Source: Caldicellulosiruptor diazotrophicus
Lineage (GTDB): Bacteria > Bacillota > Thermoanaerobacteria > Caldicellulosiruptorales > Caldicellulosiruptoraceae
Direction: 5' to 3'
DNA length: 64,000 nt
Assembly: GCF_017347585.1 (NCBI RefSeq)
Contig: NZ_AP024480.1
Span: forward strand, 300,001-364,000
Made by a program: the position numbers and the translations under genes. Position 1 is the stretch's first letter, and the number at the start of each line of letters is the position of its first letter. This document shows positions 1-64,000 of the stretch, piece after piece. The notes under the pieces were generated by a model. The model did not search any database, was not told the origin of the DNA, and saw only the letters and a program-made list of their open reading frames with translations.

Positions 1-963
<963 letters not shown>

Positions 964-1035
964 AAGAGAGCTTTCCTCCTATTCACTTGCGAGGCTGCTT
1001 AAAAAGCTTTTGAAAAAATGAATATTGATAACAAA

Positions 1036-1152
<117 letters not shown>

Positions 1153-1344
1153 TTTTTTATTTTTGTGTTCGAATGTTAATTGTTTAACAATACCTATCAT
1201 AAAAAAGATTTCAGCTCAAAACGCGAAAATTTCTGCAGGTGTCAAAAATACTTTTAAGTAAAAGATACTTTTTTGAGTTGGTTTTCTAATTTAAAAAGCT
1301 AATCTTAAAAATAAAGCTTTACATTTTTTATTTCTAAAGTCCTT

Positions 1345-2292
1345 TCAAAAAGCGAAATTCTCACTTGGCACTGGTACCTTTTCAAGTATCTCGTTTATCA
1401 CATCTGACGACTTTGCATTTTTGATTATATATTGATTTTTGAGTAGAATCCTATGGCTGAGGACAAAAGGAGCTAAGTACTTAACAAAATCAGGAAGAAC
1501 AAAATCGTAGCCTCGGACAGCTGCAAGGCTTTGAGATGCACGCATAAGAGCAATAAAGCTTCTGTTGCTTGCAGGAAGCTGAACCATTTCGTGTTCTCTT
1601 GTGCTTTGACAAATTTCGTATATATAAGATAGAATATCTTCGTTTACATACACCTCTTTTATCTCTTCTTGAATCTTTATTACCTCATCCCTTGCTACTA
1701 CAGGTTCTATACTATCGAGAGGATTTTTTTCTTTGAACCTTGTGAGCATCTGGATAGTCTCTTCTTTGTTTGTGTATCCTAAACTGAGCTTTATCAAGAA
1801 CCTGTCAAGCTGTGCCTCAGGGAGAGGATATGTTCCTTGAATTTCAATGGGGTTTTGAGTAGCAATAACAAAAAATGGGTCTTCTAACTTGTGTGTGATA
1901 CCATCAATTGTCACCTGTCTTTCTTCCATGCATTCAAGAAGACTTGACTGTGTTCTCGGGGTTGCCCTGTTTATTTCATCAGCCAAAAGTATATTTGTGA
2001 AAATTGGACCTGGTCTGAACTCAAACTCTTGTGTTTTCATGTTGAAGTAGTATATACCTGTGAGGTCAGATGGCAGAAGATCTGGCGTGAACTGAATTCT
2101 TTTAAAACTGCAATCTATGGATTTTGCAAGAGCCTTTGATAGCATTGTTTTTCCTGTGCCAGGGACGTCCTCTAAAAGAACATGACCGCCAGCGAAAAGA
2201 GATGTTATTACAAGCTCAATTTGAGCCTCTTTTCCAACAATTACTTTTGATATATTTTGAATAACTTTTTTTGCTACATTTGTTATCTCCAT
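1345..2292 (-). CDS. MoxR-family AAA+ ATPase
   Basis: A 315-residue AAA+ ATPase of the MoxR class, which generally works as a chaperone-like factor activating or assembling partner proteins, often with von Willebrand domains. Visible motifs are Walker A PGTGKT (residues 44-49), Walker B ILLADE (101-106), sensor-1 ATQNP (144-148) and QLDRF (161-165), in the order and length usual for the family. MoxR genes normally lead a cluster with DUF58/VWA and transglutaminase genes. Here the next thing downstream on this strand is the rRNA operon read the other way, so it stands alone. Its partner, and so its target, cannot be inferred. Confidence 0.93.
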   Translation of the reverse strand: MEITNVAKKVIQNISKVIVGKEAQIELVITSLFAGGHVLLEDVPGTGKTMLSKALAKSIDCSFKRIQFTPDLLPSDLTGIYYFNMKTQEFEFRPGPIFTNILLADEINRATPRTQSSLLECMEERQVTIDGITHKLEDPFFVIATQNPIEIQGTYPLPEAQLDRFLIKLSLGYTNKEETIQMLTRFKEKNPLDSIEPVVARDEVIKIQEEIKEVYVNEDILSYIYEICQSTREHEMVQLPASNRSFIALMRASQSLAAVRGYDFVLPDFVKYLAPFVLSHRILLKNQYIIKNAKSSDVINEILEKVPVPSENFAF

Positions 2293-2556
2293 TTTTCATT
2301 CCTACTTTCCTTTATATTGTATATTAAAGATTTTGACCTTTCTATGTTTTATTTAAACTTACATAGTCTGCCTACAAGATTATTTTACCTCTTTTAAGAA
2401 GGTATTTCAATCAACTATAAACACTTTAAATTTACAAAATATAAAGTATTATTTTATCAAAAATGTGCAAAAATAAAGCAAAAATTTGGATACCCATAAC
2501 TTAACAAAGTGATATATAATATTGTCATGTAAACAATTTCAAAGGAGGCATAAAAG

Positions 2557-3012
2557 GTGGCAAACGAGATTTTGGGAACAGATGTTGTTGTTCAGATAGG
2601 AATAATTGTTAGGGACATTGAAAAGACGGCAAAAGACTTTGCGCAGTTTTTTGGAGTTGAGGTTCCACAGATTATCGAAACTGAAGGGTACGAAAAAACA
2701 CACACAGAGTATAGAGGAAAGCCTACAAATGCCAGAGCAAAACTTGCATTTTTCAGGAATTTCAAGAACATAGAAATTGAGCTAATTGAACCAGATGAGA
2801 ATCCATCTACTTGGAGAGAATTTTTAGAAACTCATGGTGAGGGTATTCACCATATAGGTGTATTTGTAAAGAACATGGATGAAAAAATTGAAAATCTTAA
2901 AAAAGAAGGAATTGGGGTTGTTCAAAAAGGGGATTACACAGGTGGAAGATATGCTTACATGGAAAGTACCAATAAACTTAAATTCATCTTAGAACTTTTG
3001 GAGAACTTTTAA
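2557..3012 (+). CDS. VOC-superfamily (glyoxalase-like) protein
   Basis: A 151-residue protein with two beta-alpha-beta-beta-beta modules of the vicinal oxygen chelate fold. QIGIIVRDIEKTAKDF opens the first, and HHIGVFVKNMDEKIENL with a terminal FILELLENF forms the second. Family members bind a divalent metal through His/Glu and include methylmalonyl-CoA epimerases, glyoxalase I and dioxygenases; HHIGV and the C-terminal E fit metal ligation. The substrate is unknown. A GTG start is chosen because AAAGGAGG (2541-2548) lies 8 bases before it. The next gene follows after 29 bases, so the two are probably co-transcribed. Confidence 0.85.
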   Translation: MANEILGTDVVVQIGIIVRDIEKTAKDFAQFFGVEVPQIIETEGYEKTHTEYRGKPTNARAKLAFFRNFKNIEIELIEPDENPSTWREFLETHGEGIHHIGVFVKNMDEKIENLKKEGIGVVQKGDYTGGRYAYMESTNKLKFILELLENF

Positions 3013-3041
3013 AATATTTTAGGGAAGTGGGGAGCTAGAAT

Positions 3042-3686
3042 ATGAAAAGAATCTTAGCTTTGGTTGGAGATTTTTACCACAGCCATGACAACCTACTCAA
3101 AGCCTTAAAGCAAACCACAAATGCTGCTTTAGGTAATTGCGAGATAATAGATACATCTATTGAAAACTTTGAGGAGTTTCTTTCTCAAAATCCAGATGCA
3201 ATTGTAATCTCTGCAGAGAACAGGATAAATCCACAGGATGAAATTATAAAGTGCTGGATGACAGAGCAGTTGGCAAAGAGAATAAAAGAGTATGTTGAAG
3301 GCGGTGGAAGGCTTTTTGTATGGCACTCGGGACTTGCCTCATATCCTGAAGAAGGAGAGTTTTGCAAACTTGTGAGAGGGTATTTTAAGTTTCATCCAGA
3401 TAAGCACAAACCTGTAAGATATCACTCTTCCCATAAAGCTACTCTTGAGAACAAAGAGTTTGATTTTGAAATTATGGATGAACACTATTTTGTTTTTTGC
3501 GACGAAGAGAATACCAATATCTATCTTTACTCTGAATCAGAAGACGGCAGTTCAATTGCAGGATGGTGGCACAATTTTGGCAAGGGCAAAGTAGTTGCAT
3601 TAACTCCTGCTCACAGAGAAGATGGGCTTTTGGATAATAATTTTCAGGAACTTCTCAAAACAGTTTTGGTTTTTCTTTTCAAGTAG
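3042..3686 (+). CDS. ThuA-like domain protein
   Basis: A 214-residue protein resembling the ThuA/trehalose-utilization family, a class-I glutamine-amidotransferase-like fold often found near sugar genes. It begins with a beta strand (KRILALVGDFYHSHDNLLKAL). It has a central GGGRLFVWHSGLASYP segment resembling ThuA 'lHsa' motifs, and a C-terminal GKGKVVALTPAHREDG segment typical of the fold. The exact reaction is unknown. It is preceded by a VOC protein, followed by a strong terminator, and lies upstream of the sugar block. The call rests on overall pattern only. Confidence 0.75.
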   Translation: MKRILALVGDFYHSHDNLLKALKQTTNAALGNCEIIDTSIENFEEFLSQNPDAIVISAENRINPQDEIIKCWMTEQLAKRIKEYVEGGGRLFVWHSGLASYPEEGEFCKLVRGYFKFHPDKHKPVRYHSSHKATLENKEFDFEIMDEHYFVFCDEENTNIYLYSESEDGSSIAGWWHNFGKGKVVALTPAHREDGLLDNNFQELLKTVLVFLFK

Positions 3687-3716
3687 GACTTTAAAAATAT
3701 AAATAAGACTTTTTCA

Positions 3717-3755
3717 AGGGCTTATCCGGCTACAATTTAGGATAAGCCCTTTTTA
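3717..3755 (+). terminator. Rho-independent terminator after ThuA-like gene
   Basis: GGGCTTATCC (3718-3727) pairs with GGATAAGCCC (3740-3749), a perfect 10-bp stem with a 12-base loop followed by a short T run. It separates the VOC/ThuA pair from the epimerase operon. Confidence 0.88.
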
Positions 3756-3763
3756 AAAAACAA

Positions 3764-3820
3764 TTGACAGAATATAAAAAAACAATTAATATAGAAATAT
3801 AAAGTGAACGATTAAGTAAC
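3764..3820 (+). promoter_or_regulatory. Promoter and candidate LacI operator of the epimerase operon
   Basis: TTGACA (3764-3769), a 17-base spacer and TAATAT (3787-3792) form a near-consensus SigA promoter. Just downstream, GTGAACGATTAAG (3804-3816) resembles the CGTAAACGATTACG-like site seen near the other LacI gene of this window. A LacI protein is encoded downstream at 5130-6137. A repressor bound here would cover the transcription start. Confidence 0.65.
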
Positions 3821-3854
3821 ACATTTGCATAACATTTAAGAAGGTTGGTAGAAA

Positions 3855-5027
3855 ATGGATATTAACAGGTTTAAAGAAGATATAAAAAGTCATCTTGATG
3901 AAAAGATAATACCATTTTGGCAAGGTTTAAAGGATGACGAATTTGGTGGCTACTATGGATATATGGATTTTAATCTCAATATTAATAAGAAAGCTCAAAA
4001 AGGTTGTATTTTGAACTCGAGGATATTGTGGTTTTTCTCAGCATGTTACAATGTGCTGAAAAGTGAAAAATACAAAGAGCTGGCTTTTCATGCGTTTGAA
4101 TTTTTAAAAAACAAGTTTTGGGACAAAGAGTATGAAGGACTTTTCTGGAATGTATCCCACAAAGGTGTGCCCGTTGATGTAACAAAACATGTTTATGTTC
4201 AGGCTTTTGGCATATACGGACTTTCGGAGTATTATGAAGCATCTGGCGATAAAGAAGCTCTTCGTTTGGCAAAGAGGCTTTTTGAGATTTTGGAGACAAA
4301 ATGCAAAAGTAAAAATGGATATACAGAGCAGTTTGATAGAAACTGGCAAGAAAAAGAAAACAGGTTTTTGAGCGAAAATGGACTAATTGCCTCAAAAACA
4401 ATGAACACGCATCTTCATGTACTGGAGAGCTATACAAACCTCTACAGGATTTTAAAACTTGATGATGTGTATGAGGCGCTTGAGAGGATAGTTAGACTCT
4501 TTGTTGACAAGATTTACAAAAAAGGAACAGGTCACTTCAAGGTATTTTGCGATGACAACTGGAACGAACTTATAAAAGCAGTATCATATGGACATGACAT
4601 TGAAGCAAGTTGGCTTTTAGACGAAGCTGCCAAGTATCTGAAGGATAAAAAGTTAAAAGAAGAGGTTGAAAAGATCACATTAGAGGTTGCACAAGTGACT
4701 TTAAAAGAAGCCTTTGATGGTCAAAGTCTCATAAACGAGAAGGTAGAAGACAGGGTTGATAGAAACAAAATCTGGTGGGTTGAGGCAGAGACAGTTGTTG
4801 GATTTTTTAATGCATATCAAAAGACAAAAGAGGAAAAATATTTAGATGCAGCCGTCAAGACATGGGAGTTCATAAAAAATCATCTTGTTGACAGAAGAAA
4901 GAACTCTGAGTGGCTGTGGATGGTAGATGAGAATTTAAAAGCAGCTAAAATGCCAATTGTTGAGCCATGGAAGTGCCCGTATCATAATGGCAGAATGTGT
5001 TTGGAGATAATAAAAAGGGTTTACTAA
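3855..5027 (+). CDS. Cellobiose 2-epimerase (AGE superfamily)
   Basis: A 390-residue cytoplasmic enzyme that converts the reducing-end glucose of cellobiose to mannose (and lactose to epilactose), and can act on beta-1,4-mannobiose. The sequence follows my memory of the characterised C. saccharolyticus epimerase with the same length. It keeps R56, the N184/H186/H188 cluster, H247, E250, W372 and H377; H247 and H377 are the catalytic acid/base pair known for this family. It opens an operon with a LacI regulator and a GH130 phosphorylase. That placement points to mannobiose to mannosyl-glucose conversion, or cellobiose epimerisation, ahead of phosphorolysis. The AAGAAGG ribosome site lies ~10 bases before the ATG. 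Confidence 0.95.
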   Translation: MDINRFKEDIKSHLDEKIIPFWQGLKDDEFGGYYGYMDFNLNINKKAQKGCILNSRILWFFSACYNVLKSEKYKELAFHAFEFLKNKFWDKEYEGLFWNVSHKGVPVDVTKHVYVQAFGIYGLSEYYEASGDKEALRLAKRLFEILETKCKSKNGYTEQFDRNWQEKENRFLSENGLIASKTMNTHLHVLESYTNLYRILKLDDVYEALERIVRLFVDKIYKKGTGHFKVFCDDNWNELIKAVSYGHDIEASWLLDEAAKYLKDKKLKEEVEKITLEVAQVTLKEAFDGQSLINEKVEDRVDRNKIWWVEAETVVGFFNAYQKTKEEKYLDAAVKTWEFIKNHLVDRRKNSEWLWMVDENLKAAKMPIVEPWKCPYHNGRMCLEIIKRVY

Positions 5028-5044
5028 AAGTTTCGAGCCTGACC

Positions 5045-5074
5045 CTGTAAAGTTACAGAGAAATAAAGTATAAT
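5045..5074 (+). promoter_or_regulatory. Inverted repeat and -10 upstream of LacI gene
   Basis: CTGTAA-AG-TTACAG (5045-5058) is a 6-bp-arm inverted repeat placed 10 bases before a TATAAT box (5069-5074). It sits where a -35 element would be, suggesting an autoregulated promoter for the LacI gene inside the epimerase operon. No good -35 is seen. The bound protein is inferred, not shown. Confidence 0.5.
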
Positions 5075-5129
5075 AGTAAGTAAAAAAGAAAAGGTTTGTG
5101 AAGCCTTATTTGAAGGGGAAAAAAGTACA

Positions 5130-6137
5130 ATGAACAAGAGAGTTACTATGAAAGATATTGCCGAAAAGCTTGGTGTTTCTAAGGTAACAGTGTCAAAGGC
5201 GCTCAAGGACAGTCCTGATATTAGTTCATCCCTGAAAGAGAAAATTATAAAGACTGCCCAGGAGATGGGTTATATCTACAACGCAAAAGGAAGGATGCTG
5301 AGAGAAAACCTTACGTATTCTATCGGTGTGATATCGTCAGAAAAGTATTATGGCAAAGACGACTATTTCTACATAGACCTTTACAAACATCTTTCAAACA
5401 GTTTAGAAAAACTTGGCTTTACAACAACCTTCAACATTATAAGCCAGTCAGACGAAAATGATCTTTCTGTACCTAACGCGCTTTTAGAACAGAAGGTAGA
5501 CGGTGTTGTTATTTTGGGTCAGATGAGTCTTGACTACATTCAAAAGATTTTAAGTTATAATTACCCGACAGTGTTTTTAGACTTTTACTGTGACAAGTTT
5601 AACGTTGACTGTGTAATTACAGACAACTTTTACGCAACATACGAGATAACCAACATGCTAATAGAGCAGGGTCACACCCAGATTGGGTTTGTAGGAAACA
5701 TCTACGCAACAAGCAGCATTCAAGACAGGTTTCTGGGCTTTTACAAGGCGCTTTTGGAGAACAAGATAGATCTCAACAAGGATTGGATAATAAAAGACAG
5801 GGATGACAACAACAATTTCATAGATATTATATTGCCCAAAAACCTTCCAACGGCATTTGTTTGCAACTGTGACAAGACTGCTTATCTTACAATAGAAAAG
5901 CTCAAATCAAGAGGATATAAGGTGCCGGATGATGTTTCAGTGGTGGGGTTTGATGATAGCCTTCATGCAGTGCTTTCACAGCCCAAAATTACCACCGTCC
6001 GTGTGAATTTGGAAGAGATGGGTAGAAGAACAGCCAAGATGATGGTTGAAAAGATAAAGCAGGGAGAAAAGCATTATGGCAAAATGCTCATAAAAGGCAA
6101 GATTATTATAAGAGAGTCTGTCAAGGCTTTGAAATAA
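5130..6137 (+). CDS. LacI-family transcriptional regulator
   Basis: A 335-residue repressor. An N-terminal LacI helix-turn-helix (TMKDIAEKLGVSKVTVSKALKD, about residues 6-27) is followed by the hinge helix and a periplasmic-binding-protein-like sensor domain ending in GFDDSLHAVLSQPKITTVRV. It lies between the cellobiose epimerase and the GH130 phosphorylase, so it probably controls uptake and breakdown of beta-mannosides or cello-oligosaccharides. Likely binding sites are GTGAACGATTAAG near 3804 and the inverted repeat at 5045-5058. The effector sugar cannot be read from sequence. Confidence 0.93.
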   Translation: MNKRVTMKDIAEKLGVSKVTVSKALKDSPDISSSLKEKIIKTAQEMGYIYNAKGRMLRENLTYSIGVISSEKYYGKDDYFYIDLYKHLSNSLEKLGFTTTFNIISQSDENDLSVPNALLEQKVDGVVILGQMSLDYIQKILSYNYPTVFLDFYCDKFNVDCVITDNFYATYEITNMLIEQGHTQIGFVGNIYATSSIQDRFLGFYKALLENKIDLNKDWIIKDRDDNNNFIDIILPKNLPTAFVCNCDKTAYLTIEKLKSRGYKVPDDVSVVGFDDSLHAVLSQPKITTVRVNLEEMGRRTAKMMVEKIKQGEKHYGKMLIKGKIIIRESVKALK

Positions 6138-6208
6138 TACTTTTTCAAAATGGTCGGATAACATTTTAAATTCGCATAAATCAAAAAATATGGAGGAGGA
6201 AAGAACTA

Positions 6209-7195
6209 ATGGATATCAAAATAATAGGGCAATCACTTCCAAACATGCCTTGGGAAGAAAGACCTAAAGACTGCAAGGACATTGTATGGAGGTCTAAACA
6301 CAACCCAATTATCAAGAGAAATCAGGCAAAAGATGCAAACAGCATTTTCAACAGTGCGGTTGTTCCATTCAAAGATGGTTTTGCAGGAGTTTTCAGGGTG
6401 GATGATAAAGCGAGAAGAATGAACATCAGACGTGGGTTTAGCAAGGATGGTTACAACTGGGAGATTGATGATGAACCAATCAACTTCATCCAGCAGACAA
6501 GAGACCCGCTTGTAAGTGAGTACAAATATGACCCACGAGTAACTTTCATAGAAGATAGATTCTATATCACATGGTGCAATGGCTATCATGGTCCGACAAT
6601 TGGTGTTGGCTATACATTCGACTTTGAAAAGTTCTATCAGATTGAAAATGCGTTTTTGCCATACAACAGAAACGGTGTGCTTTTCCCGAGGAAAATAAAT
6701 GGCAAATACGCTATGCTATCCCGCCCATCAGATACGGGGCACACACCATTTGGTGACATATTCTACAGCGAAAGCCCTGATATGATTCACTGGGGCTGCC
6801 ACAGACATGTAATGTCAGCAGGCTACACACCTTGGCAGTCGCTCAAAATAGGGGCAGGGCCAACACCAATTGAAACAAGCGAAGGATGGCTGCTAATTTA
6901 TCATGGCGTACTTCTTTCATGTAATGGATATGTATACAGCTTTGGTGCAGCGCTTTTGGATTTGGAAAAACCATGGGTTGTAAAGGCAAGGTCAAAATCT
7001 TATCTTCTTTCACCACAAGAGTATTATGAATGTGTTGGCGATGTTCCAAACGTTGCATTCCCATGCGCGACACTTTGCGACGCCAGCACGGGTAGGCTTG
7101 CAATTTATTATGGTGGTGCTGATACTGTTGTAAACCTTGCTTTTGCTTATGTTCAGGATATAATTGAACTTCTCAAAAAAGAGAGCCAGGAATAA
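6209..7195 (+). CDS. GH130 beta-1,4-mannoside phosphorylase
   Basis: A 328-residue five-bladed beta-propeller enzyme of family GH130, which cleaves beta-mannosidic bonds with inorganic phosphate to release alpha-mannose-1-phosphate. The YDPRV segment carries the probable catalytic Asp (D108). Basic residues in FSKDGYNW and SRPSDTGH fit phosphate and sugar binding. The length matches the shorter GH130 subfamily (beta-1,4-mannooligosaccharide phosphorylases) better than the ~390-residue mannosylglucose phosphorylases, but substrate choice is not settled. With the epimerase upstream it completes an intracellular route for mannan-derived disaccharides. GGAGGAAAG lies 5 bases before the ATG. Confidence 0.9.
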
Positions 7196-7227
7196 TAAAA
7201 ATATTGATAGATAAAAAATATAAAATA

Positions 7228-7262
7228 AAGGTCGGCAGTAGAGCAAAACTGCTGACCTTTTT
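7228..7262 (+). terminator. Terminator after GH130 gene
   Basis: AAAGGTCGGCAGT (7228-7240) pairs with ACTGCTGACCTTT (7248-7260) around an 8-base loop, followed by T residues. It separates the enzyme genes from the transporter genes. Downstream (7263-7446) lies TTTACTGGTAAA (7298-7309), a short inverted repeat that could be an operator for the transporter unit. Confidence 0.88.
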
Positions 7263-7446
7263 GATTTTGTAATTTTTTTCAAGTTTGAAATTGCTTTGTT
7301 TACTGGTAAAGTAAAATCTAAAATCTGCGGTATAAAATATTAAGTTTCTCGGGTTGTTAAATATGCACCACAAATCTTATAATGAACATGTAGTTGTTTT
7401 GCAGTTTTTCTATACAAAAATTACATTCTAAAAAGGAGGATTGATT

Positions 7447-9093
7447 ATGTTTAAAAGAAAAGTTACTTTATTGGTTGCTATTGCCTTTTTGATAACCATC
7501 ATTGTTCCTGGATTTTTAAGTACTCCAACAAAGGCAGTAGCAGCGTCCAAACCCCCAATAGTTTTTAAGATTTATTGGGGTGATTCGAATGCAGAGCCGG
7601 TTGATGTGTGGAAGACACCAATTGGTAAAAAGGTTGAACAACTAACAGGTGTAAGACTCCAATTTGAGTTTATCGTCGGCAGTGATGAGGAAACAAAGGC
7701 AGGTATCATGCTTGCAAGTGGTGACTTGCCGGACTTAATCAATGCGCACAACGTTATAAATAAGTTTATTGAAGCAGGAGCTTTAGTTCCGATGGATAAT
7801 TACATTGCTAAGTATGGCAAGAACATCAAGAAATGGTATGACTCAAAAGCTCTTAAAAAACTCAAATATCCAAAAGATGGGCACATTTACTACCTTACAC
7901 CTTTCAGAGAGGAATCTGACCCACTGTATTCATTTGCTGGTTTTTGGCTGCCTATATACATTCTGAAAGAGAATAAATGGCCAGTTGTAAGAGATATTGA
8001 CACATATTTCAAGATCGTAAAGGACGCTGTCAAAAAACATCCAACATACAATGGAAAACCAACGATAGGTTTTACAGCGCTGACTGACAGCTGGAGAATC
8101 TATGTACTGATGCAGCAGCCACTCAGGCTTGAAGGCTATCCAAACGATGGCGGCTGGCTTATCGATGAAAAGACAGGTGTTGTAAAAGACAGCTATACAA
8201 TGTCATATGCAAAGACATATTACAAGATACTCAACCAGATGTGGAACGAAGGTCTTCTTGACAAAGAGATGTTTTCACAAAACTATGACCAATACTTAGC
8301 AAAAATTTCGTCGGGCAGGGTTGTTGGTTTTTATGATGAAAGATGGCAGATACAGTCTGCAATAGACTCTCTCGAAAAACAAGGACTTTACGACAGAATT
8401 CCTATTGCAATGCCAGTTTTGAAAAAGGGTGTAAAGAGAGATAGATACAACGTGGTTACAATGGGAACAGGTGCCGGAATATCAATTACAAAGAAGTGCA
8501 AGGACCCGGTTGCAGCCTTCAAGTTCTTGGACAGAATGGCTGGCGAAGATATCTTAAAACTCATTAACTGGGGTATCCAAGGCCAGGACTACTACGTAAA
8601 GGATGGTAAGATGTATAAAGATGCAAAACAAATTCAAAATTACATGAACCCAGATTACAGAAAGAAACAGGGCATTGGCGGAAATATCTGGTTTGCATTC
8701 CCAAGACCACCGTTTGACTGGACATATTCAGACAAGAGCGGAAAGATTTCTTGGGACTACTCAGACCAGGCATTAGAGCAGAGGTATAAACCATATGAAA
8801 AGGAAGTTTTGAAAGCTTATAAGATTAAGTCGTTCAAAGACTTGTTCTCACCAACATGGAACTCACCGTATGGATATGGTTGGGATATCAAGCTTCCAGA
8901 CGACCTGCAGGCAATCCAAAACCAGGCTGATGACTTGCAAAGAAGATACATCACAAAAGCTATAATGGCAAAACCGGGTGAGTACGATAAAATCTGGAAT
9001 GAATATCTTAACAAGATGAAAAGTATTCCTATCAAAAAGGTAATTGATTTCAGACAAAAAGAGATTCAAAGAAGACTCAAAGAGTGGAACTAA
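7447..9093 (+). CDS. Extracellular sugar-binding protein (LplA/YtcQ type)
   Basis: A ~548-residue ABC solute-binding protein of the large family paired with LplB/YtcP permeases, which bind oligosaccharides outside the membrane. An N-terminal signal sequence (KRK then a hydrophobic stretch to about residue 30) precedes the mature domain. No lipobox Cys is present, so it may stay anchored by an uncleaved signal or another surface interaction. The ATG at 7447 is chosen over an in-frame TTG at 7441 because AAGGAGGA (7433-7440) then has a normal spacing. It lies downstream of the epimerase/GH130 genes, so beta-mannoside or cello-oligosaccharide import is the likely role. Confidence 0.9.
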   Translation: MFKRKVTLLVAIAFLITIIVPGFLSTPTKAVAASKPPIVFKIYWGDSNAEPVDVWKTPIGKKVEQLTGVRLQFEFIVGSDEETKAGIMLASGDLPDLINAHNVINKFIEAGALVPMDNYIAKYGKNIKKWYDSKALKKLKYPKDGHIYYLTPFREESDPLYSFAGFWLPIYILKENKWPVVRDIDTYFKIVKDAVKKHPTYNGKPTIGFTALTDSWRIYVLMQQPLRLEGYPNDGGWLIDEKTGVVKDSYTMSYAKTYYKILNQMWNEGLLDKEMFSQNYDQYLAKISSGRVVGFYDERWQIQSAIDSLEKQGLYDRIPIAMPVLKKGVKRDRYNVVTMGTGAGISITKKCKDPVAAFKFLDRMAGEDILKLINWGIQGQDYYVKDGKMYKDAKQIQNYMNPDYRKKQGIGGNIWFAFPRPPFDWTYSDKSGKISWDYSDQALEQRYKPYEKEVLKAYKIKSFKDLFSPTWNSPYGYGWDIKLPDDLQAIQNQADDLQRRYITKAIMAKPGEYDKIWNEYLNKMKSIPIKKVIDFRQKEIQRRLKEWN

Positions 9094-9123
9094 TTGGTGT
9101 TTTAGAAATTATCAATTTTAAAG

Positions 9124-9159
9124 CTCACGGGACACCTAATTTAACAGGTGTTCCGTGAG
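9124..9159 (+). terminator. Hairpin between binding-protein and permease genes
   Basis: CTCACGGGACACCT pairs with AGGTGTTCCGTGAG (one G-U pair), a 14-bp stem with an 8-base loop and no real T run. In binding-protein operons such hairpins stabilise the upstream mRNA or partly end transcription, giving more binding protein than permease. The second sugar operon has one in the same place. Confidence 0.75.
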
Positions 9160-9205
9160 TATTTAATTTAATTGTCGCTACAAGTTTTTAAGGAGGAAAA
9201 GGAAG

Positions 9206-10132
9206 ATGCAGTCATCTAAGAAAAGATTCTTTTCAACAATCTACAACCAGCGCCAGCTAATTGTTCTTACATTTCCTTTTTTGATTATGGTGCTAATTTT
9301 TAACTACTTTCCGCTGTGGGGCTGGTTATTAGCTTTCAAAGACTACAAACCTTATCTTGGTTTTCAAAATTCCGAATGGGTTGGATTTAAAAACTTTGTG
9401 GACCTATTTTCAGATGTTTATTTTTTCCAGGCGCTTAGAAATACTTTGGTCATAAGCTGTTTGAAACTCATATTTAACTTTTTGTCATCCATTACGTTTG
9501 CAATACTTCTAAATGAGATTAAAAACATGCTATTTAAAAGGGCAGTGCAGACAATCTCCTACCTTCCACACTTTGTTTCATGGGTTGTTGCAGCAAATAT
9601 TATATACACAGTGCTTTCACCTGACTATGGGATAATAAACGACCTTCTTGTCAAATTCCATATTCTAAAAGAACCAATTAACTTTTTGGGCGAACCTCAA
9701 TATTTCTGGTTCATTGCACCAATTACAGAGGTTTGGAAAGAGATGGGCTGGAACGCAATTATATACTTGGCTGCAATGACAAACATCGACCCGCAGCTTT
9801 ATGAAGCTGCAAGTATAGATGGTGCAGGCAGGCTGAAAAGAATATGGTACATAACCTTGCCAGGTATTCTACCCACAGTAAAGATTCTTCTTATTATGAA
9901 CGTAGGGTGGATTTTGAACGCTGGGTTTGAACAGATGTACCTTTTGCAAAGACCTTCTACGTTAGACTATTCGGATATCCTTGAGACATACATCTTAAGA
10001 TATGGTATTGGTAGTGGTAGATGGTCATATGCCACAGCAGCTGGTATTTTTAACTCAGTTGTGAGCTTGATTCTTGTTACAACTGCAAATAGAATTGCAT
10101 CTAAGATTGGTGAAGGTGAAAGAGTATTTTAA
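9206..10132 (+). CDS. Sugar ABC transporter permease (LplB/YtcP-partner type)
   Basis: A 308-residue inner-membrane permease of the oligosaccharide ABC class with about six membrane spans. The first lies near residues 20-45, and the permease signature EAASIDGAGRLKRIWYITLPGI carries the EAA loop that docks on the ATPase. AAGGAGGAAAAGG precedes the ATG. It follows the binding protein after a hairpin and is followed 28 bases later by the second permease. No ATP-binding gene lies nearby, so a shared MsmK-type ATPase encoded elsewhere is probably used. Confidence 0.93.
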   Translation: MQSSKKRFFSTIYNQRQLIVLTFPFLIMVLIFNYFPLWGWLLAFKDYKPYLGFQNSEWVGFKNFVDLFSDVYFFQALRNTLVISCLKLIFNFLSSITFAILLNEIKNMLFKRAVQTISYLPHFVSWVVAANIIYTVLSPDYGIINDLLVKFHILKEPINFLGEPQYFWFIAPITEVWKEMGWNAIIYLAAMTNIDPQLYEAASIDGAGRLKRIWYITLPGILPTVKILLIMNVGWILNAGFEQMYLLQRPSTLDYSDILETYILRYGIGSGRWSYATAAGIFNSVVSLILVTTANRIASKIGEGERVF

Positions 10133-10160
10133 AAAACTTTATTGAGGGGTGTTTTAGAAA

Positions 10161-11063
10161 GTGCAAACGTCAGCAAAGTACAGAACAACAGAGGATTTGG
10201 TCATTGACATTGTGGTATACACAGTCATGATAATCGTGATGATAGCTACTTTATATCCTTTTTGGAATATACTTGCTATTTCTTTTAACGATGCGCTTGA
10301 TTCCATAAGGGGTGGAATATATCTGTGGCCAAGAAAATTCACACTCAACAACTATAAAGTCATCCTCAGCAATCCTGACATATACCATGCAACCCTAATA
10401 TCAGTTTTGAGAGCTGTTGTAGGAAGTATTGCAAATGTTCTTTCGTGTTTGATGGTTGCATATGGGATTAGTCGAAAGGATTACATATTCAGAAAGTTTA
10501 TCTCCAGAGTTATCGTGTTTACAATGTATTTTAGCGGCGGTCTTATCCCCACATACCTTCTTATGAAAAATCTTCATCTTGTTGGAACGTTTTGGGTGTA
10601 CATTTTGCCTGGTATGGTAAGCGCATTCAATATAATTGTGATAAGAAGCTATATAGACGGACTTCCTCAAAGTCTTATTGAGTCAGCCAAGATTGACGGT
10701 GCAAGCGAATACAGGATACTGTTCCAGATAATAATGCCTCTCTGTCTTCCTGTTTTGGCAACTGTTACACTCTGGGTTGCGGTTGGTCAGTGGAATGCAT
10801 GGTTTGACACCTTCCTGTATAACTCCGGGAAACCAGAGCTTTCTACTTTGCAGTTTGAGCTTCAAAAGATACTGCAGTCTGTTCAGTCTGCATCAACCAA
10901 CCCCGACTTCTCAGCATCGTTTACATCTTCTGGCAGGACTGTGACACCAACTGCTATCCGTGCAACCATGACAATAGTTGCAACACTGCCCATACTTTTT
11001 GTATATCCATTCTTGCAAAGATACTTTATACATGGTCTTACAATTGGTAGTATAAAAGAATAA
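10161..11063 (+). CDS. Sugar ABC transporter permease (YtcP type)
   Basis: A 300-residue partner permease with about six membrane spans and the EAA-type loop ESAKIDGASEYRILFQIIMPLCLP. It has the C-terminal FIHGLTIGSIKE ending common in this family. A GTG start is used, with GAGGGGTG (10143-10150) 10 bases upstream; no ATG fits as well. It forms the membrane channel with the product of 9206-10132. The adjacent YesM/YesN-type pair probably governs expression, since this class of transporter is often next to such regulators. Confidence 0.93.
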   Translation: MQTSAKYRTTEDLVIDIVVYTVMIIVMIATLYPFWNILAISFNDALDSIRGGIYLWPRKFTLNNYKVILSNPDIYHATLISVLRAVVGSIANVLSCLMVAYGISRKDYIFRKFISRVIVFTMYFSGGLIPTYLLMKNLHLVGTFWVYILPGMVSAFNIIVIRSYIDGLPQSLIESAKIDGASEYRILFQIIMPLCLPVLATVTLWVAVGQWNAWFDTFLYNSGKPELSTLQFELQKILQSVQSASTNPDFSASFTSSGRTVTPTAIRATMTIVATLPILFVYPFLQRYFIHGLTIGSIKE

Positions 11064-11111
11064 AAAAGATTGTGTTATAATTAAATCAATATTCTCTTAG
11101 CTTAAAAGAAG

Positions 11112-12914
11112 ATGGAAAGATTCATGCGCAAAGTAATTAAGATTATAAATGATATTCCGCTGTTTAAGAAGATATTTTCCATATTTTTTGTATTTGTTTT
11201 TATTCCCCTTTTGATTTTGAGTAGCCAATTTATCTCGCAGATTGATTTTTATATAAATGATAAGCTCCACAGCCAGCTTGAAAATGCGTCAAATATGGCA
11301 ATTTCAAATTTCAAGAAAGCTATTGAGCTTGCAATAAATCTTGCATATACCATATATTCGGACCCGAGAGTTATTGAAACTGTAAATACTCCGTATTTGT
11401 CTGTTGAGGAATTCTATTATGCGTACGAAAAGAACATAAAACCCGTACTTCAAAACGCAAGAATACTCTATCCGCAAATTTCGCAAATAACAATATACTG
11501 TAACAATCCTACTATATTAAATGCTGATGGGCTGGCGTTTTTGACAGATGAATATAAAAAGTTTTTGCAAAAAGGAGAAAAAGAGGGCAAAAACCTCTAT
11601 GTGTTAAGTGGTCTTGAGAATGAAAAACCGTATGTTTCTATTGTGCTAAATCTTAACTTTTATGAACAGTATGTTCCGAAGTACCAAAATAGCAAATTTA
11701 AAAAATTTTTGAGAATTGATCTGAACAGAGTGTATCTTAACAGTATTTTGAGCACGTTTAAAGATGGTCACATATTTATAGCAGATGATAAAGACACAGT
11801 ATATTTCAGTGACCTTTTGTATTACAACCAGGTTGGAAGACTCAGTGACCTTTTGAAGGAAGAGAAAAATCAAACAATCGTGTTTGAAAAGCTTCTATCA
11901 ACAGAGCTTCCTTACTTTGAAAACTGGAGATACATTGTGACAACCAACAATAGCGAAATATCAAAAAGGCTGCTTGAACATCAGAGAAATTATCTTGCAA
12001 TTGTAGTTTTGTGTTTTTTACTTGCATTTTTTGCACTATTTTTAATAGTAAATTCTGTTATAAATAGGCTATCTCTTTTAGCAAGGCACATAAAAAAGGC
12101 AAGAAAACAGCAGTTTGAAAGTATCGACATTGAAGCTGGTAAAGATGAAATAGGCCAGGTTATAGAAGAGTTCAATATCATGGCACAAAAGATAAAAGAG
12201 CTTCTTGAAAAGGAAATAAAATATAAACTTAAACAAAAAGAGCTGGCACTGGAGAAAAAACAAGCAGAGATAAATGCGCTACAAAGCCAGATAAACCCTC
12301 ATTTTCTTTTTAACACATTAGAAACAATCCGCATGAGAAGTATGCTCAAAAAAGAGTTTGAGACAGCTAAAGTCATAAAACTTCTTGCAAAGCTTTTAAA
12401 ACGAAGCATAAGGTGGGGGAACGACCTTATAACCATTGAAGAGGAAATTTCGGCTATTTATGACTACCTAGAGATACAAAAGTACAGGTTCGGGGAAAAG
12501 CTAAAATTTGAGATTGAGGTTGAGGAGGATGTAAAGTCAACAAAGATACCGAAGATGACCATACAACCTCTTGTTGAGAACGCATGTGTTCATGGGATAG
12601 AAAATAGCAAGGGTGAAGGGAAGGTTTTGGTCAAGGTTTTCAAAGAAGGTGATATGATAGCAATACATGTTGAAGACAACGGAAAAGGCTTAGAAGATGA
12701 TAAGATAACAGAACTCTTGCGGTCTATAAAAGGAGTCTCGTCTGATATGGCAAGTAGTGTGGGACTTAAAAATGTTTTTAGAAGGCTTGAGCTGTTTTAT
12801 GACAAAGATTTTAGCTTTGATGTATTGAGAGGCGAGCTTGGGGGATTAAAAGTTGTGATAAAAATTCCTAACAAGAGGGAATTTGAGGATGCTGTACAAA
12901 GTGTTGATAGTTGA
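11112..12914 (+). CDS. Sensor histidine kinase (YesM-like)
   Basis: A 600-residue membrane kinase. One transmembrane span near residues 20-40, an extracellular sensor of ~250 residues, a second span near 295-318 and a HAMP linker lead to a His-kinase domain of the LytS/YesM class. The phosphoacceptor is H397 in SQINPHFLFNTLE. The ATPase part shows PLVENACVHG and DNGKGL. The gene starts 48 bases after the permease and overlaps the response regulator by about 26 bases, so the pair is translationally coupled. It probably senses sugar or a binding-protein state outside the cell. The ribosome site is weak, so the start is uncertain. Confidence 0.92.
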   Translation: MERFMRKVIKIINDIPLFKKIFSIFFVFVFIPLLILSSQFISQIDFYINDKLHSQLENASNMAISNFKKAIELAINLAYTIYSDPRVIETVNTPYLSVEEFYYAYEKNIKPVLQNARILYPQISQITIYCNNPTILNADGLAFLTDEYKKFLQKGEKEGKNLYVLSGLENEKPYVSIVLNLNFYEQYVPKYQNSKFKKFLRIDLNRVYLNSILSTFKDGHIFIADDKDTVYFSDLLYYNQVGRLSDLLKEEKNQTIVFEKLLSTELPYFENWRYIVTTNNSEISKRLLEHQRNYLAIVVLCFLLAFFALFLIVNSVINRLSLLARHIKKARKQQFESIDIEAGKDEIGQVIEEFNIMAQKIKELLEKEIKYKLKQKELALEKKQAEINALQSQINPHFLFNTLETIRMRSMLKKEFETAKVIKLLAKLLKRSIRWGNDLITIEEEISAIYDYLEIQKYRFGEKLKFEIEVEEDVKSTKIPKMTIQPLVENACVHGIENSKGEGKVLVKVFKEGDMIAIHVEDNGKGLEDDKITELLRSIKGVSSDMASSVGLKNVFRRLELFYDKDFSFDVLRGELGGLKVVIKIPNKREFEDAVQSVDS

Positions 12915-14397
12915 AGATGAGGTATTTATGAGAGAAGGGCTAAAAAACTTGATTGACTGGAAAGAACTCGGGTTTGAGATAGTGGGCGAGGCAGAAGATG
13001 GTCTTTCTGCTTTTGAGTTTATGGAAAAGATGCAGGTTGACGTGCTCATCAGCGATATCAAGGTTCCGCTTTTAAGTGGTCTTGACCTTATCGAGAAGGT
13101 TAAAAGGGAGATAAAAAATCCGCCTGAAGTGATAATCATCAGTGGTTATGCAGATTTTGAATATGCAAAAAAAGCTATCCAGCACGGTGTTGTCAATTAC
13201 ATATTAAAGCCCATTGAAGAAGAAGAGCTTGTTGACACGCTCATGAAAATAAAGTCAAAACTCAAAAAGAGAGAGTTAATTAAAGAAGGTAAAAGCTTGC
13301 TTGCTCTTGAGAAAAGTTTTGAAGAAACGATAGAAAATAGCAATATTAATATAGAAAATGGAGTTTATGTTGGAATAGTTTATTTTAAAGAAATGTCGAA
13401 CTGGCTTAGTCTCTATCTTGATGAGAGAATTGAAAATATGTTGTTAAGGATAAAGGAGTGTTTTGAGCAGTTTAAAAGAGAAGGACTTGTGTATGAGTTT
13501 TCAGAGGTTGAAGGCAAGTACTACGTAGTTGCAACATCTGAAGAGGACATCAAAAAGGCATATCAGAGCATAAAAAATATTGTTGACTTTGCAACAGAGA
13601 TTGTGTTTGCTTTTTCAAGAAAGATTTCAAAATGGACTCAATTTTTTGATGCTATTTACGAAGCAGCATACTCTTTGAACTTTGCACTTTTTTACAATCA
13701 GACAGGAATCGCATTTTATAGTAGCAGTCTGCCCAGTTCAAAAGAGCTTTTGTACTTAAAAGAATATGACAAAAAACTCATTTTGGCTATTGAAGAAGAG
13801 AATAGCCAGAACCTACAAAAGATAATTAAAGAAATGATTGAGGATATTAAAAAAGAAAGGTATCAGCTTGACTTTTTGAGGACGTATTTGAGCTTTGTAG
13901 TGGTATCTATAAGCTCTTATTTTAGTAGGATGGGTCTAAATTTAGAAGATGAAATAGAGTACTTTTCAAGTTTGAAGTTGGAATTTTCAAACGTTGAGGA
14001 TATAGAAAAAAGTATGCTAAAATTTTGTGAAGGAGTACTGAACAAGTTTAGGCATTGGAAAACAAGCCTATCTAACGGTATCATGAGCGAGCTTGAAAAG
14101 TATATAAAGGAAAACTATAACAAGAACCTGACATTGAAATCTGTTGCGCAAAAGTTTTATCTGAATCCTGTGTACTTGGGTCAGCTTTTCAAAAAGCATT
14201 ACGGAATGTATTTCAACTCTTATTTGCAAAAGATACGAGTTGAAGAAGCAAAAAGGCTTTTGTTGTCCACTAATATGAAAATATACGAAATTTCACAGGC
14301 AGTTGGGTACAACGACACAGACTATTTTATACAGTGTTTTGCAAAATTTTGCAACATGACGCCTAATCAGTATAGGAAAAAGTACAGAAAAGTATAA
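12889..14397 (+). CDS. Response regulator, AraC-type (YesN-like)
   Basis: A ~502-residue response regulator. An N-terminal receiver domain (LIVEDE acidic pocket, phospho-acceptor D56 in LISDIKVP, K in ILKPIEEEE) is joined through a ~250-residue middle region to a C-terminal AraC double helix-turn-helix (NLTLKSVAQKFYLNPVYLGQLFK, then IYEISQAVGYNDTDYFIQCFAKF). The ATG at 12889 follows GAGGGA (12875-12880); an in-frame TTG at 12883 is possible. It overlaps the kinase gene and probably activates the neighbouring transporter genes. A terminator follows directly. Confidence 0.93.
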   Translation: MLYKVLIVEDEVFMREGLKNLIDWKELGFEIVGEAEDGLSAFEFMEKMQVDVLISDIKVPLLSGLDLIEKVKREIKNPPEVIIISGYADFEYAKKAIQHGVVNYILKPIEEEELVDTLMKIKSKLKKRELIKEGKSLLALEKSFEETIENSNINIENGVYVGIVYFKEMSNWLSLYLDERIENMLLRIKECFEQFKREGLVYEFSEVEGKYYVVATSEEDIKKAYQSIKNIVDFATEIVFAFSRKISKWTQFFDAIYEAAYSLNFALFYNQTGIAFYSSSLPSSKELLYLKEYDKKLILAIEEENSQNLQKIIKEMIEDIKKERYQLDFLRTYLSFVVVSISSYFSRMGLNLEDEIEYFSSLKLEFSNVEDIEKSMLKFCEGVLNKFRHWKTSLSNGIMSELEKYIKENYNKNLTLKSVAQKFYLNPVYLGQLFKKHYGMYFNSYLQKIRVEEAKRLLLSTNMKIYEISQAVGYNDTDYFIQCFAKFCNMTPNQYRKKYRKV

Positions 14398-14400
14398 AAA

Positions 14401-14446
14401 GAAGGCTGGGACTTTTGCAAAAAGCACATTCCCAGCCTTCTTTTGT
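14401..14446. terminator. Convergent terminator between yesN-like gene and metE
   Basis: GAAGGCTGGGA (14401-14411) pairs with TCCCAGCCTTC (14430-14440), followed by TTTTGTTTTT. On the minus strand the A-rich left side gives a weaker T run, so it may serve both converging genes. Confidence 0.85.
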
Positions 14447-14471
14447 TTTTATGTGAGGAGGAGAACTTATT

Positions 14472-16745
14472 TTATAAGTTATTTCTAACTTCCCACGCTG
14501 CAAGAACCATATTTTGCAATGTTGGTAAAACTTCTTCTTCTTTTCTGGTTTTAAGACCGCAGTCAGGGTTTACCCACAGCCTGTCTTTTCCAACCTTTTC
14601 TATCATCTTTAAAATGAGCTTTTTCATCTCTTCCTTTGATACAATCCTTGGTGAGTGAACATCAAACACGCCAGGACCTACCTCAGCTTTTAAACTGCTT
14701 TTGTTTATGCTGTCAAGCAAGGTAAAATCAGATTTAGCTGCCTCAAAAGTTATAACATCAACGTCCATCTTTGCTATTTCGTCTAAAAGCTCGTCAAAGT
14801 TGCTATAACACATATGTGTGTGGATTTGAGTTTCTGGTTTTACCTTTGAGCATGTGAGTTTAAATGCCTTTATTGCCCATGATAAATATTCACTTTGTTC
14901 AGATCGTCTTAGCGGCAGTTTTTCAATCAGTGCTGCCTCGTCAATCTGAATAATCTTTACACCTTCTTTTTCAAGTTCTAAAACCTCTTCTTTTATTGCA
15001 AGAGCAAGCTGGAAAGCAACATTTTTTAATGGTATGTCTTCACGCACAAACGACCAGTTAAGGATTGTCACAGGCCCTGTCAAAATTCCCTTAACAGGTT
15101 TTTTTGTTAGGCTCTGTGCATATTTTATATACTCAACTGTAATCGGTCTTTTTCTCTTTATGTCTGAGAATATTATTGGTGGTTTTACGCATCTTGTACC
15201 GTATGATTGAACCCAGCCGTTTTGAGTAATTAAAAACCCTTCTAAATTTTCACCAAAAAACTCTACCATGTCATTTCTCTCATATTCGCCATGGACGAGC
15301 ACATCAAGCCCGATTTCTTCCTGAAGCTTTATTACCCTTTCAATTTTGGATTTTATAAAGCTTTCATATTCTTCAAATGTTATCTCACCTTTTTTGAGTT
15401 TGCTTCGAGCGGACCTTACATCTTGGGTTTGTGGGAATGACCCAATTGTTGTTGTCGAAAGTTGTGGAAGCTTTAAAACCTCTTTTTGAAGCTTAATTCT
15501 TTCTTCAAAACATGGTTTTCTTTCAAAGTCATCGTCTGTAAGATTATTTACAGCTGTGCTGATATCTGAAATCTTATTTTTCTCAAGTTCTTCAAAAAGC
15601 TGAACATTTTTAATATACATACTATTTGCAGTAAAGTTTTCTTGAGAGAATAAAAGTTTTAGATCAGACAGTTCTTTTAATTTTTCTTCAGCAAACGCTA
15701 AAAACTTCTTTTTTTCGCTATCAAGATTTGTTTCGAACTTTAAAGAGTATGGCACAAAGAGCAAAGAACATGATGTTGAAATTACAATGTTTTTCTTGTC
15801 AACAAAGGAGGAGAGCATATTTAAAAGCTCAAGCGTATTTTTGTAGTTGTTTTTAAACACATTTCTGCCGTTTACAACTCCAGCAACCAAGAACTTTTCC
15901 TGTGGGAAACCAAATTTTTTAATCAGATCTAAATTGAATTTTCCATCAACAAAGTCAAGTCCAATTGCGTCAAAATCAAGGGAGATTATCTTTTCAAAAC
16001 AGTCTCTGACATCTCCAAAATAGGTTTGAAGAAGTACCTTTAGATTTCCTTTATGAGAAAGAAGATTGCGATAGAAACTTTCAAAAAGTTCTATATCTTT
16101 TGTACTCAAGTCAGTGACAAGTATTGGCTCATCTATCTGAACAAACTCGCAACCCAACTCTTCAAACCTTCTTAGTATTTGAATATATACATCAAGTAGC
16201 TTTTCCCAAAAAGATTTGTCATACATATCAACATTCGATTTTTTGGAAAGCTTCAGAAAAGTAAGAGCACCGATTATCACCGGTTTTGTCTTGATTCCTA
16301 TCGAAAATGCTTCGGCAAATTCATCAAAAGGTTTTGTTGATGAAAGCTCAAATTTGGTTTTTTCAGTGATTTCAGGTACAAGATAATGATAGTTTGTAAA
16401 GAACCACTTTTTCATTGGCAAAGCTTTAAAGTCGTTTTTTTGGTCTTGATACCCTTTTGCAAGAGCAAAGTATAGGTCAAGGTCGTCTGAAAAAACCGAC
16501 TTGTATTCCTCAGGTATTGATCCTACAAGCATTGCATGGTCTAAAAAAGTGTCATAAAACGAAAAATCATTTGATGATATAAGGTCAACACCATACTCTT
16601 TTTGAAGTTGCCAGTGAGTTTTTTTCAACTCTTTTGAATTTTGTATTAGTTCTTCTTTTGAAAGCTTTTTGTCAAGATAGCTCTCAACCCATTTTTTAAG
16701 TTCTCTATTCTGGCCTATTCTTGGAAAACCAACAACTGAAATCAT
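14472..16745 (-). CDS. metE: Cobalamin-independent methionine synthase
   Basis: A 757-residue enzyme that transfers a methyl group from methyltetrahydropteroyl-polyglutamate to homocysteine, the last step of methionine synthesis without B12. The N-terminal half (VVGFPRIGQNRELKK) and the C-terminal catalytic half are both present. Zinc ligands are visible as H and C in IHTHMCYS and C in NPDCGLKTR, with RHGEYERNDM-like substrate residues. The length is normal. GGAGG lies ~12 bases before the ATG. The gene lies behind a cobalamin riboswitch and its terminator, so B12 should shut it off, implying a B12-dependent MetH or B12 uptake elsewhere in the genome. Confidence 0.97.
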   Translation of the reverse strand: MISVVGFPRIGQNRELKKWVESYLDKKLSKEELIQNSKELKKTHWQLQKEYGVDLISSNDFSFYDTFLDHAMLVGSIPEEYKSVFSDDLDLYFALAKGYQDQKNDFKALPMKKWFFTNYHYLVPEITEKTKFELSSTKPFDEFAEAFSIGIKTKPVIIGALTFLKLSKKSNVDMYDKSFWEKLLDVYIQILRRFEELGCEFVQIDEPILVTDLSTKDIELFESFYRNLLSHKGNLKVLLQTYFGDVRDCFEKIISLDFDAIGLDFVDGKFNLDLIKKFGFPQEKFLVAGVVNGRNVFKNNYKNTLELLNMLSSFVDKKNIVISTSCSLLFVPYSLKFETNLDSEKKKFLAFAEEKLKELSDLKLLFSQENFTANSMYIKNVQLFEELEKNKISDISTAVNNLTDDDFERKPCFEERIKLQKEVLKLPQLSTTTIGSFPQTQDVRSARSKLKKGEITFEEYESFIKSKIERVIKLQEEIGLDVLVHGEYERNDMVEFFGENLEGFLITQNGWVQSYGTRCVKPPIIFSDIKRKRPITVEYIKYAQSLTKKPVKGILTGPVTILNWSFVREDIPLKNVAFQLALAIKEEVLELEKEGVKIIQIDEAALIEKLPLRRSEQSEYLSWAIKAFKLTCSKVKPETQIHTHMCYSNFDELLDEIAKMDVDVITFEAAKSDFTLLDSINKSSLKAEVGPGVFDVHSPRIVSKEEMKKLILKMIEKVGKDRLWVNPDCGLKTRKEEEVLPTLQNMVLAAWEVRNNL

Positions 16746-16785
16746 CTTACACTTTCAACCTCCTAACTAAAATTTTTTCTTATGC

Positions 16786-16850
16786 CCAAAACAAAATGGG
16801 CCTTTACTGCCGTCAAAAAGGCACAAATTGCGTCAAGGCAGTAAAGACCC
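16786..16850 (-). terminator. Riboswitch expression-platform terminator before metE
   Basis: Read on the minus strand, GGGTCTTTACTGCC pairs with GGCAGTAAAGGCCC (14-bp stem with one G-T pair) and is followed by ATTTTGTTTT. It lies between the cobalamin aptamer and metE, as expected for B12-triggered termination. A further minus-strand hairpin near 16973-17008 (CCTTG/CAAGG and ACTGT/ACAGT arms) could take part in the switch. Confidence 0.8.
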
Positions 16851-17013
16851 ATTACTAGCGTTTTCAAAAAGCTTTTGCTTTTAAAATGCTTTTTTAAAAA
16901 AGAATAAAAGCTTTTAAAACAATGTATGACAAGGGCTAAAAAAGAACAAAACACCCCTCCGGTCTTTACCACCTTGACTGTACTTCCCACCGAAGACAGT
17001 ACAAGGCATCTCA

Positions 17014-17232
17014 AACAGGCAGGTCTCCTGGCTCGCACCTCATCCAAAACCCTCTTTGGCCTTCCCAGAAGGCAAGCCCCACTTTTCAGGAGAGGAACCC
17101 AACCTTCCAGTGGCAAAAGTTTATTGAGGGCTTGTCAGTGCTCACAGTAGCGGGGGCTGCAGCGGATTTTCACCGCTTTCCCTATTAAGCCGCCAAATGG
17201 CAGCACCTGCTTGATAGGTAAAGGTGCCTATC
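17014..17232 (-). promoter_or_regulatory. Cobalamin (adenosylcobalamin) riboswitch
   Basis: On the minus strand the region carries the hallmarks of the B12 riboswitch in order. These are AGGTGCTGCC...GGCGGCTTAATAGGGAAAGC, the core GTGAAAATCCGC, the B12-box-like CAGCCCCCGCTACTGTGA, GCCACTGG...GGGAAGGC, and the closing GAGCCAGGAGACCTGCC. It sits about 270 bases upstream of metE with a terminator between. Ligand binding is expected to favour termination and repress the B12-independent enzyme. Confidence 0.93.
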
Positions 17233-17447
17233 GCAAATATTCAATTTTTCAAACTTTGTATTGCATATTTGCAATGAAAATTGACAATTGTATTTATGCA
17301 ATGAATTTTATATCAAACATGTTAATTGAAAAGTTAGGAGTTGTCAATATATTAAAAATTTTTGATATATAACTGTGATTGCAACAACAAATGAAACTAT
17401 AAAAACAACATTGAAGTTATTTTTATAGAGAAGATAAATAAGCAAGT

Positions 17448-17708
17448 TTATGTATTTTTCAAAGCTTTATCGTGTTCAACAATATTTCTAAAAATTATTC
17501 CATCTTCTTTGTACTGCCATGTCAGTCTTATTCCCATCGTAATGCCTGTTTCAAATATATCTTTTGTCCCTTGGATTTTTTTAGTTTGCAAAAAAGGGTG
17601 GTATGAATTTTGTAATAATAGTTCTAACTTTTTCTTTAGTATCTTTTTTGCATCTGGTGGCAATTTGTTTACTTTTTCTTTGAAAAGTTGCGAGTAATAA
17701 ATCTTCAT
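17448..17708 (-). CDS. RelE/ParE-superfamily toxin
   Basis: An 86-residue protein with the RelE/YoeB-like fold pattern: an N-terminal strand IYYSQLFKEKVNKLP, a long basic helix (DAKKILKKKLELLL), then strands GITMGIRLTWQYKEDGIIFRNIVEHD with basic and His residues near the end. Such toxins usually cut mRNA on the ribosome. It begins 7 bases after the stop of an AbrB-type antitoxin frame, the usual antitoxin-first order. The toxin frame looks complete while the antitoxin frame is damaged at its 5' end, so activity may be lost or controlled otherwise. Confidence 0.8.
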   Translation of the reverse strand: MKIYYSQLFKEKVNKLPPDAKKILKKKLELLLQNSYHPFLQTKKIQGTKDIFETGITMGIRLTWQYKEDGIIFRNIVEHDKALKNT

Positions 17709-17715
17709 TCGTCAT

Positions 17716-17985
17716 TCAACCCAAATCATCAAATAACTCTTGCAACGAATTAGCCACCATGAGTTTGCCTTCCTTGATTTCCTGTTCTACAGTTGCTTCT
17801 TCTCTTTGCCACTTCTCAGAGTAAAACCACCCCTGCTCTTTCGCAATAGTTACTACAGGCGTTAAAATTATCCTACCATCCTTCTCCTCTATTTGTAATA
17901 AATCACCTACACGCAAGTCTAATTTCTTCAGAATTTGAGCTGGAATTATCACTCGGGATTTTTACTTTATTTAAACTATCACCAT
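17716..17985 (-). pseudogene. AbrB/SpoVT-domain antitoxin with two in-frame stops
   Basis: The frame resembles a short AbrB-like antitoxin (RVIIPAQILKKLDLRVGDLLQIEEKDGRIILTPVV, then a C-terminal toxin-binding tail). Reading from the ATG at 17985, behind GAGGTGAG, gives MVIV-stop-IK-stop-KSRVIIPAQ. Two TAA codons (17971-17973, 17962-17964) therefore interrupt the first beta strand, all in one frame, so single-base changes from AAA, GAA or CAA would explain them. Restart at the GTG at 17952 would give a 78-residue protein lacking its first strand. Either the antitoxin is dead or it is made by reinitiation. Confidence 0.78.
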
Positions 17986-18055
17986 TTCTCACCTCTTAAA
18001 GCTTAGAAAGTTTTACTTTCTAACTTTAGTATATTCTTGCTAAATATTTTTCAAT

Positions 18056-19000
18056 TTAAAATATTAAGTCCAAGAATTTCAGCATATCAATCTTTTCCCT
18101 TATTTCCATTCCCTTTGTTGTAAGATAATTTCCAACCATACAACCATTTATTCCACATTCATATGCCATTATTTCCTTATCTCCGAGTGCATTTTCTTTC
18201 CCGCCTGCAAGAAGAATGGTCTTCCTTGGTAGTATAATTCTAAATAGTGCCAGGGTGATAAAAATTTCGTTTTGGTCTATGATCTTCATATCTTCCAAAG
18301 GCGTGCCTTTTATTGGGTTTAATATGTTGATTGGAACAGAATCAACCTTTAATTCTCTCAGTTCAAATGCAAGCTTAATTCTCTCAATCATATCCTCGCC
18401 CATTGAAATTATTCCACCACTGCAGATTTCAAGACCTGCCTCTTTTGCAATCTTTAAAGTCTCAATCTTTTGCTGATGAGTATGGGTGGAGCAGATATTT
18501 TTAAAATATGTGCTGGATGTCTCTAAGTTATTGTGATACTTTACAACCCCAGCTTTCAATAACTTTTTTGCCCTTTCTTGAGTAAGAAAGCCGAGCGATG
18601 CACACAAAAGAATGTTATAATTCTTTGAGATATATGAATAGATGTCTAAAATTTTTTCGAATTCTGAGTCATTAAGCTTTTCACCACTTGTGACTAAGGA
18701 AAATCTTTTTGCTGGAAAAGATATTACATTCTCAAGATACTCTGTTACCTCATCAAGCGTTGCAAGATCTTTTATCTCAATTGAACAACTGTGATGGATA
18801 GACTGGGAGCAAAACTTGCAGTCTTGAGAACAAAGTCCTACCTTTGCAGGGAAAATAGAGCAAAGCTCAATTGTGTTTTCAAAATAATGTTGTTTTATAG
18901 TATTGGCAAGGTTTTTTACCAGGTCTGCATCATGTTTTGCAATTTCATAAAGTATAATTGCCTCATTGAAATTAATATCTCTCTCATACTCAACTATCAT
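18056..19000 (-). CDS. bioB: Biotin synthase
   Basis: A ~314-residue radical-SAM enzyme that inserts sulfur into dethiobiotin. The 4Fe-4S motif is C57-x3-C61-x2-C64 in [13 protein letters not shown]. Family segments [28 protein letters not shown] and LLAGGKEN follow in the normal order, the last holding residues near the 2Fe-2S site. The ATG at 19000 behind AAAGAAG is preferred to a TTG 48 bases upstream because BioB proteins usually begin close to this point. No other biotin genes adjoin it. Biotin is needed by the decarboxylase carrier encoded at 33675-34025. Confidence 0.94.
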
Positions 19001-19293
19001 TTTTTCAACTTCTTTAACAAATTGAACTGATTGAAAAAAATTCAGCAACTAAATCATCTCCAAACGAAAATGTTTAATTTTAATGATAGCATATAAATTA
19101 CAAATAGTAAACTATAAATTAAAATACGGTTTACATAGAAGCAAAAAAATAATTGTTTCAAAGAAGAAGATACGAAAGATGTCTAACAATAAAAATAAAC
19201 TCGTACAAAAATTATTGTTTACTGGTGCAAGGTTTTTGAAGGGAAAGTTGCCTTTTTAATTCCAATTTAAACCACCTAAAAACCCAATAAAAA

Positions 19294-19386
19294 TGGCGGA
19301 GAGAGAGGGATTTGAACCCTCGGTACCCCTTTTGGGGGTACACACGATTTCCAGTCGTGCGCCTTCGACCACTCGGCCATCTCTCC
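19294..19386 (-). tRNA. tRNA-Ser (anticodon GGA)
   Basis: A minus-strand class-II tRNA. Acceptor GGAGAGA pairs with TCTCTCC, followed by discriminator G and an encoded CCA. The D arm is TGGCCGAGTGGTCGAAGGC, the anticodon arm CACGACT-GGA-AATCGTG, the long variable stem GTACCCC...GGGGTAC, and the T arm GAGGGTTCAAATCCCTC. The GGA anticodon reads UCC/UCU serine codons. All stems pair well, so it should be functional. Confidence 0.96.
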
Positions 19387-19478
19387 GCTACTATTCCCTT
19401 TTCACTTTATCTATTATAAGGCATATTTTGAGTTTTGACAATGGGAAAGTTAGAAGCAAGAAGTAAAAACTCGAAAAG

Positions 19479-19960
19479 TTATATTTGAATAACAGAGTAT
19501 CTTTCATTGTTCAATACTTCAAGCATAAATTCTACAGGATCTGGAAGTTGATTTTTAATAAGGTTTTCAAATATTTTTTGAGACATTCCAGAACACCAAA
19601 GTAGGCAACTCATATCCATGATTTTTATACCTTTCTCTTATCGCATCAAAAAGTGGTGCGTCAGGTGAAACTCTTGTGGCTTCGTCAAACTCCATGTCTG
19701 AGACAATATATAATTTTTGGGGCAAGTCCTCTTGTGCTAAATTTTTATTTATTGCAATATTTTAATATGAGTGTGAAGACTGCTTCAATATCTGTGTTGC
19801 ATTCCCAGTGTGCATTCTCCAAAATTTTAACTTTCTCATAAATAGTTTGTCCTTGGATTTTTTGTAGCTTAGGTTTTGCAGAAAAAGTATTAAAAAAGCT
19901 AAAAGATATATCAAAAAAATCAAAAATGCTTCTATTTATGAGAAAAGAAATAAAAAACAA
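19479..19960 (-). pseudogene. Decayed DUF2828 (vWA/TROVE-like) gene, C-terminal part
   Basis: Three frames on the minus strand add up to the end of a DUF2828-type protein, a family with a metal-binding von Willebrand-like domain. One frame gives KIQGQTIYEKVKILENAHWECNTDIEAVF (within 19745-19960). A second gives LPQKLYIVSDMEFDEATRVSP and then YELPTLVFWNVS (about 19570-19740). A third gives the C-terminal LPDPVEFMLEVLNNERYSVI, ending at 19479. The internal part between the last two is missing. Frameshifts and a deletion make it non-functional, and the N-terminal half is absent. Nothing else is seen between here and veg. Confidence 0.72.
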
Positions 19961-20170
19961 TAAATTTGTTGTATTTAAACCGTTATTTTCGACAAAAACT
20001 CTGAAATTAGGTTCTTGACAACTTTTTAAAAAGTCTTTATAATATTTACCCCCTCTATTTACAAAAAAAAAGAATAGTGATATAATATTATTGTTTTTGA
20101 ATGTAGTAAAATGGAGAAATTTTCATGCAATATGAAAAGTAAATATTTTTAGAGGGGCAGTGATGTTAAG

Positions 20171-20443
20171 GTGGTTGATAAACTTCACCTTCAACAGCTA
20201 AAAAAGGATATAGAAGCCCTAAAAGGCGAAAAGGTTTTAATTCGCGCAAATAAAGGACGAAAAAAGATGATTGAGGTTGAAGGTATTTTAGAAAACACTT
20301 ATTCAAACATCTTCGTTGTCAAGTTTCCAGTTGACAGAGAATGTAAACAGTTCAGGTGTGTAACATACACCTATTCTGATCTCATTACAAATACGGTAGA
20401 AATTATTCTTTGTAGGACAAATACAAAAGTAGGTGTCATGTAA
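20171..20443 (+). CDS. veg: Veg family protein
   Basis: A 90-residue cytoplasmic protein matching the Veg (DUF1021) family of Firmicutes. It opens with a short helix (LQQLKKDIEALKGEKVLIRANKGRKKMIEVEGILENTY) and then SNIFVVKFP...FRCVTYTYSDLITNTVEIIL. The B. subtilis protein is linked to biofilm stimulation; its mechanism is not established. A GTG start is chosen, with AGAGGGGC (20151-20158) about 12 bases upstream, a rather wide gap. A terminator follows, so it is a single-gene unit upstream of the SPOCS protein. Confidence 0.92.
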   Translation: MVDKLHLQQLKKDIEALKGEKVLIRANKGRKKMIEVEGILENTYSNIFVVKFPVDRECKQFRCVTYTYSDLITNTVEIILCRTNTKVGVM

Positions 20444-20517
20444 ACTCTATAGTTTTGTTGAAACTTCTTGTATGTTTCTATTATAATCGAAAATATTGAT
20501 TTGTCAACTACTCAAAT

Positions 20518-20558
20518 AGAGCTTATTCTAAAACATTTTAGAGTAAGCTCTTTTTTAT
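20518..20558 (+). terminator. Terminator after veg
   Basis: GAGCTTATTCTAAAA pairs with TTTTAGAGTAAGCTC (one mismatch), followed by TTTTTTATTTT. This stem lies inside an open frame that runs into the next gene, which shows that frame's first 54 codons are not coding. Confidence 0.85.
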
Positions 20559-20629
20559 TTTACATATTCTTGGGACATCTTGGCATATATTTATATAGTA
20601 AAAGAACATTAAACGGAGGCAAGTTAGAA

Positions 20630-22165
20630 TTGGAAAAGAGATTTGAAAAGATTGAATACATGAATATTTATGGTACAGATTCACAAAAAGTAATTGTTGA
20701 AGGCGAAATTTTGCTTCCAGAGATAAAACCAGATGCTTTAAAGGTGCTTCAAACTGACAGCAAAGTTTTGATTACCAATGTTGAAATTTTAAATGACAGG
20801 GTAGTTGTTCAAGGCGAAATAGAATTTCAGGTGATTTATCTCTCAACTGATCCACAGAAGAAAATTGCTTCTGTTTCAAGTTCAGCTGAGTTTTCAAAAA
20901 CTTTTGACATGTTGGGGATTAGACCTACAATGGCGTACGAAGTGAAAGATGATCTTATTTATACATTTTGTTCACTTTTAAGTCCTCGCAAACTTTCTGC
21001 CAAGGCAATTGCAGAGATTACTGTTTTGGTAAAAGCACCAACTACTGTTGAGTATCTTGCCGATATTGAAGAAAGTTCGATAAAGTATTTAAAAGAAAAA
21101 ATTTCAATTTCGAATCCTTATACTATAAAAGAAGAGATTTCAAAAAGGGAGATTTTAGAGATATCTCAAGGTAAACCTTCGATCAGAGAAATATTACGAT
21201 GTTTTGCAAGGCTTTCAGACAGGAACATCAAATTTGACAGAAAAAAGATAACTTTTGATTTAAAAGTAGACTTAAAGACCCTCTATTCACCAGATATTGG
21301 GCAAAATCCTATTGAGATGGTTGAGCATGAGGTGTTAATCCAGCACCAATCTGAACTTCCAGACAGTCCTGATGATGTTGAACCGACTGTGAAGTTTTAT
21401 ATCAAAAATTTCAAGGTTATGCCAAAAACTGATGAAGTGGGCGAACTTCGCAGGATAGAGTATGACATAACCATTGAAGCTGAGATAGCATTCCATGATG
21501 TAAAAACTATTGAACCCATTATTGATGCATATTCGACAGCGTATGAGATAAAAGATTCTAAAAAAATTCTCAGCATAGAACAATTTGTTGGGAAAGTTCG
21601 ACATGTACATCTTTTAAAAGATATAATTACTCTTCCTACGGAACCTGAACAGGTATTTTCAGTTTCTGGAAGGATTGAGATAGATGTTATAAAGCCAGAA
21701 AAGAATAAAGTTAATATAAAAGGTGTAGCTGTTATATTTTTGATTTATCTTTCAAAAGACCAGCAGGATATCATAAAAAATACAACATCGCAAATTCCTT
21801 TTGATGTTAAATTGGATATAGAAGGGGTAGAAGAGACCGACAGGGCATTTGCAAATATTGAGATAGAAAACATATCATTTTCAATCATTTCTACATCTGA
21901 AATTGAACTGAGAATTCATCTTGCGATTGAAGCGTGGATAAAAAGAGCTCTCTCGAAAGAAATTTTATCTGATTTAGAGTTTGTAGAAGAGATAAAAAAA
22001 GAAGATGAGAGACTTGCAAGTGTGTACATCTATACTGTCCAGAAAAATGACACTCTGTGGAAAATAGCAAAAAAATACAGAACAACAGTAGAAAAAATCA
22101 TAGAATTCAATCAGATAGATAAAGAAGAAATTGTACCTGGGCAAAAACTTTTAATAGTTAAATAG
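20630..22165 (+). CDS. SPOCS-domain (DUF3794) protein with C-terminal LysM
   Basis: A ~511-residue protein built from repeated SPOCS/DUF3794 modules (for example VIVEGEILLPEIKPDALKVLQTDSKVLITNVEI, and FSVSGRIEIDVIKPEKNKVNIKGVAVIFLIYLS) with a LysM peptidoglycan-binding domain at the end (YTVQKNDTLWKIAKKYRTTVEKIIEFNQI). SPOCS proteins occur in spore and cell-envelope proteins of clostridia. A TTG start at 20630 is chosen because GGAGG (20615-20619) lies 10 bases upstream and the frame before it is the veg terminator. No signal peptide is seen, as is common for spore-coat-type proteins. Its role in this organism is unknown. Confidence 0.88.
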   Translation: MEKRFEKIEYMNIYGTDSQKVIVEGEILLPEIKPDALKVLQTDSKVLITNVEILNDRVVVQGEIEFQVIYLSTDPQKKIASVSSSAEFSKTFDMLGIRPTMAYEVKDDLIYTFCSLLSPRKLSAKAIAEITVLVKAPTTVEYLADIEESSIKYLKEKISISNPYTIKEEISKREILEISQGKPSIREILRCFARLSDRNIKFDRKKITFDLKVDLKTLYSPDIGQNPIEMVEHEVLIQHQSELPDSPDDVEPTVKFYIKNFKVMPKTDEVGELRRIEYDITIEAEIAFHDVKTIEPIIDAYSTAYEIKDSKKILSIEQFVGKVRHVHLLKDIITLPTEPEQVFSVSGRIEIDVIKPEKNKVNIKGVAVIFLIYLSKDQQDIIKNTTSQIPFDVKLDIEGVEETDRAFANIEIENISFSIISTSEIELRIHLAIEAWIKRALSKEILSDLEFVEEIKKEDERLASVYIYTVQKNDTLWKIAKKYRTTVEKIIEFNQIDKEEIVPGQKLLIVK

Positions 22166-22175
22166 AGAAAGTAAA

Positions 22176-22221
22176 CTGCCTCATTTAGAAATGAAGTTCC
22201 AAATGAGGCAGTATTTTTTTA
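22176..22221. terminator. Convergent terminator between SPOCS gene and murC
   Basis: CTGCCTCATTT (22176-22186) pairs with AAATGAGGCAG (22201-22211), followed by TATTTTTTT. It ends the plus-strand gene and lies at the murC stop on the other strand. Confidence 0.88.
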
Positions 22222-23586
22222 CGATTTTATAGGCGCTTTTTTGAGAATGACATCTATACATTTGTTTATGTCACCTGCGCCAATAGTTGCAACAATGTCT
22301 CCTTTTTTAGCCTCTTTTACTACATAACAGGCGATATCTTCAAAATTACTTATATACTCACAGTCAACTCCAATTTCTTTCAGTTTAAAATAAAGCTTTT
22401 CAGATGTAATCCCAAAAACATTTTTTTCACGTGCGGCATATACATCTGTTACAATAACCTTGTCAGCTAACTTCAAGCTTTCAGCAAAATCGTTTAAAAG
22501 AGTTTTAAGTCTTGAAAAAGTATGAGGCTGAAATATTGCAATAACCTTTCCTTTAGAAATATTTTTGAGAGTAGCAAGTGTTGCTTTAATTTCAGTGGGA
22601 TGATGAGCATAGTCATCATAAAGATATATTCCATCGAACTCTCCTACCTTTTCAAGCCGACGAGAAGCTCCACAAAATTCAGAGAGAGCATGTTCAATAA
22701 TAAAAGCTTCCACACCTAACTTTGAAGCAACTGCAAATGCCGCAAGTGCATTGTAAACATTGTGAAAACCAGGAATATTAAGTTTTATATGAGCTAAAAC
22801 TTCATTGTTATTATTTTTAACATTAAATTCATAATATCCATCATTGCAAATAATATTATCGGCAAAAATGTCAGCTTTTTCTTTTGTAGATATACAAATT
22901 ACTTTTGTATGAAGTTTGCTTATAACATCTTTAACATTTTTGTCATCGCAGTTTACAACAATAAACCCTGAACTGGGAATTTTCATTGCAAACTTTTTAA
23001 AAGATTCTTTTATTGAATCTACATTTTTGAAATAATCTAAGTGGTCATTATCGATGTTTAAGATAACTCCAATTGTAGGGTTGAACTTTAAAAAACTATC
23101 CACATATTCACATGCCTCAACAACGAGATAATCTTTAGAGCCAATCACAAAATTTCCACCAAGTTGTTTTACAAATGCGCCTACCAAAATTGTAGGGTTA
23201 TAATTTGCTTTTTCCAGTATATAACCAATCATAGAAGTTGTAGTTGTTTTTCCATGTGTACCTGCGATTGCTATTACATTTTTAAAATCTTTCATCAAAA
23301 ACCCTAAAAATTCTGCCCGTTCATAGATTTTCAAATTCATTTTCTTTGCTGCTACAAGCTCAGGATTATCTTTTGAAATTGCCGCAGTGTATATTACAAT
23401 TTCATCACCGTGTATATGACTTTCATCATGACCAATATATACATTTATTCCGTTTTCTCTTAGCACTTTTGTAGTAGCGCTTTCCTGCATGTCAGAGCCT
23501 TCAACGCAAAAACCCTGATTTTTGAGTATCAAAGCAATTGCGCTCATTGATATTCCACCGATACCTATAAAAAAGTATTTATTCAT
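22219..23586 (-). CDS. murC: UDP-N-acetylmuramate--L-alanine ligase
   Basis: A 455-residue cytoplasmic Mur ligase that adds L-alanine to UDP-MurNAc, the first peptide step of cell-wall precursor synthesis. Seen are the N-terminal nucleotide-binding FIGIGGISMSAIA, the ATP loop AGTHGKTTTTSM, VEACEYVDSFLKF, the DNDHLDYF Mg site region, and the C-terminal DDYAHHPTEIKATL. The ATG at 23586 is preferred because the MurC domain starts right there. GGAGGTAAG lies about 14 bases upstream, and an overlapping TTG adds only seven residues. It stands alone and is not in a dcw cluster. Confidence 0.96.
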   Translation of the reverse strand: MNKYFFIGIGGISMSAIALILKNQGFCVEGSDMQESATTKVLRENGINVYIGHDESHIHGDEIVIYTAAISKDNPELVAAKKMNLKIYERAEFLGFLMKDFKNVIAIAGTHGKTTTTSMIGYILEKANYNPTILVGAFVKQLGGNFVIGSKDYLVVEACEYVDSFLKFNPTIGVILNIDNDHLDYFKNVDSIKESFKKFAMKIPSSGFIVVNCDDKNVKDVISKLHTKVICISTKEKADIFADNIICNDGYYEFNVKNNNNEVLAHIKLNIPGFHNVYNALAAFAVASKLGVEAFIIEHALSEFCGASRRLEKVGEFDGIYLYDDYAHHPTEIKATLATLKNISKGKVIAIFQPHTFSRLKTLLNDFAESLKLADKVIVTDVYAAREKNVFGITSEKLYFKLKEIGVDCEYISNFEDIACYVVKEAKKGDIVATIGAGDINKCIDVILKKAPIKS

Positions 23587-23828
23587 TTTTAAAAAACTTA
23601 CCTCCAACCTGAAAGTTTCAATGCTAAAATACTTCTACATTTTATATTATACTTCTTTTTTGCTTGGCTTGTTAAAAAATTTTACAATCTATTGTAATAA
23701 ACAATAAGTCTTCATCAAAGACACAGTTACCTGCTTTTTTGTTATCCTTGTTCAACAAAATTTCGCACATTTTATACAAAATATGTATTGATTTCGCCTA
23801 AATTAGCTGTTATATTTTTATTTATAAT

Positions 23829-23842
23829 CGAAATCGATTACG
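23829..23842 (+). promoter_or_regulatory. Candidate LacI operator upstream of its own gene
   Basis: CGAAATCGATTACG (23829-23842) matches 12 of 14 bases of CGTAAACGATTACG at 24943-24956, which lies in the promoter of the downstream sugar-transport operon. Both flank the LacI gene at 23877-24884, as expected for autoregulation and target control by one repressor. The rest of 23587-23876 holds nothing else I can name. Confidence 0.6.
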
Positions 23843-23876
23843 TACAAATCTAAATTAAAGAAAAAGGATGAGGAAG

Positions 23877-24884
23877 ATGAAGTATACAATAAAAGACATA
23901 GCAAAGATAACTGGCTATTCTGTTGCAACAATTTCAAGGGCGTTGAGCGGTAAAGAAGGAGTAAGTGAGGAAAAAAGAAAAGAAATCCTGAAAATTATAG
24001 ACCAGCTTGGATATATTCCAAACCAGAGTGCAAGAAGGCTCAGAAGCAAAGAGACAAAAAATATTCTGGTGATGATACCTGATATAGAAAACTACTTTTT
24101 TAACAAGTTAATTAAAGGTATTGAAAAGGAAGCTCGCAAAAAAGGTTACAATATTATCCTTGGAGATTTTTCGGATTCTCAAGAAATTGAAGAGGAATAC
24201 TACAAAATGATGAAAGGACAGATAGCAGATGGAATATTGATTGTTGGAAGTCTGAGCGGTCCTCAAAAGATTGTTGAAATATCAAAACAATTTCCTTTGG
24301 TTATAATTTCTGACTATTTTTCGGACGAGCTTGTGACTGTGTGTATTGACAATTTTAAAGCTTCATATGATGCTACAATGTTTTTGTACAAGTGTGGATA
24401 CAGAAAGATTGCTAAAATAACAGGAAAAATTGGATCTATTCTTTCTCAAGACCGACTAAGAGGATATAAAATGGCTCTTGAGAACTTAGGGTTAGGTAGT
24501 GATGAAAAATATATAAAATATGGTGATTTCAAGTACGAAAGTGGTTACAAACTTACAAAAGAACTTTTGAAAATGTCATCTGCTCCAGATGCTATCTTTT
24601 GCTCAAACGATGAGATGGCAATTGGGGCATGTGATGCAGCAAAAGATCTGGGTTTTTCTATTCCCGATGAGCTTGGTGTTATGGGCTTTGATGATATCGA
24701 ACTTTCTTCAATGGTGACACCAAAGATTTCTACAGTTCACCAGCCAAGATATGAAATGGGAAGATTGGCTGCACAACTTTTAATAAAAATTTTGTCTGGT
24801 GAGAAAATTTCAAAAGGTAAATATATACTTGATACTTCAATAATTCCAAGAGAATCAACCAGAAATGCAAATATCACAAAATGA
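23877..24884 (+). CDS. LacI-family transcriptional regulator
   Basis: A ~335-residue repressor. The LacI helix-turn-helix (YTIKDIAKITGYSVATISRALSG) occupies the first 25 residues, followed by a hinge (NQSARRLRSKETKNI) and a sugar-binding sensor domain ending GFDDIELSSMVTPKISTVHQPRYEMG. The ATG at 23877 is preferred over one nine bases upstream because AAAAGGA then has normal spacing and the HTH starts immediately. It probably represses the adjacent binding-protein/permease operon through the CGTAAACGATTACG site, and itself through 23829-23842. Confidence 0.94.
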   Translation: MKYTIKDIAKITGYSVATISRALSGKEGVSEEKRKEILKIIDQLGYIPNQSARRLRSKETKNILVMIPDIENYFFNKLIKGIEKEARKKGYNIILGDFSDSQEIEEEYYKMMKGQIADGILIVGSLSGPQKIVEISKQFPLVIISDYFSDELVTVCIDNFKASYDATMFLYKCGYRKIAKITGKIGSILSQDRLRGYKMALENLGLGSDEKYIKYGDFKYESGYKLTKELLKMSSAPDAIFCSNDEMAIGACDAAKDLGFSIPDELGVMGFDDIELSSMVTPKISTVHQPRYEMGRLAAQLLIKILSGEKISKGKYILDTSIIPRESTRNANITK

Positions 24885-24905
24885 TATGCATTTTTTAAAG
24901 ACCTA

Positions 24906-24956
24906 TTGACAAATTGAACAAGATATAATATATTTTATTTAGCGTAAACGATTACG
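24906..24956 (+). promoter_or_regulatory. Promoter with LacI-type operator for sugar ABC operon
   Basis: TTGACA (24906-24911), a 17-base gap and TATATT (24929-24934) form a promoter. CGTAAACGATTACG (24943-24956), an imperfect palindrome around a central CG, overlaps the expected transcription start, the classic position for LacI-family repression. Confidence 0.72.
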
Positions 24957-25024
24957 ATAGACAATAAAAATAGCTGCCTGATCTCACAAAAAACTAATTA
25001 GATAAAGACCAGGCATAAAATTGG

Positions 25025-25049
25025 TAATATCCCATCATATGGGATATTA
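25025..25049 (+). repeat. Perfect hairpin in the binding-protein mRNA leader
   Basis: TAATATCCCAT and ATGGGATATTA form an 11-bp perfect stem with a 3-base loop, 57 bases before the start codon of the binding protein. A weaker stem (GCCTGATC with GACCAGGC, 24976-25016) precedes it. There is no T run, so mRNA stabilisation or translation control is more likely than termination. Confidence 0.7.
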
Positions 25050-25105
25050 TACATCTCCCCAATATATATTATATCACAAAATTACTTAAGAGGAGGTATT
25101 TTTAA

Positions 25106-26383
25106 ATGAAAAGATTTATTGCTGTTGTCATTCTAATTGCATTAAGTGTTAGTTTATTTTTGGTCTTTGGTCCTGACAATTCTAATGCCAGTTCTAAAAA
25201 ACAGGTCACAATCACCTATGTACGTGGCAAGGACGAAACCCATGCAACAGAAAAAATTATTCAAGAGTTCATGAAGAAAAACCCTGATATCAAGGTAATC
25301 TACAAAGAAAACCCCTCTGACACAGGTCAAAATCATGACCAGCTTGTGACAGTACTGAGCGCTGGTGGTTCTGACATTGACGTGTTTGACATGGATGTTA
25401 TCTGGCCAGCTGAGTTTGCTCAGGCAGGTTACACACTTCCTCTTGACAGGTTTATAAAGCGTGACAAGATTAATCTCAATGACTACATTAAAGGGACAAT
25501 TGATGCTGCAAGATTTAAAGGGCAGATGTGGGCATTTCCAAGGTTTATTGATGCAGGACTTCTTTATTACAGAAAAGATATTGTTCCCCATAATGAACTC
25601 CCAAAGACATGGGATGATTTGATTAAGGTTGCTAAAAAATACAAAGGTAAAAATGGGACAAAATATGGATTTTTAATGCAGGCAAAACAGTACGAAGGTC
25701 TTGTTTGTGATGCTATAGAATATATTGCATCTTATGGTGGAAGAGTTGTTGATGAGAGTGGAAACATTGTAGTTAATAACAAAGGAACAATTGATGGACT
25801 TAACATGATGAGAAAAGTTATAACATCAGGGATTGTTCCACCAAACATCAACACATTTACAGAGATTGAAACACATACTGCTTTCATAAACGGTCTTGCA
25901 GTGTTTGCAAGAAACTGGCCATACATGTGGGCTATGGTAAACAGTCCACAGTCAAAAGTAAAGGGAAAAGTTGGAATCTTGCCTCTTCCAAAAGGTTCAA
26001 AAGGTTCAGCTGCTTGTCTTGGTGGCTGGATGGTTGGTATTAATAAATATACAAAGAATTCTGAAGCTTCATGGAGACTTTTGAAGTTCCTTGTACAAAA
26101 AGAAGGACAGAAACTTATGGCTATTTACAATGGAAATGTTCCAGTGTATAAACCACTTTTCAATGACAAGGATGTAATCAAAGCAAATCCGCTTATTGGA
26201 GATAAGAAGTTTGTTGAAGCTATATTAGCAGCTGTTCCAAGACCAGTTTCACCAATTTATCCAAAGATTTCAGATGCTATGCAGATTGAATTTTCCAACA
26301 TTGTAAATGGCAAGAAAGATGTAAAGACAGCTGTCCTTGATTTAGACAAGAAGTTAAAAGAGCTTGTAAAGACTCAAAAATAA
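25106..26383 (+). CDS. Extracellular sugar-binding protein (MalE-like, family 1)
   Basis: A 425-residue ABC solute-binding protein of the maltose/trehalose-type family. It has a signal sequence (MKRFIAVVILIALSVSLFLVF) and then TYVRGKDETHATEKIIQEFMKKNPDIKV. DIDVFDMDVIWPAEFAQAGYTLPLD and GGWMVGINKYTKN are characteristic of this class. As with the other binding protein here, no lipobox Cys follows the hydrophobic stretch, so it is probably released or held by an uncleaved signal. AAGAGGAGG precedes the ATG. It opens an operon with two permeases, and the sugar is not identifiable. Confidence 0.93.
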   Translation: MKRFIAVVILIALSVSLFLVFGPDNSNASSKKQVTITYVRGKDETHATEKIIQEFMKKNPDIKVIYKENPSDTGQNHDQLVTVLSAGGSDIDVFDMDVIWPAEFAQAGYTLPLDRFIKRDKINLNDYIKGTIDAARFKGQMWAFPRFIDAGLLYYRKDIVPHNELPKTWDDLIKVAKKYKGKNGTKYGFLMQAKQYEGLVCDAIEYIASYGGRVVDESGNIVVNNKGTIDGLNMMRKVITSGIVPPNINTFTEIETHTAFINGLAVFARNWPYMWAMVNSPQSKVKGKVGILPLPKGSKGSAACLGGWMVGINKYTKNSEASWRLLKFLVQKEGQKLMAIYNGNVPVYKPLFNDKDVIKANPLIGDKKFVEAILAAVPRPVSPIYPKISDAMQIEFSNIVNGKKDVKTAVLDLDKKLKELVKTQK

Positions 26384-26406
26384 AAGGCAATTCTTAATAT
26401 TGTGAG

Positions 26407-26439
26407 TTGGCAGGCTTAAAAGGTTTTTAAGCCTGCCAA
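26407..26439 (+). terminator. Hairpin between binding-protein and permease genes
   Basis: TTGGCAGGCTTAAA pairs with TTTAAGCCTGCCAA around a 5-base loop, with no T run afterwards. It mirrors the hairpin in the first sugar operon and probably sets the binding-protein to permease ratio. Confidence 0.78.
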
Positions 26440-26463
26440 TCAAGTTTAAAGGGGAGGAAAATA

Positions 26464-27747
26464 ATGGGCAGAAAGGAAAAACTGTTTGGATATTTGTTCT
26501 TACTTCCTGCGGTTTTGATATTTGTTTTTGTTGCGGTGATTCCGCTGATACAGGTGTTTGTGTTCAGCTTATTTGACATTCAGCTCAATAATCCTACAAA
26601 AAGTGAGGTTTCACTTTCATATAAAATAGATGTAGAAAACTATGCTAATACTATTTTTACAGTTTCTTCAATAATAGATGGAATCAATATTGAATCTTTA
26701 AATGATAGTCAAAAAAAGACAATTGCCAGAATAAAATCTCTATTGCCTATGATGGAGAAAAGTATTTTTAACACAAAGGCAAGAATTGACAGGCTCAACA
26801 AGGTCAATCACCTTTTAAATAACTTTCAGCCGGTAGATAGCAAGCTAAAATATCTACCAGTGGCTGCTAAAGAGATAAATCAATATAATGCATATGTAGA
26901 TAAAATCATAAACCTTACAAACTCTTTGCCAAACACGCAAGAGATGAATGATTTAAAACAGGCAATTTTAGCGTTTGACCAGGTGATAGTTAAACCAAAC
27001 TTTGTTGGTCTTCAGAACTATTGCTACTATCTAAAAGATTCAAGGCTTTTGTCAGCCGTAAAAAATACACTTTTGTTCACAGTTGTAACAGTGTTTTTTG
27101 AACTTATGTTTGGTCTAATGCTTGCAGTTGTTATGCACAAAGTAGCAAGCCTGAAAAATGTTTTCAAAAGCATTGTTCTTATGCCCTGGGCTATTCCAAC
27201 AGTTATATCAGCTTTGATGTGGAAGTTTATGTATGATGGTCAGGTTGGTATCTTGGCAAAGTTTTTTGCAGACATTGGACTTATCAAAAGCCCGGCAGAC
27301 CTTTTATCAAGCACTACAAACGCAATGATAGCTGCAATGACAGCCGATATCTGGAAAACAACGCCCTATATTGCAATTTTGCTTGTTGCAGGACTTCAGA
27401 CAATTCCGGAGTCACTTTATGAAGCTGCAAAAGTGGATGGAGCAAATGCGGTGTATCAATTTTTCAGGATTACACTACCGATGTTAAAACCAACTATACT
27501 TGTGGCCCTGCTTTTTAGAACCTTGGATGCATTTAGAGTATTTGACCTGATTTATGTTTTGACTGGTGGCGGGCCTGCAAACTCAACAGAGACAGTTTCT
27601 ATCTACACTTATAAAACTTTGTTTAACCAGCTTGACTTTGGTAGTGGTTCAACCTTAGCTGTGCTGATTTTCATAATGGTAACCATTATAAGCTTTATCT
27701 ATATAAAAATCCTTGGCGCTGAGGTATTCTCACATCAAAAGAGGTGA
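26464..27747 (+). CDS. Sugar ABC transporter permease (MalF type) with large loop
   Basis: A 427-residue permease. A first membrane span (about residues 10-38) is followed by an extracytoplasmic loop of roughly 150 residues rich in charged residues and Asn/Lys. Then come about five spans with the EAA loop ESLYEAAKVDGANAVYQFFRITLPML. The loop recalls the MalF P2 domain, which contacts the binding protein, but is not obviously homologous by eye. GGGGAGGAAA precedes the ATG. It is followed after 9 bases by its MalG partner. Confidence 0.93.
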   Translation: MGRKEKLFGYLFLLPAVLIFVFVAVIPLIQVFVFSLFDIQLNNPTKSEVSLSYKIDVENYANTIFTVSSIIDGINIESLNDSQKKTIARIKSLLPMMEKSIFNTKARIDRLNKVNHLLNNFQPVDSKLKYLPVAAKEINQYNAYVDKIINLTNSLPNTQEMNDLKQAILAFDQVIVKPNFVGLQNYCYYLKDSRLLSAVKNTLLFTVVTVFFELMFGLMLAVVMHKVASLKNVFKSIVLMPWAIPTVISALMWKFMYDGQVGILAKFFADIGLIKSPADLLSSTTNAMIAAMTADIWKTTPYIAILLVAGLQTIPESLYEAAKVDGANAVYQFFRITLPMLKPTILVALLFRTLDAFRVFDLIYVLTGGGPANSTETVSIYTYKTLFNQLDFGSGSTLAVLIFIMVTIISFIYIKILGAEVFSHQKR

Positions 27748-27756
27748 TGGGATAAA

Positions 27757-28608
27757 ATGAAAAACAAGAAGAAACTGACAGGCGAAAAGATTGCAAAGAT
27801 TGTTATGAACATAATAATTGTGCTGGCACTGATTGTAATTTTGTTTCCTTTTTACTGGCTACTTCTTACATCAATAAGACCAAAAAGTGAAATATTTAAT
27901 ATTTCATCACTGATAACACTAAAACCTCATATTGGCAACTACAAGATGGTGTTTACTGAAAGACCATTTGCCAGATACATTTTAAACAGCTTTGTAATTG
28001 GTCTTGAGACAACAATTATATCAATTGTGATTGCCAGCTTTGCAGCATATGCAATTGCAAAGACAAACATCTCACCAAAGATAAAAAACCTTGTTTTGAG
28101 TCTTTCATTGGCTGTTTCAATGTTTCCGCAAATTACAATTGTATCTCCTATTTACGTTATGGTAAAAAACTTAGGGCTTAGAAACAGCTTTTTTGGGCTT
28201 TTAATTCCATACACCACATTTTCACTGCCACTTGCAATCTGGTATCTGACAACATTTTACCAAGGCGTATCTCATGAAATTGATGAAGCAGCAAAGATTG
28301 ACGGGTGCAACACATTCCAAATTTTTTATAAAATTATAACGCCTCTCATAGCACCGGGAATATTCACTGCAGCAATTTTGATTTTTATCTCTGCATGGAA
28401 TGAGTTTTTGTTTGCCCTGGTTATCAACACAGACGATATCTGGAGAACAGTATCTGTTGGAATTGTCATGTTCCAGGGAAGGTTCACAATTCCCTGGGAT
28501 GAGATTTCAGCTGCAGCAATTGTGGTGATGATTCCGCTTGTGCTAATGGTATTTGTATTCCAGCAAAGAATTGTGTCGGGACTTACTGCTGGAGCTGTGA
28601 AAGAATAA
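27757..28608 (+). CDS. Sugar ABC transporter permease (MalG type)
   Basis: A 283-residue permease with six predicted spans, EAA loop HEIDEAAKIDGCNTFQIFYKIITPLI and the usual C-terminal FQQRIVSGLTAGAVKE. The start is just after the MalF-type stop, with GAGGTGATGGG as ribosome site. The two form the membrane channel. No ATPase gene follows, only a strong terminator, so a shared ATPase is expected elsewhere. Confidence 0.94.
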   Translation: MKNKKKLTGEKIAKIVMNIIIVLALIVILFPFYWLLLTSIRPKSEIFNISSLITLKPHIGNYKMVFTERPFARYILNSFVIGLETTIISIVIASFAAYAIAKTNISPKIKNLVLSLSLAVSMFPQITIVSPIYVMVKNLGLRNSFFGLLIPYTTFSLPLAIWYLTTFYQGVSHEIDEAAKIDGCNTFQIFYKIITPLIAPGIFTAAILIFISAWNEFLFALVINTDDIWRTVSVGIVMFQGRFTIPWDEISAAAIVVMIPLVLMVFVFQQRIVSGLTAGAVKE

Positions 28609-28617
28609 GAATTTGTA

Positions 28618-28688
28618 AGGGCTATTCTGAAAGGGTTTTTGAAAACCTCAACAGAGGTTTTTACCTTTTGGATAGCCCATTTTTTTAT
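28618..28688 (+). terminator. Terminator of the second sugar operon
   Basis: A long stem: GGGCTAT pairs with ATAGCCC, and an inner AAAACCTC pairs with GAGGTTTT around AACA. It is followed by ATTTTTTTAT at 28679-28688. Confidence 0.85.
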
Positions 28689-28722
28689 GTATGCATTTCA
28701 AGATCAAAGAAGCAATTTTGTG

Positions 28723-28750
28723 TTTACAAAAAGCAACAAAGTGTTATAAT
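28723..28750 (+). promoter_or_regulatory. Promoter of the XRE-ImmA/PIN locus
   Basis: TTTACA (28723-28728), a 16-base spacer and TATAAT (28745-28750) lie about 48 bases before the remnant antitoxin start codon. An intact promoter ahead of a broken antitoxin gene means the downstream toxin could still be transcribed. Confidence 0.68.
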
Positions 28751-28797
28751 AATGTCAAAGAAATGTTGAAATTGTTCAACAAGTTGGGGTGAAATTT

Positions 28798-29509
28798 ATG
28801 AAACAAATTATACCAGAAAGGTTGCAAAAAGCAAGGAAAAGTGTTGGGCTTACTCAGGAAAGGGTTGCGCAGCATTTTTAAAAAACCATTTCTTGATACA
28901 CGCATCTCAGCACTTTATAGGAAAAGAAAAGGCATTTGTTTGATTGTTATAAACTCAGCACGAACTCTTGGCCATCAGATTTTTTCAGCTGCCCATGAAT
29001 TGTATCATTACCAATACAATCCTGAAATCACAAGCAGAATTTGTATGGTTAATTCACCTAATTCAAAACAGGAAGAAATTATGGCAGATTTATTTGCTTC
29101 CCACTTTTTAATGCCAGATGAAGGTGTGATGGAAATAGCAGTAAAACGGAAAAATAAAAAAGGAGAGTTAGATGTTACAGATGTGCTTTTTATTCAGCAA
29201 TATTTTGGTGTAAGTTATAAGGCAATTGTAATAAAATTACAGGAGTTGGGATATATAAAAGACCCTTCTTGCTATTTAAATATCCCAATAACTAAACTGG
29301 CAAAAGTCCTTGGTTATAACACTCAGCTTTATCAACCTACAAATGATATTTATTGTTCCAAAGCTTATGTAGAATTAGTTGTGGATGCTTTCAAATTAGA
29401 ACAGATAAGCCAAAGGAAAGCAGAAGAATATTTAAACGCAGTAAATATTAACCTAAATGATATAATAGAGGGGCAACCTGTTGAAGAGGGGGACTGGATG
29501 TATGACTAA
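28798..29509 (+). pseudogene. XRE-ImmA/IrrE (M78) antitoxin with internal deletion
   Basis: From the ATG at 28798 the frame reads KQIIPERLQKARKSVGLTQERVAQHF and then stops, the first ~27 residues of an XRE repressor. Another frame continues with FLDTRISALYRKRKG...AAHELYHYQYN and over 200 residues of an M78 ImmA/IrrE metallopeptidase with an intact HExxH zinc motif. Normally these form one protein of ~350-380 residues. The rest of the HTH and the linker are missing and the join is out of frame. The M78 part has no convincing start of its own. It overlaps the PIN gene by 8 bases. Confidence 0.8.
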
Positions 29510-30005
29510 TCCCCCTGCAGTAATAGATACAAATGTATTTTCAAACTTTGCCCTAACGGGTAACATTAACATACTTGAAATTCTGTATGGACAAAAACTT
29601 TATATGCCAACTATTGTTATACAAGAATGTGAAGATAAACCAGAACTTAGACCTTACATATCTGACGCTATTTCAAAAGGCTGGCTGAAAGAGTTTGTTA
29701 TTTCATACACTTTAACTCCTATGGAGTTTGTAGAACATACCAGAATACGAAAAAGATTTCATCCAGGAGAAGGAGCAATTTTGGCAATTGCGAAAGTTAA
29801 TAATTTTATTGTTATAAGCGATGATATGACAGGTGTAAAGAATTACTGTAAAGCCAATGGGTTAAAACTGAAGGGAAGTTTGGGGATACTATACGAAGCA
29901 TATGATCAGAAATTGATAACTGCTGCCCAAGGCGACAAAATCATTCAAGATATGATAAAGTTTAATAGTTATAAAAGTCCTTTCAATCCATGGAAGAGGT
30001 TATAA
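29502..30005 (+). CDS. PIN-domain toxin
   Basis: A ~167-residue PIN-fold RNase. Acidic residues are at VIDTNVF (first Asp), VIQECED, GEGAILAIA and VISDDM, matching the four-acid active site of this nuclease fold. It starts at an ATG inside the end of the XRE-ImmA frame (ATGACTAA overlap) behind GAAGAGGGGG, a coupled antitoxin-toxin layout known for COG2856-PIN pairs. Its antitoxin is broken by an internal deletion, yet the toxin frame seems complete. Either it is inactive, unexpressed, or neutralised by the M78 remnant. Confidence 0.83.
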   Translation: MTNPPAVIDTNVFSNFALTGNINILEILYGQKLYMPTIVIQECEDKPELRPYISDAISKGWLKEFVISYTLTPMEFVEHTRIRKRFHPGEGAILAIAKVNNFIVISDDMTGVKNYCKANGLKLKGSLGILYEAYDQKLITAAQGDKIIQDMIKFNSYKSPFNPWKRL

Positions 30006-30047
30006 ACTGGTTTGTATACAGAATTGGAAGAGAATTGTTTTGACCTC

Positions 30048-30148
30048 TTGTTTTTTTTGATAGTCTATGCTATAATTTATAAAAAAATATTGTATCCAAA
30101 ACAAAGGCGTTTTGGGGCGATAAGCTTCAAAGCGCCTTTAATTTTTTT
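30048..30148 (+). promoter_or_regulatory. Promoter followed by leader terminator/attenuator before MCP gene
   Basis: TTGTTT (30048-30053), 17 bases and TATAAT (30071-30076) form a promoter. AAAGGCGTTTTG (30103-30114) pairs with CAAAGCGCCTTT (30128-30139), followed by AATTTTTTT. The stem lies about 20 bases after the expected start and 30 bases before the chemoreceptor gene. It could end the PIN transcript or attenuate the MCP transcript. I see no known riboswitch aptamer. Confidence 0.6.
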
Positions 30149-30178
30149 GTAAAACTTTTTACAGGGGGGTTTTGCAAG

Positions 30179-31708
30179 ATGCAGGTTGTATTGACTATCT
30201 TGGGTGCGCTTGTGTTATCAGTTGTCTTTTCGGTTCTAATTTTAAAAATCTTTGTTGACAAGACAATTTCAATTTTGCAGGGAAAGAACAACCTCAACGC
30301 AATTGAACAGCTCTTTTTGACACCTGTGAAAGACTGGGCAGCATCTTTTCAGAGCTTCTTAAGTGACATATTCAAAGAGATTGACCTTGCATACAACAAG
30401 ATCTTGTCTGTTGCTTATGACATCGAAACAAGCGCAGAAAAGAACCAGCAGCAATCCAATCTTGTGCTAACAAATAGCAAGGACATTCAAAATTCTATAT
30501 CAGGACTTCTGGTAGGTTTGAAACTTGTCCTTCAGCACATTGAAAGTGCATATGAAAATGTCTCAAGCCTTGAAGAATTTATGACTCATTTTAAAGAAAA
30601 AAACCAGAATATTCAAGAAGACATTCAAAAACTGCTTGCTGAGGTTTCAACCGATTTGGAAAGTATGGTTTCAGAAAATACAGCATACACCCAGAAAATG
30701 GCAGACCAAATAACCAAGCTCAAGACTGTTTTCAAAAAGGTAGAAGATTTTCTTGGCACAATTGTGAAAATTTCAGAGCAGATAAACATCCTTGCGCTGA
30801 ACGCTTCTATTGAATCTGCAAAGCTTGAAAGTGTGCTTGGTGAGAATTTAAAAACCGGCTTTCATGTAATTGCTGACCAAATCCGAAAACTTTCAAATGA
30901 CACAAAATCAACTGCAGACGAGATTGGAGACTTTATCATCGAGATTTCTGGCATAGTTGATGGAATTTCAAGCCTCAGCGAGAAAAGTAAGGACATAATA
31001 TCAGCACAAGTTGAGTATGGCAAGACTACTTTCCAGAAACTAAATCAGGTTTCGCAGCTTGTTGACTACATAAACAAGAAAATTTCCCAGGCATCAGAAA
31101 AGCTTTCTGTCCAGTACTCTATTGTGAATGACCTTAAGCACTATGTATCAAGACTTGAGAATGACTATATCGCTGTTGATGCCAGCACCAGCAGAATTTT
31201 GAGTTCTGTAGAGGTAAGCCAAAAAACTGCAGCAAGGCTTATGCGGCTTATGAACAGGCTTGTTGACATGTGTAGGGAGTTTGAGTCTGTCAGAAACGAC
31301 ATCTCAGCAAAGATCACAAAGAGAGTAGAGATAGAGGTAAACCAGCAGCGTGTTGCAGAGGCTATCGAGACCATTGAAAATGAGGTGATTCCACAACTTG
31401 TTTTAAGCTGGCAGAAGGAGCTCAATCATAAAGAGGTTATAGACCAAAGTCTTCAAAAGTTTTCTAATATATTTGAGGCTCTGTGGACAAACAATCCTGA
31501 TGGAACCTTTATATATTCAAATCCGCCGGAGGGCATAGAAAACGCAAAAGTCAGGGAGTGGTTTACAAAAGCAGTGGCAGGTCACACATATGTATCTTCA
31601 GCTTACATTTCAGCTATAACAAGAAATTACTGCATTACTATATCAATGCCTGTATATGACAATATTGGTAACTTATTGGGCGTAATAGGTGCTGATATAA
31701 AGCTATGA
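30179..31708 (+). CDS. Chemoreceptor-like protein with C-terminal Cache-like domain
   Basis: A 509-residue protein in unusual order. A single N-terminal membrane span (about residues 3-25) is followed by ~380 residues of coiled coil. This contains the MCP signalling hairpin ([17 protein letters not shown]...VIADQIRKLSNDT). A C-terminal Cache/PAS-like module follows (WTNNPDGTFIYSNPPEGIENAKVREWFTKA...GNLLGVIGADIKL). In typical receptors the Cache domain is extracellular and N-terminal; here it should be cytoplasmic. The hairpin tip differs somewhat from canonical LALNAAIEAARAGE. GGGGGG precedes the ATG. It probably feeds CheA/CheW. Confidence 0.88.
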   Translation: MQVVLTILGALVLSVVFSVLILKIFVDKTISILQGKNNLNAIEQLFLTPVKDWAASFQSFLSDIFKEIDLAYNKILSVAYDIETSAEKNQQQSNLVLTNSKDIQNSISGLLVGLKLVLQHIESAYENVSSLEEFMTHFKEKNQNIQEDIQKLLAEVSTDLESMVSENTAYTQKMADQITKLKTVFKKVEDFLGTIVKISEQINILALNASIESAKLESVLGENLKTGFHVIADQIRKLSNDTKSTADEIGDFIIEISGIVDGISSLSEKSKDIISAQVEYGKTTFQKLNQVSQLVDYINKKISQASEKLSVQYSIVNDLKHYVSRLENDYIAVDASTSRILSSVEVSQKTAARLMRLMNRLVDMCREFESVRNDISAKITKRVEIEVNQQRVAEAIETIENEVIPQLVLSWQKELNHKEVIDQSLQKFSNIFEALWTNNPDGTFIYSNPPEGIENAKVREWFTKAVAGHTYVSSAYISAITRNYCITISMPVYDNIGNLLGVIGADIKL

Positions 31709-31863
31709 ATAGTGAAATGTTTACAAACAGGTTTGTTAAGTTTGATGTAGAAAAATTTAATCAAAGATGCTACAATTAATACCATGCGCCTTTTGTTAAA
31801 AAATTGACCAAAAATAAAATTGGCACCAAAATTCAAAGCAGGTTGTAAAAGGAGTTGGAAAAA

Positions 31864-33255
31864 ATGAAAAGGATTCATATCACAGAGACAGTTTTGAGAG
31901 ATGCACAGCAATCTTTAATTGCTACGCGAATGTCTTTTGAAGATTTTGAGGGTATATTAGAAAAAATAGATGCTGCGGGGTATTATTCTATTGAGTGCTG
32001 GGGCGGTGCAACCTTTGACTCATGTCTTAGGTACTTAAATGAAGACCCTTGGGAGCGCTTGCGAAAGATAAGATCAAAAGTGAAAAACACAAAGCTTCAG
32101 ATGCTTCTTCGCGGGCAAAATCTTTTGGGCTACAGACACTATCCAGACGATGTTGTGAGGATGTTTGTCCGAAAATCTATCGAAAATGGAATGGACATAA
32201 TAAGGATATTTGATGCATTAAACGACCTTCGAAACATTGAGGTTGCAGTTGATGAGACAATCAAAGCAGGCGGTCATGCACAGGGCACAATTGTGTATAC
32301 CATAAGTCCAATCCATAACCTTGAGATGTACGTAAAAATCGGAAAAGAACTTGAAAGCATGGGCGTTCACTCCATCTGCATAAAAGACATGGCAGGTATC
32401 ATGAGCCCGAAAGAGGCGTACGAGCTTGTAAAGGCTCTAAAAGAAAACGTCAAGGTACCAATTTTTCTTCACACACATTCCACAACAGGGCTTGGAATTC
32501 TCACATACCTCAAAGCAGTCGAAGCCGGTGTAGATGGGATTGACACAGCAATTTCGAGCTTTTCAGGTGGCACATCTCAGCCGCCAACAGAGACGCTCAA
32601 CTATGCACTAAAGCAGATGGGGTATGATACAAATCTTAATGATAAGCTTTTAAAAGAGATAAACGACTTTTTCAAGCCTGTAAAAGACAAGTTTATAAAA
32701 AATGGAATTTTGAATCCTTTTGTTCTTTCAACAGACACAGATGCACTCATCTACCAGATTCCAGGTGGCATGCTTTCAAACCTCATTGCTCAGCTAAAAC
32801 AGCAAAACGCTTTGGATAAGCTTGATGAGGTTTTGATGGAGGTACCAAGGGTAAGAGAGGATTTAGGCTATCCACCGCTTGTCACACCTATGAGTCAGAT
32901 GGTTGGCACGCAAGCTGCTGCAAATGTGCTTTCTGGTGAGAGATACAAGGTGATCCTCAAAGAAGTAAAGGCATATATAAGAGGCGAGTATGGAAGACCA
33001 CCCGGGAAAATCAACCCTGAGCTTGTCAAAAAAGTTCTTGGCGATGAAAAGCCGATTGAGGGAAGGTTTGCAGACACCTTAGAGCCTATTTTCGAAAAGA
33101 CAAAGGGTAAAGTCAAAGATTTTGCAAAAAGCGATGAGGATGTGTTGTCTTACATTCTCTTCCCTCAGGTTGCTGAGGAGTTTTTGAGAAACAGAGGCAA
33201 AAAGAAAGAGCCAAGAGAAAGAAAGATTGAATATACAATAGAAGGAATATCTTAA
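31864..33255 (+). CDS. oadA: Oxaloacetate decarboxylase alpha subunit (carboxyltransferase)
   Basis: A 463-residue carboxyltransferase that moves the carboxyl group of oxaloacetate onto biotin. It has an HMGL-like TIM barrel (ITETVLRDAQQSLIATRM), the metal ligands HTHSTTG, the carboxylated-Lys segment CIKDMAG, and the post-barrel domain ending before the carrier. It lacks the C-terminal biotin domain found in one-piece OadA, which is encoded separately at 33675-34025. The ATG at 31864 follows AAAGGAG at a spacing of 9. The alternative, pyruvate carboxylase subunit B, is less likely because oadG and oadB follow. Confidence 0.93.
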   Translation: MKRIHITETVLRDAQQSLIATRMSFEDFEGILEKIDAAGYYSIECWGGATFDSCLRYLNEDPWERLRKIRSKVKNTKLQMLLRGQNLLGYRHYPDDVVRMFVRKSIENGMDIIRIFDALNDLRNIEVAVDETIKAGGHAQGTIVYTISPIHNLEMYVKIGKELESMGVHSICIKDMAGIMSPKEAYELVKALKENVKVPIFLHTHSTTGLGILTYLKAVEAGVDGIDTAISSFSGGTSQPPTETLNYALKQMGYDTNLNDKLLKEINDFFKPVKDKFIKNGILNPFVLSTDTDALIYQIPGGMLSNLIAQLKQQNALDKLDEVLMEVPRVREDLGYPPLVTPMSQMVGTQAAANVLSGERYKVILKEVKAYIRGEYGRPPGKINPELVKKVLGDEKPIEGRFADTLEPIFEKTKGKVKDFAKSDEDVLSYILFPQVAEEFLRNRGKKKEPRERKIEYTIEGIS

Positions 33256-33282
33256 AATTTTCTGAGCAAGAAGGTGAAATAA

Positions 33283-33639
33283 ATGGAATACTCTACCTTG
33301 GGTCAGAGATTCATCCTTGGTCTTGAAGTGACGGTTATCGGGATGCTCATTGTCTTTGCTGTGCTTGCGCTTTTGTGCGGGATTATAAGCCTTTTATCAA
33401 AGGTTTTGCAGAGGTTCGAAAAGCCAACGAAGGCTACCGAAAGCGAGCTTTCCTCTCTTGAAATAGACGAGACGCAGGAGTACAAGCCCGTTGAAAAGAC
33501 AGGTTTTACATCTGGCGAGGCTAATGTCTTAGACGCGGAGGATGAAGAGGTTGCAGCAATCTTGGCTGCAGTTGCAATAGATTCTGATATTCCTCTTTCT
33601 GAGCTTAAAATAAAATCAATTAAGCCAGTAAAAGAATAA
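33283..33639 (+). CDS. oadG: Decarboxylase gamma subunit (OadG family)
   Basis: A 118-residue small membrane subunit. One N-terminal span (FILGLEVTVIGMLIVFAVLALLCGIISLL) precedes an acidic, flexible cytoplasmic tail with a conserved-looking VAAILAAVAI segment near the end. Gamma subunits hold the alpha and beta subunits together and bind zinc through the C-terminus in some species. It lies 27 bases after oadA and 35 before the carrier gene, and fits the canonical operon. Confidence 0.9.
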   Translation: MEYSTLGQRFILGLEVTVIGMLIVFAVLALLCGIISLLSKVLQRFEKPTKATESELSSLEIDETQEYKPVEKTGFTSGEANVLDAEDEEVAAILAAVAIDSDIPLSELKIKSIKPVKE

Positions 33640-33674
33640 AAAAACAATTTTTTTTGCGGAGGGTGAGTTTAATT

Positions 33675-34025
33675 ATGAAATATATTGTAACAATCAACGG
33701 CAAAAAGTTTGAGGTTGAGGTTGAGAGGGTTTCAAATGGAAATGGTCATATGGATTCTTCTTCAGTTTCAAAAAAAGTTTCAAGTGATGAGATTTCAAGG
33801 GTTGTCACAGGTGGAACAAAAGTTTCTGCTCCTATGCCAGGAAAAATTTTATCTGTCAATGCTAAGGAGGGACAGAAGGTCAAAAAAGGCGATGTGCTTT
33901 TCATCTTAGAAGCAATGAAGATGGAAAATGAGATTATGGCACCGGAAGATGGTGTAGTAGAAAAGATTTTAGTATCAAAAGGTGCTCAGGTTGCAAGTGG
34001 TGATATACTGGCAATCTTAAAGTAA
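33675..34025 (+). CDS. Biotin carboxyl carrier protein
   Basis: A 116-residue carrier. A short N-terminal strand pair ([18 protein letters not shown]), a linker with Ser/Lys, and the biotinyl domain ([37 protein letters not shown]) carry the biotinylated Lys K82 in EAMKMEN. The ATG at 33675 is preferred to a TTG at 33654, as CGGAGGG then lies upstream. It shuttles CO2 from the alpha to the beta subunit. The separate gene resembles GcdC-type carriers of Na+ pumping decarboxylases. Confidence 0.92.
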
Positions 34026-34050
34026 CTACAAAAGAAGGAGAGAAACAAAG

Positions 34051-35187
34051 ATGGAATTTTTCAATATGATAACAAAGGCAATATCAGACATTTTAACAAC
34101 ATCTGGTTTTGCCAAGATAACATTGGGTCAGGCAATAATGCTTGCAATATCATGCATTTTGATATATCTTGCAATTGGTAAAAAGTTTGAACCGCTTCTT
34201 TTGCTTCCCATTGCGTTTGGTATGATGCTTGCAAACCTACCACTTTCGTTTTTATCAAGCCACGACAAGGGCGGACTTGTGTACTATCTTTATCAAGGTG
34301 TAAAACTTGGCATTTACCCACCACTTATATTTTTAGGCGTTGGTGCTATGACAGACTTTGGACCGCTGATTGCAAGGCCAATTAGTCTTTTTCTTGGCGC
34401 TGCTGCCCAGTTTGGAATTTATTTTGCGTTCATGGTAGCGCTTCTAATAGGCTTTACACCGCAGGAAGCAGCATCTATTGGTATAATAGGCGGTGCTGAT
34501 GGGCCAACTGCAATTTTCCTTACCACAAAGCTTGCACCACACCTTCTTGGTGCTACCGCAATTGCAGCATATTCTTACATGGCTTTGATTCCGCTTATTC
34601 AGCCGCCTATTATGAGGCTTTTGACAACAAAAGAAGAGCGAATGGTCAAAATGGACCAGCTTCGAGAGGTTTCAAAGCTTGAAAGAATTGTTTTCCCAAT
34701 TGCGGTTACGATAATTGTGTCGCTGCTTTTGCCATCTGTTGCACCGCTGATAGGATGTCTGATGCTTGGTAACCTCTTTAGAGAATGTGGGGTTGTTGAA
34801 AGGCTTTCAGACACAGCCCAAAATGCTCTGATTAACATAATCACAATCTTCTTGGGACTTTCGGTTGGTGCAACTGCCACAGCCGACAGGTTCCTAAATC
34901 CAAAGACCCTTGCAATAATCTTTTTAGGCCTTTTGGCATTCATATTTGCAACAGTTGGCGGAGTTGTGTTTGGCAAGATTATGTATAAGCTCTCTGGCGG
35001 CAAGATAAATCCTCTCATTGGCTCTGCAGGTGTTTCTGCTGTGCCAATGGCAGCACGCGTTTCACAGGTTGTGGGGCAAAAAGAAAATCCTTCAAACTTT
35101 CTTTTGATGCATGCAATGGGACCAAATGTTGCCGGGGTTATTGGTTCTGCTGTTGCAGCAGGGGTTCTTTTGACGTTGTTTAAATAA
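34051..35187 (+). CDS. oadB: Na+-translocating decarboxylase beta subunit
   Basis: A 378-residue membrane protein with about nine spans that releases CO2 from carboxybiotin and pumps Na+ outward. The family segment [20 protein letters not shown] carries the functional Asp, and the later [16 protein letters not shown] and [22 protein letters not shown] match conserved Na+ pathway regions. GAAGGAGAGA precedes the ATG. It completes the complex with oadA, oadG and the biotin carrier and is followed by a terminator. Confidence 0.95.
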
Positions 35188-35197
35188 ATTTTAATGG

Positions 35198-35232
35198 CCC
35201 TGCAGAAGAAGATATCTTTTGCAGGGTTTTGT
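35198..35232 (+). terminator. Terminator of the decarboxylase operon
   Basis: CCCTGCAGAAGA pairs with TCTTTTGCAGGG (one G-T pair), followed by TTTTGTTTT. The following AT-rich stretch to 35418 shows no other feature I can support. Confidence 0.88.
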
Positions 35233-35418
35233 TTTAAATTACAACATAATATCGTATTTACTAGTAGTTATTTAAGTTATTTTGTTCATTAAAAATTAAA
35301 TAATTTTGTTAAAATGTTTTGTCGAATAATCAATAAAAAGTGACTTATTATTGTATTGGCAGATAAAATAAGATATAATCAAAATTAACATACAAAATTT
35401 ATAAGGGTGGGAGTACTT

Positions 35419-37560
35419 GTGAAAAAAGAAGGTATGACCAAATTGAGAAACGGCGTTAATCTTCAAGTCTTGATTTTTTCATTTTTGAAGAGAGGAAAAC
35501 TTGCAAAACGCTTTGCATTATTGATTGCGTGTATTGTGATTATTCCAATTGTAATAATTGACATTTTGTCAATATCAATGTCAGTAAATTCGGTTATTAA
35601 TGAAAGTAAGAAATCATATCTTGCTGCAACAGATTCAACTGCAAAATACTTTCAGCTTGCAGTAAAAACTGCTCAGAACAATGCAACTCAGCTTATGTCT
35701 AATGAGCTTATTCAAAGGTACTACTCTGAAAGTAAACAGGCAGCGTTAGAAGACTACGAAAAAATAACACTGCAGACGGATGCAAACAAAGCTATGCAAA
35801 ATGTATTAATTTCGAACAATATGATTGCAGGAATTTACATATTGGTAAATAAAGAAAAATCGTTGTTTAATCCATCGATAGTTTTTGAGATTGACTATGA
35901 AAAAATAAAAAATACAGGATGGTACAAAAAAATACTCGATGCTGGCGGACCTACAATAATTGAAGTGCATGATAAGGAATTTGATGAGGTAGCCAAAAAA
36001 AACAATACAAATATTCCTGAATATGCTTTTTGTATCGGACTACCATTTAAAGACATTGCGACAAACGAAACACTTGGGGTAATGCTCCTTGATGTAAGCA
36101 AAAACTGGCTTAGAGACCAGCTTCAGGAGTCTCAGATTTCTCAACAGGGCGGATTTATGCTTGCAGTCTCTTCTCAGGGGCAGGTTGTACTACCAACAGA
36201 ATGGGAGAATAAATTCAAAAATATACCAAACAAAGACACCAATTTTATAAAAAAGGTTTTAGCAAATATGAAAGCTGATAAGCAGTCAGGAGCTTTTGAT
36301 ACAGTATATTCAAATCAACCATTTCTTATAACGTATTCGTTGATTCCGGATACACCATGGGCTGTTATAGGGATGATCCCTATTTCACAACTTATGACAA
36401 GTGCAAGGAAATTAGAAGTCATTTCGATTGTTCTAACAATAATATTTACTATGATTGCACTTGTTCTTGGTATATATTTTGCGCTGAGAATTGTAAGCGA
36501 CATAGAAAAGATAACAAATGCATTTGAAGTTGCAGAAAAAGGCGATTTGACAATAAAATTAGATATCCAGCGTAACGACGAGATAGGTCTTATGGCGCAC
36601 AGTTTCAATAATATGACAAAAAATATTAAACAACTTATCGAAAAGGGTATAACTTTGAGTGGGGAAGTAACCTCTGCAATTTCTACTTTATCAACAGTAG
36701 CTGGTGAAACAGCTGCAGCGTCAAATGAGGTTGCAAAAGCAATTTCTGAAATTGCAGAAGGTGCATCAAATCAGGCAAAAGAAGCAACAGGGGTTGTTGA
36801 GGTAGTATCACGCTTTGGTGAAAAGATAGAAACTATTGTTGAATCGTCTAATAAAATGGAGAAATTGACTAAAGATGTATCTAATCTATCTGAAAAAGGT
36901 GAAAGTGTTGTTGAAGTATTAAGTAATATTTCGCTTGACACAGTAAACATTACAAATGCAATGATATCAACCATTAATCAGCTTGCTGACTATTCAAGGT
37001 CAATTGGCAAGATTATTCAGGTACTATCAAGTATTTCAGAACAAACAAAACTTTTAGCGTTAAATGCATCAATTGAAGCTGCAAAAGCTGGTGAGGCGGG
37101 TAGAGGTTTTGCAGTTGTTGCAAGTGAGATTAGAAAGCTCGCCGACCAGTCAAAAGAATCAACACGAGAAGTTGAGGATATGATAAAAAGAATTGTAAGT
37201 CAGACAAAAGCTGCTCAGGATGTTGCTGATAAAGTGGAAGATGTTATTGAAAAGCAAAATGAAGCTGTTAAAAATGTTTCAGCTGCATTTTCAAGCATAA
37301 AATCTGCTATGGATGAACTGATAGATGGTATTGAAAATATTAATCAGTCTATTATGTCAATTGATAAAGAAAAGGATACAATTGTAAGAAGTATCGAAAA
37401 TATCTCGGCAATATCACAGGAAACTGCTGCATCATCTGAAGAGGTTTCTGCCTCAACTCAAGAGCAGCTTGCAGCAATTGAAGAGCTTCGTGCTATGGCA
37501 GAAAGCTTAAATAAGCTTGCACAGGACTTAAAAGATGCTATGCAAGTTTTCAGAGTGTAA
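35419..37560 (+). CDS. Methyl-accepting chemotaxis protein (dCache, HAMP, MA)
   Basis: A ~713-residue receptor. A membrane span near residues 30-55, an extracellular double-Cache sensor of ~280 residues, a second span near 335-355, HAMP ([24 protein letters not shown]) and a full signalling domain follow. The tip is [38 protein letters not shown], and glutamine/glutamate-rich methylation regions end in [17 protein letters not shown]. The GTG at 35419 follows GGGTGGGAG. An upstream GTG twelve bases earlier is the alternative. It senses a small extracellular ligand and signals through CheA. Confidence 0.95.
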
Positions 37561-37579
37561 TAAAATTGTTTCACCAATT

Positions 37580-37693
37580 TTACAGTTTGGTTACAGTTTA
37601 GTCAGAGCTATTGACTATTAAAAAACCGCTTGATAAAATTGTAGCTGTAAGTGATGAGGTTATGCTATATAGAAAATAGTATAGCCTTATCAC
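37580..37693 (+). promoter_or_regulatory. S-layer gene promoter, direct repeats and 5' hairpin
   Basis: TTGACT (37611-37616), 17 bases and TAAAAT (37634-37639) form the promoter. Just upstream are two 11-base direct repeats, TTACAGTTTGG and TTACAGTTTAG (37580-37601), spaced like response-regulator sites. At the start of the transcript, GTGATGAGGTTATGCTAT pairs with ATAGTATAGCCTTATCAC (37651-37693) with G-U pairs and one mismatch. Such 5' hairpins protect abundant S-layer mRNAs from decay. Confidence 0.68.
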
Positions 37694-37727
37694 TAAAAAA
37701 TCATACAAGGAGGTTTGGTGAGTAGTT

Positions 37728-40640
37728 ATGAGAAAGTTTAAAAGACTCATCGCTATTATCACAGTAATGCTTTTTGCTCTCTCAATAATTGCGCCTGCGT
37801 TTGCACAGGACGAATCAACACAAGAAACAAGTTCTGTGTATGACCAGGCTGCAAAAATTCTCCAGGAAAAGGGCATTTTAAAAGGCAATGAGCAAGGCGA
37901 CCTGATGCTCGACAAGTCACTCACAAGAGCAGAAATTTTGGCAATGATTATCAGAGCAACAGGTCAAGAAGATGTCATCAATGATTATAAGGATGTAGAG
38001 CCATCATTCACAGATGTTCCAAAGGATCACTGGGCATTTGCATATGTTGAGGCAGGAAAAGACCTCGGTATTGTAAATGGTTACCCAGATGGAACATTCA
38101 AGCCAGACAAACCTGTCAAGTTTGAAGAGCTCTGCAAGATGCTTGTTGCTGCAAAAGGTGAAAGCCCAGCAGCAGGAAAATGGCCTCTCAACTATGTAAG
38201 AAAGGCTCTTGACCTTGGATTTTTCAATGGTATCGAAGATGAAGTTGGAATTGGTGATGTTGTAATCAGAGGTCAAGCAGCAGTAGCATTCGCAAATGCA
38301 TTCTTCCAACCAGAAAAGACAATAGTTGTTAAGGATGTTAAAGCAGTTGCAAATGACACAATTGAAGTTTATGTAGATGCATATCTTGGAAATGAGATTG
38401 CAACACTTGAAGATGGCGATGTAATTCCTCTTGATTTTGAAATCAAGGATGCATCTGATCCATCAAAGACAATTGCGGTAACATTAATTGATTCTCAGGC
38501 ATCTGACTTTGGAGCAGGAAAGCTTGTATTAAAGACAGCAGCTCAGACACCAAATACAACTTATAAAGTATTCTGCAAAGGTCAAGATACAGGTAAGACA
38601 TTTGTAGGTGCGCCAGTTAACTTGCAAGTTTCAAAGGTTGCTTCTGACAATCTCAAGACAGTAACGGTTACATTCAATGATGAATTGGATGCAAGTACAG
38701 TTAAGGCAAGTGCATTCAAAGTAAATGATTCAACAAGTGGATTCACAGTAGGAGCGGCTGCAGACAAGAAGAGTGTTGTAATAGTTCTTGACAATGCAGT
38801 TTCTCAATTCTCCACTGTAAAAGTAACTGTATTGGCAAATACAATTAAGTCAAAATACGGGAAAGTTCTTGCAAGTGATTATAATGCAAATTTAACTATT
38901 CAAGATACAAAACAGCCAACTGTAACAAAAGTTGAAGCACTGAAACAAAATATTTTACAGCTTACGTTTAGTGAACCTGTAGTTCCACCATCAACAGCAG
39001 GTTATCTCACATGGCTCAAAGTTGATGGCGTAAATCAGGTTGCTAATAGCGTATCAACTGATTATGTAAACAATGTTGTTAAAGTTGTATTGACAAATGC
39101 ACTCAGTGCTGGTAACCACAAAGTTGAAGTAACAAACGAAGTAAAAGACTTTGCAGGCTATAGTGCTGTTGCATACAGTGGTGATGTTGCAGTAACAGCT
39201 GATACAGCAGCTCCACAGTTGAAAGATGTTAAACTTGTTTATACAGATTCAAACAAGGCTGTTGTACAACTTATTTTCGATGAAGATATTGGAAGCGCAA
39301 GCAGCGTTAAAATAAATGGTAATGTTGCAACAGTATCAGTAAGTGGTGCAACAGTAACAGCAACTGTAAATATTAGTCTTGGTTTAGTGGGTGTCGTTAC
39401 AATAGATTACACAGTTGCAGATCTTGCTGGTAATACTGCAAGTGTAACTGGTGTAGCAAAAACATTAACACTTGATACATCAGCTGTTACAATTACGGGC
39501 ACAAGTGTTGACAGTAGCAACAATATTACAGTTACACTCAGCAAACCAATCTACAACAAAGATGGTAATGCAGCGGTTAAGATAAATGGAACATCAGTAA
39601 CCTATACTGTAGATACAGCTAACAGCAAGGTTGTAATTCCTGCATTCAACTACAGCGGAAGTTGCACAGTTGTTTTGACAGGATTTTATGAAGCAACACC
39701 ACTTCAGCTCAAAGTACCTGATTTAAGCTTTGCAGTTACATTGCCTGATATTAAGAGACCAACAGTTAAAGCTGTAGCTTATGATATTGTAGGAAGCACA
39801 TACAACGTTTATGTAGTATTTGACGAGGCTATGAATACAGATTCAGTGAAAAAAGTAACCAACTATACCGTAAATGGTTCAATTAATCCTTCAAGTGTAT
39901 CAGTAATTAGCGATAGAATTGTTAAGCTTACATTTGGCAGTAATATTGTTGGTGGAACATTAGTTGTATATGGAGTTAAAGATGTAGCTGGTAACGAAAT
40001 TATATTAACTAGCCAGACATTGACAACAGCTGTAGAATCTTTAACAATTACAGCAGTTAAATTTACAGCTGCAAATCAAGTAGCTGTAACATTTAATCAA
40101 GGTATTTATTCAATTGCACCAAACGCATTCTATGTAACAAATGGTACATCTAACTACTATTTCAGTTCAGCATCTTATAGTGTTGGCGATGTAACAGTTA
40201 AATTCACATTAGCAAACCTAAGCGTACCATCAAATGTTGGTGGAACATATTCCTTAATATCAAATGGTACAACTATTAAGAGCATTTTTGAAAAGACATA
40301 TACATCAAGTGGAAATGTATGGGCAAACATTGATGATGGTATTGCGCCAGCAGTAGCTAGTGTAACAGGTGGAGTTGGAACAATAACAATTGCATTTAGT
40401 GAAGCTGTTACCGTAGTAAATCTAGATGCTGCAGTAACTGTAAAAGATTCCGCAGGTAATGTTGTTGCTGCAACAAAGGCAACTATTTCAAATGGTTCTA
40501 ATGTGGTAGGTATTTTAGTAACTGGGCTTTCAAAAGGTAACTACACAGTAACTGTTACAGCATCCCAGATCAAAGATGTAAGTCCTGCACAAAATACTAT
40601 GTCATCTGATTATACATCAGGGACAATAAGCGTACAATAA
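37728..40640 (+). CDS. S-layer protein with SLH domains and Ig-like repeats
   Basis: A 970-residue secreted protein. A signal peptide (cleavage after APAFA, about residue 26) is followed by three SLH domains to about residue 200 (SVYDQAAKILQEKGIL; DVPKDHWAFAYVEAGKDLGIVNGYPDGTFKP; PLNYVRKALDLGFFNG). About 750 residues of Ala/Thr/Val-rich beta-sandwich repeats follow, with the bacterial Ig-like motif 'FDEAM..DSVKK..NYTVNG'. SLH domains bind pyruvylated secondary wall polymer. AAGGAGG lies 14 bases before the ATG. Size, composition, own promoter, stable leader and terminator suggest a major S-layer subunit. Confidence 0.92.
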   Translation: MRKFKRLIAIITVMLFALSIIAPAFAQDESTQETSSVYDQAAKILQEKGILKGNEQGDLMLDKSLTRAEILAMIIRATGQEDVINDYKDVEPSFTDVPKDHWAFAYVEAGKDLGIVNGYPDGTFKPDKPVKFEELCKMLVAAKGESPAAGKWPLNYVRKALDLGFFNGIEDEVGIGDVVIRGQAAVAFANAFFQPEKTIVVKDVKAVANDTIEVYVDAYLGNEIATLEDGDVIPLDFEIKDASDPSKTIAVTLIDSQASDFGAGKLVLKTAAQTPNTTYKVFCKGQDTGKTFVGAPVNLQVSKVASDNLKTVTVTFNDELDASTVKASAFKVNDSTSGFTVGAAADKKSVVIVLDNAVSQFSTVKVTVLANTIKSKYGKVLASDYNANLTIQDTKQPTVTKVEALKQNILQLTFSEPVVPPSTAGYLTWLKVDGVNQVANSVSTDYVNNVVKVVLTNALSAGNHKVEVTNEVKDFAGYSAVAYSGDVAVTADTAAPQLKDVKLVYTDSNKAVVQLIFDEDIGSASSVKINGNVATVSVSGATVTATVNISLGLVGVVTIDYTVADLAGNTASVTGVAKTLTLDTSAVTITGTSVDSSNNITVTLSKPIYNKDGNAAVKINGTSVTYTVDTANSKVVIPAFNYSGSCTVVLTGFYEATPLQLKVPDLSFAVTLPDIKRPTVKAVAYDIVGSTYNVYVVFDEAMNTDSVKKVTNYTVNGSINPSSVSVISDRIVKLTFGSNIVGGTLVVYGVKDVAGNEIILTSQTLTTAVESLTITAVKFTAANQVAVTFNQGIYSIAPNAFYVTNGTSNYYFSSASYSVGDVTVKFTLANLSVPSNVGGTYSLISNGTTIKSIFEKTYTSSGNVWANIDDGIAPAVASVTGGVGTITIAFSEAVTVVNLDAAVTVKDSAGNVVAATKATISNGSNVVGILVTGLSKGNYTVTVTASQIKDVSPAQNTMSSDYTSGTISVQ

Positions 40641-40658
40641 TTAGTATAGTGCTGAACA

Positions 40659-40697
40659 AAAAGGGTGTAGTGACATGACGTCACTACACCCTTTTTT
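40659..40697 (+). terminator. Terminator of the S-layer gene
   Basis: AAAGGGTGTAGTGAC pairs with GTCACTACACCCTTT (15 bp perfect, 4-5-base loop) and a T run follows, the strongest stem in the window. The 200 bases after it hold nothing recognisable. Confidence 0.93.
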
Positions 40698-40904
40698 ATG
40701 ACCCAATATATTAAAGGCTATTTGTCAAGAATTGAAGTGGGTATTTTCTAAACACCATCCGAGATTTTAAATATTTTTGTGTAAAGTAAATTAGATCATT
40801 CTGGGTAATAATCAGAATATAAATTAAATATATCTGATGAAGAAAATTTTTGTTTGTTATGGAGACTATCTTAAAGAGAAAGCAATACTTGAGTTTATAA
40901 TGAA

Positions 40905-41221
40905 AAATCACATCTAATGAATACTATTAATCTGTTTGTTATTCTTTGTCGCATATCAAAAAAATTTCTTTCCACATTCTTTGCAAACATATCTTTACTT
41001 TCTTAAAATTAAATATGTTCTCTTACCCATTATTGGTATGTCCTTTACTCTTTGGACACGATAATCATGTATCTTGCTTGTGATACTACCACATTTAGGA
41101 CACTTGTGAGGTTTTTGCGCCTGACTTATGTGGAGTTCTACTTCCTTTTGCTTTCTACTACTTGGTGGAGAATGATATCTTTTGATTTCAAAAGTTCTGT
41201 GATATAATTATGATTGAGCAC
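40905..41221 (-). pseudogene. ISL3-family transposase N-terminal remnant
   Basis: On the minus strand from the GTG at 41221 (AAAGGAGG upstream) the frame gives LNHNYITELLKSKDIILHQVVESKRK. A shifted frame then gives HKCPKCGSITSKIHDYRVQRVKDIPIMGKRTYLILRK, a stop, then RYVCKECGKKFF. This is the zinc-binding N-terminus of ISL3 (IS204/IS1001) transposases. A later piece, RITNRLIVFI, matches the next family block after a deletion. The catalytic DDE domain is absent, so only the left end of the element survives. Confidence 0.82.
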
Positions 41222-41307
41222 TTATTCTGGATGCCTCCTTTCTTTTGTGTGTTTTTTTTTATACCTAAAAACAATTTTAATTATAGCAGGCATTCAGAAT
41301 AAGTGCT
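41217..41307. repeat. Inverted repeat around the ISL3-remnant promoter
   Basis: AGCACTTATTCTGGATGCCT (41217-41236) and AGGCATTCAGAATAAGTGCT (41288-41307) are near-perfect inverted copies (19 of 20) separated by 51 bases. Read with the transposase, the outer copy lies just before a TATAAT box and may be the terminal repeat. The inner copy overlaps the ribosome site and GTG start. It could act as operator or as an mRNA hairpin hiding the start. Confidence 0.7.
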
Positions 41308-41468
41308 ATGTTTTTTCTGATATATTCAAAATAAAATTACACAATTAATCAACCATTCTTGGTACCTTTTCCTATCTGTGAACATATCAGAAAAATCCAA
41401 ATTAATGTTGATTATAAAAGCGAGAATTTTATTTTCTCATTATTTATTTTTTAACATTACATACCCTC

Positions 41469-42984
41469 GGTCAAGTCCAAATTTTTGTGTAAAATACCCT
41501 CTGGTTAGAATATAAGCTTTTTAGTATATTTTAATCGGTCGAATAAAATTCCATATGGTTTTTTGTAAATTATAATTTACCAATTATTACCTGTAAGCCT
41601 TAAAATATCTTCTACGCCCATTTACAAACTAACAGCCTTAAAAAAGCTCATTTCATCAAAACAATTTCTTTTCTAACACCTTCCTTCACCTTTTCCTGCC
41701 ACTCAAAATACTCTCTCATCTGTAAGTACTTCCTCGTAGATAGCCATCTTTCATCCTGTTCCATTAATAAAGCACCTATTAAGCGAATACACGACTCTCG
41801 GCTAACAAATACCTTATCACCCTTTCTCGTCGACGAATTTCTCCATTCAGTCGCTCTAACATATCAGCCTACGCGCAGCCTCCTTCGGTATGGCTCTGGA
41901 AGTTCTAAAACTGCTATCGCGTCTTCAAATCCTTCTTCTAAAACTTCCATTGCTTTTGGGGCTTTATTTTTGTACTCTTCCAACACTTGATTTAACAACA
42001 CCCTTGCTGTCTTTGCATCTGGAGCTTCAAATATAGCTCTTATCTTAGCATGTAGTTCCTTTTGTAAACCCTTCGGTGTCTTGTCAAGAATGTTTCTCAT
42101 AAAATGAGTTTGACACCTTTGCCAGGTCGCACCTTGAAAATGTCGATAAATCGCTTGTACAAGCCCTTTATGATGATCTGAAACAACTAAATCGACTCCA
42201 TGCAACCCTCTTTCCTTTAACCATGAGAAAAATTCTCCCCAGCTTTCTTCTGATTCGCTGTCTCCTATCATAACCCCCAAAACTTCTCTGTAACCTTCTT
42301 CATTTACACCTACACCAATTAGAAGACTTCTCTGTCGAACACGACCTTCTTCTCTTATCTTTACAACCATCGCATAGGCTTACACAAAAGGAAACTTCTT
42401 TTCTTCCAAAGACCCCGAATTCCACTGCGCAATTACAGGATCAAGATTTTTGCAAAGCTCTGAAATGGTGGATTTTGAAAACTCAGTCCCACATAACTCA
42501 TAAGTAATTTCTTCAATCTTTCGTGTGGATACCCCATTTACCACCATCTCCATCAATGCCAATAAAAGCGCTTGTTCACTTCGCTGATAACGTTCAAAAA
42601 GGTCTGTAGTAAATTTACCATTACGCAGTCTTGGTACTTTCAAAGTCAAAGTCCCTACTCTGGTAATTAAATTCCTTGAATAATAACCGTTACGATAATC
42701 TTGTCTTTCCTCTGTCCTCTCGATAGGCTTAAGCCTTAATTTGTTCAGTAGCAAGATACGCTAAAATTTGATTAAGTATTGATTCTAATAACTTGGCTAA
42801 TTTCTCGTCTTTTGTGCCTGTTGTAAAAAGGTAATGCAAAATTTCAGAATCTATGGTAATATTGTATTGAGCCATTCCTCATCCCTCCTGAAAGAATTTG
42901 GTTTTTGGTTCTTCTTAATTTCTATTCTAACCAGAGGGTGAGGGGTGGCTCAATCCCTTTTTACACAATTATATAGACTCAACT
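41469..42984 (-). mobile_element. IS256-family insertion sequence (inactive) with target duplications
   Basis: The element is flanked by identical 9-base direct repeats CATACCCTC (41460-41468 and 42985-42993), the size IS256-type insertion makes. Directly inside, the ends are imperfect 26-base inverted repeats sharing AGTC and TTGTGTAAAA (18 of 26 match). Further in, both ends carry CCCTCTGGTTAGAAT. The copy at the low-coordinate end lacks about 18 bases present in the other between these blocks. The transposase inside is broken by shifts and a stop, so it can move only if complemented. Confidence 0.8.
41649..42875 (-). pseudogene. IS256 (mutator-type) transposase, disrupted
   Basis: Starts at the ATG at 42875 (AQYNITIDSEILHYLFTTGTKDEKLAKLLESIL), shifts frame near 42735 into LKPIERTEERQDYRNGYYSRNLITRVGTLTLKVPRLRNGKF, and continues to FPFV. 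A TAA (42380-42382) then interrupts before AYAMVVKIREEGRVRQRS. DDE-type segments follow (LVVSDHHKGL, TWQRCQTHFMRN). A further shift near 41865 leads to DMLERLNGEIRRRERVIR, and another to the C-terminal CIRLIGALLMEQDERWLSTRKYL. At least three frameshifts and one stop rule out a functional enzyme. Confidence 0.9.
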
Positions 42985-43114
42985 CATACCCTCCCCATTT
43001 GCAAATTTAACAACTCATTAAAAATTGTTCAAAAAAAATTAAAAATTAATTCACAATTTTTTGCTAATATACTTTTAAAACAAAAGTATAAATTTAACAG
43101 AGAGGCGAGAAGCA

Positions 43115-43945
43115 ATGATGAATCACAAGAAAAATACATATGTTAGTTTAGCAATTATGCTTATTATCTTTTTGACCTCTCAGCCGCTGCTAAGAGTTTA
43201 TTCAAGTTCAAATCAAAACTTGGCATCACCTCAGCTTGTCGGTGTTGTAAAAAGCGTATCTGGCAGCAAAATAACAATAATGGTTGCGAATTTACAGAAT
43301 CAAAACCAGCAAAGAGGATTTGGAAGAGTTAATGTTGTCCTAACCAACAAAATTCAAATATTAGTTGTTAATAACAAAACACAAATGTATGTAAGACTAT
43401 TTGAAAATGGACAGATAAATGAAATTAAAATTTCTCCAAAAGACCTGAGACCGAATGACATCCTCTACATATGGTTTTCTGATTCAAAGAAAACAAACGT
43501 ATCAAGGATAGTACTTGTAGACACATATGACCCATATAGAGTTCCAGATCAGATAGGCGTTATCAAAAAAATAGAATCGAACAAACTTACCATAATAGTT
43601 GTAGAATTTAACAGGCCGCAGATACAAAGACCACAAAATGAAAGGCAAAATAATGCAAATCAGCAAAAAAGTCAGAGGTCACAATCCACTAAACCATCAA
43701 ACGGGCAGAGGCAGGGTTTTTCACAAAGACAGTTACCAATAAAGCTTACTAGTAATACCAAAGTAATTTATATAACAAAATCAACCGAAATTTTAACAAG
43801 TACATTTAACAATGGGCAGGTTAATGAGAAAAAGATTACATTAAAAAGCCTGAAGGTAAACAATATAGTATATTTCTGGTTTCAAGATAGCAATAAAACA
43901 ACTGCAAAAAGGATGGTCGTGGTGGGAACCTATTCATCAAAATAA
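43115..43945 (+). CDS. Secreted protein of two tandem beta-rich domains, unknown function
   Basis: A 276-residue protein I do not recognise. A signal sequence (KNTYVSLAIMLIIFLTSQPLL) precedes two copies of a ~100-residue domain. The first runs about residues 41-140 (LVGVVKSVSGSKITIMV...RLFENGQINEIKISPKDLRPNDILYIWFSDSKKTNVSRIVLVDTY). The second runs about 146-275 (IGVIKKIESNKLTIIV...TFNNGQVNEKKITLKSLKVNNIVYFWFQDSNKTTAKRMVVVGTY), with a Gln/Asn/Ser-rich insert of ~45 residues. The pattern recalls DUF5666-like OB-fold modules. It leads the exporter operon, 35 bases before the membrane-fusion gene, so it may be an accessory or cargo of the pump. Confidence 0.75.
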   Translation: MMNHKKNTYVSLAIMLIIFLTSQPLLRVYSSSNQNLASPQLVGVVKSVSGSKITIMVANLQNQNQQRGFGRVNVVLTNKIQILVVNNKTQMYVRLFENGQINEIKISPKDLRPNDILYIWFSDSKKTNVSRIVLVDTYDPYRVPDQIGVIKKIESNKLTIIVVEFNRPQIQRPQNERQNNANQQKSQRSQSTKPSNGQRQGFSQRQLPIKLTSNTKVIYITKSTEILTSTFNNGQVNEKKITLKSLKVNNIVYFWFQDSNKTTAKRMVVVGTYSSK

Positions 43946-43980
43946 TTTTAAATCTTTTAGAAAGGAGATGTGATCACTTT

Positions 43981-45945
43981 ATGGAAAATCAGAACAATGT
44001 TAAAGTTTCTAAAGTAAAGGTAAATATAAAGTCGAGGCGATGGGCAAAGGTATTGTCAATTGTAATTGTCATAGCAATAATCGCAGGTGCTTCAGGGTTC
44101 AGTGCATATAAATATATTTCCAACAAAAACAAAAGTTCAAATGTTCAAACACAGAGAACGGCAGTGGTAAGTCGTGGTGATATAACTGTAACAGTCACAG
44201 GTTCAGGTCCAATTGAATCTGCACAGAGTACAGACCTCACCTCAACCGTCAGTTCAACAATAACAGCTGTCAACTTCAAAGATGGTGACAGGGTAAAAAA
44301 GGGTGATGTGATTTTTGAACTTGAAAATACTGATGCAAAAGATAAGGTTGATTCAATCAAAAGCCAGATAGATGATATTACCTCTTCTATATCAGATGTT
44401 CAGGATCAAATAAAAAACCTAACAATCACAGCTCCCATATCAGGTATAGTTAAAAACTTTAATTTAAATTCTGGTGACAGAGTAGCAAATGGATCAAATA
44501 TTGCAACAATTATTGATCCGTCTACATTAAAAGTAAAAGTATCATTTCCAGCAGCTATATATGGCAAGGTAAAAGATGGAATGCCAGTTCTGTTTTACAT
44601 TCAAGATATAGCGCAGCCGATTCAGGGCAATATAACATATATTGGAAATAGCATCTACACAAACGAGTATGGAAGCAGAGTATTTGATGTAGAAGCTCAG
44701 GTACAAAACCCTGGTGCTATTCAAGAGGGCATGACAGCATCTTTACAAGTTACAATCGATGGACAGGATTACATGAGTGTATCGTCGGCAGCGCTTGAAT
44801 ATGCTCAAAAAGCTGTTTTAAAAGCTCAAGCAGATGGCCAAGTAGATGTAATTAATATAAAAAATAATCAGTATGTTCAGAAAGGAACATTGATTTTGAG
44901 ACTTAAAAATGACGATTATCAAAAACAGCTCAAAAATTATCAACAGCAGCTCAAAAACTTGCAGGACCAGTTAAAAGAAGCTCAGAACAATCTTGAAAAT
45001 TACTATATCAAAGCACCGTTTGATGGTATTGTGACAAATATAAATTTCAAGAAAGGTGATAATATAAAAGCAGGAGAAGTACTTGCAACTGTATTTGATG
45101 ACAAAAATTTAGAATTCAGGGTTGACATAGATGAGCTTGATATTGCTAAAATAAAAGTAGGGCAAAAAGTAAATATAACAGTTGATGCGCTACCAGAGAC
45201 ACAGACAAACCCGCTGACAGGGAAGGTTTCAAAGATTCCGCTTGAAGGCACAACACAAAATGGTGTTACAACATATCCAGTTACAATTTCAATTGAAAAT
45301 CCTAAAGACCTCAAGATTGGCATGAATGCAAACGCAGAGATTATAGTTGACCAGAAACAGGATGTTTTGCGTGTTCCGCTTGAAGCTGTTCAGAAGTTTG
45401 GCAATAGATATTTTGTATTTGTCAAAACGTCATCATCTACATCCGACCACATTCAAAATCAGGAAAGTTCTTGGCAGCAAAATGAGAGTTTATCGAATAA
45501 CTCACTTATGAGTAGGTTCGGTTCAAGATTTAATTCTACCCAGAGTTCTCAGAGTCAGGTTCAAAGTTCAAATTCTCAACAACAAAATGGTTTAAATACC
45601 CAGCGTTCAAGACGAGTTGAAAGACTTCTTGAAAATAGCTACTACAAGGGTTCTGTTTTGAGGTCTGTTGAAGTTGGAATAAACAACGACCAGTATATAG
45701 AAATTGTTAGTGGTCTAAATGAAGGCGATATTGTGATTTTACCACCGCTTGCAACATCGTCTACATCCACAAATACACAGAGTCAACAGGGATTTAATAT
45801 GTTTGGCGGGTTTGGTGGTTTTGGTGGTGGTGGACCTGGCGAGTTCAGACAGTTCAGACAAAATAGAAGTTCGACTCAAAGCAGCACAGGTTCGTCATCA
45901 CAGAGCAGTCAATCTTCTGGTCAGGCAGGTAATCTAAATAGATAG
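43981..45945 (+). CDS. Membrane-fusion (HlyD/MacA-like) protein with duplicated modules
   Basis: A 654-residue periplasmic-adaptor-like protein, much longer than the usual ~380-400. One N-terminal span (WAKVLSIVIVIAIIAGASGFSAYKYI) is followed by two full biotinyl-lipoyl/beta-barrel modules. The first has TITAVNFKDGDRVKKGDVIFELENTDAKDKVDSIKSQIDD...PISGIVKNFNLNSGD. The second has DVINIKNNQYVQKGTLILRL, a coiled coil QKQLKNYQQQLKNLQDQLKEAQ, then PFDGIVTNINFKKGD. A Ser/Gln-rich insert (about 480-550) and a Gly/Gln/Ser-rich tail follow. It probably links the MacB-like pump to the wall. AAAGGAGATG precedes the ATG. Confidence 0.88.
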   Translation: MENQNNVKVSKVKVNIKSRRWAKVLSIVIVIAIIAGASGFSAYKYISNKNKSSNVQTQRTAVVSRGDITVTVTGSGPIESAQSTDLTSTVSSTITAVNFKDGDRVKKGDVIFELENTDAKDKVDSIKSQIDDITSSISDVQDQIKNLTITAPISGIVKNFNLNSGDRVANGSNIATIIDPSTLKVKVSFPAAIYGKVKDGMPVLFYIQDIAQPIQGNITYIGNSIYTNEYGSRVFDVEAQVQNPGAIQEGMTASLQVTIDGQDYMSVSSAALEYAQKAVLKAQADGQVDVINIKNNQYVQKGTLILRLKNDDYQKQLKNYQQQLKNLQDQLKEAQNNLENYYIKAPFDGIVTNINFKKGDNIKAGEVLATVFDDKNLEFRVDIDELDIAKIKVGQKVNITVDALPETQTNPLTGKVSKIPLEGTTQNGVTTYPVTISIENPKDLKIGMNANAEIIVDQKQDVLRVPLEAVQKFGNRYFVFVKTSSSTSDHIQNQESSWQQNESLSNNSLMSRFGSRFNSTQSSQSQVQSSNSQQQNGLNTQRSRRVERLLENSYYKGSVLRSVEVGINNDQYIEIVSGLNEGDIVILPPLATSSTSTNTQSQQGFNMFGGFGGFGGGGPGEFRQFRQNRSSTQSSTGSSSQSSQSSGQAGNLNR

Positions 45946-45982
45946 TATTCTTTAAAAGCAGTGAAAAAGGTGGTATATAAGA

Positions 45983-46651
45983 ATGATAGAGCTTTATGAT
46001 ATATACAAGATCTACAAGATGGGAGATACAGATGTGTATGCTTTAAATGGTGTGACACTGAGAATAGAAAAAAATGAGTTTGTAGCGATACTAGGTCCTT
46101 CAGGCTCAGGTAAATCAACGCTTATGAACATAATTGGTTGTCTTGACACACCAACATCAGGCACATACATTCTGGATGGCAAAGAAGTAAACAAACTTTC
46201 AGATAACCAGCTTGCAGAAATCAGAAATAGCAAAATAGGTTTTGTATTTCAGCAATTCAATTTAATACCTCAACTAACAGCTTTGGAAAATGTAGAACTT
46301 CCACTCATATACAAAGGAATGCCTGCTTCAAAAAGGCACAAACTTGCAAAAGAAGCATTAGAAAGAGTTGGGCTGTCAGATAGGATCCATCACAGACCTC
46401 GCCAGCTATCAGGTGGTCAGCAACAAAAAGTTGCCATTGCAAGAGCGCTTGTGACAGATCCTTCTATAATACTTGCTGATGAGCCAACGGGGAATCTTGA
46501 TTCAAAATCGGGTGCTGAGATAATGTCTATCTTTAAACAATTACATTCTCAGGGCAGCACAATTGTTCTTATTACACATGACAATTCAATTGCACAGCAG
46601 GCAAGACGTATTGTTAGGATTCAAGATGGGCAAATAATAGAAGATAGGTAG
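45983..46651 (+). CDS. ABC transporter ATP-binding protein (MacB/LolD type)
   Basis: A 222-residue ATPase of the MacB/LolD/FtsE group. Walker [10 protein letters not shown]-loop [10 protein letters not shown], signature [15 protein letters not shown], Walker [17 protein letters not shown] and switch His ITHD are all intact. It has no fused permease domain; the permease is the next gene, 12 bases away. Substrate is unknown; members export antimicrobial peptides, macrolides or lipoproteins. AAAGGTGG precedes the ATG. Confidence 0.95.
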
Positions 46652-46663
46652 GTGAGCTAAGAT

Positions 46664-47842
46664 TTGGCACAGTTTATATTAGCTTTCAGGATGGCAATTA
46701 AAAGTATTTTGTCAAATAAGTTGAGGTCATTTTTGACAATGCTCGGTGTTGTCATAGGTATCTGGGCTGTGATTGCGGTTGTTGGGATAGGTCAGGGGAG
46801 CACAAAAAGTATAACAGACAGACTTCAGCAACTGGGAACAAATTTAATACAGATAAATATCACAGGTCGTGGAAGTAACAGAAATGTTACATATGAACAG
46901 CTACAAGCCTTTGTAGATGAACATCAAGACGACATTGAAGCAATGGCACCAACTCTTCAGTCATCGGTCACTGTTAAGGTTGGAACACAGACGCATGACA
47001 CCACAATGATTGGAACCACGGCAGACTATTCAACCGTCAGGGATATAAATGTTTCAGCAGGAAGGTTTATTTTGCCGATAGATGTAGACAAACGCCAGAA
47101 AGTGGCACTTGTTGGAACATATATAGTTAAAGAACTTTATTCAGGTCAGAATCCTGTCGGGCAGAAAATAAAGATAAATGGACAGGTGTTCACAGTTGTT
47201 GGAATTTTGCAAGAAAGATCAAATTCACAGGAACAGTCTGACGATGACCAGATAATTGTACCTGTTACAGTTGCTCAAAGAATTGCACATGATGCAAGGC
47301 TCAGAAACTTTGCTCTTAAAGTGACTGATCCAAACAAAAGTGATACAGTGATGCAATATCTAAATGATTTTTTGTACAGGATATATCAAGACACAACATC
47401 ATACAGGGTGTTCAATACTGCCCAGCTTCTTGATACTTTAAATACAGTGACACAGACACTTACACTCATGCTTGCTGGTATTGCAGCCATTTCTTTAATT
47501 GTTGGTGGTATTGGCATCATGAATATAATGCTTGTATCCGTGACAGAAAGGACACGCGAGATTGGGATAAGAAAAGCAATTGGTGCAAAAAGAAGAAATA
47601 TACTTGTTCAGTTTTTAATAGAAGCGTCAGTTGTGACAGGACTTGGTGGAATTATTGGAATTATACTGGGTTTTTTGACAACTGTGCTACTAAACAGACT
47701 TAACATATTAACATCGGTCTTTTCACTACCGTGGGCAATACTTGCACTTGGTATTGCAGTAGGCATAGGAATTATTTTTGGGCTGTTCCCTGCTTCAAAA
47801 GCATCAAAACTAAATCCGATAGAAGCGTTAAGATACGAATAA
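46664..47842 (+). CDS. ABC transporter permease (MacB/FtsX type)
   Basis: A 392-residue permease. One N-terminal span (LRSFLTMLGVVIGIWAVIAVVGIG), a ~230-residue extracytoplasmic MacB core domain, and three C-terminal spans follow. The FtsX motif is TERTREIGIRKAIGAKRRNILVQFLIEASVVTGLGG, with the terminal PASKASKLNPIEALRYE typical of MacB. A TTG start follows AGGTGAGC. With the ATPase and the fusion protein it forms a tripartite-like exporter, adapted here to a Gram-positive wall. Confidence 0.94.
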   Translation: MAQFILAFRMAIKSILSNKLRSFLTMLGVVIGIWAVIAVVGIGQGSTKSITDRLQQLGTNLIQINITGRGSNRNVTYEQLQAFVDEHQDDIEAMAPTLQSSVTVKVGTQTHDTTMIGTTADYSTVRDINVSAGRFILPIDVDKRQKVALVGTYIVKELYSGQNPVGQKIKINGQVFTVVGILQERSNSQEQSDDDQIIVPVTVAQRIAHDARLRNFALKVTDPNKSDTVMQYLNDFLYRIYQDTTSYRVFNTAQLLDTLNTVTQTLTLMLAGIAAISLIVGGIGIMNIMLVSVTERTREIGIRKAIGAKRRNILVQFLIEASVVTGLGGIIGIILGFLTTVLLNRLNILTSVFSLPWAILALGIAVGIGIIFGLFPASKASKLNPIEALRYE

Positions 47843-47857
47843 GCTTGGAGGGTGAAA

Positions 47858-50800
47858 ATGAATATGAAAAAAAGATTTTTAATAGCAGTTTTTATATTTA
47901 GTTTTATTGTGACAAGTATTATAAATCTCAGCGTATTTGCGGCGTACAAGGATGTTTCTCAAAATTCAGGTTATGCTAAAGACTTAGATAGGCTCAACAA
48001 GCTTGGTATTTTGATATACAAGGACTATTTTAAGCCCGCTCAGCCTATTACAAGGGCTGAACTTGCAGAGGCGATAGTTAAAATTTCGAATTCTGTGGAT
48101 GAATCACTATCACAAAAGAAGTATGCTCTTTTTGGTGATGTAAAACCAAACACAAATCTTTGCGGATATGCTGTATGGGCTGTTAAGAAAAAATATTTAA
48201 GTCCTATGCCAGATGGCAACTTTCATCCGCAAAATAATGCAACATTTTCGCAGGTAGTAACAGCTCTTTTAAGGCTTTTAGGATATACAGACCAGGACTT
48301 GGCTGGAACGTGGCCACAAAATTATATAGATAAGGCAAATGAACTTGGGATTACAAAAGGGATTAATCTTTCAGCAACATCGTATGTTCCGCGCTGGGCA
48401 TTTGCAAGAATGCTGTCTTTACTTTTGGATTTAAGCCCAAAGGGTAGTAATCAGAAATATTCAGAAGTGACTGGACTTTTCAAATCCATCCTTGTGCTTG
48501 ACATTCAAAAGACAAATTCGATGTTGCTTCCCAATGAGATACTGACAGACTCTGGTGTTATAACAAATACGACCAGTACTGTATTTGACAGTGGAAAAAG
48601 GTATATGGTGAAGATTGAAGACGGCAAAATTACAAAGGTGTATGGTCAGGAGACAGATAGTTTTCAGGTGACAGTTGTAAGGGTAAACGGAAATAAAGTA
48701 TATTATCAAGAAGGTTCAAAACTAAAATCTATTGTACTGCCGGTATCTGCAATATACTATCTGTCAGGAACAAAACAGAACATTGACACGGCTGTAAATA
48801 GCATTAAACCCGGACAAAAGTTAAGTTTTGTATATTCATTTGACAAAAGCAAGATTGATTATGTTGTTATAAATAATGTATATTCACAAGATATATTTGG
48901 TAATTATGACGAAGTACTTGTTGTTGCTAATCCAGATACTTCAGATATACTTGATAAGAATCAAATTCAGACAGACAAGGGTATATTAAATTTAGCACAG
49001 GGAATAAAAGTTGATGATTTAAAGATAGGCGAAAGATATGGCGTGTATATAAAAGATGATACAATTACAAAAGTCATAACAAAACTGTGGAGTGCTGAAA
49101 AATATACCATACAGAACATTGATGGAACACAACTTTTATGCCAGAAAGATGGAAAGAATATAACCTTACAGCTTTCAGCAAAACCTTTGATATATTATCA
49201 AGGTGCTAAACAGAATTTTGACAATATAACAAAAGTACTGAAAAAAAATCAGCTATTGTACGTTTCAAAGGATTTATTGACAGGGAATATTTCAGCATAT
49301 ATAATTCAGGATCCATATTCGACAAAATATGGATTATATCAAGAGGTTATTATTCTTCAGAATGCACTTTTAAACCCTGCTCTTGAAAATAATCAGGTAC
49401 TAACAGACAAAGGAATATATTATCTATCTGATGCAAAGTTTAAATTGGAGATTGGCTGTAAGTATGGTGTATATGTAAAAGATGATAAAATAACTCTTGT
49501 CGTTGGGAAATTAAATGATGTTTTACAGTATGAAATAACAGATATTGTTAGTGATACAAATGTAAAGTTGAAATCATTAAAAGGCCAGGAGAACATAATC
49601 CTGCCACAAAAACCTGTTTACTACTATAACGGCAATAAAATTAGCTACAGTGATCTGAAAAACGTGTTAAAATCAGGTCAAAAAATCTATTATGGATACT
49701 CAAATGATGGGAAAACTTGCGAGTATATTGTTCTTCAAGACCCATATTCATCTGAATACGGTGCATATACTGAGGTTATTGTTCTGGCAGATGCAGTTGT
49801 ATCTGATAAGTTATCTGCAAACGAGGTTTTAACAGACAAAGGGATATACGCGGTAAAGTCCACAGCAGGCAAGCTTACAATTGGTGCAAAATATGGGGTA
49901 TATATCAAAGACGATACAATTACAAAGGTTGTAAAAAAGCTCAACAGCGTTGATATAGCTGAGGTTACAGATGTTATAAGTGATACAAATATTGTTCTCA
50001 AAAAAGGCAGCACAAACAGCTCTACTTTCCTGCCACAAAAACCTGTTTATTATTACAATGGAAGTAAGGTTGACTACAATAGTTTGAAAAACATAATAAA
50101 ATCAGGGCAAAAGATTTATTTTGGATACAACACAGCAGGAAATTCGTATGAGTATGCAATAATTCAAGACCCATACTACGACAGCTATGGAAAATATGTA
50201 GAGACAGTGATTTTGGGGACGTATTCAACTACAAAAGGACTTGATGTAAATGAAATTTTAACAGACCAGGGAATTTTAACGTTACCAGAAAACCAGAATG
50301 TGAATTTAGAACTTGGTGCAAAATATGGGCTTTACATCGACCAGGATAATCAAATAACCCTTGTGTACAAGAAGCTGAATTCAACCGAAGGTATGGCAGT
50401 GCTTTCTGCTATTTCAAATAAAGTGACAGTTGACAAGGGTGGTAATCAACTTGATATAACATTGCCTCAGAACATAACATACTACTACAATGGCTCAAAG
50501 GTTGATTATTCGACAGCAATAAACAAGCTTCAGCTGTCAACATCGCTCGTGTTTGGGCTATCCACAAAGAAAAAAGGTTATGACTACTGCGTAATATTTG
50601 ACCCTATATACAGCAAGCCATACATTGCAGGTGAACAGACGTACATGACACTGAAGGTTGGGGATTTGGATATAAGTGGCAGTAAGAAATTTATAAAAGA
50701 TGGAGATGTTGTAGATTATAGCTATATTCAAAAATATAATGTGGTCTATGAAGTAAAGGATATATGGGGAAGAAATAGTTATATTCTGATAGTGGACAAC

Positions 50801-51025
50801 AAAGTTGACGGTTATCTAAAAAGTTATCAACCTACAAGGTTTACACCTAAAGCTATTGTTGCAAATGTATTTGATCCAACAACAGGGAAACTTGTTGAAA
50901 AGACATATGATATAAGCGAAAACTGTGACAGTTCATGGATTTTGTCAGATACATTCAAAACAGGGCAAAGAGTATATCTTCTTTTAGGCTACGATGGCAA
51001 GGTTGTTGCAATGGTAAATCCATAG
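47858..51025 (+). CDS. SLH-domain protein with five ~143-residue repeats
   Basis: A ~1055-residue secreted protein. A signal peptide (cleaved near SVFA) and three SLH domains (YKDVSQNSGYAKDLDRLNKLGIL; FGDVKPNTNLCGYAVWAVKKKYL; TWPQNYIDKANELGITKG) take up the first ~190 residues. Five repeats follow (DNA period ~430 bases, about 48535-50680), each with a T-D-x-G-I start, a YGVYIKDDxIT strand, LPxKPVYYYNGSKVDY, and often an IIQDPY segment. The repeat family is unknown to me. The gene is 9 bases after the permease, so it belongs to the exporter operon and may anchor its complex at the wall. The start follows GGAGGGTG. Confidence 0.88.
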   Translation: MNMKKRFLIAVFIFSFIVTSIINLSVFAAYKDVSQNSGYAKDLDRLNKLGILIYKDYFKPAQPITRAELAEAIVKISNSVDESLSQKKYALFGDVKPNTNLCGYAVWAVKKKYLSPMPDGNFHPQNNATFSQVVTALLRLLGYTDQDLAGTWPQNYIDKANELGITKGINLSATSYVPRWAFARMLSLLLDLSPKGSNQKYSEVTGLFKSILVLDIQKTNSMLLPNEILTDSGVITNTTSTVFDSGKRYMVKIEDGKITKVYGQETDSFQVTVVRVNGNKVYYQEGSKLKSIVLPVSAIYYLSGTKQNIDTAVNSIKPGQKLSFVYSFDKSKIDYVVINNVYSQDIFGNYDEVLVVANPDTSDILDKNQIQTDKGILNLAQGIKVDDLKIGERYGVYIKDDTITKVITKLWSAEKYTIQNIDGTQLLCQKDGKNITLQLSAKPLIYYQGAKQNFDNITKVLKKNQLLYVSKDLLTGNISAYIIQDPYSTKYGLYQEVIILQNALLNPALENNQVLTDKGIYYLSDAKFKLEIGCKYGVYVKDDKITLVVGKLNDVLQYEITDIVSDTNVKLKSLKGQENIILPQKPVYYYNGNKISYSDLKNVLKSGQKIYYGYSNDGKTCEYIVLQDPYSSEYGAYTEVIVLADAVVSDKLSANEVLTDKGIYAVKSTAGKLTIGAKYGVYIKDDTITKVVKKLNSVDIAEVTDVISDTNIVLKKGSTNSSTFLPQKPVYYYNGSKVDYNSLKNIIKSGQKIYFGYNTAGNSYEYAIIQDPYYDSYGKYVETVILGTYSTTKGLDVNEILTDQGILTLPENQNVNLELGAKYGLYIDQDNQITLVYKKLNSTEGMAVLSAISNKVTVDKGGNQLDITLPQNITYYYNGSKVDYSTAINKLQLSTSLVFGLSTKKKGYDYCVIFDPIYSKPYIAGEQTYMTLKVGDLDISGSKKFIKDGDVVDYSYIQKYNVVYEVKDIWGRNSYILIVDNKVDGYLKSYQPTRFTPKAIVANVFDPTTGKLVEKTYDISENCDSSWILSDTFKTGQRVYLLLGYDGKVVAMVNP

Positions 51026-51046
51026 CTGAATTGAAAAACAGCTTTC

Positions 51047-51083
51047 AAAAGGCTGCCAATTCGATATCGAAGGCGGCCTTTTT
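51047..51083 (+). terminator. Terminator of the exporter operon
   Basis: AAAAGGCTGCC pairs with GGCGGCCTTTT (one G-T pair) around the self-complementary TTCGATATCGAA, and T's follow. It closes the operon 22 bases after the SLH gene. Confidence 0.87.
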
Positions 51084-51178
51084 TCTTAAGACAAAATAGA
51101 GAATTTGTGGTATAATTATAATTGAACAATAAAATTAGCTTGAAGCAAAAAATCTAAAAATTGAAAGGAGCAAATGTT

Positions 51179-52156
51179 TTGAGCAAAAATTTGCCTCCTA
51201 AAGAACATGATTCCACATTTAAATTTTTATTTGAAGAGAAAAAGGATATACTTCTTTTAGTAAAAGATATACTAAAGTACAAATGGGCAGAGATGATAGA
51301 TAAAGATTCAATTGAGTTGGTAAAAACAAACTATGTAACACAAGATTTTATGCAAGTTGAAGCTGATATCATTGCAAAAGCAAGGTTGAGTGAACGGGAA
51401 GTGTATTTTTACATATTGATAGAGAATCAGTCTACAGTAAAAAGGGATATGCCACTTAGAATATTAAAATACATGATAAGCTTATGGGCGCAAGAGATAA
51501 GAAAAGGAGTAGAAGTTTTGCCTGCAATTATACCGATAGTTGTTTATAACGGAATTGACAAAAGATGGAATATTTCAACAAACTTAATGGAGGCTTTTGA
51601 TATATTCAGGGATGATGTATTTAAATACCGGGTGGTTGATATTATAGAGCTTGATATGAAAAAGTTTTTGAAAAAACAAGAAGATATACTCGGTCCGATA
51701 GTTTTCTATTTAGAGCAGGTAAGAGAAGATAAAAATGAACTTGTGAAGAGGCTATACGAAATAGAAGCAAATTTAAAGAGTTTGAGCAGAGGAAATATTG
51801 ACCGATTTATAAACTGGGCACATTATATTATACGGCCAAGACTTGCAGAGGAACTCAAGGCAGAGTATGACAAGATAGTAGAAAGGATAAAAGAAGGGGG
51901 TGTAGGTAAAATGGGTGATTTTGTATCCAATGTTGCAAGGCTTCTTGATGAGACAAAGACAAAAGAGTTTAATATGGGAATTCAGCAAGGGATTCAGCAA
52001 GGGATTCAGCAAGGGATTCAGCAGGGGATATACAGAGCCAAGGTTGAAATGGCAAAAAAGCTTATTCAAAAAGGGTATAGTGATGATGAAATAGCAGAGC
52101 TTACCGAGCTTGAAATTGATGAGATAAGAAAGCTTCGAAAAGAGATTACAAATTAA
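51179..52156 (+). CDS. Rpn-family nuclease (PD-(D/E)XK, transposase-like)
   Basis: A ~325-residue protein of the Rpn/YhgA-like family, DNA nucleases that promote RecA-independent recombination. The N-terminal LPPKEHDSTFKFLFEEKKDILLLVKDIL and the nuclease core QVEADIIAKARLSEREVYFYILIENQST supply the Asp and E-x-Q residues. The tail has four copies of IQQG (from 12-base repeats at 51980-52027) and then MAKKLIQKGYSDDEIAELTELEIDEI. A TTG start follows AAAGGAG. Many close relatives are usual in this genus; the role is unclear. Confidence 0.88.
   Translation: MSKNLPPKEHDSTFKFLFEEKKDILLLVKDILKYKWAEMIDKDSIELVKTNYVTQDFMQVEADIIAKARLSEREVYFYILIENQSTVKRDMPLRILKYMISLWAQEIRKGVEVLPAIIPIVVYNGIDKRWNISTNLMEAFDIFRDDVFKYRVVDIIELDMKKFLKKQEDILGPIVFYLEQVREDKNELVKRLYEIEANLKSLSRGNIDRFINWAHYIIRPRLAEELKAEYDKIVERIKEGGVGKMGDFVSNVARLLDETKTKEFNMGIQQGIQQGIQQGIQQGIYRAKVEMAKKLIQKGYSDDEIAELTELEIDEIRKLRKEITN
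51980..52027 (+). repeat. Four 12-base tandem repeats within the Rpn gene
   Basis: The unit ATTCAGCAAGGG occurs four times in a row (the last with one change), encoding IQQG. Being a multiple of three, copy-number changes would keep the frame and only lengthen the linker before the C-terminal helix. Confidence 0.9.
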
Positions 52157-52222
52157 AAATAGAAAGTGGTTTATAGATGAATGATTTAGTGATGTTCCAA
52201 ACTTCCTATTTAAAATGAAGTT

Positions 52223-52338
52223 GTCCGCGGTGTTAAAGAGATAAAATACTCAATGAAACCAACAAGACCACCCTCGAGCTTTACATCTCATACTTCAAAG
52301 ATGCACCTTCAAAGTTCATGAAACTTTTGAAAGGTTGA
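52223..52338 (+). other. Possible short gene remnant
   Basis: Two plus-strand frames give VRGVKEIKYS and then NETNKTTLELYISYFKDAPSKFMKLLKG followed by a stop, as if one frame had shifted near 52250. I do not recognise the family and there is no start or upstream extension. It may be chance coding-like sequence. Confidence 0.3.
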
Positions 52339-52370
52339 GATTTTAAAAGATCATGCAGATTAAATCAACA

Positions 52371-52430
52371 AAAGGGACTTTCCGGATTGAACAGCAGCTT
52401 AGCTTAGGAAAGTCCCCTTCTATTTTTTTA
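52371..52430. terminator. Terminator-like hairpin upstream of IS607 debris
   Basis: AAAGGGACTTTCC (52371-52383) pairs with GGAAAGTCCCCTT (52407-52419), then CTATTTTTTTA. It may end the Rpn transcript, about 215 bases after its stop. Confidence 0.75.
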
Positions 52431-52480
52431 CATCTTATTTTATCACGCTAAATATTTCATTAACATCCAAAACAAGGTTA

Positions 52481-53022
52481 TCAAATACCTTTATTGTCAT
52501 ACCTTATTTTTTGAATTTTTCTTTTGCTATAAAATTTCATACTGTAACAGTAGAGCAAACTTATAATTTCTTCAATTATTTCCTGAGAATCAAGCTTCTT
52601 GCTTCCAACTTCCGATACAACAACTATTTCAGTGCTAAATTTTCTAAATAAGCGTTTAAACAATTCAAATCCCACTCTGCTCAACCTAATCTTTATAGGC
52701 TATAACAACCCTTTGTACCTTACCTGCAAGAATATCTATCGGGCATTTTAAAAAATTCATTTCTTTTTTCAAAGCTAATTCCCCATGCTTGTTCAGAGAA
52801 TACTCCGTGTATTTTATAGCCACTATTAAAACAAAACTGTTTTAATAATTCAATTTGATTTTCTAAATCCCTCTTTAGTTTTGGAGTTGAAACCCTTGCA
52901 TAAATAGTTGTAATCATAAAATCCATTTGGCATAACCGTTACTTTTATTTTCCCTTCTTTTACATACTTAGTTAGGGTTGGTCTTGATATTTTTAATAAT
53001 TCAAGAACTTCTTTTGCTTTCA
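52481..53022 (-). pseudogene. IS607-type TnpA serine recombinase, fragmented
   Basis: Three minus-strand frames rebuild an IS607 TnpA. The MerR-like N-terminus MKAKEVLELLKISRPTLTKYVKEGKIKVTVMPNGFYDYN (from 53022) comes first. The serine-recombinase part TTIYARVSTPKLKRDLENQIELLKQFCFNSGYKI, with its catalytic Ser, and SFEKRNEFFKM come next. Then SRVGFELFKRLFRKFSTEIVVVSEVGSKKLDSQEIIEEI completes it. At least two frameshifts and a gap near 52690-52730 make it dead. No TnpB is next to it. Confidence 0.87.
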
Positions 53023-53201
53023 TATTTATATCACCCATAAATACTATGGCACAATTTAGAAGCCAGGCAAATATATTTTATCTAAGATTTTAATTTGTTT
53101 TAAACCATTTATTAATTTTTGCCACCATATTACGTAAACTTTCATCGCTATAATATTGTTGGATTGCTATGTCAAAAAGCTTTATTTTGCCTGACTCTTC
53201 A

Positions 53202-53966
53202 TTACAAAATCTTCCTTGCAAAAATCATATAAGCGGTATGCCCTATCATTCTATCATCGGGTCGCAGGCGCTCTGGCACTGGCTTGTACTGACGCATCAT
53301 TATTTCAACAACTTCTGAGACATAAAACCTGTAATTTTGCAGTGCAACAAGCGTCTCTGACACTTGATTTGTTGTTGGAACAAGAATCCCTAAGTGTCCT
53401 GCAGGTTTTAAAGCCTCTCTCACAGCGCTAATTGCTTCTTCAGGTTCTCGGATATCTAAAAAGAATGCATCCAAGTCCTTCTCTTCAATTCCTTCTACTA
53501 TTGATTTGTTGTGCATAACCACATTGTCAAATTTTGAAAAATTTTTTATGTTCTTCTCAGCCATTTTGAAAAACTCTTCTCTTTGTTCATATGTATACAC
53601 TTTTCCCTCTGGACCAACCGCCATCGAAAGATAAAGCGTAAATGCACCAGAGCCTGTCCCAGCCTCGCCTACTCTTTTTCCAGGGTGTATATCAAGCTTC
53701 ATTAGAATATATGCTCCGTCTTTTGGATAGACTATCTGTGTGTGTCTTTTCAAAAAGTGCATAACATAATCAAAAGTGTCACAAGGAAAAACATAGTATT
53801 CAACATCATTTGCAAAAAAGCTTCCGCCAGGCAAAATTTTTGCAAGTTCACCAGTCTCAATATACCCTGTCGGAAGATTAACTCTTTTTGGCACTGATAT
53901 GTCAACAACTTTTTTGAACCCTTCTGGACCAATGATAACTCTCTTTGTATCAAACAATTGCTCCAT
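53202..53966 (-). CDS. trmI: tRNA (adenine-N1)-methyltransferase TrmI
   Basis: A 254-residue SAM methyltransferase for m1A58 in the tRNA T loop, which stabilises tRNA at high temperature. An N-terminal beta domain (RVIIGPEGFKKVVDISVPK...ILPGGSFFANDVEYYVF) is followed by the Rossmann domain with the SAM loop VGEAGTGSGAFTLYLS and DLDAFFLDIREPEEAI. The C-terminal RLRPDDRMIGHTAYMIFARK is a TrmI signature. It lies 73 bases after the CBS gene on the same strand and probably shares its transcript. Confidence 0.95.
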   Translation of the reverse strand: MEQLFDTKRVIIGPEGFKKVVDISVPKRVNLPTGYIETGELAKILPGGSFFANDVEYYVFPCDTFDYVMHFLKRHTQIVYPKDGAYILMKLDIHPGKRVGEAGTGSGAFTLYLSMAVGPEGKVYTYEQREEFFKMAEKNIKNFSKFDNVVMHNKSIVEGIEEKDLDAFFLDIREPEEAISAVREALKPAGHLGILVPTTNQVSETLVALQNYRFYVSEVVEIMMRQYKPVPERLRPDDRMIGHTAYMIFARKIL

Positions 53967-54039
53967 TCTTTGCCTCCTTTAGCACAATATAACAATATTT
54001 TGCTTTTAACTTTGCAATAACCTCTGAAAATATTTAATA

Positions 54040-54426
54040 CTACATCTTTATAAAATAATCAACTATATCCTCAAGTCCAACAAGACCAACTACCTTGCCA
54101 TTATCAAGAACAGGGACAGCAGAAATATCATGCTGACGCAGGAGTTTTGCAACATCTTTAATATCATCATCTTTGTCAGCTGTAATAACAGCTTTTGTCA
54201 TAGCAAGCTCAACAGGGTATGTTTCAAAATGGCCTGGCTGGCTCAAAAACCTGTAAATATCTGCTTTTACAATGATTCCTTTAAGAAAGTCATTCTCATC
54301 GACCACAACTGCAACGCTCTTTTTCCTTTTTTGCATCTGTTCAAGTGCAAATTTGACTGTATCAGTCGGCAAAAGTTTTATAAAATCATGGTTAATAATG
54401 TTTGTAAGCACTTTTTTCTCCTCCAA
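54040..54426 (-). CDS. CBS-domain pair protein
   Basis: A 128-residue protein made of two CBS motifs (LPTDTVKFALEQMQKRKKSVAVVVDENDFLKGIIVKADIYRFL, then VITADKDDDIKDVAKLLRQHDISAVPVLDNGKVVGLVGLEDIVDYF). It has no other domain, the usual Bateman module that binds adenine nucleotides or SAM. Its partner is unknown. It is transcribed away from the Mrp gene, the two starting about 168 bases apart. Confidence 0.92.
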   Translation of the reverse strand: MEEKKVLTNIINHDFIKLLPTDTVKFALEQMQKRKKSVAVVVDENDFLKGIIVKADIYRFLSQPGHFETYPVELAMTKAVITADKDDDIKDVAKLLRQHDISAVPVLDNGKVVGLVGLEDIVDYFIKM

Positions 54427-54533
54427 AATCGATATTTAATTTACTGAAATTTTTTATCCTGCTATTTATTATATACCCAAATTAATTTCGAAACACAAAA
54501 AATTTACCTTATAAAAAGAGGCAACATTTATTA

Positions 54534-54562
54534 TTGACATATGCCAAAAACACGAGTAAAAT
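54534..54562 (+). promoter_or_regulatory. Mrp promoter with shared CATATGCCAA site
   Basis: TTGACA (54534-54539), 17 bases and TAAAAT (54557-54562). The spacer and -35 carry TTGACATATGCCAAAAACA, identical to the same place in the promoter at 55507. The CATATGCCAA core matches half of the palindrome TTGGCATATGCCAA. Repression by occlusion of the -35 would fit. Confidence 0.62.
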
Positions 54563-54594
54563 AAAGAGAAAAACGAATAAGGGAGAGAGAAAAA

Positions 54595-55383
54595 TTGAGA
54601 CAAAATACAATGCACTCAATTCCCAAAAATGAATTTACAGATGTAAAGAAGATGTATGCTATTGTCAGCGGCAAGGGCGGAGTGGGAAAAAGTTTGGTTA
54701 CATCTTTACTTGCCGTGGGTCTGAGAAGAGAAGGTTATGAAGTTGGAATCCTTGATGCGGATATTACCGGACCATCTATCCCAAAGATGTTTGGTGTAAG
54801 TGGTGCTAAGATTGAGTCAGACTCAAAGGCAATCTATCCTGTGAGAACTCACAATGATATAAAAATTATGTCAATGAATTTACTTTTGAATAAAGAAGAT
54901 GCTCCAGTGATTTGGAGAGGACCACTCATTGCAAAAACAATAGAGCAGTTTTGGACAGAGGTTGGCTGGGGTGTTTTAGATTATCTTTTTATTGACATGC
55001 CCCCTGGGACAGGTGATGTTGCACTCACAGTTTTTCAATCTTTGCCGATTGACGGAATCATTATTGTAACATCGCCTCAAGACCTTGTTTCTTTGATAGT
55101 CAAAAAGGCTTATAACATGGCAAAGCAAATGGATATATCAATTATAGGTATTATTGAAAATATGAGTTATGTAATATGTCCTCATTGTGGAAAAGAATTT
55201 GATATTTTTGGAAAAAGTAAATTAGAAGATGTGGCTGAGCAGTTGGATTTGAGGATTTTAGGGCGAATTCCAATAGATACAGAATTGACAAAACTTTGTG
55301 ATGAGGGCGGAATTGAAAAAGCAAGGAATTTGTATTTGGATTCCTGTATAGAGGTTTTAAAAAGGGACGTTGTAGAAGGATAA
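54595..55383 (+). CDS. mrp: Mrp/NBP35-type Fe-S carrier ATPase
   Basis: A 262-residue P-loop ATPase that builds or delivers Fe-S clusters. The deviant Walker A is SGKGGVGKS (with the signature Lys), followed by LDADITGPSIPKMFG, IDMPPGTGDVAL, TSPQDLVSLIVKKA and the cluster-binding ENMSYVICPHCGKEFDIFG (CxxC). A TTG start follows GGGAGAGA. An in-frame ATG 15 bases downstream is possible. It heads a cluster with DUF5320, Fur-like, NifX-like and DUF134 genes, a combination often seen near Mrp. Confidence 0.94.
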   Translation: MRQNTMHSIPKNEFTDVKKMYAIVSGKGGVGKSLVTSLLAVGLRREGYEVGILDADITGPSIPKMFGVSGAKIESDSKAIYPVRTHNDIKIMSMNLLLNKEDAPVIWRGPLIAKTIEQFWTEVGWGVLDYLFIDMPPGTGDVALTVFQSLPIDGIIIVTSPQDLVSLIVKKAYNMAKQMDISIIGIIENMSYVICPHCGKEFDIFGKSKLEDVAEQLDLRILGRIPIDTELTKLCDEGGIEKARNLYLDSCIEVLKRDVVEG

Positions 55384-55506
55384 GAAAATTTTTGACAACT
55401 TTTGTATTATAGAACTGCAAAATTTCTGGGACAGGACAATAATTTCTTTTTTGGTAGAATTATTACCCTTGTGAAAAGCAAGGGTAAAAATTTTTCAAAA
55501 AAGTTA

Positions 55507-55555
55507 TTGACATATGCCAAAAACAGAGTATAATTATAATTAGCATATGCCAATA
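55507..55555 (+). promoter_or_regulatory. DUF5320 promoter with two copies of the shared site
   Basis: TTGACA (55507-55512), 16 bases and TATAAT (55529-55534). One copy of CATATGCCAA overlaps the -35/spacer (55511-55520). A second, TTAGCATATGCCAATA, lies just after the -10 (55540-55555). Two sites framing the promoter suggest tight control by one regulator. Confidence 0.65.
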
Positions 55556-55589
55556 ACAAAAATAAAAATGGTTTTGGAGGTGAAAAACG

Positions 55590-55817
55590 ATGCCTTGGGG
55601 TTTTGGACCAGGATTTTATGGAAGAGGCTGTGCAAGAGGTTTTGGTGGCGGTTTTGGTTTTGGCAGAGGCCTTGGAATTTGCAAATGGGCTCTCTTAGGT
55701 AGCACTTCTTACGCGCCTTATGTCAAGGATGCTTTGGAGTTTGAAAAACAAGTTTTAGAGCAAAGACTGAAGCTAATTGATAAGCTTCTAAAAGATAATG
55801 AACAAAAGCAAGAGTAA
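55590..55817 (+). CDS. DUF5320-like Gly-rich small protein
   Basis: A 75-residue protein. A Gly/Phe/Arg-rich N-terminus (PWGFGPGFYGRGCARGFGGGFGFGRGLG with two Cys in total) is followed by a coiled-coil helix (YVKDALEFEKQVLEQRLKLIDKLLKDNEQ). This is the layout of DUF5320 proteins found next to Mrp and NifX-like genes. Function is unknown. TTGGAGGTG lies 9 bases before the ATG. It has its own promoter with two copies of the shared site. Confidence 0.8.
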   Translation: MPWGFGPGFYGRGCARGFGGGFGFGRGLGICKWALLGSTSYAPYVKDALEFEKQVLEQRLKLIDKLLKDNEQKQE

Positions 55818-55945
55818 AGGAACTTAAAGAAACTTCATAGAAGGGGGCACAGCAGAATATTTTTATATGTTATGTGCCCCCAATTTGTTAAACCGAAATT
55901 ATCTTTAATAAGATTAAGCCTGCTACTCAAATTTGGTGGGTTGTT

Positions 55946-56386
55946 ATGAAGAGTATGCTTAAAAACAAAAAAAGAAGAATAAAGAATAGAGAAATAAATA
56001 ATCTGATTCTTCAATTTCTCAGCAGTAACTCAGGTGTTGCTAAGAAAAAGGATTTGATTGAAAGCTTAGGAAAACATGTTAGCTTGGTTACTATTTACAG
56101 AGGAATAAATAGACTATTAAGAAAAGGGGAAATTATCTCTTTTCAGGTAGGAAAAGACCATTATTTAGCTTTGTTTAAAAAAGATTCAAAAAAGATTCTA
56201 CTTTTTGCCTTTTTAATTTGCGAGAAGTGCAGAAATGTCTATCGGTTAGAATTGGATAAGAAAGATATTGAAAATATAGCTCAGGCAATTGAGGCTTTGT
56301 ATAATTTCAAAAGTGAGTTTGTGATACTTGAATTTCGAGGAATATGTAACCAATTTTCAGTATATACTAAAACAGCAGTCAGTTAA
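55946..56386 (+). CDS. Fur-family regulator with reduced metal sites
   Basis: A 146-residue Fur-like protein. A winged helix with the Fur recognition region VSLVTIYRGINRLLRKGEI is followed by a short dimerisation domain. The first zinc CxxC is present (LICEKCRNVY). The second is reduced to a single Cys (FRGICNQFSVY), and the usual His-rich run before CEKC is replaced by LLFAFL. Metal sensing, if any, must differ from Fur, Zur or PerR. It lies between DUF5320 and NifX-like genes and is the obvious candidate to bind the shared operator sites, but this is inference. Confidence 0.78.
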   Translation: MKSMLKNKKRRIKNREINNLILQFLSSNSGVAKKKDLIESLGKHVSLVTIYRGINRLLRKGEIISFQVGKDHYLALFKKDSKKILLFAFLICEKCRNVYRLELDKKDIENIAQAIEALYNFKSEFVILEFRGICNQFSVYTKTAVS

Positions 56387-56413
56387 ATCTTAAACCAAGT
56401 GGAGGGAAAAAAG

Positions 56414-56806
56414 ATGAAAATAGCAGTAATGATGGCAGGCAATCAGATAAGTCCACATTTTGGGGGAAGTGAAAAGGTTTGTATATATACAGTCGAAAAC
56501 GACAATATTGTAGCTAAGGAGTATTTTAATATGCCAGAGCACAGGGCTGGGCTTTTTGCAAAGTTTATAAAACAAAAAGGAGCAGATGTTGTAATTGCAG
56601 GCTCAATTGGCGAGAGGGCAAGATATATATTCGATAGTCTTGGCATTAGGTATTTCATCGGTGTTTTAGGTTCTCCAGATGAAGCAGTTGAAAAGCTATT
56701 AAAAGGTCAGCTGAAGTCAAATGAAGCACTTGCAAATGAGATCCATAAGCATGAAGAGGGATTGCAACATCATTCGCATGGACATTCACACCATAATAAA
56801 ATCTAA
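56414..56806 (+). CDS. NifX/NifB-like (Fe-Mo cofactor biosynthesis) protein
   Basis: A 130-residue protein of the dinitrogenase iron-molybdenum cofactor family. The ribonuclease-H-like core (KIAVMMAGNQISPHFGGSEKVCIYTVENDNI...AGLFAKFIKQKGADVVIAGSIGERARYIF) is followed by a His-rich tail (HKHEEGLQHHSHGHSHH) with eight His, likely to bind metal. No nitrogenase genes are nearby; such proteins are common with Mrp in anaerobes and may carry metal clusters. The ATG at 56414 follows GGAGGG, so upstream codons are not used. Confidence 0.87.
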   Translation: MKIAVMMAGNQISPHFGGSEKVCIYTVENDNIVAKEYFNMPEHRAGLFAKFIKQKGADVVIAGSIGERARYIFDSLGIRYFIGVLGSPDEAVEKLLKGQLKSNEALANEIHKHEEGLQHHSHGHSHHNKI

Positions 56807-56919
56807 ATACTGGAAAGTATAAATTTGATTTTTTGAATATAGAGATTTGAGTAGCCTTGCTTTTTTGATGTGTGTTATAATCTAATTTAGAAAAACAATG
56901 TTGAAATAACCAGTATTGA

Positions 56920-56948
56920 GGGGCAGGGTTAAAATCCTGCCTTTTTGT
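56920..56948 (+). terminator. Terminator before DUF134 gene
   Basis: GGCAGG (56922-56927) pairs with CCTGCC (56936-56941), followed by TTTTTG. It sits between the NifX-like and DUF134 genes. It may end the first transcript or attenuate the second, since a TATAAT (56876-56881) lies upstream. Confidence 0.7.
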
Positions 56949-56980
56949 TCATAATAATTTGAGAAAAGGAGGCATTTGAC

Positions 56981-57403
56981 TTGCCACGGCCAATAAGATG
57001 CAGAAGAGTAGAATTTCTGCCAAGGTTCAATTACTTTTCACCAAAAGAAGGTTCAAATGATGAAGTGGTTTTAAAAGTAGAGGAGCTTGAAGCAATAAGA
57101 CTTAAAGACTTAGAAGGGCTTATGCAGGAAGAATGTGCACAAAAAATGCAGGTTTCTCGTCAGACATTTCAGCTTGTATTAGAAGAGGCAAGAAAAAAAA
57201 TTGCCGATGCGCTTGTCAACGGCAAAGCTATCAGAATTGAAGGTGGTAACTACGTTTTTGGGAATTGCAAGTATACTTGCTTAAATTGCGGAAAAGTTTT
57301 TGAATCAGAAAAGTGCGAATGCCCAGAATGCCACTCTTCTCATGTTATATGTCACAGAGGGAAAGGAAGAGGACACTGTTTCAGGCACCACGGAGGATGG
57401 TGA
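56981..57403 (+). CDS. DUF134 family DNA-binding-like protein with zinc ribbon
   Basis: A 140-residue protein. The DUF134 core (PRPIRCRRVEFLPRFNYFSP, EEAIRLKDLEGLMQEECAQKMQVSRQTFQLVLEEARKKIADALVNGKAIRIEGG) includes a sigma-region-4-like HTH. The C-terminal zinc-ribbon-like CLNCGKVF...CECPECHSSHVICHRG ends in a His-rich tail. A TTG start follows AAAGGAGG. DUF134 proteins accompany Mrp/NifX genes and are probably regulators. It is a second candidate to bind the shared sites. Confidence 0.86.
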   Translation: MPRPIRCRRVEFLPRFNYFSPKEGSNDEVVLKVEELEAIRLKDLEGLMQEECAQKMQVSRQTFQLVLEEARKKIADALVNGKAIRIEGGNYVFGNCKYTCLNCGKVFESEKCECPECHSSHVICHRGKGRGHCFRHHGGW

Positions 57404-57488
57404 TGATAAATAAAGAAAACTGATAGTATTTTTTAGTAGTTGGGTATAATAAAACCGAAAGACAAATTATTTTTTAAATAATTCCTAC

Positions 57489-57539
57489 TTGACATATAGA
57501 AATAGTAGAGTATAATAAAATTGTATTGGCAAATGCTAA
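57489..57539 (+). promoter_or_regulatory. copA promoter with inverted copy of the shared site
   Basis: TTGACA (57489-57494), 16 bases and TATAAT (57511-57516). Just downstream, TATTGGCAAATGCTAA (57524-57539) is the reverse complement of TTAGCATTTGCCAATA, which matches 15 of 16 bases of the site at 55540-55555. It overlaps the expected transcription start, typical for a repressor. Confidence 0.65.
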
Positions 57540-57556
57540 AAAAGAGGGTGTTACAT

Positions 57557-60016
57557 GTGGAGAAAAAAACTTTGAGTGTAACAGGTATGACATGTGCTTC
57601 GTGTGCAAGGGCAATTGAAAAAAGTGTTAGCAAAGTAGAAGGAGTAAGTAATGCGTCGGTTAACTTTGCCACTGAGAAACTTATTGTTGAGTTTGATGAG
57701 AGCAAAGCCAGCATTGAAAAGATCAAAGAAGCTGTTGAAAGAGCCGGCTATGGTGTTTTGGATGATGTTGAGGAAACTATTAGAGAAGTAACCATTCCTA
57801 TTTCAGGCATGACATGTGCTTCATGTGCAAGAGCAATCGAAAAATCAATTTCAAAGCTCAGTGGAATAAAAGAGGTAAGTGTTAACCTTGCAAGTGAAAA
57901 AGCAAGAGTTGTGTATGATTCATCTCAGGTAAGACTGTCTGAAATAAAAAATGCGATAATAAAAGCCGGATATACGCCACTTGAGATTGAGAAGACATCC
58001 TATGAAGATTCGCATCAAGAGCGAAAACAAAAGGAGATAAATAGTCTTTTTAGAAGGTTTTTCATTGCAAGTGTATTTGCAGTTCCACTTTTATTGATTG
58101 CTATGGCACATGTGGTGGGTCTTCCGCTACCAGAGATAATTCTGCCAGAAAAACATCCTTTGAATTTTGCAATTGTACAAGCGATATTGGAAATTCCAAT
58201 TGTCATTGCAGGGTATAAGTTCTACACGGTAGGCTTTAGCAGGCTTTTTAAGTTTCACCCAAACATGGACTCATTAATTGCAGTTGGGACAGGAGCTGCT
58301 TTTTTTTATGGTCTTTTTGCTATATACCAAATTGCAATGGGTAACTACCAGTATGTAAAGGAGATGTATTTTGAGACTGCAGGTGTAATTATAGCCCTTG
58401 TTCTCCTGGGCAAATACTTAGAAGCAGTTTCCAAAGGCAAAGCCTCAGAAGCCATAAAAAAATTAATGGGACTTGCACCAAAAACTGCAGTGGTTATTCA
58501 AGATGATAATGAAATAGTCATTCCAATAGAAGAGGTTGAAGTAGGCGATATACTCTTAGTAAAGCCCGGGGAAAAGATTCCCGTTGATGGAGAAGTAATT
58601 GAAGGTAGAAGCTTTGTGGATGAATCAATGCTGACAGGTGAAAGCATCCCCGTTGAAAAAACACCTGGAAGCAAGGTTATTGGAGCTACAATAAACAAAA
58701 ATGGTATGCTAAAGATAAAAGCTACAAAGGTCGGCAAGAATACAGTCATTGCGCAGATTATCAAGCTGGTTGAGGACGCTCAAAGCTCTAAAGCACCAAT
58801 CGCAAGGTTGGCAGATGTAATCTCAGGGTATTTTGTACCAGTTGTCATTCTCATTGCTGTAATCTCAGCCCTTGCGTGGTACTTTGCTGGCAGTTCATTT
58901 ATTTTCGCTTTGAGAATATTTATTACCGTCTTAGTTATCGCATGCCCGTGCGCTTTGGGCCTTGCAACACCAACTGCTATTATGGTTGGAACAGGAAAAG
59001 GCGCAGAACATGGAATTTTGATAAAAAGTGGTGACGCATTAGAAACCTTGCACAAGATTACAATGGTTGTTTTTGACAAAACAGGAACAATCACTGAAGG
59101 TAAGCCAAAAGTAACTGACATAATTCCGGCAAATGGGTGGGAAAGCGAAAGACTGTTGCAAATAGTAGCGTCAGCAGAAAGGCTCTCTGAACATCCTTTA
59201 GGTGAAGCCATAGTTGCTGCAGCAAAGGAAAAGAATCTGCAACTTTTTGAAGCAAGTCAGTTTGAAGCAATTTCAGGGCATGGAATAGAGGCAGTGGTAG
59301 ATGGACAAACAATTCTTGTTGGTAATGAAAAACTTATGAAAGATAAAGGGATTGAGATAGATTTCTTACTTGATGTAGAAAAGCTTTCACAGCAGGCAAA
59401 GACACCTATGTTTGTAGCGCAGAATGGAAAGTTTGCTGGCATAATAGCAGTATCAGATGTGGTAAAGCCAAATGCTAAGCGGGCAATTGAGCTTTTGCAT
59501 AAAATGGGTATTAGCGTTGCAATGATTACAGGGGATAATAGCAAAACAGCAAAAGCAATTGCAAAGCAGGTTGGAATAGATAGGGTTTTAGCGGAGGTCT
59601 TGCCACAGGACAAGGCAAATGAAGTGAAAAAACTTCAGGGAGAAGGTAAAAAGGTTGCGATGGTGGGCGATGGGATCAACGACGCACCAGCTTTAGCTCA
59701 AGCTGATGTTGGTATAGCAATTGGGTCTGGAACAGATGTTGCAGCAGAAGCTGCTGATGTGGTTCTTATGAAAAATGATATATTGGACGTTGTAAATGCA
59801 ATACTGCTTAGCAAAAAGACAATACAGAACATCAAACAGAATCTATTCTGGGCATTTTTCTACAACACATTGGGCATTCCGATTGCAGCAGGTGTTTTGC
59901 ACACATTTGGTGGTCCACTTTTGAATCCAATTATAGCGGCTTTTGCTATGGCGTTTTCTTCAGTCTCTGTGGTTTCAAACGCTCTGAGGCTAAAAAGATT
60001 TAAACCTGTAAATTAA
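57557..60016 (+). CDS. copA: Copper-translocating P1B-type ATPase
   Basis: An ~819-residue membrane pump. Two N-terminal heavy-metal domains with GMTCASCAR (both copies) precede about eight spans. The actuator motif is TGES, the metal site CPCALG, the phosphorylation Asp DKTGTITEG, the HP nucleotide motif SEHPLG and the hinge GDGINDAPA, all intact. CPC and the double CxxC suggest Cu(I) export. The GTG at 57557 follows AAAGAGGGTG; upstream frame residues are leader. CopZ follows after 40 bases. Confidence 0.96.
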
Positions 60017-60056
60017 AATTTATATAAAATAATTAAAAGAAAGGATGGATTTTGAA

Positions 60057-60266
60057 ATGACAAAGAAAATTTATATTAAAGGCATGACTTGCGACCACTG
60101 CGTAAGAAGAGTGGAAAACAGCCTAAAAGCCATAGAAGGTGTAACCTCTGTCAAGGTTTATCTGCAGGGCAAAGTTGCAACTGTTGAGCTAAGTAAAGAT
60201 GTAAAAGATGAAGAGTTTGTTCGAGCAATTGATGATGCAGGGTATGAGGTTGTGAGAATTGAATAG
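60057..60266 (+). CDS. copZ: Copper chaperone CopZ
   Basis: A 69-residue heavy-metal-associated protein with the ferredoxin-like fold and metal motif GMTCDHCVRRVENSL (CxxC with an internal His, common in CopZ). The ATG at 60057 is chosen with AGAAAGGA upstream; an in-frame ATG at 60045 overlaps that site. It should deliver Cu(I) to CopA, whose gene lies directly upstream. A terminator follows. Confidence 0.94.
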   Translation: MTKKIYIKGMTCDHCVRRVENSLKAIEGVTSVKVYLQGKVATVELSKDVKDEEFVRAIDDAGYEVVRIE

Positions 60267-60289
60267 GAATATATTGTAAAAGTAAAAAC

Positions 60290-60340
60290 AGGGCTGGGTA
60301 ATCAAATCCTCATGGTATTACCCAGCCCTAAATTTTTCTC
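60290..60340. terminator. Convergent terminator after copZ
   Basis: GGGCTGGGTAAT (60291-60302) pairs with ATTACCCAGCCC (60317-60328), followed by AATTTTTCTCTTTTT. It separates copZ from the convergent transporter gene. Confidence 0.86.
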
Positions 60341-60359
60341 TTTTTAATGGAGCCTTCTT

Positions 60360-61427
60360 TTATATTACGAACAAAATAACATAAAAGGTTGTCAATAAAA
60401 CCAGACCTATAGGAAAACCAAATTTAACCCATTCTTTGCTCTTTATTTCGAGTTTATTTGCCGCAATAATATTTGGAATGTTTCCTTGAATGAGCATTCC
60501 ACCACTTGCTAAGAGACTGATAAGAATAGCAGTTACTTGGCTTGAGGTAAGTTTTGGGCTGATTATAGCAGCTGCAACTGTTGCATTATCTAAAACGGCA
60601 GATATAGTATTAAGCCAAAATAATAACTTGTCACCAAGCTTTACAATGTATTTGTCTATAAACGGTTTAAATCCATTTCCTAAGATCTCTAATGCCACTA
60701 TAAACAAAAATATTTTACCTGCTCTTATCACTACATCTTTGTGTGTTTCAACTTCTTTTATATGCTGATCTTCTATTTCAAAATACTTTCTGTCTTCTTC
60801 AGACATCTCTTCTTTTCTGTAAAAGAATTTTTTTTCTCTTTTAGCAATAAAGCTTCCAAGTAAAGCCATGACAAGTATCACAGGTATAATATAGTGACCC
60901 ACAAGACGAAGGAGATAAGCAAAATCCTCTTTCAATATACTTACAACAATTGTAGAAAGAGGTTCGCCAATTGGTGTTAGCGCAGCGCCAAAGCCAATTG
61001 CGTAGCACCCAGCAATTGCAACTTTTGATTTTGATGAATGTCTCAAAGGTAGCAGATGTAATATTTCTACCATTATCAGTGTTGCAACAATAGCAGTAAT
61101 TACGCTTGAGAAAAGTCCCAAGATTAACAAAACCAAAAATATAAAGATTTCAAGGTTTATCTTGCTAAGTAAAAGGTTAATAGCATTTTTAAGCTTGTTA
61201 ACCGAGAGATTAAAGAAAAAGCCCATTATTAAAACTACTGCAGTGACAACATAGAGAAGATAATTTGAGAGAATATGTCCAATCAAATGCACAGATAAAG
61301 TTCTTGAAACGATTGTTGCCAAAATTCCCATGAAAAAAAGAAAAATTTCTAAATTGTGCTCCACCTTTTTAAACACGAATGGCAAAATGAAAACAAGAGC
61401 TAAGATTAATATCAGCAAAAAGTCCAT
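60360..61427 (-). CDS. DUF1646-family cation transporter (putative)
   Basis: A 355-residue integral membrane protein with about ten spans, matching the DUF1646 group of ion-transporter-superfamily proteins (FGAALTPIGEPLSTIVVSIL and NTISAVLDNATVAAAIISP are distinctive, with GGMLIQGNIPNIIAANKL near the end). Resemblance to NhaD/ArsB-type antiporters suggests Na+/H+ or anion exchange; the substrate is not shown. The ATG at 61427 follows GAGGAG. The longer reading frame upstream overlaps hepT and is rejected. It follows the TA pair after 4 bases. Confidence 0.82.
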   Translation of the reverse strand: MDFLLILILALVFILPFVFKKVEHNLEIFLFFMGILATIVSRTLSVHLIGHILSNYLLYVVTAVVLIMGFFFNLSVNKLKNAINLLLSKINLEIFIFLVLLILGLFSSVITAIVATLIMVEILHLLPLRHSSKSKVAIAGCYAIGFGAALTPIGEPLSTIVVSILKEDFAYLLRLVGHYIIPVILVMALLGSFIAKREKKFFYRKEEMSEEDRKYFEIEDQHIKEVETHKDVVIRAGKIFLFIVALEILGNGFKPFIDKYIVKLGDKLLFWLNTISAVLDNATVAAAIISPKLTSSQVTAILISLLASGGMLIQGNIPNIIAANKLEIKSKEWVKFGFPIGLVLLTTFYVILFVI

Positions 61428-61431
61428 GTCA

Positions 61432-61866
61432 TCACTCCTCATTAAAAATTTTGCTTGAAATCTCATTCCAAAACAGTTCAAAATCACCAAGATTGTTTTG
61501 GAGGATTTCATATAAAGTTTGGTTGTCTACCTCAAGATACAAATGAACAATTCTGTTTCTAAATTTCACCATTCGGATTAATTTTTCTGCTAAATTAGTT
61601 GAAATATAACTATTTTCAAGCAAAATTTTGATGGTATCAGAATAACTTGAAGGCTTACCTAATTTTTTTCTTGAAACGATATGATTGCATATATCAATAA
61701 TAGCTTCAATTGATGTTTGTAATAGATACTTACAACTTGTGATATTCCTAAAATCAGCAATGAAATCTTGGTAAATTAATTTTTTGAGCTGTTCAAGTTT
61801 TGATAAACATTCTCTGATATATTTCATTTTCAAGGAAATTTTGTCTAAGTCAAGGTTGTTTTGCAT
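61432..61866 (-). CDS. hepT: HepT toxin (HEPN domain RNase)
   Basis: A 144-residue HEPN-fold toxin (DUF86). It is mostly helical with the catalytic motif RNRIVHLY (R-x4-6-H-x-Y) near the C-terminal third. HepT cleaves RNA and is silenced when MntA attaches AMP to the motif Tyr. The ATG at 61866 lies inside the end of mntA (17-base overlap), the known gene order. Both motifs look intact, so the pair is probably active, unlike the other TA loci here. Confidence 0.88.
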   Translation of the reverse strand: MQNNLDLDKISLKMKYIRECLSKLEQLKKLIYQDFIADFRNITSCKYLLQTSIEAIIDICNHIVSRKKLGKPSSYSDTIKILLENSYISTNLAEKLIRMVKFRNRIVHLYLEVDNQTLYEILQNNLGDFELFWNEISSKIFNEE

Positions 61867-62290
61867 GATTACTCGACTCCTTTGATAGTGAAGCTTTAAA
61901 ATCTTCCCAAAAAGCCTTGTAGAAATATTCATGGTCTTGATATAGGTCTAAAACCTGCTCTTCAAAATCTGCAACTTTTTTAAAATCTCTTTCAAAAATT
62001 TGTCTTCCTTCACTGATTGTTTTAAACTGCAAAGTAAGTGGTGCCTTATTTAAGTTGACGATGTCAACCATATCAGTTTCAAGTATTTCACAAATTTTAA
62101 TTTCAATGTCAATCTCTTCGAAAATGCTCATATCTTTGTCAAATAGAATTGCCAAATCTATGTCACTGTCTTCTGTTTGAAATTCTGTTCCATATGAGCC
62201 TATTATCCATACACCCAGTATTTCAGGTGTTGAGCTAAAATATTCAATTAGTTTTGGCAATTTTGATTCTACGTTCAACACAGAAAACAC
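61850..62290 (-). CDS. mntA: MntA antitoxin (minimal nucleotidyltransferase)
   Basis: A 146-residue nucleotidyltransferase-fold protein with the motif GSYGTEFQTEDSDIDLAILF (GS-x10-DxD) and a third acidic strand DMVDIVNLN. It adds AMP to the HepT Tyr, neutralising the toxin. A GTG start follows AAAGAGG at short spacing. It is encoded before and overlaps hepT. The C-terminal region continues into a helical tail ending NHAKQP. The 218-base stretch upstream to 62508 shows nothing else I can name. Confidence 0.88.
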   Translation of the reverse strand: MFSVLNVESKLPKLIEYFSSTPEILGVWIIGSYGTEFQTEDSDIDLAILFDKDMSIFEEIDIEIKICEILETDMVDIVNLNKAPLTLQFKTISEGRQIFERDFKKVADFEEQVLDLYQDHEYFYKAFWEDFKASLSKESSNHAKQP

Positions 62291-62508
62291 CAGCCTCTTT
62301 AGAAACTCTAATTAATCTTATCATGAAACAAATTGAAAAATCAATAATATTATGTTCAGTTTGATTTTCAGTTGTTTATGTTGTTACAAAGCTAATGGAT
62401 GTGGTATAATTAAAATAACAGAGATGGCTATAAGCTTTTAGAGGTGTAAATAGAGGATTTCAAAGAAAAAAGTAAGTTTTCATAGTGCAGATAATAGTAT
62501 AGCAGGAA

Positions 62509-62706
62509 ATGAAAGTAAAGATAGAACTTATTGAAAATATACCTGTTACTTTTTATGCTCCTGAATTGAAAAAAGAGTTAGATGAATGGGCAGAGACCGC
62601 TAAAATTTGCCTCGATGATGAACTTATGAATAGATTAAAAGAAGCAGAAAATGAATTTAAAACAGGTGGCAGTCTTAGATGGGAACATCCAACAAATTCA
62701 ATATAA
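62509..62706 (+). CDS. Small antitoxin-like protein upstream of RelE remnant
   Basis: A 65-residue acidic protein (VKIELIENIPVTFYAPELKKELDEWAETAKICLDDELMNRLKEAENEFKTGGSLRWEH) that I cannot assign to a named family. Its position just before and overlapping a RelE-type frame by 28 bases, and the helical middle, suggest a RelB-type antitoxin. A weak AGGA lies 1-4 bases before the ATG. Its toxin is broken, so it would have no partner here. Confidence 0.62.
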   Translation: MKVKIELIENIPVTFYAPELKKELDEWAETAKICLDDELMNRLKEAENEFKTGGSLRWEHPTNSI

Positions 62707-62916
62707 TATTTTCTAAAGAAGCATATAAGTATTTGCAGAAATTGCCACAAAATATTAGACTCTCTTTCTTCTTCCAAAATTATAAGACTACATGGGAAGT
62801 TAAAAGGTTTTTACAGATACAAAGAAGGTGCTCTCAGGATAATATATAGGGTAGAGAAAGATAGACTTATAATTTATGTCTATGATATTGGACCGAGAGG
62901 AGACATATATAAATAA
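62679..62916 (+). pseudogene. RelE-family toxin with internal deletion and frameshift
   Basis: From the ATG at 62679 one frame gives NKFNIIFSKEAYKYLQKLPQNIRLSFF, the RelE N-terminus. A second frame then gives LHGKLKGFYRYKEGALRIIYRVEKDRLIIYVYDIGPRGDIYK and a stop at 62914-62916, the RelE C-terminus with its basic and Tyr residues. About 15-20 middle residues are missing and the halves are out of frame. The breakpoint is near 62765-62785. Confidence 0.82.
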
Positions 62917-62964
62917 GTTTTTGTACCAGAAAAAATAAAGTAAAGATAGTCTTGTACTCCTTTT

Positions 62965-63096
62965 GAAAAGCTGAATTCCCAAGTGAACCTTGGGATACGG
63001 GGGACCCAATTTTTCTTGGGGTGAATCAGAAGCCAAAAGCTTCTGTAGGGCTAACCCTTTCGGCCCGAACCCGTCAGCTAACCTCGGAAGCTTTGA
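62965..63096 (+). promoter_or_regulatory. c-di-AMP riboswitch (ydaO/yuaA type)
   Basis: The order of conserved blocks matches the ydaO aptamer. They are GAATTCCCAAG...CTTGGGATACGGGGGACCCAATTTTT, then GGGGTGAATC, a variable stem AGAAGC-CAAAA-GCTTCT and GTAGGGCTAACCC. GGCCCGAACCCGTCAGCTAACCTCGG follows. AAAGC and GCTTT close P1. It lies 160 bases before the aminomutase start with a terminator between, so c-di-AMP is expected to turn the gene off. Confidence 0.9.
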
Positions 63097-63165
63097 AAGG
63101 GGAGGCAAAAGGAGTTTTTTTATGCCTTTTTTGAAAAAGGAAGGTATTCCTTTGCCTTTGATTTC

Positions 63166-63213
63166 AAAGCAGCCAAATTCCGAGGTTATGGAGTTTGGCT
63201 GCTTTTATTTTTG
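63166..63213 (+). terminator. Riboswitch-controlled terminator
   Basis: AAAGCAGCCAAA and TTTGGCTGCTTT form a 12-bp stem with further TCC/GGA pairing around GAGGTTAT, and TTTATTTTT follows. It is the likely off-state of the c-di-AMP switch. Confidence 0.85.
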
Positions 63214-63258
63214 CTGATAAGCCTGTGTGTCAAGATTTTGAAAGGAGGTATCTAGCAA

Positions 63259-64000
63259 ATGGAAACGTTAGATGTTGTTAACAACAGAGAAAGGTTCGAA
63301 AAGTTAAAAGAAGCAATTCAAGACTACTTAGATGTCAAAGACACAATCAAAACTGGTATAGAGGATGAGGAAAAGATTGAATATCAAAAAAGAAAGATTC
63401 TTACCTACTTTGGTGCAAGCGAAAAAGACTGGGAAAATTATAAATGGCAGCTGAAAAATAGGATTTCCTCAGCCAAAATATTAAAAGAACTTTTAAATCT
63501 TGATGAAAAAGAAGCACAGCAAATAGAAGAAGTAGGAAAGATTTATCGCTTTGCAATCTCGCCTTACTATTTATCGCTAATTGACCCAGATAATCCAAAC
63601 TGCCCAATAAAAAAGCAATCAGTCCCAAGCTTATTTGAGCTGATAGAAAAAGGAGAGCTTGACCCAATGGACGAAGAGCACACATCACCTACAAAGATTA
63701 TTACACAGCGCTATCCAGACAGGCTCATAATAAAAGTGACAAACATTTGTGGTATGTTTTGTAGGTTTTGTCAGAGAAGAAGGCTCATTGGCGAGACTGA
63801 CACACACGCATCCTTAGATGATATTACAGATGCAATAGAGTATGTGGCACAAAACCATCACATTCGAGATGTACTTATCACAGGTGGCGATGCACTGATG
63901 CTATCTGATGAGATTTTAGAGTGGATTTTGAGGTCTTTGCGCCAGATTCCTCATGTTGAGATAATCAGAATTGGCACACGAGCACCTGTGACTTTGCCAC
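63259..64000 (+). CDS. KamA-family amino acid 2,3-aminomutase (partial)
   Basis: The first ~247 codons of a PLP/radical-SAM aminomutase; the gene runs off the window end. The N-terminal helical part is followed by the SAM cluster motif CGMFCRFCQRRR (C-x3-C-x2-C), then DVLITGGDALMLSDEILEWILRSLRQIPHVEIIRIGTRAPVTLP, as in lysine 2,3-aminomutase and glutamate 2,3-aminomutase. PLP-binding residues lie beyond the window. AAAGGAGG lies 10 bases before the ATG. Control by c-di-AMP suggests a role in osmolyte (beta-glutamate or beta-lysine) supply; the substrate cannot be fixed from this part. Confidence 0.88.
   Translation, partial: METLDVVNNRERFEKLKEAIQDYLDVKDTIKTGIEDEEKIEYQKRKILTYFGASEKDWENYKWQLKNRISSAKILKELLNLDEKEAQQIEEVGKIYRFAISPYYLSLIDPDNPNCPIKKQSVPSLFELIEKGELDPMDEEHTSPTKIITQRYPDRLIIKVTNICGMFCRFCQRRRLIGETDTHASLDDITDAIEYVAQNHHIRDVLITGGDALMLSDEILEWILRSLRQIPHVEIIRIGTRAPVTLP

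Follow-up and report, generated by a model that had tools for sequence, protein, structure and literature searches.

A CATATG-centred site shared by three promoters of a gene island in Caldicellulosiruptor diazotrophicus, with DUF134 as its candidate regulator

In the 64,000-nucleotide stretch of the Caldicellulosiruptor diazotrophicus genome analysed here (the window), genes for Fe-S carrier-type proteins, two possible regulators and a copper exporter lie close together, and four copies of an operator-like site are found at three promoters of this island. The features, in window coordinates, are as follows.

54531..54550, + strand: operator 1 at the mrp promoter (TTATTGACATATGCCAAAAA), core in 11/12 genus genomes
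54534-54539: -35 box TTGACA inside operator 1
54557-54562: -10-like TAAAAT of the mrp promoter
54595..55383, + strand: Mrp/NBP35-type ATPase (PF10609, 1.6e-94)
55504..55523, + strand: operator 2 at the DUF5320 promoter, in 12/12 genus genomes
55507-55512: -35 box TTGACA inside operator 2
55529-55534: -10 TATAAT of the DUF5320 promoter
55537..55556, + strand: operator 3, directly past that -10 and 33 bp from operator 2 in 12/12 genomes
55590..55817, + strand: DUF5320-like small protein (PF17253, 9.8e-5; 23.9 bits, under the curated cut-off of 27)
55946..56386, + strand: Fur-like protein (PF01475, 9e-6)
56399..56806, + strand: NifX-like protein (PF02579, 7.4e-18)
56981..57403, + strand: DUF134 protein, the proposed regulator (PF02001, 3.4e-25)
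57489..57516, + strand: copA promoter (-35 TTGACA 57489-57494, -10 TATAAT 57511-57516), aligned in 11 loci
57523..57542, + strand: operator 4, immediately 3' of the copA -10 (core TTGGCAAATGCTAA, 57526-57539), at 10/11 copA promoters
57557..60016, + strand: CopA-type copper-exporting P-type ATPase (TIGR01511, above its cut-off)
60057..60266, + strand: CopZ-like HMA metallochaperone (PF00403, 1.2e-16; TIGR00003, above its cut-off)

The sequence TTGACATATGCCAAAAACA occurs in two identical copies, at 54534 and 55507, positions 55540-55555 read TTAGCATATGCCAATA, and the reverse complement of 57524-57539 is TTAGCATTTGCCAATA, a 15/16 match; these four positions, the identity and the inverted match had been pointed out in a sequence-only reading of this DNA and were all confirmed. 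Up to three mismatches to TTGGCATATGCCAA are found at 12 places in the window versus a shuffle expectation of 4.75 (highest shuffled count 12), and the island contains all three window places that differ by a single letter. It also contains the only three positions of the entire genome that have at most one mismatch. The proposal of one operator shared by three promoters was right. With two mismatches allowed, the genome holds 17 positions and the reversed control 3. Fifteen positions were counted as loci: the 4 island sites at promoters, 9 inside long ORFs and 2 outside, the copA-promoter site overlapping an ORF solely via an over-long TTG start.

Conservation was followed in 12 genomes of the genus, C. 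diazotrophicus included. At the DUF5320 promoter both sites are present at an offset of 33 in all 12, and the mrp promoter retains TTGACATATGCCA in 11/12, the remaining genome (G006) having TTGAACTATGCCAA. The GCAWATGC core of the copA promoter is retained in 10/11 and degenerate in G009; copA is taken as lost in G007 because the best match there is only 34% identical. The 115 bp upstream of DUF134 itself hold no such site in any of the 12 genomes. Perfect TTGGCATATGCCAA copies in two genomes (G003 and G005) were dropped as regulon sites, as they lie, judged by eye, in the same protein-coding stretch. Over these 12 genomes and the whole genome the site is neither missing at orthologous promoters nor randomly frequent, since the sites are conserved across the genus and the near matches are confined to the island.

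The Fur-like protein, encoded between DUF5320 and nifX, and DUF134 had been considered equal candidates for binding the site, and the evidence now favours DUF134. The Fur-like gene is in the island of 10/12 genus genomes, and FUR-family genes are also among those behind the motif elsewhere, accounting for 12/175 (2/68 and 10/107) in a Pfam tally that covered 175 of 191 genes (at most the first three per site, proteins over 450 aa excluded, genes called as longest ORFs). However, the genomes of G001 and G006, searched in full, gave no match to the Fur-like protein, and their sites are intact except for the altered mrp site of G006. Moreover, the site forms an even palindrome about CATATG and in this differs from the Fur box; judging from box shapes, it is presumably not a Zur, CsoR or CopY box either, as the sequence-only reading had also judged. 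Site words are also enriched around DUF134 genes, and the site directly precedes DUF134 in some loci, making the Fur-like protein a very improbable binder. DUF134 is favoured because two genomes that keep the sites have no recognisable Fur-like gene, because DUF134 is found in 12/12 genus genomes, and because the core word is enriched near distant DUF134 genes.

The island DUF134 protein passes the curated PF02001 cut-off clearly (88.9 bits vs 27), and the family was found in 208/299 sampled genomes of the phylum. Pfam labels it as of unknown function and NCBIfam as a hypothetical protein, and no description of DUF134/UPF0251 as a regulator, or of its operator, was found in the literature searched, which took in few subscription papers and no regulon database. 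The structure model (pLDDT 86.9) predicts a helix-turn-helix (HTH) resembling sigma region 4 followed by a C-terminal four-cysteine ribbon, whose cysteines (C100, C103, C114 and C117) are conserved at 90% or more in 46 DUF134 proteins. The top structural matches are mostly sigma region 4, but with Foldseek E of 0.14 or worse and Z of at most 7.5. A possible likeness to an ECF-type sigma region 4 on a -35 element lies in these model matches and in the -35 box within the operator, while the 140-residue DUF134 differs from a sigma factor in having no sigma region 2 match and in the ribbon that follows its HTH. A sequence relative of the HTH is the DNA-binding domain of the deoxyribonucleoside regulator DeoR (7bhy; E 1e-5 over 38 positions), from which DUF134 differs in having no sugar-binding domain match. 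In some species DUF134-NifX fusion proteins exist.

Beyond the genus, 7-mers were counted de novo within 2 kb of 60 DUF134 genes from 58 families. The top words were CATATGC (70 vs 26 expected), ACATATG and TGACATA, so that the recovered core, CATATG with TGACATA, is that of the island; TGACATATG was found 28 times vs 4 expected, spread over 20 loci. The wider operator is approximately TTATTGACATATGNYMATAA and contains the -35 box. Sites of score 14 or more have a density of 0.143/kb within 2 kb of DUF134 and 0.019/kb beyond 4 kb (55 in all, 0 in the reversed sequence), and 40/60 DUF134 loci have none of that score within 2 kb. Among named genomes, the site was found in 57/80 DUF134 loci (reversed control 1/80), or in 54/76 (1/76) after removing four loci already in the earlier set. 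In the phylum scan, the strict motif was present in 71/208 DUF134-positive vs 7/91 DUF134-negative genomes (p 3e-7), the reversed pattern being 0 among the rows listed, and was absent from 137/208 DUF134-positive genomes. That the sites are chance repeats of a -35 box followed by CATATG is practically out of the question: TTGACA does belong to the site and two-mismatch copies are also present in coding sequence, but the reversed controls are close to zero, the DUF5320 promoter is conserved in 12/12 genomes, and the same genes recur in distant families.

The association with DUF134 could also arise if another regulator that co-occurs with DUF134 were the binder and DUF134 a mere member of the regulon, as DUF134 itself is frequently found behind a site (17/175 in the tally). 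FUR-family genes, at 12/175, follow the sites almost as often, which weighs slightly against DUF134 as the binder. With the island DUF134 as query, a DUF134 match is seen in only 16 of the 57 motif loci away from any listed DUF134 (16/60 over L129-L188; in L184 in part only). An earlier count of 34/57 was discarded; many of its matches came from DUF134-NifX fusion queries and may therefore be NifX matches. Seven DUF134-negative genomes carry the motif; against this, five of them are assemblies 90-94% complete, three belong to a genus with a DUF134-positive member (G192 for G146, G150/G220 for G241, G330 for G138), and in G241 a partial DUF134 match adjoins the site. G097 (98%) and G168 (100%) are unaccounted for, yet their sites are without the usual NYC/NYA arm. 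In addition, among the 25 families listed per tally no further DNA-binding family except FUR is well represented, the Sigma70_r4 and Xre-like entries being the DUF134 HTH itself where single proteins were inspected. Another regulator as binder is therefore rather unlikely.

Covariation between the recognition helix of DUF134 and the operator speaks against another regulator as well. The residue R was accompanied by the operator base C in 18/20 cases and another residue by a base other than C in 24/26, counts that leave out L193 and L205 (no helix), loci without a nearby TTGACATATG, and repeats of L099 and L112. This link is dominated by one clade, with 3 or 5 residue changes on the two trees, and was not significant in paired tree tests for kinship. 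On the tree with 5 changes some pairings ran the opposite way, with a majority of bases other than C in 10/65 R rows; L269 was the sole C row among the non-R rows, and its helix was misread by the helix pattern. Taken together, the sequence comparisons, the predicted sigma-region-4-like fold and the DUF134-NifX fusions support DUF134 as the binder of the sites, and we consider it likely that the island sites are operators of DUF134, which would act through the -35 box as the repressor of an Fe-S/metal-cluster carrier regulon.

The layout of the sites suggests how this may work. A second operator copy was found in 64% of 97 contexts vs 5% of shuffles, in 53/62 cases at 33-39 bp downstream. DUF134 would bind as a dimer to the roughly 20-bp palindrome around CATATG. 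The first copy would lie over the -35 box and the second, about three helix turns downstream, over the transcription start, and DUF134 bound at both copies would exclude RNA polymerase; a metal or a cluster might serve as the signal. Alternatively, DUF134 could bind and activate, for example by holding the polymerase at a weak promoter, as a fold resembling sigma region 4 could conceivably contact polymerase. However, one site over the -35 box and the next over the start site is a layout for occlusion, and such help should be superfluous at the DUF5320 promoter, where TTGACA and TATAAT both match the consensus; activation is thus decidedly unlikely. Repression by DUF134 would often extend to its own gene: a site lies within 150 bp before DUF134 in 8/60 loci at threshold 14 (10/60 at threshold 13), and three assemblies labelled Dehalococcoidia have one at a distance of 34-48 bp from the gene.

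The genes downstream of the operator are chiefly ParA/Mrp, NifX, DUF5320, ferredoxins and DUF134, and the proposed regulon, seen in many anaerobic Firmicutes, extends across the phylum, beyond the island pictured in the sequence-only reading. The products of the controlled genes would carry Fe-S or Mo/Cu-type clusters or help to assemble them (Mrp/ParA ATPases, NifX, DUF5320 and ferredoxin ATPases); in this genus copA would have joined the set, probably together with the copZ-like gene that follows it. The suggestion of one regulon joining copper export with Fe-S carriers holds within the genus, where the copA site is kept at 10/11 promoters, but was not found elsewhere, a copA relative lying in 1/120 DUF134 or motif loci; as far as seen, copper export is in the regulon in this genus only. 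CsoR and CopY control copA, but the shapes of their operators appear unlike the island site, and the CsoR-family genes, present in 12/12 genus genomes, map far from the island.

A likeness is seen with the Desulfovibrio MrpORP/ORP system, as the island Mrp corresponds to the first part of MrpORP (NF041136 positions 3-232, 337.9 bits) and NifX to the last (positions 263-365, 78.1 bits). In contrast to MrpORP they are separate genes, and neither reaches the NF041136 cut-off of 450 bits. PMC6345978 deals with MrpORP in Fe-S biogenesis and names the ORP complex genes; according to this paper, the Desulfovibrio ORP genes form two divergent operons with a sigma-54-dependent promoter, whereas the island promoters resemble the sigma-70 type and have a CATATG operator.

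As a tentative and somewhat doubtful extension, DUF134 may be a free-standing relative of the -35-reading domain of sigma factors that was turned into a repressor and competes with sigma for a -35-based operator. It would then govern an old regulon of anaerobes (Firmicutes and assemblies labelled Chloroflexota) for carriers of Fe-S and Mo/Cu clusters, with the NifX cargo domain, mostly free and sometimes fused, as the sensor and with copper export wired in for this genus. If the proposed control by DUF134 is true, it would give this family a role and a DNA code open to immediate testing in culturable clostridia, and would offer a way into the control of Fe-S and metal-cluster carriers in anaerobes. 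Additionally, copper export would be tied to the control of cluster carriers in one genus.

The sequence-only reading had described operator-like sites at three promoters of the island containing mrp, DUF5320, a Fur-like gene, nifX, DUF134 and copA (window about 54531-57542), and its coordinates and sequence matches were all correct when the window sequence was re-read. The sites are positioned as follows:

mrp promoter: one site, overlying the -35 box
DUF5320 promoter: two sites, the first on the -35 box and the second directly after the -10
copA promoter: one site, downstream of the -10

Allowing at most one mismatch to TTGGCATATGCCAA, three positions were detected in the whole genome, only in the island, and with at most two mismatches there were 17 compared to 3 in the control. 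Fifteen of the 17 were examined as loci: four are the island sites, nine lie in long ORFs and two outside long ORFs. The 14-mer TTGACATGTGCCAA, on the reverse strand at G000:C1:1406149-1406162 of the same genome (L188:5001-5014 in the fetched locus), is a possible extra weak site; it lies outside long ORFs, apparently 5' of a small gene on visual inspection, and is listed in 8/12 genomes of the genus, its context having been read in this locus only.

The island was read in all twelve sampled genomes of the genus. DUF134 is present in each of them, as is the pair of DUF5320 sites at an offset of 33 while the surrounding bases vary, and the core of the mrp site is retained in 11/12. No Fur-like match was found in the whole genomes of G001 and G006, which retain the sites (one mrp site is altered in G006); persistence of the sites therefore does not depend on the Fur-like protein. 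In G010 the Fur-like match has one internal stop (G010:C1:2084921-2085346), and the gene may be disrupted.

We observed the association of the motif with DUF134 (PF02001) from both directions. The strict pattern TTATTGACATATGNNCA was scanned in 299 genomes of the phylum and gave 99 hits among the matches listed, in 78 genomes, with none among the matches listed for the reversed pattern. It occurred in 71 of 208 DUF134-positive versus 7 of 91 DUF134-negative genomes; one genome counted as negative (G241) has a partial DUF134 match near the motif (L184:5134-5403, window residues 63-140). At least 43 matches share a contig with a listed DUF134, at least 38 of them within 10 kb, and among 60 other motif loci (57 fetched for matches not near a listed DUF134, plus three from the genus) a DUF134 match was found in 16. 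From the opposite direction, PF02001 was detected in 208/299 genomes (202 above the family cut-off), and words near and far from DUF134 were counted without using the window motif, in about 18 kb (shorter at contig ends) around 60 DUF134 genes of 58 families. The top 7-mers near DUF134 were CATATGC, ACATATG and TGACATA. Words of this length give the cleanest ranking, since at 8-10 letters some rare words with little or no background score higher by z-score. With a site model score of at least 14, 20/60 loci had sites within 2 kb of DUF134, 34 in total (0.143 per kb); another 10 sites lay at 2-4 kb (0.043 per kb) and 11 farther away than 4 kb (0.019 per kb), and the reversed sequence gave 0. 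A second set, the best 80 DUF134 loci with record titles from a longer list, had sites in 57 (reversed control 1), or in 54/76 versus 1 without the four loci already in the first set. In three assemblies labelled Dehalococcoidia, outside Firmicutes, a site lies 34-48 bp 5' of DUF134, although such labels can be wrong.

The dominant genes behind the sites were common to both sets: NifX 25, DUF5320 22, ParA 18, FUR 10, Fer4 8 and DUF134 7 behind TTGACATATG sites in the motif-derived loci (n=107), and ParA 18, NifX 15, DUF5320 11, DUF134 10, Fer4 10 and FUR 2 in the DUF134-derived set (n=68). A second site followed downstream in 64% of 97 promoter contexts (including some strand pairs of single divergent regions) versus 5% of shuffles, with offsets of 33-39 in 53/62. 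The first-site consensus is partly set by site selection, while the second site was not selected.

One residue of the protein also tends to go with one base of the operator. The residue after SRxTFQ in the DUF134 recognition helix is R in most aligned proteins. Of the loci with R, 18/20 have C as the third base 3' of CATATG in the nearest site. In 24/26 loci with another residue (G, N, L, K or S) this base is not C, the non-R rows being mostly one clade chosen by likeness to L112. When the majority of all sites within 4 kb was counted, C was found in 55/65 R rows and not C in 12/13 others, the thirteenth being a misread row. One ARTTV-type protein with R (L207) has C, in a genome carrying a second DUF134. 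Relatedness of the proteins weighs on these counts: the residue changes only 3 times on one tree and 5 on another, and the paired test over these trees gave no significance, some pairings being opposite on the second tree. The association is thus support, not proof, for DUF134 as the binder.

The structure model of the window DUF134 (pLDDT 86.9) appears to resemble sigma region 4 domains, including 2h27 and 6jhe, solved on -35 DNA. The top Foldseek sigma rows had rmsd of 0.7-1.0 over 44-50 columns with E no better than 0.14, and the comparison with region 4 reached Z up to 7.5, so the match spans one small common domain. By sequence, the closest solved domain is the DeoR DNA-binding domain (E 1e-5). 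HypA was among the structural matches at low probability, and one DUF134 protein had a weak HypA match; four cysteines of DUF134 are at least 90% conserved. Nine proteins were domain-scanned, and of these six were DUF134 proteins hand-picked for long frames. Five of the six are fusions with NifX (PF02579), three from one genus (G055, G093 and G123):

L080:9070-9729, DUF134 fused to NifX in one protein
L101:9008-9784, DUF134 fused to NifX in one protein
L126:6931-7620, DUF134 fused to NifX in one protein
L175:4264-4950, DUF134 fused to NifX in one protein
L177:5067-5756, DUF134 fused to NifX in one protein

These fusions suggest that NifX is a sensing partner of DUF134.

The joint regulon of Fe-S carrier and copper genes proposed from the sequence finds its support within the genus; in the loci sampled elsewhere, a copA relative was near 1/120. 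In the genus, the core of the copA site is retained in 10/11 copA promoters, and the variants TTGGCAAATGCTAA, TTAGCAAATGCTAA, TTGGCATATGCTAA and ATGGCATATGCCAA remain near-palindromic; in G007 the best copA match is 34% identical and the other island sites are retained. A further conserved inverted repeat covers the copA -35 box (57481-57503); several congeners carry it as ATTCCTA ... TAGGAAT, and the window copy is imperfect. A different regulator that responds to copper may use this repeat as its operator, and copA may therefore be under two regulators.

Two other repeats were observed in the island. The inverted repeat GGGGGCAC ... GTGCCCCC (55843-55881), a possible terminator or attenuator with a long loop, lies 3' of DUF5320, where several congeners have similar G/C-rich repeats. 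Immediately 5' of DUF134, GGCAGG ... CCTGCC followed by TTTTT (56922-56946, in 9/12 genus genomes) is likely to be an intrinsic terminator, and DUF134 is therefore probably transcribed from a separate promoter at this position.

The literature searched contained no description of this operator and none that gives DUF134 a regulatory role. One study lists the UPF0251 gene Tsac_2480 with the genes mutated in adapted rex-deletion strains of Thermoanaerobacterium saccharolyticum (PMC5886521). The candidate signals for DUF134 would be a cluster, molybdenum, copper, zinc or iron. Bound at its sites, DUF134 would occupy the -35 box and the start site and repress transcription, and it is most likely a repressor acting by covering both.

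Follow-up and report, generated by a model that had tools for sequence, protein, structure and literature searches.

The gene for a glutamate 2,3-aminomutase (EAM) in the thermophilic, biomass-degrading bacterium Caldicellulosiruptor diazotrophicus is preceded by an RNA leader of the c-di-AMP (ydaO/yuaA) riboswitch family, and a second member of this family, elsewhere on the chromosome, abuts a gene whose product is most probably a Re-citrate synthase. We think it probable that the leader is an OFF switch through which c-di-AMP restrains eam, that β-glutamate made by the enzyme serves as a compatible solute, and that the switch on the synthase is released at the same time. Repression by c-di-AMP of an osmolyte pathway that starts from an aminomutase has already been proposed and tested for ablA (White et al., 2022; PMC9337991); the synthase as a paired c-di-AMP target is possibly the new part.

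The c-di-AMP riboswitch leader of eam

A sequence-only reading of the window (the whole stretch of DNA analysed, 64,000 nucleotides, positions 300001-364000 of the main contig) had described a ydaO-type aptamer and a clear terminator in front of an aminomutase gene. Both are present. The aptamer match spans the full RF00379 model (positions 1–134) and scores far above its gathering score of 38 bits; the earlier location was right, although the start given then, 62965, lies six bases inside the Rfam match. The terminator has a stable stem followed by a U-rich tail (Table 1).

Table 1. The eam leader and gene in window coordinates
Feature	Position	Strand	Basis or remark
c-di-AMP (ydaO/yuaA) riboswitch aptamer	62959..63107	+	Rfam RF00379, 100.9 bits, E 8.7e-23
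Switching strand TAACCTCGGAA	63079..63089	+	3' part of aptamer (P1 region); 5' strand of antiterminator
Linker hairpin GGCAAAAGG ... CCTTTGCC	63104..63156	+	between aptamer and terminator; predicted fold
Intrinsic terminator with U-rich tail (expression platform)	63166..63212 (stem 63166-63205)	+	~ -25.9 kcal/mol
Antiterminator 3' strand TTCCGAGGTTA	63178..63188	+	within 5' half of terminator; complement of TAACCTCGGAA
eam ribosome binding site AAGGAGG	63242..63248	+	sequence; conserved in genus
eam, 5' part	63259..64000	+	ORF cut by window end; stop at 64485 (window numbering)

The switching strand closes the P1/core region within the aptamer, and its complementarity to the antiterminator 3' strand is perfect over 11 nt. 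Because this part of the aptamer complements the 5' half of the terminator, c-di-AMP should turn eam off. The aptamer/terminator and antiterminator pairings are mutually exclusive, and both strands are retained in 12 Caldicellulosiruptor genomes: the switching strand is unchanged in all 12 of the aligned leaders, every one of which also has the terminator, and the antiterminator 3' strand differs in two genomes (G007 and G009), which have TTCCGGGGTTA instead, an A to G change that retains the pairing as G-U. The linker hairpin is likewise conserved throughout the genus, and its inner stem has undergone a compensatory change (ATGCC/GGTAT to ACGCC/GGCGT). At distant EAM loci an automatic search for antiterminators returned mostly short pairings at chance level, and we therefore claim exclusive pairing for the Caldicellulosiruptor leaders only.

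The closest known arrangement is the tandem Na+-I/c-di-AMP riboswitch of ablA in Dehalobacter sp. CF (PMC9337991). In both leaders an RF00379 aptamer is followed by a terminator, and one strand of the aptamer holds the 5' arm of that terminator; both also stand before a gene for a 2,3-aminomutase that yields an osmolyte or an osmolyte precursor. They differ in that the Caldicellulosiruptor leader is a single c-di-AMP switch without a Na+ aptamer, and in that its target is a glutamate rather than a lysine aminomutase; no Na+ aptamer in tandem with the c-di-AMP aptamer was found within the 64-kb window, even at a loose threshold. The Dehalobacter switch was shown in vitro to be OFF. That the present one should instead turn its gene on, or be a degenerate remnant, is very improbable, given that the same layout is OFF in Dehalobacter, that the exclusive pairings with the 3' strand of the aptamer are conserved, and that the switch is conserved over the whole family. 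On the sequence of the leader, then, the RNA is expected to bind c-di-AMP and to repress eam. The RNA class and the OFF logic put forward in the sequence-only reading have withstood the tests that might have refuted them, with repression itself a prediction. The genome encodes one diadenylate cyclase (DAC) domain. It also includes a second contig of 3.5 kb, which over 81% of its length is 80% identical to a plasmid from Caldicellulosiruptor bescii, in keeping with the genus.

Several other elements lie in the window. A DUF1646 membrane protein gene (60360-61511, minus strand, 384.8 bits) is found ~1.5 kb from the c-di-AMP switch. Proteins of this type are the usual partners of Na+-I riboswitches and are proposed to be Na+/H+ antiporters; no Na+ aptamer was found near this gene. 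Overlapping its frame is a pair of genes for a HepT-like RNase and an MNT-type nucleotidyltransferase (61432-62290, minus strand), typical of HEPN/MNT toxin–antitoxin systems. A cobalamin riboswitch is present at 17001-17225 (minus strand, 121.9 bits).

The enzyme and its predicted substrate

The complete eam gene (L004:8260-9486) encodes a protein of 408 aa, which had been described as a lysine/glutamate aminomutase of the KamA family. The family assignment stands, and within it the evidence points to glutamate. The protein scores 678.4 bits against TIGR04368 (glutamate 2,3-aminomutase), exceeding the curated cut-off of 650, and falls below the cut-offs of the models for lysine 2,3-aminomutase (AblA; 470 against 525 bits), EpmB (TIGR03821; 221.8 against 369.3 bits) and arginine aminomutase. 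When it is compared with the lysine 2,3-aminomutase (LAM) structure 2a5h, the three cluster cysteines (CxxxCxxC, here CGMFCRFC) and the PLP lysine (equivalent to Lys337) are retained, while Asp293 is replaced by Lys and Asp330 by Asn. In 2a5h these two aspartates grip the side-chain amino group of the substrate. Lys/Asn as against Asp/Asp at these positions separates 80 named relatives cleanly into EAM and LAM, truncated members excepted. By model scores and residues, then, the gene product is a glutamate 2,3-aminomutase of the radical-SAM type and neither a lysine aminomutase nor EpmB, and it is predicted to convert L-glutamate to L-β-glutamate.

These results bear on the kind of osmolyte that might be made. 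The enzyme is related to AblA, and ablA lies under a c-di-AMP switch in Dehalobacter (PMC9337991), so that an aminomutase supplying N-epsilon-acetyl-β-lysine, as in the AblA/AblB pathway of methanogens, might be envisaged. We regard this as extremely unlikely: the substrate residues are Lys/Asn and not Asp/Asp, the AblA model is not satisfied, no c-di-AMP switch was found at any of 55 LAM loci, and AblB, which the sequence-only reading had suggested looking for beyond the window end, has no match above the cut-off anywhere in the genome (the best is a GNAT at 26.7 bits, against 205). Lysine aminomutase was accordingly ruled out as the riboswitch target by substrate residues and model scores. 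Of the β-amino-acid osmolytes first suggested, acetyl-β-lysine is thus set aside and the idea of β-glutamate survives. An EpmB-type protein or an aminomutase of lysine fermentation had been named as outcomes that would tell against that suggestion; the former does not agree with the TIGR03821 score, and as to the latter, the flanks of eam hold the HepT/MNT pair, DUF1646 and a capsule/S-layer cluster and no fermentation genes.

Spread of the switch–eam pairing and a second switch

The c-di-AMP switch lies directly upstream of eam in all 13 genomes of the family. A sample of 398 genomes from the phylum included ~140 with EAM, and 110 EAM loci, from ~95 genera, were fetched. An aptamer on the same strand was present 59–429 bp upstream of the gene (median 169 bp) in 51 of these loci, representing ~24 family labels; by chance, ~0.03 would be expected per 110 genes (same strand, <=430 bp upstream, at ~3 switches per 2.6 Mb). 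Rfam confirmed 19 of 20 positives that were checked, the exception being L142, and found a switch in none of 20 checked negatives. Among named loci the switch occurs at 5 of 25 EAM genes and at none of the LAM genes (Fisher p 0.002). On a tree of EAM proteins (133 rows) the switch label requires 11 changes, against a mean of 43 when shuffled. The association of switch and eam is, on this distribution, an old one with some gains and losses.

The switch is missing from slightly more than half of the EAM genes sampled. In many of these (for example L131, L132 and L175) the next gene is dprA-like or encodes an NMT1-type solute-binding protein. Since so many genes are switch-less, some with DprA or NMT1-like neighbours, other roles or regulators for EAM are possible. 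At two switch-bearing loci, L009 (2501-2821) and L172 (3681-3946), a Na+ aptamer lies just upstream of the c-di-AMP aptamer, so that the Dehalobacter type of tandem does occur at eam; these two leaders are candidate two-input gates. Na+-I riboswitches have been listed for eam before, with reference to β-glutamate (PMC9337991). The enzyme and the proposed osmolyte are alike in that case and in ours, with the difference that Na+ acts there as an ON signal, whereas c-di-AMP would act here as an OFF signal; L009 and L172 have both aptamers.

No downstream gene is common to all switch-bearing EAM loci. Only near relatives (64–71% identity) have a citrate-synthase-like gene in common after eam, and the counterpart of this gene in C. 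diazotrophicus has a c-di-AMP switch of its own. The whole 2.6 Mb genome contains three RF00379 matches: that of eam; one preceding a gene for an SH3-NlpC/P60 protein, a wall protein of the type that is a classical target of c-di-AMP riboswitches; and one, outside the window, abutting a gene for a 454-aa HMGL-like enzyme. The last is of the Claisen-condensing type, related to homocitrate and isopropylmalate synthases and below their equivalog cut-offs, and it presumably resembles the characterised Re-citrate synthases of C. kluyveri and Syntrophus. No Si-citrate synthase was found in the genome; among 119 genomes, one of 11 carriers of the HMGL-like family also has a Si-citrate synthase, a tendency in the expected direction that is not significant (p ~0.1). 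Re-citrate synthases are frequently misannotated as homocitrate or isopropylmalate synthases (PMC12016533). Because no Si-citrate synthase was found, the scores lie below the cut-offs of the related synthases and such misannotation is common, the protein is most probably a Re-citrate synthase. A paralogue 71% identical to it, near nifH and amtB, has no c-di-AMP switch.

In Caldicellulosiruptor, eam and the HMGL-like gene lie apart, each with a separate c-di-AMP switch. The HMGL-like gene stands behind eam under one switch in Thermoclostridium caenicola (L007), L010, L011, G012 (a related genus) and G048 (L195), and is fourth in an eam run of four genes in a Ruminiclostridium MAG (L028). The Caldicellulosiruptor switch before the synthase is differently built from that of eam: the Shine-Dalgarno sequence, AAAGGGAGG, lies within the 3' tail of the aptamer, where it complements CCCTTTC, also in the aptamer, and the start codon follows directly. 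From this position of the Shine-Dalgarno sequence we infer that the second switch likely controls translation and not termination. With a switch on the synthase, and the synthase downstream of eam in six loci, c-di-AMP may gate both the supply of glutamate and its conversion.

Part of the genus has a third, shortened synthase paralogue of 333 aa (L093:4692-5693, minus strand), which lies near aconitase, isocitrate dehydrogenase and nif genes. In one related genome (L224, G007:C1:502300-504400) an insertion of ~1.7 kb parts the aptamer and Shine-Dalgarno sequence from the synthase start codon; read by eye, it appears to carry a TnpB-type (IS200/IS605-like) gene.

Proposed c-di-AMP control of β-glutamate synthesis

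We propose the following mechanism. When c-di-AMP is high, with turgor and K+ sufficient, the ligand would keep the switching strand within the aptamer, the eam terminator would fold, and translation of the synthase would be blocked by the second switch, which overlaps its ribosome-binding site. Under hyperosmotic stress or K+ limitation c-di-AMP would drop, the switching strand would pair with the antiterminator 3' strand, no terminator would form and eam would be transcribed, with the synthase released at the same time. The synthase would then channel acetyl-CoA together with oxaloacetate into the route to 2-oxoglutarate and glutamate, and EAM would turn glutamate into β-glutamate, itself the most likely end product and used as a compatible solute, so that an acetyltransferase would be unnecessary.

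β-Glutamate is an anionic osmolyte, metabolically static, that balances K+ (PMC1224877), and in Moorella an eam transcript rises under stress (PMC7835215). A point against an osmolyte role for EAM is that the route to β-glutamate in methanogens is reported not to involve a glutamate aminomutase. In Caldicellulosiruptor, surveys that do not mention eam found no known compatible-solute pathway except those for glutamate and proline (PMC8557575; PMC3003633); pathways for betaine, ectoine, trehalose, DIP and mannosylglycerate are reported absent (PMC8557575), and the osmotic response of the genus has been called unstudied (PMC7071700). Also against an osmolyte role, Caldicellulosiruptor is osmosensitive, and β-glutamate is not reported for the genus in the literature searched.

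The switch and the enzyme could also be real and β-glutamate an intermediate, in amino-acid catabolism or as a building block of wall, capsule or secondary metabolites, rather than a bulk osmolyte. The capsule/S-layer cluster begins on the same strand 168 bp downstream of eam, and no intrinsic terminator was found between; that cluster, however, has a promoter-like site of its own (11 of 12), and the genes downstream of switch-bearing EAM do not belong to any single wall or capsule class. Wall genes also lie under c-di-AMP switches, here that of the SH3-NlpC/P60 protein, and the L028 operon includes alanine-racemase-fold and D-Ala-D-Ala-ligase-like genes; yet no fermentation or NRPS/PKS genes adjoin eam, and the Na+ aptamers that stand in tandem at L009 and L172 suggest a link to salt. 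On balance we consider such an intermediate unlikely. The two L028 genes, the second of them for an ATP-grasp protein, lie at 4218-6332 of that locus, with eam on one side and the citrate-synthase-like gene on the other; their products might modify β-glutamate or make a wall precursor.

With β-glutamate taken as a solute, the system differs from the ydaO/yuaA switches on ktr, kdp and wall-hydrolase genes, with which it shares the RNA family and the expected OFF logic, in that its target is osmolyte synthesis and not K+ import or wall remodelling. It also recalls the action of c-di-AMP on pyruvate carboxylase in Listeria and Lactococcus, and through DarB in B. subtilis (PMC8822347). There c-di-AMP limits the carbon that passes through the TCA cycle towards glutamate, as it is predicted to do here; in the pyruvate carboxylase case control is at the protein level and on oxaloacetate supply, whereas here it is predicted at the RNA level and on a Re-citrate-synthase-like gene. 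In the open literature searched we found no c-di-AMP riboswitch associated with either eam or a citrate synthase; eam might already figure in the gene-association tables published by Nelson (2013) and by Block (2010).

A broader reading can be offered tentatively, as somewhat short of an even chance: Re-citrate synthase and EAM may form a module under c-di-AMP riboswitches in thermophilic and cellulolytic clostridia, with β-glutamate an overlooked solute of Caldicellulosiruptor and a widespread output in Clostridia. That this module is one operon in some lineages and is split in Caldicellulosiruptor, with a transcriptional switch on eam and a translational one on the synthase, we put forward with the same reserve.

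For Caldicellulosiruptor, whose osmosensitive strains are of interest for biofuels, the finding offers a candidate answer to the question of which solute, if any, these strains make under salt. The occurrence of the switch at 51 of the 110 sampled EAM loci suggests that β-glutamate synthesis is among the commoner outputs of c-di-AMP in Clostridia, which bears on the unexplained β-glutamate in gut metabolomes (PMC12502400). If the link to citrate synthase is true, c-di-AMP would govern the entry of carbon into glutamate at the RNA level, in parallel to its control of pyruvate carboxylase at the level of the protein.
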